A stretch of 9,758 nt of DNA, taken from the NCBI GenBank assembly GCA_021845945.1, contig JAJZRD010000140.1, positions 1 to 9,758 of the forward strand, read 5' to 3'. Positions 1-9,758 of the stretch are shown piece by piece. Numbering within the stretch: position 1 is the stretch's first letter; each line of letters begins with the position of its first letter. Source of the DNA: Chloroflexota bacterium. GTDB taxonomy: Bacteria; Chloroflexota; UBA6077. Both the position numbers and the translations under genes were made by a program. A model generated the notes under the pieces. The model did not search any database and was not told the origin of the DNA. It saw only the letters and a list, made by a program, of their open reading frames with translations.

Positions 1-14
1 TCATCGACAACTCG

Positions 15-272
15 CTACTTGTAGTAGTCGGCGTTCTTCTGGAGGAAGCTCTGCCACTTCTCCGGCACCTCGGCATCGGAGGTGATGGCGTTTACCGGAC
101 AGACAGACTCGCAGGCCCCGCAGTCGATGCACTCGTCGGGGTTGATGTAAAGCTGCTCTGAGGCCTGGTATCCCTCCTCCTCCTTCGTCGGATGGATGCA
201 GTCAACCGGACACACCTCTACACAAGCGGTATCCTTAACTCCAATGCAGGGCTCGTTGATAACGTAGGCCAC
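15..272 (-). CDS. fdxA: Seven-iron (3Fe-4S/4Fe-4S) ferredoxin
   Basis: Small soluble electron carrier of 85 aa. The first cluster motif is C9-x7-C17-x3-C21-P with an extra C25, and the second is C48-x2-C51-x2-C54-x3-C58-P. In known 7Fe ferredoxins (Azotobacter FdI, Thermus ferredoxin) C9, C17 and C58 would hold the 3Fe-4S cluster and C21, C48, C51 and C54 the 4Fe-4S cluster. The stretch CIGVKDTACVEVCPV and the C-terminal EVP-KW segment fit the Thermus type closely. I chose the GTG at 272 because AAAGGAGG lies 6 nt upstream and the protein then begins MAYVINEPC, as family members do. A longer in-frame start at 359 adds 29 residues that look unlike the family. The gene lies 142 bp downstream of the MFS gene on the same strand; I see no clear promoter in that gap. 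Its redox partner cannot be told from the neighbours. Confidence 0.93.
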   Translation of the reverse strand: MAYVINEPCIGVKDTACVEVCPVDCIHPTKEEEGYQASEQLYINPDECIDCGACESVCPVNAITSDAEVPEKWQSFLQKNADYYK

Positions 273-414
273 CGGATCCTCCTTTCGCGGTCTCCCGCTG
301 GCATTCATGAAGGGTGCGCCTGCACCACCTGCATCTCGCGCAGCCCGATCTCCGATCAATGTACAACTACCGCCTGCCGGAATGCAATATGGTGGGCAAA
401 GCTTCTGCGGGCAC

Positions 415-1662
415 TCACCTGTGGGGCCGAGGTGTCAGGAGGATCAGCAAGGCGGCGATCGCAAACGCGCCGGCCGTGAGCCAGAAGGCGAGCTGGTAGT
501 CGCCAAGCCGATCGTAGAGCCAGCCGGCGGCGAGCGGGCCGAAGGCAGCGGGCACGGCCACGACGACCCCCTGCACCGCCGTGATCGTCCCGTAGGCTCG
601 CCGGCCATAGTGCCCGGCCATGACCGAGGCGCGCAGGGGCGAGCGCGCGCCAAAAGCGACCCCGTAGACGACGACGTAGAGGTACAGCCAGATCACGGAG
701 TTGGCCAGGGTGATGACTACCACACCGAGACCAAGGGTTGCCAGCACCAACGCGAGCAGCAGCTGCGCATCGTACCGGTCGCTCAGTCGATTCAAGAGGA
801 ATCTCCCGGGGAGACTGGCCAAGCCGATCAGGCCGGCGATGCCGGCGGCGAAGACCGGATCGAATCCGCGGGAGGTCATCAGGGCGATCTGGTGTCCGAA
901 CACGACCATCGCAGCCAGCTGTTCGACGCCCCCGGCCACGCTCAAGCTCCAAAAGGCCCCGTCCCGCAGCGCCTGCCCTACCGCCATTCCCTTCGGGTGC
1001 CGGCCCGCTGCCGGAGGAGTCGGGCCCAAGCGCTCGGGCTCGACCCTGCCGTCGGGCCGGAGCCCGAGGTCTTCCGGATGGCGGCGCACGAGGAGGGCAT
1101 GGAGGGGGAACGCGACGGCGAGCTGAGCCAGCCCGAGGAGGAGCAGCGTTTCCCTCCATCCCACGTGGGCGACGAGCCAGCCGGTCGTCGGGATGAAGAC
1201 CGGCGAGGCCAGGCCACCCAGGGTCGTGAGCCATGCGAGCGCGGCGCCCCGCCGGCGCTCGAACCAGTTGGTGACTATGGTGAAGGAGACCGGATAGAAG
1301 GTCAGAGCCGTGGCGAGGCCAAGCCCAACTCCCCACAGCAGGTCGAACTCCCCGACGCCCCGCACTCTCGAGAGGGCTACCAGCACGATCCCACCAAGGG
1401 CGCTGCCGGCGCTCATGAGGAACCGGCCGCCAAAACGATCGACCAGCCGGCCGATGGGCACGCCGAGCAGGCCGGCGACGAGGATGCCGAGGGCATACGC
1501 CCCGGAGAGGGCCGCCCTGGACCACCCCTGATCCTCCGCGATGGGCGCGAGCAAGACACCAAAGGCGTAGGATGTGGTGCCGTAGGAGACGATCGTCGTG
1601 AGCCCCAGAGCGCCGACGATCGTCCAGCCGAAGAAGATCGGCCTTCGGCGGGTCTCAATCAT
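415..1662 (-). CDS. MFS transporter (monocarboxylate/oxalate-formate antiporter-like)
   Basis: Integral membrane transporter of 415 aa with about 12 hydrophobic segments in two halves, separated by a hydrophilic loop around residues 190-235 that is rich in Pro, Arg and Glu. MFS motif A is clear at residues 71-80 (GRLVDRFGGR), and a degenerate second-half copy (NRLSDRYDAQ) follows the loop. The N-terminal pattern YGTTSYAFGVLLAPIAED with GWSR is typical of the monocarboxylate porter/OFA-like branch of Major Facilitator proteins. The ATG at 1662 lies 11 nt after the stop of the ArsR-acetyltransferase gene, so the two are almost certainly co-transcribed; no strong Shine-Dalgarno is visible, which suggests translational coupling. 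The substrate is not readable from sequence. Context suggests export or uptake of the compound sensed or modified by the upstream protein. The open frame extends upstream to 2274, but that stretch is a shadow of the upstream gene. Confidence 0.85.
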   Translation of the reverse strand: MIETRRRPIFFGWTIVGALGLTTIVSYGTTSYAFGVLLAPIAEDQGWSRAALSGAYALGILVAGLLGVPIGRLVDRFGGRFLMSAGSALGGIVLVALSRVRGVGEFDLLWGVGLGLATALTFYPVSFTIVTNWFERRRGAALAWLTTLGGLASPVFIPTTGWLVAHVGWRETLLLLGLAQLAVAFPLHALLVRRHPEDLGLRPDGRVEPERLGPTPPAAGRHPKGMAVGQALRDGAFWSLSVAGGVEQLAAMVVFGHQIALMTSRGFDPVFAAGIAGLIGLASLPGRFLLNRLSDRYDAQLLLALVLATLGLGVVVITLANSVIWLYLYVVVYGVAFGARSPLRASVMAGHYGRRAYGTITAVQGVVVAVPAAFGPLAAGWLYDRLGDYQLAFWLTAGAFAIAALLILLTPRPHR

Positions 1663-1673
1663 CGGAAGACCAC

Positions 1674-2522
1674 TCAGTTCAGGAGCTTCTCCATCACCAT
1701 AACGTCGATCCAGCGTCCGTCGAGCATCCCCTGCTCGTGATAGATGCCGACCAGGGTGAAGCCGTGCCGCTCGTACAACCGCTTGCCGGGGATATTCGTC
1801 GGGAAGGCCGCCAGCACCATCTTGTGATAGCCCAGCGACCGCGCCCGAGCCTCCAACCCGCCCAGGAGCGCGTCGCCGATGCTGTGGCCGCGATGTTCCC
1901 GCGCGACGTAGAGGGAGAAGTCGACGACCTGTTCGTAGGCCCGTCGGGGGTTGAAGACGTTGATCGATCCCCAGCCCAGCACGTTGCCCGCTCCGTCGGC
2001 CGCGACCAGAACCGGGTGACGCGGCCCATGGGCCGCCAGCCACTCCGCCCGTTCTTCCGGGCTGCGCAGTTCCGTCTCCAGCGTCGCGACGCGGTCCTCG
2101 ATACCCTGGTTGTAAATTCGAGCGATCGGCGCGGCATCGTCGAGCGTTGCGTCCCGAATCTGCACGTTCCCCTCCAGTTGGATAGTCTGTGCCAGGCCCG
2201 ACCAGGATCGCGCTCGCTGTCCCAACCCGCTCAGATAGGCTGCCAGGAAGTCGAGCGTACCGGGCTCGAGGCAATAGTAGCTGTTCGATGGGGTCGCGCC
2301 TTCACCGCTCGTCTGCACCAGACCCGCTTCCCGCAGCGTACCGAGGTGCTCGGATAGGCTCGACTGGGCGAGCGAAAGGGTCTGGGCAAGCTGCGAGGCG
2401 GTGCAGTCCTTGCCATCGGCGAGGAGTTCCACGAGGTGAAAGCGGATGGGGTTGGCAAGGGCGCGGAGCGTCCGCACCGCCCGCGCCTCGGCTGCAGTCT
2501 GTTCGGCCTTCAAGGTCTTCAT
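1674..2522 (-). CDS. ArsR-family regulator fused to ArsN1/PAT-like GNAT acetyltransferase
   Basis: A 282-aa two-domain protein. Residues about 10-100 form an ArsR/SmtB winged helix: ALANPIRFHLVELL, then recognition helix LAQSSLSEHLGTLREAGLV, then wing with SYYCLEPG. Residues about 119-282 form a GNAT domain of the phosphinothricin/arsinothricin acetyltransferase type: IRDATLDDAAPIARIYNQG, VDFSLYVAREHRG, ending YHEQGMLDGRWIDVMVMEKLL. The acetyl-CoA loop reads RGHSIG where the family usually has RGxGIG, so one Gly is Ser. Only two cysteines exist, C40 (near the first Cys of the classic ELCVCDL metal site) and C84; the classic three-Cys arsenite site is absent. Start chosen at 2522: GAGGG sits 6 nt upstream, and earlier in-frame ATGs fall inside the promoter. 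Likely an autorepressor that also N-acetylates a toxic amino acid analogue. Fold is certain; substrate is inference. Confidence 0.82.
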   Translation of the reverse strand: MKTLKAEQTAAEARAVRTLRALANPIRFHLVELLADGKDCTASQLAQTLSLAQSSLSEHLGTLREAGLVQTSGEGATPSNSYYCLEPGTLDFLAAYLSGLGQRARSWSGLAQTIQLEGNVQIRDATLDDAAPIARIYNQGIEDRVATLETELRSPEERAEWLAAHGPRHPVLVAADGAGNVLGWGSINVFNPRRAYEQVVDFSLYVAREHRGHSIGDALLGGLEARARSLGYHKMVLAAFPTNIPGKRLYERHGFTLVGIYHEQGMLDGRWIDVMVMEKLLN

Positions 2523-2541
2523 GGTGTACCCTCGGCGCTCC

Positions 2542-2565
2542 ATCGGATTTTCGCGATTATCCGAT
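2542..2565. promoter_or_regulatory. 24-bp palindromic operator overlapping the -10 box
   Basis: Perfect 7-bp arms ATCGGAT (2542-2548) and ATCCGAT (2559-2565) flank a 10-bp centre whose core TCGCGA is itself a palindrome; 20 of 24 positions are symmetric. The palindrome covers the predicted -10 box and transcription start, where a bound ArsR/SmtB dimer would block RNA polymerase. Likely the autoregulatory site of the fusion protein encoded 20 bp downstream; this binding is inference. Confidence 0.58.
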
Positions 2566-2585
2566 AGCCCGAGGGGATCTGTCAA
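2556..2585 (-). promoter_or_regulatory. Promoter of the arsR-GNAT/MFS operon
   Basis: On the minus strand a perfect -35 box TTGACA (2580-2585) is followed by an 18-nt spacer and the -10 box GATAAT (2556-2561, 5 of 6 to consensus). It starts 19 bp beyond the receptor stop codon. The predicted transcript begins near 2549, giving a leader of about 26 nt with GAGGG before the ATG at 2522. This excludes the longer in-frame start at 2585. Confidence 0.62.
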
Positions 2586-2603
2586 GAGGTTGCGCTGATA
2601 GCC

Positions 2604-4109
2604 TTATTGCAGCCGCTCCGCGGCCGAGATCAGCTGACTGACCGTCTGGGAGATGTGCCGGCTTCCCTCCGCCGTCTGGCGGGTAACCTGTTCGATCTGA
2701 CGGATGGTGCTCACCACCTGTTCGCTGGCGCTCTGCTGCTGCTGGGTCGCCATCAGCATCTCTCTGGCGGCAGACGCCACATCCTGCACCGTATCCACGA
2801 TCTGGGCTATGGCGTCCCCGGCGCCCCGTCCCAGTCCAGCGCCCACCTCCACGTCCGCCTCGCTCTTCTCGGCAGCGAGAACCGTAGCGCTGGCGGCCCT
2901 CTGGATCTCGGCCACCGCCGTCCTCACCTGGTGGGCTGCGCTCTTCGCCTCCGTGGCCAGCTCCTTCACCTGGCTGGCTACCACGCTGAACCGCCGCCCG
3001 TATTCGCCCGCCGCCGCGCTCTCGATGGCGGCGTTCAGGGCCAGCAGGTGGGTTCGATCGGCGATCTCGGAGATCACCTCGATGATTTCGCCAATGGCCT
3101 GGGTCTTCTGGCCCAGGGTCAGGTTCTTTTCCGCCACGCTGCGCACCTCGGTGCGGATCCTATCCAGGCCGGCGATGGTATCCTCCACCGCCTGGTGCCC
3201 CGTCTCCGCCGCCTGCAGCGCGCTGGCCACCTGGCTGGAGACCTGGGCGCTGTTGGAGGCGATCTGGCTGGCCGCGCGGCTCAGCTCCTCCATAGCGGCC
3301 ACTATCTCGCCCATGGCGGCGGCCTGCTCGGTAGATCCGCTGGCCTGCTCCGTGGAAGTGGTGGCCAGCTCCTTGGCCATGGATCGGATCTCGGCGGCCA
3401 CGCCCATGCTCACCTGGGTCTTGCTCTCGATCTCCTGCTTGGTGGAGGCCAGCTCGGCAGCCCTCCGCTCGATCTCGGCCTTGGCCATCTCCAGTTCCCT
3501 GGCGTGTCGCTCCGCCTCCTCGGCCCGGGACTCCAGTTGCGCCAGGGTGGCCCCCATCTGCGACGAATACTCGACGGCCAGTATCGCAATCACGACGAAG
3601 ACTGCCAGCACGACCACCACGTCGACGGTCCTCGCCTCCGAGGGCGCCAGCGCCACGAGCCCCCAGTGGAATTCCTGAGCCATCACCTGTAGCATGAAGA
3701 AGAGGGTCGCCGCACCGGCCGCCGAAAGTACCGACCACCGCCGCAACAACAGCCCGGCCAGCACCACGGGCACCACCTGACCGAGGGAGAGAGACACCGG
3801 CCCTCCCAGGACCACGCCGATCCCCGCGATCACCACCATGATGCCAGACACCAACATGCCTGCCGCCAGTAAGGTCTGGCTCGCCCGGCCCAGGGCAATC
3901 CCCGCCAGGCTCGTAGCCACCACCACGGCCATGCCGACCATCGCCACCACTTCCCAGGGGTGGGGGTTGAGAATCCACATGACGGCGGCCAGCACGCCAA
4001 TGCCTCCACCCGACAGAGCCATGATGCGAGCCAGAGCCACCTGGAGATTCCTTCTCATTTCCGACTCGGAACCCGGAAACCGATCGACGGCCAGCATAGT
4101 CGTAGTCAC
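2604..4109 (-). CDS. Membrane-bound methyl-accepting chemotaxis-type receptor
   Basis: Receptor of 501 aa. Residues about 29-180 hold around six hydrophobic segments with only short loops, so there is no large periplasmic sensor domain and no recognisable HAMP. A charged coiled coil (about 185-230, many Glu/Arg/Ala) leads into the methyl-accepting signalling hairpin. The tip is at about 337-396: IGEIIEVISEIADRTHLLALNAAIES, followed by AAAGEYGRRFSVVASQVKELA. The usual tip reads EAARAGEQGRGFAVVAEEV; here the Arg before AGE is Ala and GRGF is GRRF. The start is GTG at 4109, with AAAGGAG 6 nt upstream. No cheA, cheW, cheR or cheB lies in this window, so coupling to a chemotaxis array is unproven. 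The stimulus is unknown; a membrane-embedded sensor could read the membrane or redox state. The class call is firm. Confidence 0.88.
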   Translation of the reverse strand: MTTTMLAVDRFPGSESEMRRNLQVALARIMALSGGGIGVLAAVMWILNPHPWEVVAMVGMAVVVATSLAGIALGRASQTLLAAGMLVSGIMVVIAGIGVVLGGPVSLSLGQVVPVVLAGLLLRRWSVLSAAGAATLFFMLQVMAQEFHWGLVALAPSEARTVDVVVVLAVFVVIAILAVEYSSQMGATLAQLESRAEEAERHARELEMAKAEIERRAAELASTKQEIESKTQVSMGVAAEIRSMAKELATTSTEQASGSTEQAAAMGEIVAAMEELSRAASQIASNSAQVSSQVASALQAAETGHQAVEDTIAGLDRIRTEVRSVAEKNLTLGQKTQAIGEIIEVISEIADRTHLLALNAAIESAAAGEYGRRFSVVASQVKELATEAKSAAHQVRTAVAEIQRAASATVLAAEKSEADVEVGAGLGRGAGDAIAQIVDTVQDVASAAREMLMATQQQQSASEQVVSTIRQIEQVTRQTAEGSRHISQTVSQLISAAERLQ

Positions 4110-4193
4110 CTAACGCTCCTTTCGCCCGGGACGGCGGGCAGGGGGATCGACACGGGAACAGGCGAAATGATGCCGGAGAGATTCCACTACTAC

Positions 4194-4221
4194 ATGATAG
4201 CACGATCCCGTTTTGCGACAA
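4194..4221 (-). promoter_or_regulatory. Candidate promoter of the receptor gene
   Basis: Minus-strand -35 TTGTCG (4216-4221), 16-nt spacer, -10 TATCAT (4194-4199). It would give a leader of about 75 nt before the GTG at 4109. The -35 box overlaps the -35 box of the divergent lgt promoter by three bases. The hexamers are only moderate matches. Confidence 0.4.
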
Positions 4222-4241
4222 GAGTAATGAGGCTATATAAT
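4213..4241 (+). promoter_or_regulatory. Promoter of the lgt-grx-lit operon
   Basis: -35 TTGCGA (4213-4218), 17-nt spacer, perfect -10 TATAAT (4236-4241). The transcript would start near 4248, about 37 nt before the lgt ATG. The local sequence (4180-4260) is clearly more AT-rich than its surroundings, as expected for a promoter. Confidence 0.62.
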
Positions 4242-4284
4242 CCCTTGAGCTATCAACAAATCCTGTGGGAGGCCTCCGGCCTCA

Positions 4285-5079
4285 ATGGTTGCTACTATAG
4301 TAATCGACATCGATCCCGTCCTCTTTAGTGGGGGGCCGGTCACCCTTCGGTGGTACGGGCTGATGATCTCCCTGGCCATCGTGGCCGGAGTGATCCTGGC
4401 GGTCCGAGAGGCTCGCCGCCGAGGCATCTCCGAGGACGACGTGATGTACGTGGTGCTGTGGGCCATGCCCTTCGCCCTGATCGGCGCGCGCCTCTTTCAC
4501 GTCGTCGATGCCTGGCAGTACTACGCCAACTACCCGTTGCAGATCCTGGCCATCCAGCAGGGGGGATTGGCCATCTACGGAGGGCTGGCGGGGGGGATCG
4601 CCGGCGGGCTGGTAGCCGTCCGCCGGCGCAGGCTGCCCCTCTGGCGCCTGCTGGACATCGCCGCCCCCAGCTTGATCCTGGGCCAGGCCATAGGGAGGGT
4701 GGGCTGCTTCATCAACGGAGACCACCAGGGCCCCCCTACGAACCTTCCCTGGGCCACCTCCTACGTCCATCCCGGGAACCTGGCGCCCGACTCGCAGCCG
4801 AGGCACCCCGCCCAGCTGTACGAGATGCTGTTCGACCTGGCCGTCTTCGGTCTGCTGTTGTGGCTGAGGCCCCGGGTGAAGCGGGAAGGGGTCCTCTTCG
4901 CCATTTACGCAGGCCTTTATGCCTTCGGCCGCTTCTGGATCTCAGCCCTGAGAGAGGACGCCCCCTTCTTGATGGGGCTGAAGGAGGCCCAGGTGATCAG
5001 CATTGCCGCCCTGCTGCTGGCCTTCCCGCTGGCCCTCTATCTCTGGCAGCGGGAGGGGGCGCAGAGTGCTGAAGGCTAG
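4285..5079 (+). CDS. lgt: Prolipoprotein diacylglyceryl transferase
   Basis: Cytoplasmic-membrane enzyme of 264 aa that moves a diacylglyceryl group from phosphatidylglycerol to the lipobox cysteine of prolipoproteins, the first step of lipoprotein maturation. Family landmarks are present in order: RWYG (residues 22-25), GGLAIYGG (93-100), the signature GRVGCFINGDHQG (137-149), HPAQLYE (174-180) and GRFWISALRED (215-225). R138, R216 and R223 match conserved arginines. Y98 stands where E. coli has the His of its HGG motif; Tyr is common outside proteobacteria. In the signature Asn-Phe and Glu of many homologues are Cys-Phe and Asp. About seven membrane segments. ATG at 4285 has GGGAGG 12 nt upstream, a rather long spacing. 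It heads a tight operon with a glutaredoxin-like gene and a lit-like gene. Confidence 0.96.
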   Translation: MVATIVIDIDPVLFSGGPVTLRWYGLMISLAIVAGVILAVREARRRGISEDDVMYVVLWAMPFALIGARLFHVVDAWQYYANYPLQILAIQQGGLAIYGGLAGGIAGGLVAVRRRRLPLWRLLDIAAPSLILGQAIGRVGCFINGDHQGPPTNLPWATSYVHPGNLAPDSQPRHPAQLYEMLFDLAVFGLLLWLRPRVKREGVLFAIYAGLYAFGRFWISALREDAPFLMGLKEAQVISIAALLLAFPLALYLWQREGAQSAEG

Positions 5080-5083
5080 AGCG

Positions 5084-5386
5084 ATGCATCGAGCGGCTCT
5101 TTACACCAGAGAGGGTTGCTGTCTTTGCGACAAAGCCCGAGAGGTGCTCCACCGGCTCCAGGGAGAGTTCGAACTGGAGATCGAGGAGGTGGAGATAACC
5201 CGAGACCCGGCCCTGGAGGCCGAGTACGGCTACATCATCCCCGTGGTGGTGATCGACGGGAAGCACCGGTTCGAGTCCAAGATCGCGGAGTACTACCTCC
5301 GCAAGGTGCTCAAACCGCCGACGCAGTGGCCGTGGCAGCGCCGAGCGCCAGCCGCTCAGAACTCAGAACTCAGAACTGAAGGGTAA
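5084..5386 (+). CDS. Glutaredoxin-like thiol protein (DUF836 type)
   Basis: Thioredoxin-fold protein of 100 aa, probably cytoplasmic since no signal peptide is seen. It begins AALYTREGCCLCDKAREVL with redox motif C12-C13-L14-C15, followed by EVEITRDPALEAEYGYIIPVVVIDGK. Ile-Ile-Pro-Val carries the cis-proline that faces the CxxC site, and the pattern fits the glutaredoxin-like DUF836/PF05768 group. The tail after about residue 78 (from PTQWPWQ) is not conserved; it is partly encoded by three tandem CAGAACT heptamers and is probably a later extension. The gene starts 4 nt after the lgt stop and ends 4 nt before the lit-like gene. A GTG at 5066, overlapping lgt, has the better Shine-Dalgarno (GGGAGGGGG, 6 nt away) and would add six residues; I kept the ATG because family members start right before the first strand. 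Its partner is unknown. Confidence 0.78.
   Translation: MHRAALYTREGCCLCDKAREVLHRLQGEFELEIEEVEITRDPALEAEYGYIIPVVVIDGKHRFESKIAEYYLRKVLKPPTQWPWQRRAPAAQNSELRTEG
5357..5377. repeat. Tandem heptamer CAGAACT x3
   Basis: Three exact head-to-tail copies of CAGAACT inside the 3' end of the glutaredoxin-like gene, encoding part of its non-conserved tail. Such short heptamer arrays occur between genes in several phyla. A second pair of different heptamers lies near 6104. Confidence 0.85.
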
Positions 5387-5390
5387 CCGC

Positions 5391-6137
5391 ATGAGACTCT
5401 CGAGCCTGTTGAAGGGCGCAGCCGCAGGGCTGTTCATCGTCTCTCTGCCGGTGCTGTTCGGCACCATCAGCCTGCGGTGGATAGTATCGGACACCGGCTG
5501 GTATCGTGCCAGCTTCGCCAAGTACGGGGTATCGGCGCAAACGGGCGTCCCGACCGAGGAGTTGGACCGGGCGGCCGACGAGATCAGCCGCTACCTGCTG
5601 CTGGAAAGGCCGGACGTCGAGATCCCAGTGCACGTCAGGGGAGTGCTTCAACCTCTCTTCAACCAGCGGGAGCTGGTCCACATGAAGGACACACAGAACC
5701 TCCTGCGCGGTTTCTACAACCTGCAGCTGGCGGCAGCCCTGTACGCCCTCCTCTACCTGGTGACCAGCCGGCTGTGGCTTCGGGGAGACTACTGGCGATC
5801 CCTCGGCCGGAAGCTCCGCTGGGGAGGCGGCATCACCCTGGGGCTGTTCGGAGTCTTCGGAGTGGCGTCGATGTTCGACTTCGACCAGCTGTTCCTGAAT
5901 TTCCACCTGCTGTGGGGGACCTCCCTGGACAACGACTTCTGGATGCTGGACCCTACCAAGGACCGTCTGATAATGATGGTCCCGCAGGGTTTCTGGTACG
6001 ATTCAGCCATCCGGATGGCACTGGCCACGGGCGGCCAGGCCCTCGGCGTCCTGCTGGTGGGCAGCTTCCTCGTGAGGCAGCGATCAACCATCAGCCCTCG
6101 GCAGTCAGCTGTCAGCTCTGATAGAGCCGGAATGTAG
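5391..6137 (+). CDS. lit: DUF1461/TIGR01906 membrane protein, probable lipoprotein intramolecular transacylase
   Basis: Integral membrane protein of 248 aa with hydrophobic segments at about 9-30, 110-126, 146-160 and 208-228, and an extracytoplasmic stretch between the first two. The family landmarks are FNQRELVHMKDTQNL with H97 and the segment from 162 to 203, FDFDQLFLNFHLLWGTSL followed by FWMLDP and PQGFW, with H172. Lit of Enterococcus faecalis and Bacillus cereus belongs to this family; it moves an acyl chain from the lipoprotein glyceryl group to the N-terminal Cys, giving lyso-form lipoprotein, and uses two histidines, which H97 and H172 would match. Its place in the lgt operon supports this role. 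ATG at 5391 has GAAGGG just upstream, overlapping the preceding gene. The last about 15 residues are poorly conserved and repeat-derived. Family is sure; activity is inference. Confidence 0.78.
   Translation: MRLSSLLKGAAAGLFIVSLPVLFGTISLRWIVSDTGWYRASFAKYGVSAQTGVPTEELDRAADEISRYLLLERPDVEIPVHVRGVLQPLFNQRELVHMKDTQNLLRGFYNLQLAAALYALLYLVTSRLWLRGDYWRSLGRKLRWGGGITLGLFGVFGVASMFDFDQLFLNFHLLWGTSLDNDFWMLDPTKDRLIMMVPQGFWYDSAIRMALATGGQALGVLLVGSFLVRQRSTISPRQSAVSSDRAGM
6104..6117. repeat. Tandem heptamer GTCAGCT x2
   Basis: Two exact copies of GTCAGCT, with a degenerate partner just upstream, within the last codons of the lit-like gene. Same class of 7-bp array as at 5357, with a different sequence. Confidence 0.6.
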
Positions 6138-6208
6138 GGCAGGGCACAAGGTGCTGCCGTCGGGAGCGCAGCACCGTAGGGCGGCGGGGACAAGCCCCCG
6201 CCCTACGG
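6134..6208. repeat. Pair of REP-like GTAG hairpins
   Basis: Two adjacent structures. The first has GTAG at 6134-6137 followed by a bulged hairpin (GGCAG 6138-6142 with CTGCC 6154-6158, CAC with GTG inside); its right part can alternatively form the perfect 8-bp stem GGTGCTGC/GCAGCACC (6150-6175). The second (6174-6208) is a strong GC-rich hairpin with CCGTAGGGCGG in one arm and its complement in the other, so GTAG stands at the foot on both strands. It lies between the lit-like gene and the next gene. It has no T-run, so it is a repeat rather than a clear terminator. Confidence 0.7.
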
Positions 6209-6242
6209 AAACTACGATAATGGGATCGGGAGGGGTTCAGTA

Positions 6243-6593
6243 ATGGCGAAATCGAGAAAGAAGCGGCGGCAGCCGCGCCAGATCGAGACCGCGCTGCCCA
6301 AGCGACAGTACAAGCGAAACAACAGGCTGCTCTACGCTATCTCAGCGGTCCTGCTGGTGGTCTTCGGCGGCGGCGCTGCCCTGCTGGGAGCCGGCGCACC
6401 CAAGGGTCCCCCGCCGACTCCGGCACCCACGGTGGCCCCGGCTGCCAACAGCAGCGCGGCGCAGGGTAACCAGCAGCTCACCACAACCCCCATTCCCGCT
6501 CCGGCTGCGGCTACTCCGGCTCCGGCTACGCCCACCCCTGCCGCGCCCACGCAGCCCGCGGCAACTCCGGCGCAACCTACACCTGGGCAGTAG
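6243..6593 (+). CDS. Small single-pass membrane protein with Pro/Ala/Thr-rich tail
   Basis: Unrecognised protein of 116 aa. The N-terminus is strongly basic (KSRKKRRQPR, then KRQYKRNNR), followed by one membrane segment at about 29-50 (LLYAISAVLLVVFGGGAALLG). A low-complexity tail of about 65 residues of Pro, Ala and Thr with no Cys follows, built of loose PAP/TPAP units. By the positive-inside rule the N-terminus stays in the cytoplasm and the tail projects outward. The tail looks like a wall-spanning spacer or possible O-glycosylation region, but carries no recognisable functional domain. ATG at 6243 is preceded by GGGAGGGG at a good distance. It lies 105 bp after the lit-like gene, separated by REP hairpins, and converges on norZ. 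Real gene likely from the RBS and the basic-TM-tail order; function unknown. Confidence 0.65.
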   Translation: MAKSRKKRRQPRQIETALPKRQYKRNNRLLYAISAVLLVVFGGGAALLGAGAPKGPPPTPAPTVAPAANSSAAQGNQQLTTTPIPAPAAATPAPATPTPAAPTQPAATPAQPTPGQ

Positions 6594-6616
6594 ACAATTG
6601 TCGGGAGGGCGAGGAT

Positions 6617-6756
6617 GAGGGGTGATCCCCTCTCCCTCTGGGAGAGGGTCAGGGTGAGGGCTTTCTCGGTGCCAGACAAAGAGCCCTCACCCGCCCTCCG
6701 GGCGGCCTCTCCCAAGGGGAGAGGCGTTACGAACCCCGGGCGACCTCTCCCCTTGG
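6617..6756. repeat. Cluster of GGGAGAGG-type palindromic repeats between convergent genes
   Basis: Several perfect hairpins in a row: CCCTCTCCC/GGGAGAGGG with a 3-nt loop (6628-6648); GGGTGAGGGC/GCCCTCACCC with a 21-nt loop (6652-6692); CCGCCC/GGGCGG (6691-6705); CCTCTCCC/GGGAGAGG (6706-6724). The last arm also pairs with a second 13-bp copy (6712-6724 with 6744-6756). The whole is an imperfect inverted repeat of the interspersed BIME/MITE kind. It fills the gap between the membrane protein gene and norZ, and could end transcription from both sides, though no U-run is present. Confidence 0.75.
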
Positions 6757-6774
6757 AGGCGATGCTACGCCTCC
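6755..6774. repeat. Hairpin spanning the norZ stop codon
   Basis: Perfect 7-bp arms GGAGGCG (6755-6761) and CGCCTCC (6768-6774) with a 6-nt loop that contains the norZ stop codon. It abuts the hairpin cluster and may protect the mRNA 3' end or be the edge of the repeat insertion. Confidence 0.5.
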
Positions 6775-9137
6775 ACGACCACCGGACGCTTCCTTCGCTC
6801 CTCCTTGGGCGCCTCGCCACCGGCCGAGGGCAACTCCTCCTCGGCCTTCCGCTGGTGGAAGAAGGCAGTCACCGTGAACCAGGCCAGGGGCACGACCCCG
6901 ACCCCGATGAAGACGCTGTCGGGGAGCATCCGCGCCCACAGGAGGGCGTGGACCAGCGGCTGCTGGTAGAACTCGAAGCTCCTGGCCGACCAGAAGCCGT
7001 GGGTGAAGCTCTCCCCCACCTGCATCAACCCGATGGGCAGCAGGGTGATCAGGATCATCCCCGCCAGCCCCAGGTTCAGCCCCCAGAAGGAGATCTTCAG
7101 CAGCCGATCGCTCCACCAACGGGGGTTCACCAGGTCCCGCAGGGCGAACAGCAGCAGCCCGACGGCCAGCATCCCGTACACCCCCGCCAGCGCCCCGTGA
7201 CCGTGAGCAGCCGTCAGGAAGGAGCCATGCTCGAAGTAGTTCACCACCGGCAGGTTGATCAGGAAGCCCAGCACCCCCGCGCCGACCAGGTTCCAGAAGG
7301 AGGTGGCGATCAGGAACCAGAAGGAGGCTTTGTAGGGGAACTCCCGTCCGCCCGCCGTCACCATCCGATACTGGCCGTAGGCCTCCAGCACCAACAGGGT
7401 CAGGGGTATCACCTCCAGGGCCGAGAAGGTGGCCCCCAGGGCGATCCACATGTCCGGGGCGCCGATCCAGTAGTAGTGGTGGCCGGTGCCCAGGATGCCA
7501 CTGCCCAGCAGGATGATCAGCTGGAAGTAGAGGGCCCGCAGGGTCGATTTCCTGGTCACCAGTCCCAGCTTCACCATCAGGAAGCCGATGACCACCACGG
7601 CGAACACCTCGAACATCCCCTCCACCCACAGGTGGATCACCCACCAGCGCCAGTAGTCGGACATGGTGATGTGGGTATCAGGGTCGAAGAAGAAGCCGAA
7701 GCCGTAGAAGAAGGGGATGGCCACGGCGCTGTAGAACAGCAGGTGGGTCAGTCCGCCCCGGTCCGACTCGGCCTTCAGGGCCGGCCGCAGCCCCCGGTAG
7801 ACGATGAAGAGCCACAGCACCATCCCGACGGCCAGCAGGACCTGCCAAATCCGGCCCAGCTCCAGGTACTCCCAGCCCTGGTTGCCGAGGAGGAACCAGA
7901 GGTTGCCCAGGTAGCCCTTGGTGCCGAGCCACTCTCCCAGCAAGCTGCCCGCCACCACCAGCACCAGGGCCCCGAAGAGGAGGTCCACCAGCAGCCCCTG
8001 CCGCTTCGGCTCGCGACCTCCCACTATGGGGGCCACGAAGATCCCCAGGGCGAGCCAGGCGGTGGCGATCCAGAATACGGCCAGCTGCAGGTGCCAGCTG
8101 CGGGCGATGTTGAAGGGGAGCAGCGCCAGGATGTCCAGACCGTAGAAGCTGGAGCCGTCGGCGTAGTAGTGGGCCAGCAGGGCGCCCACCAGGGTCTGGA
8201 CCAGGAAGAGCAGGGTAACCACGACGAAGTACTTGGCCGTCTTCCGCTGGCTGGGGGTCAGCGGCGCGGTGCTCAGCTTTAGGGCCTTTGCCGCCTCTGG
8301 GTTCCCCTCCATGTGCAGCTGGTAGCGGTGGTAGAGGAAGAGGATCACCGCGACGAACAGCACCAGCAAGGTGACGCTGATAGCGCTCCAGATCACCGAG
8401 CTGAAGGTCAGGGTGTTGCCCGCCGAGGCGTCGAAGGGCCAGTTGTTGGTGAAGGAGAAGTTGAGGCCGGGCCGGTCCACGGTGGAGAGCCAGGCGGTCC
8501 AGGTGAAGAAGTCGGCGATCTGCTGGATCTGGTCGCCCGGTGCGACGTAGGCCCGGTCGGTGGCGGGCATGTGCTGCTCCTGGATCAACTGCGGGGGCAG
8601 CGCCCGGTCCGGATCGCCCTGGGTGAACAGCTGCCGGTAGTGGGCCCGCACCTGCTCCAGTCCATAGGCTTGGGCTGCGGTGAAGGTCAGGGTGCCGGTG
8701 GTGGGGTCGTACCGGTTGGACTTCAGATCCGTCTGGACCTTCGCCGTGATGCCAGCCTGCTGCTCAGCGTTCAGTTTGGCAAAGCCGGCGCCATACTGAG
8801 CGCGAGCGTAGTAGTCCTGCATGGAGAGGGTCATGACGTGGAGACTATCGGCGGTGAAGTCGGGCCCCAGGTAGGAGCCGTGGCCCAGGGTGGAGCCGTA
8901 GTCCATCAGGTCGTACTTCTGGTAGACGGCCTTCCCGCCGGTGATCTCTTGGCCGGTGAAGAGAAGCTTACCGGACGGGTCGACGATCCTGGCGGGGATA
9001 GGGGCCTCGTCTCGATAGACGGCGAAACCTCCCATGATGAGGCCGGTAAAGCCGAGGAGGAGCACCAGGATGAGGGCGTGCTTCCAGAGACCGGCTCCTC
9101 CCTTCTGCGGGTTCGCGCGGGCAGCGGTGACAGCCAT
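6765..9137 (-). CDS. norZ: Quinol-dependent nitric oxide reductase, single subunit
   Basis: Membrane haem-copper-oxidase relative of 790 aa (also called qNor or NorB) that reduces NO to N2O with electrons from quinol. An N-terminal membrane segment (about 20-40) is followed by an extracytoplasmic domain (to about 245) resembling NorC but without any CxxCH haem motif. The catalytic part with about 12-13 helices follows. Seen ligands: H349 (ARSWHLQLAVFW) and H647 for low-spin haem, H645 for haem b3 (TAAHGHGALAGVYG), H502, H553 and H554 for the non-haem iron (HLWVEGMFE, GTGHHYYW), with E506 and E510. The His pair and Glu argue against NO dismutase. At the quinol site H323 and D740 are kept, but D327 stands where Geobacillus qNor has Glu. 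ATG at 9137 has GGGAGG 7 nt upstream. It acts in NO detoxification or denitrification; no other denitrification gene is visible here. Confidence 0.95.
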   Translation of the reverse strand: MAVTAARANPQKGGAGLWKHALILVLLLGFTGLIMGGFAVYRDEAPIPARIVDPSGKLLFTGQEITGGKAVYQKYDLMDYGSTLGHGSYLGPDFTADSLHVMTLSMQDYYARAQYGAGFAKLNAEQQAGITAKVQTDLKSNRYDPTTGTLTFTAAQAYGLEQVRAHYRQLFTQGDPDRALPPQLIQEQHMPATDRAYVAPGDQIQQIADFFTWTAWLSTVDRPGLNFSFTNNWPFDASAGNTLTFSSVIWSAISVTLLVLFVAVILFLYHRYQLHMEGNPEAAKALKLSTAPLTPSQRKTAKYFVVVTLLFLVQTLVGALLAHYYADGSSFYGLDILALLPFNIARSWHLQLAVFWIATAWLALGIFVAPIVGGREPKRQGLLVDLLFGALVLVVAGSLLGEWLGTKGYLGNLWFLLGNQGWEYLELGRIWQVLLAVGMVLWLFIVYRGLRPALKAESDRGGLTHLLFYSAVAIPFFYGFGFFFDPDTHITMSDYWRWWVIHLWVEGMFEVFAVVVIGFLMVKLGLVTRKSTLRALYFQLIILLGSGILGTGHHYYWIGAPDMWIALGATFSALEVIPLTLLVLEAYGQYRMVTAGGREFPYKASFWFLIATSFWNLVGAGVLGFLINLPVVNYFEHGSFLTAAHGHGALAGVYGMLAVGLLLFALRDLVNPRWWSDRLLKISFWGLNLGLAGMILITLLPIGLMQVGESFTHGFWSARSFEFYQQPLVHALLWARMLPDSVFIGVGVVPLAWFTVTAFFHQRKAEEELPSAGGEAPKEERRKRPVVVEA

Positions 9138-9171
9138 CTTTCAACCTCCCTGTATTGGTGACGGCGCTGGC

Positions 9172-9189
9172 GTGCGGGGCATCCCGCAC
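9172..9189. repeat. Hairpin in the norZ leader
   Basis: Perfect 7-bp stem GTGCGGG (9172-9178) and CCCGCAC (9183-9189) with a 4-nt loop, lying 34 bp or more before the norZ ATG, inside the predicted 5' untranslated leader. It may stabilise the mRNA or be a protein site. Confidence 0.5.
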
Positions 9190-9215
9190 TAATTCGACCT
9201 TGTTGGTCCTAATTA
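9190..9215. promoter_or_regulatory. Imperfect inverted repeat over the norZ start region
   Basis: TAATT-x-GACC (9190-9199) and GGTC-xx-AATTA (9205-9215) form an inverted repeat with a one-base offset, overlapping the -10 box and predicted +1. It could be a second operator, for example for a repressor, but matches no site I can name. Confidence 0.35.
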
Positions 9216-9254
9216 GAGCACCGGCAAGGAGGCGCTTCTGCGACAAATGTCACA
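9212..9254 (-). promoter_or_regulatory. norZ promoter with CRP/FNR-type activator site at -41.5
   Basis: A 16-bp site at 9239-9254 (plus strand TGCGACAAATGTCACA) matches TGTGA-N6-TCACA at 9 of 10 positions. On the minus strand the -10 box TCTAAT lies at 9212-9217, putting +1 near 9205 and the site centre at -41.5, the classic class II activator position. There is no good -35 box, as expected for an activator-dependent promoter. The activator is probably a CRP/FNR-superfamily protein such as an NO or oxygen sensor; it is not encoded in the window. Confidence 0.6.
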
Positions 9255-9311
9255 CCGATGGGAGGAAATCTGCAGAGTCGGGAGGGCGAAGCACTGGCCG
9301 TGAAGCCAATT

Positions 9312-9351
9312 GGGCGAAGCATTCGGCTGCGGCCAAATGCTTCGCCCCTAC
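9312..9351 (-). repeat. REP hairpin whose GTAG foot contains the transposase stop codon
   Basis: Arms at 9312-9327 (GGGCGAAGCATTCGGC) and 9332-9347 pair at 15 of 16 positions with a TGCG loop. On the minus strand GTAG (9348-9351) stands directly 5' of the hairpin, and TAG of this GTAG is the stop codon of the transposase gene. A decayed partial copy (GGGCGAAGCACTGGCC) lies just outside at about 9285-9300. Confidence 0.8.
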
Positions 9352-9758
9352 GGCTGCGCGCGGTGGGGATGCAGCTCGTCCAGCTCCCAGCGCAGGGGAT
9401 TGCCGGCGATGTACTCTCGGATCTCCTCGAGAGAGCGCTCGTTGCGGATCACGTGGTCGTAGTAGTTCCGCTGCCAGACGGCGTCCCCGGGAGTGTCGCT
9501 CAACTGGTTGAGCCTGCGAGTGGAGATCGACTTGAAGTTCTGGACGATAGCACCGATGGAATTCGGCTGGGTGCCGTGCGCTCGTCGCAACTGTAGGGGC
9601 GAAGCATTCGCCGCAGCGAATGCTTCGCCCTTGGTGGCCCTACCATCCGCAGCGAATGCTTCGCCCTTGGTGGCCCTACCATCCGCAGCGAATGCTTCGC
9701 CCTTGGTGGCCCTACCATCCGCAGCGAATGCTTCGCCCTTGGTGGCCCTACCATCCGC
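9348..9758 (-). CDS. REP-associated tyrosine transposase (RAYT, IS200-like), 3' part
   Basis: The frame is open from the right edge to the TAG at 9348, giving the last 136 residues; the start and the HUH nuclease motif lie outside the window. The C-terminal 70 residues are diagnostic: SIGAIVQNFKSISTRRLNQL, TPGDAVWQRNYYDHVIRNER, then IREYIAGNPLRWELDELHP. In this family the two Tyr of NYYDH lie in the catalytic helix region. RAYTs cut and join single-stranded REP DNA and are thought to spread REPs. Upstream of the conserved part lie at least four exact copies of a 12-residue unit, ADGRATKGEAFA, in the variable loop between the two conserved halves, then AANASPLQ encoded by a REP hairpin. The frame is kept because the unit is 36 bp. 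No stop or frameshift is seen in the visible part, so the gene may be intact. Confidence 0.8.
   Translation of the reverse strand, partial: ADGRATKGEAFAADGRATKGEAFAADGRATKGEAFAADGRATKGEAFAAANASPLQLRRAHGTQPNSIGAIVQNFKSISTRRLNQLSDTPGDAVWQRNYYDHVIRNERSLEEIREYIAGNPLRWELDELHPHRAQP
9593..9630 (+). repeat. Perfect REP hairpin inside the transposase coding sequence
   Basis: GTAG (9593-9596) is directly followed by arms GGGCGAAGCATTCGC (9597-9611) and GCGAATGCTTCGCCC (9616-9630), a perfect 15-bp stem with a CGCA loop. It is nearly identical to the REP at 9312-9351 but in opposite orientation. It is translated in the transposase frame. Confidence 0.88.
9613..9758. repeat. 36-bp direct tandem repeat, four exact copies plus start of a fifth
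   Basis: Units at 9613-9648, 9649-9684, 9685-9720 and 9721-9756 are identical; two bases of a fifth unit end the window. Each unit joins an 18-bp half-REP (GCAGCGAATGCTTCGCCC) and an 18-bp spacer (TTGGTGGCCCTACCATCC). On the minus strand it encodes ADGRATKGEAFA in the transposase frame. Identity between copies points to recent expansion, or to an assembly collapse or expansion at the contig end. Confidence 0.93.

Follow-up and report, generated by a model that had tools for sequence, protein, structure and literature searches.

The window, the whole stretch of 9,758 nucleotides that was analysed, ends inside a RAYT (TnpA_REP) gene. With a probability of roughly three in four, this is the C-terminal half of a RAYT of the subclass 2.4 type, whose disordered linker, joining the HUH half to the alphaC helix, carries a REP of the enzyme's own type with one arm amplified in tandem in steps of 36 bp. 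The features of the region are the following:

9348..9758, minus strand: C-terminal 136 aa and stop codon of the RAYT/TnpA_REP gene (open frame, protein relatives, Pfam match)
9351..9476, minus strand: catalytic C-terminal part, from WQRNYY via YIAGNP to the final residue (frame translation, Pfam match)
9504..9560, minus strand: alphaC helix region SIGAIVQNFKSISTRRLNQ, which is proposed to recognise the REP (classes and columns from relatives)
9593..9630, plus strand: intact GTAG-tagged REP hairpin in the coding linker, 15-bp stem (9593-9632 folds at -21.2 kcal/mol, z -8.06)
9611..9758, minus strand: 36-bp tandem array, 4.1 perfect copies, coding for (ADGRATKGEAFA)n (tandem-repeat search)
9308..9354, minus strand: further REP hairpin with a GTAG tag, at the gene's 3' end (fold -19.7 kcal/mol, z -6.09)

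In the direction of the protein, ADGRATKGEAFA comes first in four copies, followed by a short bridge, the alphaC helix and the C-part of the Y1 transposase. The 5' part of the gene, with the HUH half, is located beyond the window end, which falls inside the linker. The Pfam family PF01797 (Y1_Tnp) was matched over residues 66-118 with an E-value of 1.5e-4 and 22.3 bits, narrowly missing the curated cut-off of 23, and several of the full-length relatives retrieved by protein search carry the source names RayT or REP-associated transposase. Both results agree with the RAYT family assignment made in an earlier note on this DNA. Elsewhere in the window, positions 6765-9137 of the minus strand encode a NorB-like nitric oxide reductase of 790 aa, which was matched in 7 of 400 genomes of an Anaerolineae MAG's phylum, at 47% identity in the best of the long matches, and a small 15-bp tandem repeat is present at 6499-6529 within an Ala/Pro-rich frame (6243-6593).

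The core of this finding has already been described, since the window, as far as its own features go, fits the account of TnpA_Y1 subclass 2.4 in the accessible text of Quentin 2018 (PMC6006769). That text reports in-frame REPs inside tnpA_REP, generally between HUH and Y, and presents them as both unique to the subclass and predominant in it. In the window, WQRNYY and YIAGNP of the Y1_Tnp core are found in frame, the frame stops 15 residues past YIAGNP without a conserved C-terminal extension, one REP hairpin lies within the open frame upstream of the Y part, and the GTAG hairpin at 9308-9354 flanks the gene on its 3' side. As in the published account, GTAG-tagged, double-foot REPs occur both beside the gene and in frame within it, and the linker is variable in length and sequence. 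For a REP, a position within the RAYT gene is usual in subclass 2.4 and no special event. What differs is the 36-bp array of half-REPs, which the accessible sections of PMC6006769 do not describe (the word "tandem" occurs 0 times in the main text); "short repeats" found with MEME are mentioned there (Fig. S6). The strong tandem growth is thus the variant part. We found no tandem half-REP linker in the literature searched; more may be contained in Figures S6 and S10 of PMC6006769.

Other known systems are more distant. The E. coli TnpA_REP (PDB 4er8) differs in that E. coli REPs have a bulged stem, according to the accessible part of PMC8266576, and its chain of 165 residues would leave no room for a linker as long as that of the window. 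The TnpA proteins of the IS200/IS605 family (IS608, ISDra2) act on hairpins at the IS ends, as stated in the text available of PMC6006769. Di Nocera 2013 (PMC3733652), in its accessible portion, reports REPs that supply stop codons to flanking ORFs. The window resembles these intragenic REPs in that REP DNA is translated and TAG stops derive from GTAG, the TAG stop codon of the RAYT gene coming from the GTAG of the REP at 9308-9354. However, the REPs of that account lie in scattered host genes, many of them for DNA synthesis or repair, whereas in the window the REP lies in the transposase's own linker.

As the earlier note had stated, the frame remains open over the 36-bp units (array 9611-9758, 100% matches, minus frame of 136 aa), and the dodecapeptide ADGRATKGEAFA is read four times in the minus frame 9348-9758. 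Each unit is made up of a single REP arm, the loop and a degenerate GTAGGGC tag; the description of the unit as half a REP arm has to be corrected, as each unit holds one whole arm, that is, half a REP. A complementary arm is available to the last unit only, and the linker hairpin at 9593-9632 has its GTAG tag on the strand opposite the RAYT gene. The relation of the repeat to REPs was supported by this 15-bp GTAG hairpin and by a shuffle test. When up to 2 mismatches are allowed, the window has 8 occurrences of GCGAAGCATTCG, all of them inside 9286-9736, and 0 of 200 shuffles reached 8 (mean 0.88, largest 4). Farther afield, 0 of 400 genomes from the phylum to which an Anaerolineae MAG belongs contained the 22-mer of the unit (one mismatch allowed), no viral contig contained its exact 27-mer, and a search of plasmid DNA gave no match. 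Viral contigs searched for P0002 gave one pattern-matching stretch, which encoded no relative. Among the 294 fetched proteins, 0 contained ATKGEA or the dodecapeptide of the window; this and the missing 22-mer count against the preferred reading.

An array that is perfect and reaches the last base of the window, as here, would also result if the assembler had looped through a short repeat at the end of the graph, the units being absent or fewer in the cell. Yet the array passes in frame through the intact REP into the RAYT C-part, an arrangement typical of the relatives, and comparable linker tandems sit in the middle of open frames holding both HUH and Y (L018, L028, L037, L072, L096), those of L028 and L072 being half-REP arrays. 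Also, a genuine array exceeding the read length would presumably break the contig at the same place. We consider an assembly artefact improbable.

The open frame across the array was rejected as stand-alone evidence. At least three of the six frames are open there (9348..9758 and 9500..9757 on the minus strand, 9493..9756 on the plus strand), and the case for the window array therefore rests on homologues. The same openness is compatible with decay, in which a 5'-truncated or inactive RAYT would adjoin an ordinary intergenic REP amplification that is open by chance. The window copy may indeed be broken, because its HUH half lies outside the window. Decay is also favoured by P0001, the nearest relative among the protein-search matches, which has just 79 aa and begins right after the linker position, and by extragenic tagged arrays whose period is not a multiple of three, for example the tandem array of 23-bp period upstream of the RAYT ORF of L027. 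A tag array with 18-bp spacing was likewise seen upstream of the RAYT ORF of L002, outside the gene. Against decay, the C-part of the window is conserved and uninterrupted by stops, with WQRNYY and YIAGNP in place, and in 79 of 80 homologous loci the HUH and Y motifs, identified by motif, share one open frame across the linker. Decay of the copy is judged rather unlikely, and the linker of an in-frame RAYT remains our preferred reading of the array.

These loci were the best 80 of 555 relatives' genome loci, a sample biased towards the query alignment, which had been picked from matches with mostly REP-like linkers; L039, where the HUH motif was not found, was left out of the counts, which leaves 79. 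The comparison of linkers with REPs proposed in the earlier note, when run on these relatives, showed that homologous linkers carry REPs. The GTAGGGGC palindrome, with variable inner bases, was present in most sampled linkers, and its tag in 74 of 79. Counted on both strands over stop-to-stop frames, GTAGGGGC tags numbered 148 per 14.9 kb in the linker, 35 per 26.9 kb before it and 27 per 11.8 kb after it. Inverted repeats were measured as perfect arms with loops of up to 60 in the HUH-to-W stretch. Arms of at least 8 bp were found in 77/79 stretches and arms of at least 12 bp in 47/79, against 16% and 0.2% after synonymous recoding (20 recodings per linker) and 12/79 and 1/79 in N-part controls of the same length. 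The palindrome was better than all 20 of its own synonymous recodings in 63 of the 79 linkers.

The peptide encoded by this DNA is far less constant. The first sense tag was in frame 0 in 35 linkers and in frame 1 in 24, and the frame that would give a TAG was used in 0 of 59; among 117 proteins of the QN helix class (QN before F), the linker motif was GEAF-like in 78 and GAKH-like in 16. Linker constancy is thus at the DNA level and not at the peptide level. In the structure model of P0002, the linker is predicted to be disordered (pLDDT below 50 at 97-105 and 107-123) and alphaC corresponds to the helix 131-150. A further REP-like peptide (GEAF ... NASP) occurs between alphaC and WQRNY in P0089 and P0285, where the protein apparently has a second permissive site, and residues 66-70 of P0010 (RGEAV), upstream of the HUH motif, are possibly half a REP.

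Tandem growth was also concentrated in linkers. At the DNA level it was detected in 10 of 98 linkers vs 3 N parts and 1 C part, the 98 including duplicates (L110 repeats L011, and L112 has the gene of L020). The periods ranged from 12 to 24 bp and were multiples of three in 10/10 cases; for flanking arrays this was so in 13 of 23, a count that includes the L091 row, a run of N. At the protein level, tandems were present in 22 of 280 linkers and in 0 N or C parts; this set excludes 14 of 294 proteins without motifs (5 of 294 for the C-part comparison) and includes matches to a repeat-rich query. A search for longer relatives, with 120 of its 131 matches listed, also yielded expanded linkers, for example in P0273 and P0212. 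P0212 has about three copies, with a 32-aa period, of a segment that starts in the linker and continues into alphaC. L095 and L096, identical at 214 of 235 aligned residues, have linker repeats that differ by 24 aa; the repeat is GVTN, with no obvious REP arm, and represents a natural length polymorphism. Provided that the sequence is correct, the window array has a period of 36 and at least 4.1 copies, which makes it one of the longer cases of the same kind, not a unique one. The earlier suggestion of a REP taken up as coding sequence and amplified later agrees with this picture, as tandems are found repeatedly in the linkers of complete genes that do not lie at contig ends.

The multiples of three in all ten linker tandems would also be expected if the repeat peptide itself were selected as a flexible or interacting linker. 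However, an open frame imposes multiples of three regardless, the linker is predicted to be disordered, and more than one frame is used to read the same DNA, as the GEAF-like and GAKH-like motifs illustrate. Selection for the repeat peptide, which we regard as highly improbable, was rejected on account of the two reading frames in use. Survival of the units in frame, by itself, does not call for such selection either.

Within the stem of the in-gene REP, the variable part seems to track alphaC better than it tracks other parts of the enzyme. When stem type was assigned from alphaC in leave-one-out cases with core identity below 50%, it was right in 23 of 38, compared with 5/38 for N60, 3/38 for C40 and at most 13/38 for windows of equal length; 4 of the 74 typed loci, which had no clean 19-aa alphaC, were left out. 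The rule was weaker in a second set (L087-L116, 30 loci, of which 11 had no parsed ORF and 5 of the 19 ORFs no tag), with 9/14 right, or 7/12 once two repeats of training genes were removed, two of these seven successes being near-identical relatives. The window fits: its alphaC, SIGAIVQNFKSIST, resembles the class with in-gene REP GAAGC, with Q and N at columns 6 and 7 as in that class. Because the variable inner stem goes with the alphaC type, the in-gene REP is probably the cognate REP of the enzyme. We found no such alphaC-to-REP rule in the literature searched, Figures S6 and S10 of PMC6006769 again being places that may hold more. The part of the earlier claim that the loop is built from the enzyme's own target DNA which stands is that the REP is of the type expected for this enzyme, given the homologous linkers, the alphaC class GAAGC and the accessible text of PMC6006769; self-targeting by the RAYT is unproved.

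Copies of the same REP type often occur outside the gene. Tags outside the ORF were present at 54 loci, and at 34 of these the most frequent inner pentamer of the in-gene REP also occurred outside the ORF, whereas 5000 permutations gave a mean of 4.4 and a maximum of 13; the other 20 of the 74 loci had no outside tag in the DNA examined. Genome-wide counts covered five stem types in 36 genomes out of those of the 80 loci. Where the fetched RAYT carries the stem type, 15 of 20 genome-type pairs exceeded the in-gene copy count, and in the other 5 (L002, L034, L053, L072, L079) the REP was only inside the RAYT gene, so that these cases do not show a REP spread through the genome. Where it carries another type, 36 of 160 pairs had any copy. 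The L064 genome (G029) has 101 GTATT-type tags with a fetched RAYT carrying GAACG, and the L047 genome has 111 copies of GACCG with a fetched RAYT of another type; such large non-matching sets are presumably served by other RAYTs.

These data bear on whether the in-gene REP has a function, the RAYT regulating itself through its own gene or mRNA, or enzyme and cognate substrate travelling together. The superiority of the palindrome over every recoding in 63/79 linkers and the confinement of the REP to the RAYT gene in 5 of 20 cases would favour it, as would P0017 and P0056, whose C-parts are 86% and 79% identical to that of the window, yet whose helix class and REP type both differ. However, a recent or repeated insertion would likewise preserve the palindrome, and the mosaic comes from two proteins only, while P0001, with a C-part 83% identical, has the helix class of the window. 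A more specific proposal is that the built-in recognition hairpin and alphaC change together as one specificity cassette, and that half-REP amplification would multiply in-gene binding sites and feed back on expression or mobility. As far as its accessible text goes, PMC2817692 reports that RAYTs coevolve with flanking REPs. The introduction of PMC8266576 names the recognition of perfectly palindromic REPs by group 3 TnpA_REP as an unresolved question, which the paper partly resolves. In the experimentally studied enzymes shown in the accessible part of that paper, none of the window's kind, the sequence of the upper or whole stem had little or moderate weight, and the tag, the bulge, the loop and single lower-stem positions mattered. 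These findings count against the preferred reading as well. The odds of both proposals were set slightly lower because of the P0001 helix class and these binding data. Judged from sequence comparison, a function of the in-gene REP is possible but doubtful, and the cassette is a tentative idea that we hold to be unlikely.

For the preferred reading, a subclass 2.4-type RAYT with its own REP in the linker, we propose the following course. The linkers of the sampled relatives hold a GTAGGGGC-tagged palindrome that is kept as an inverted repeat of DNA in spite of differing reading frames; it may have arrived by RAYT-mediated insertion or by common descent. On statistical grounds, its variable inner stem goes with the alphaC type, and it is probably the cognate REP. 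Tandem half-REPs would then result from the misalignment of REP arms in replication or from reuse of the repeat when the RAYT cleaves and rejoins DNA. Slippage with retention of multiples of three is the likeliest account of the tandem duplication of one arm; within the gene, only lengths divisible by three would survive. The linker would tolerate such growth because it is unstructured.

The tandem of the window is a coding region able to grow, in steps of three, by copying DNA that is the substrate of the transposase it encodes. If the cassette idea were true, the RAYT gene would label its own DNA specificity. If the in-gene REP names the substrate, many genomes would provide enzyme-substrate pairs without experiment, and a code from helix to hairpin would be directly testable.
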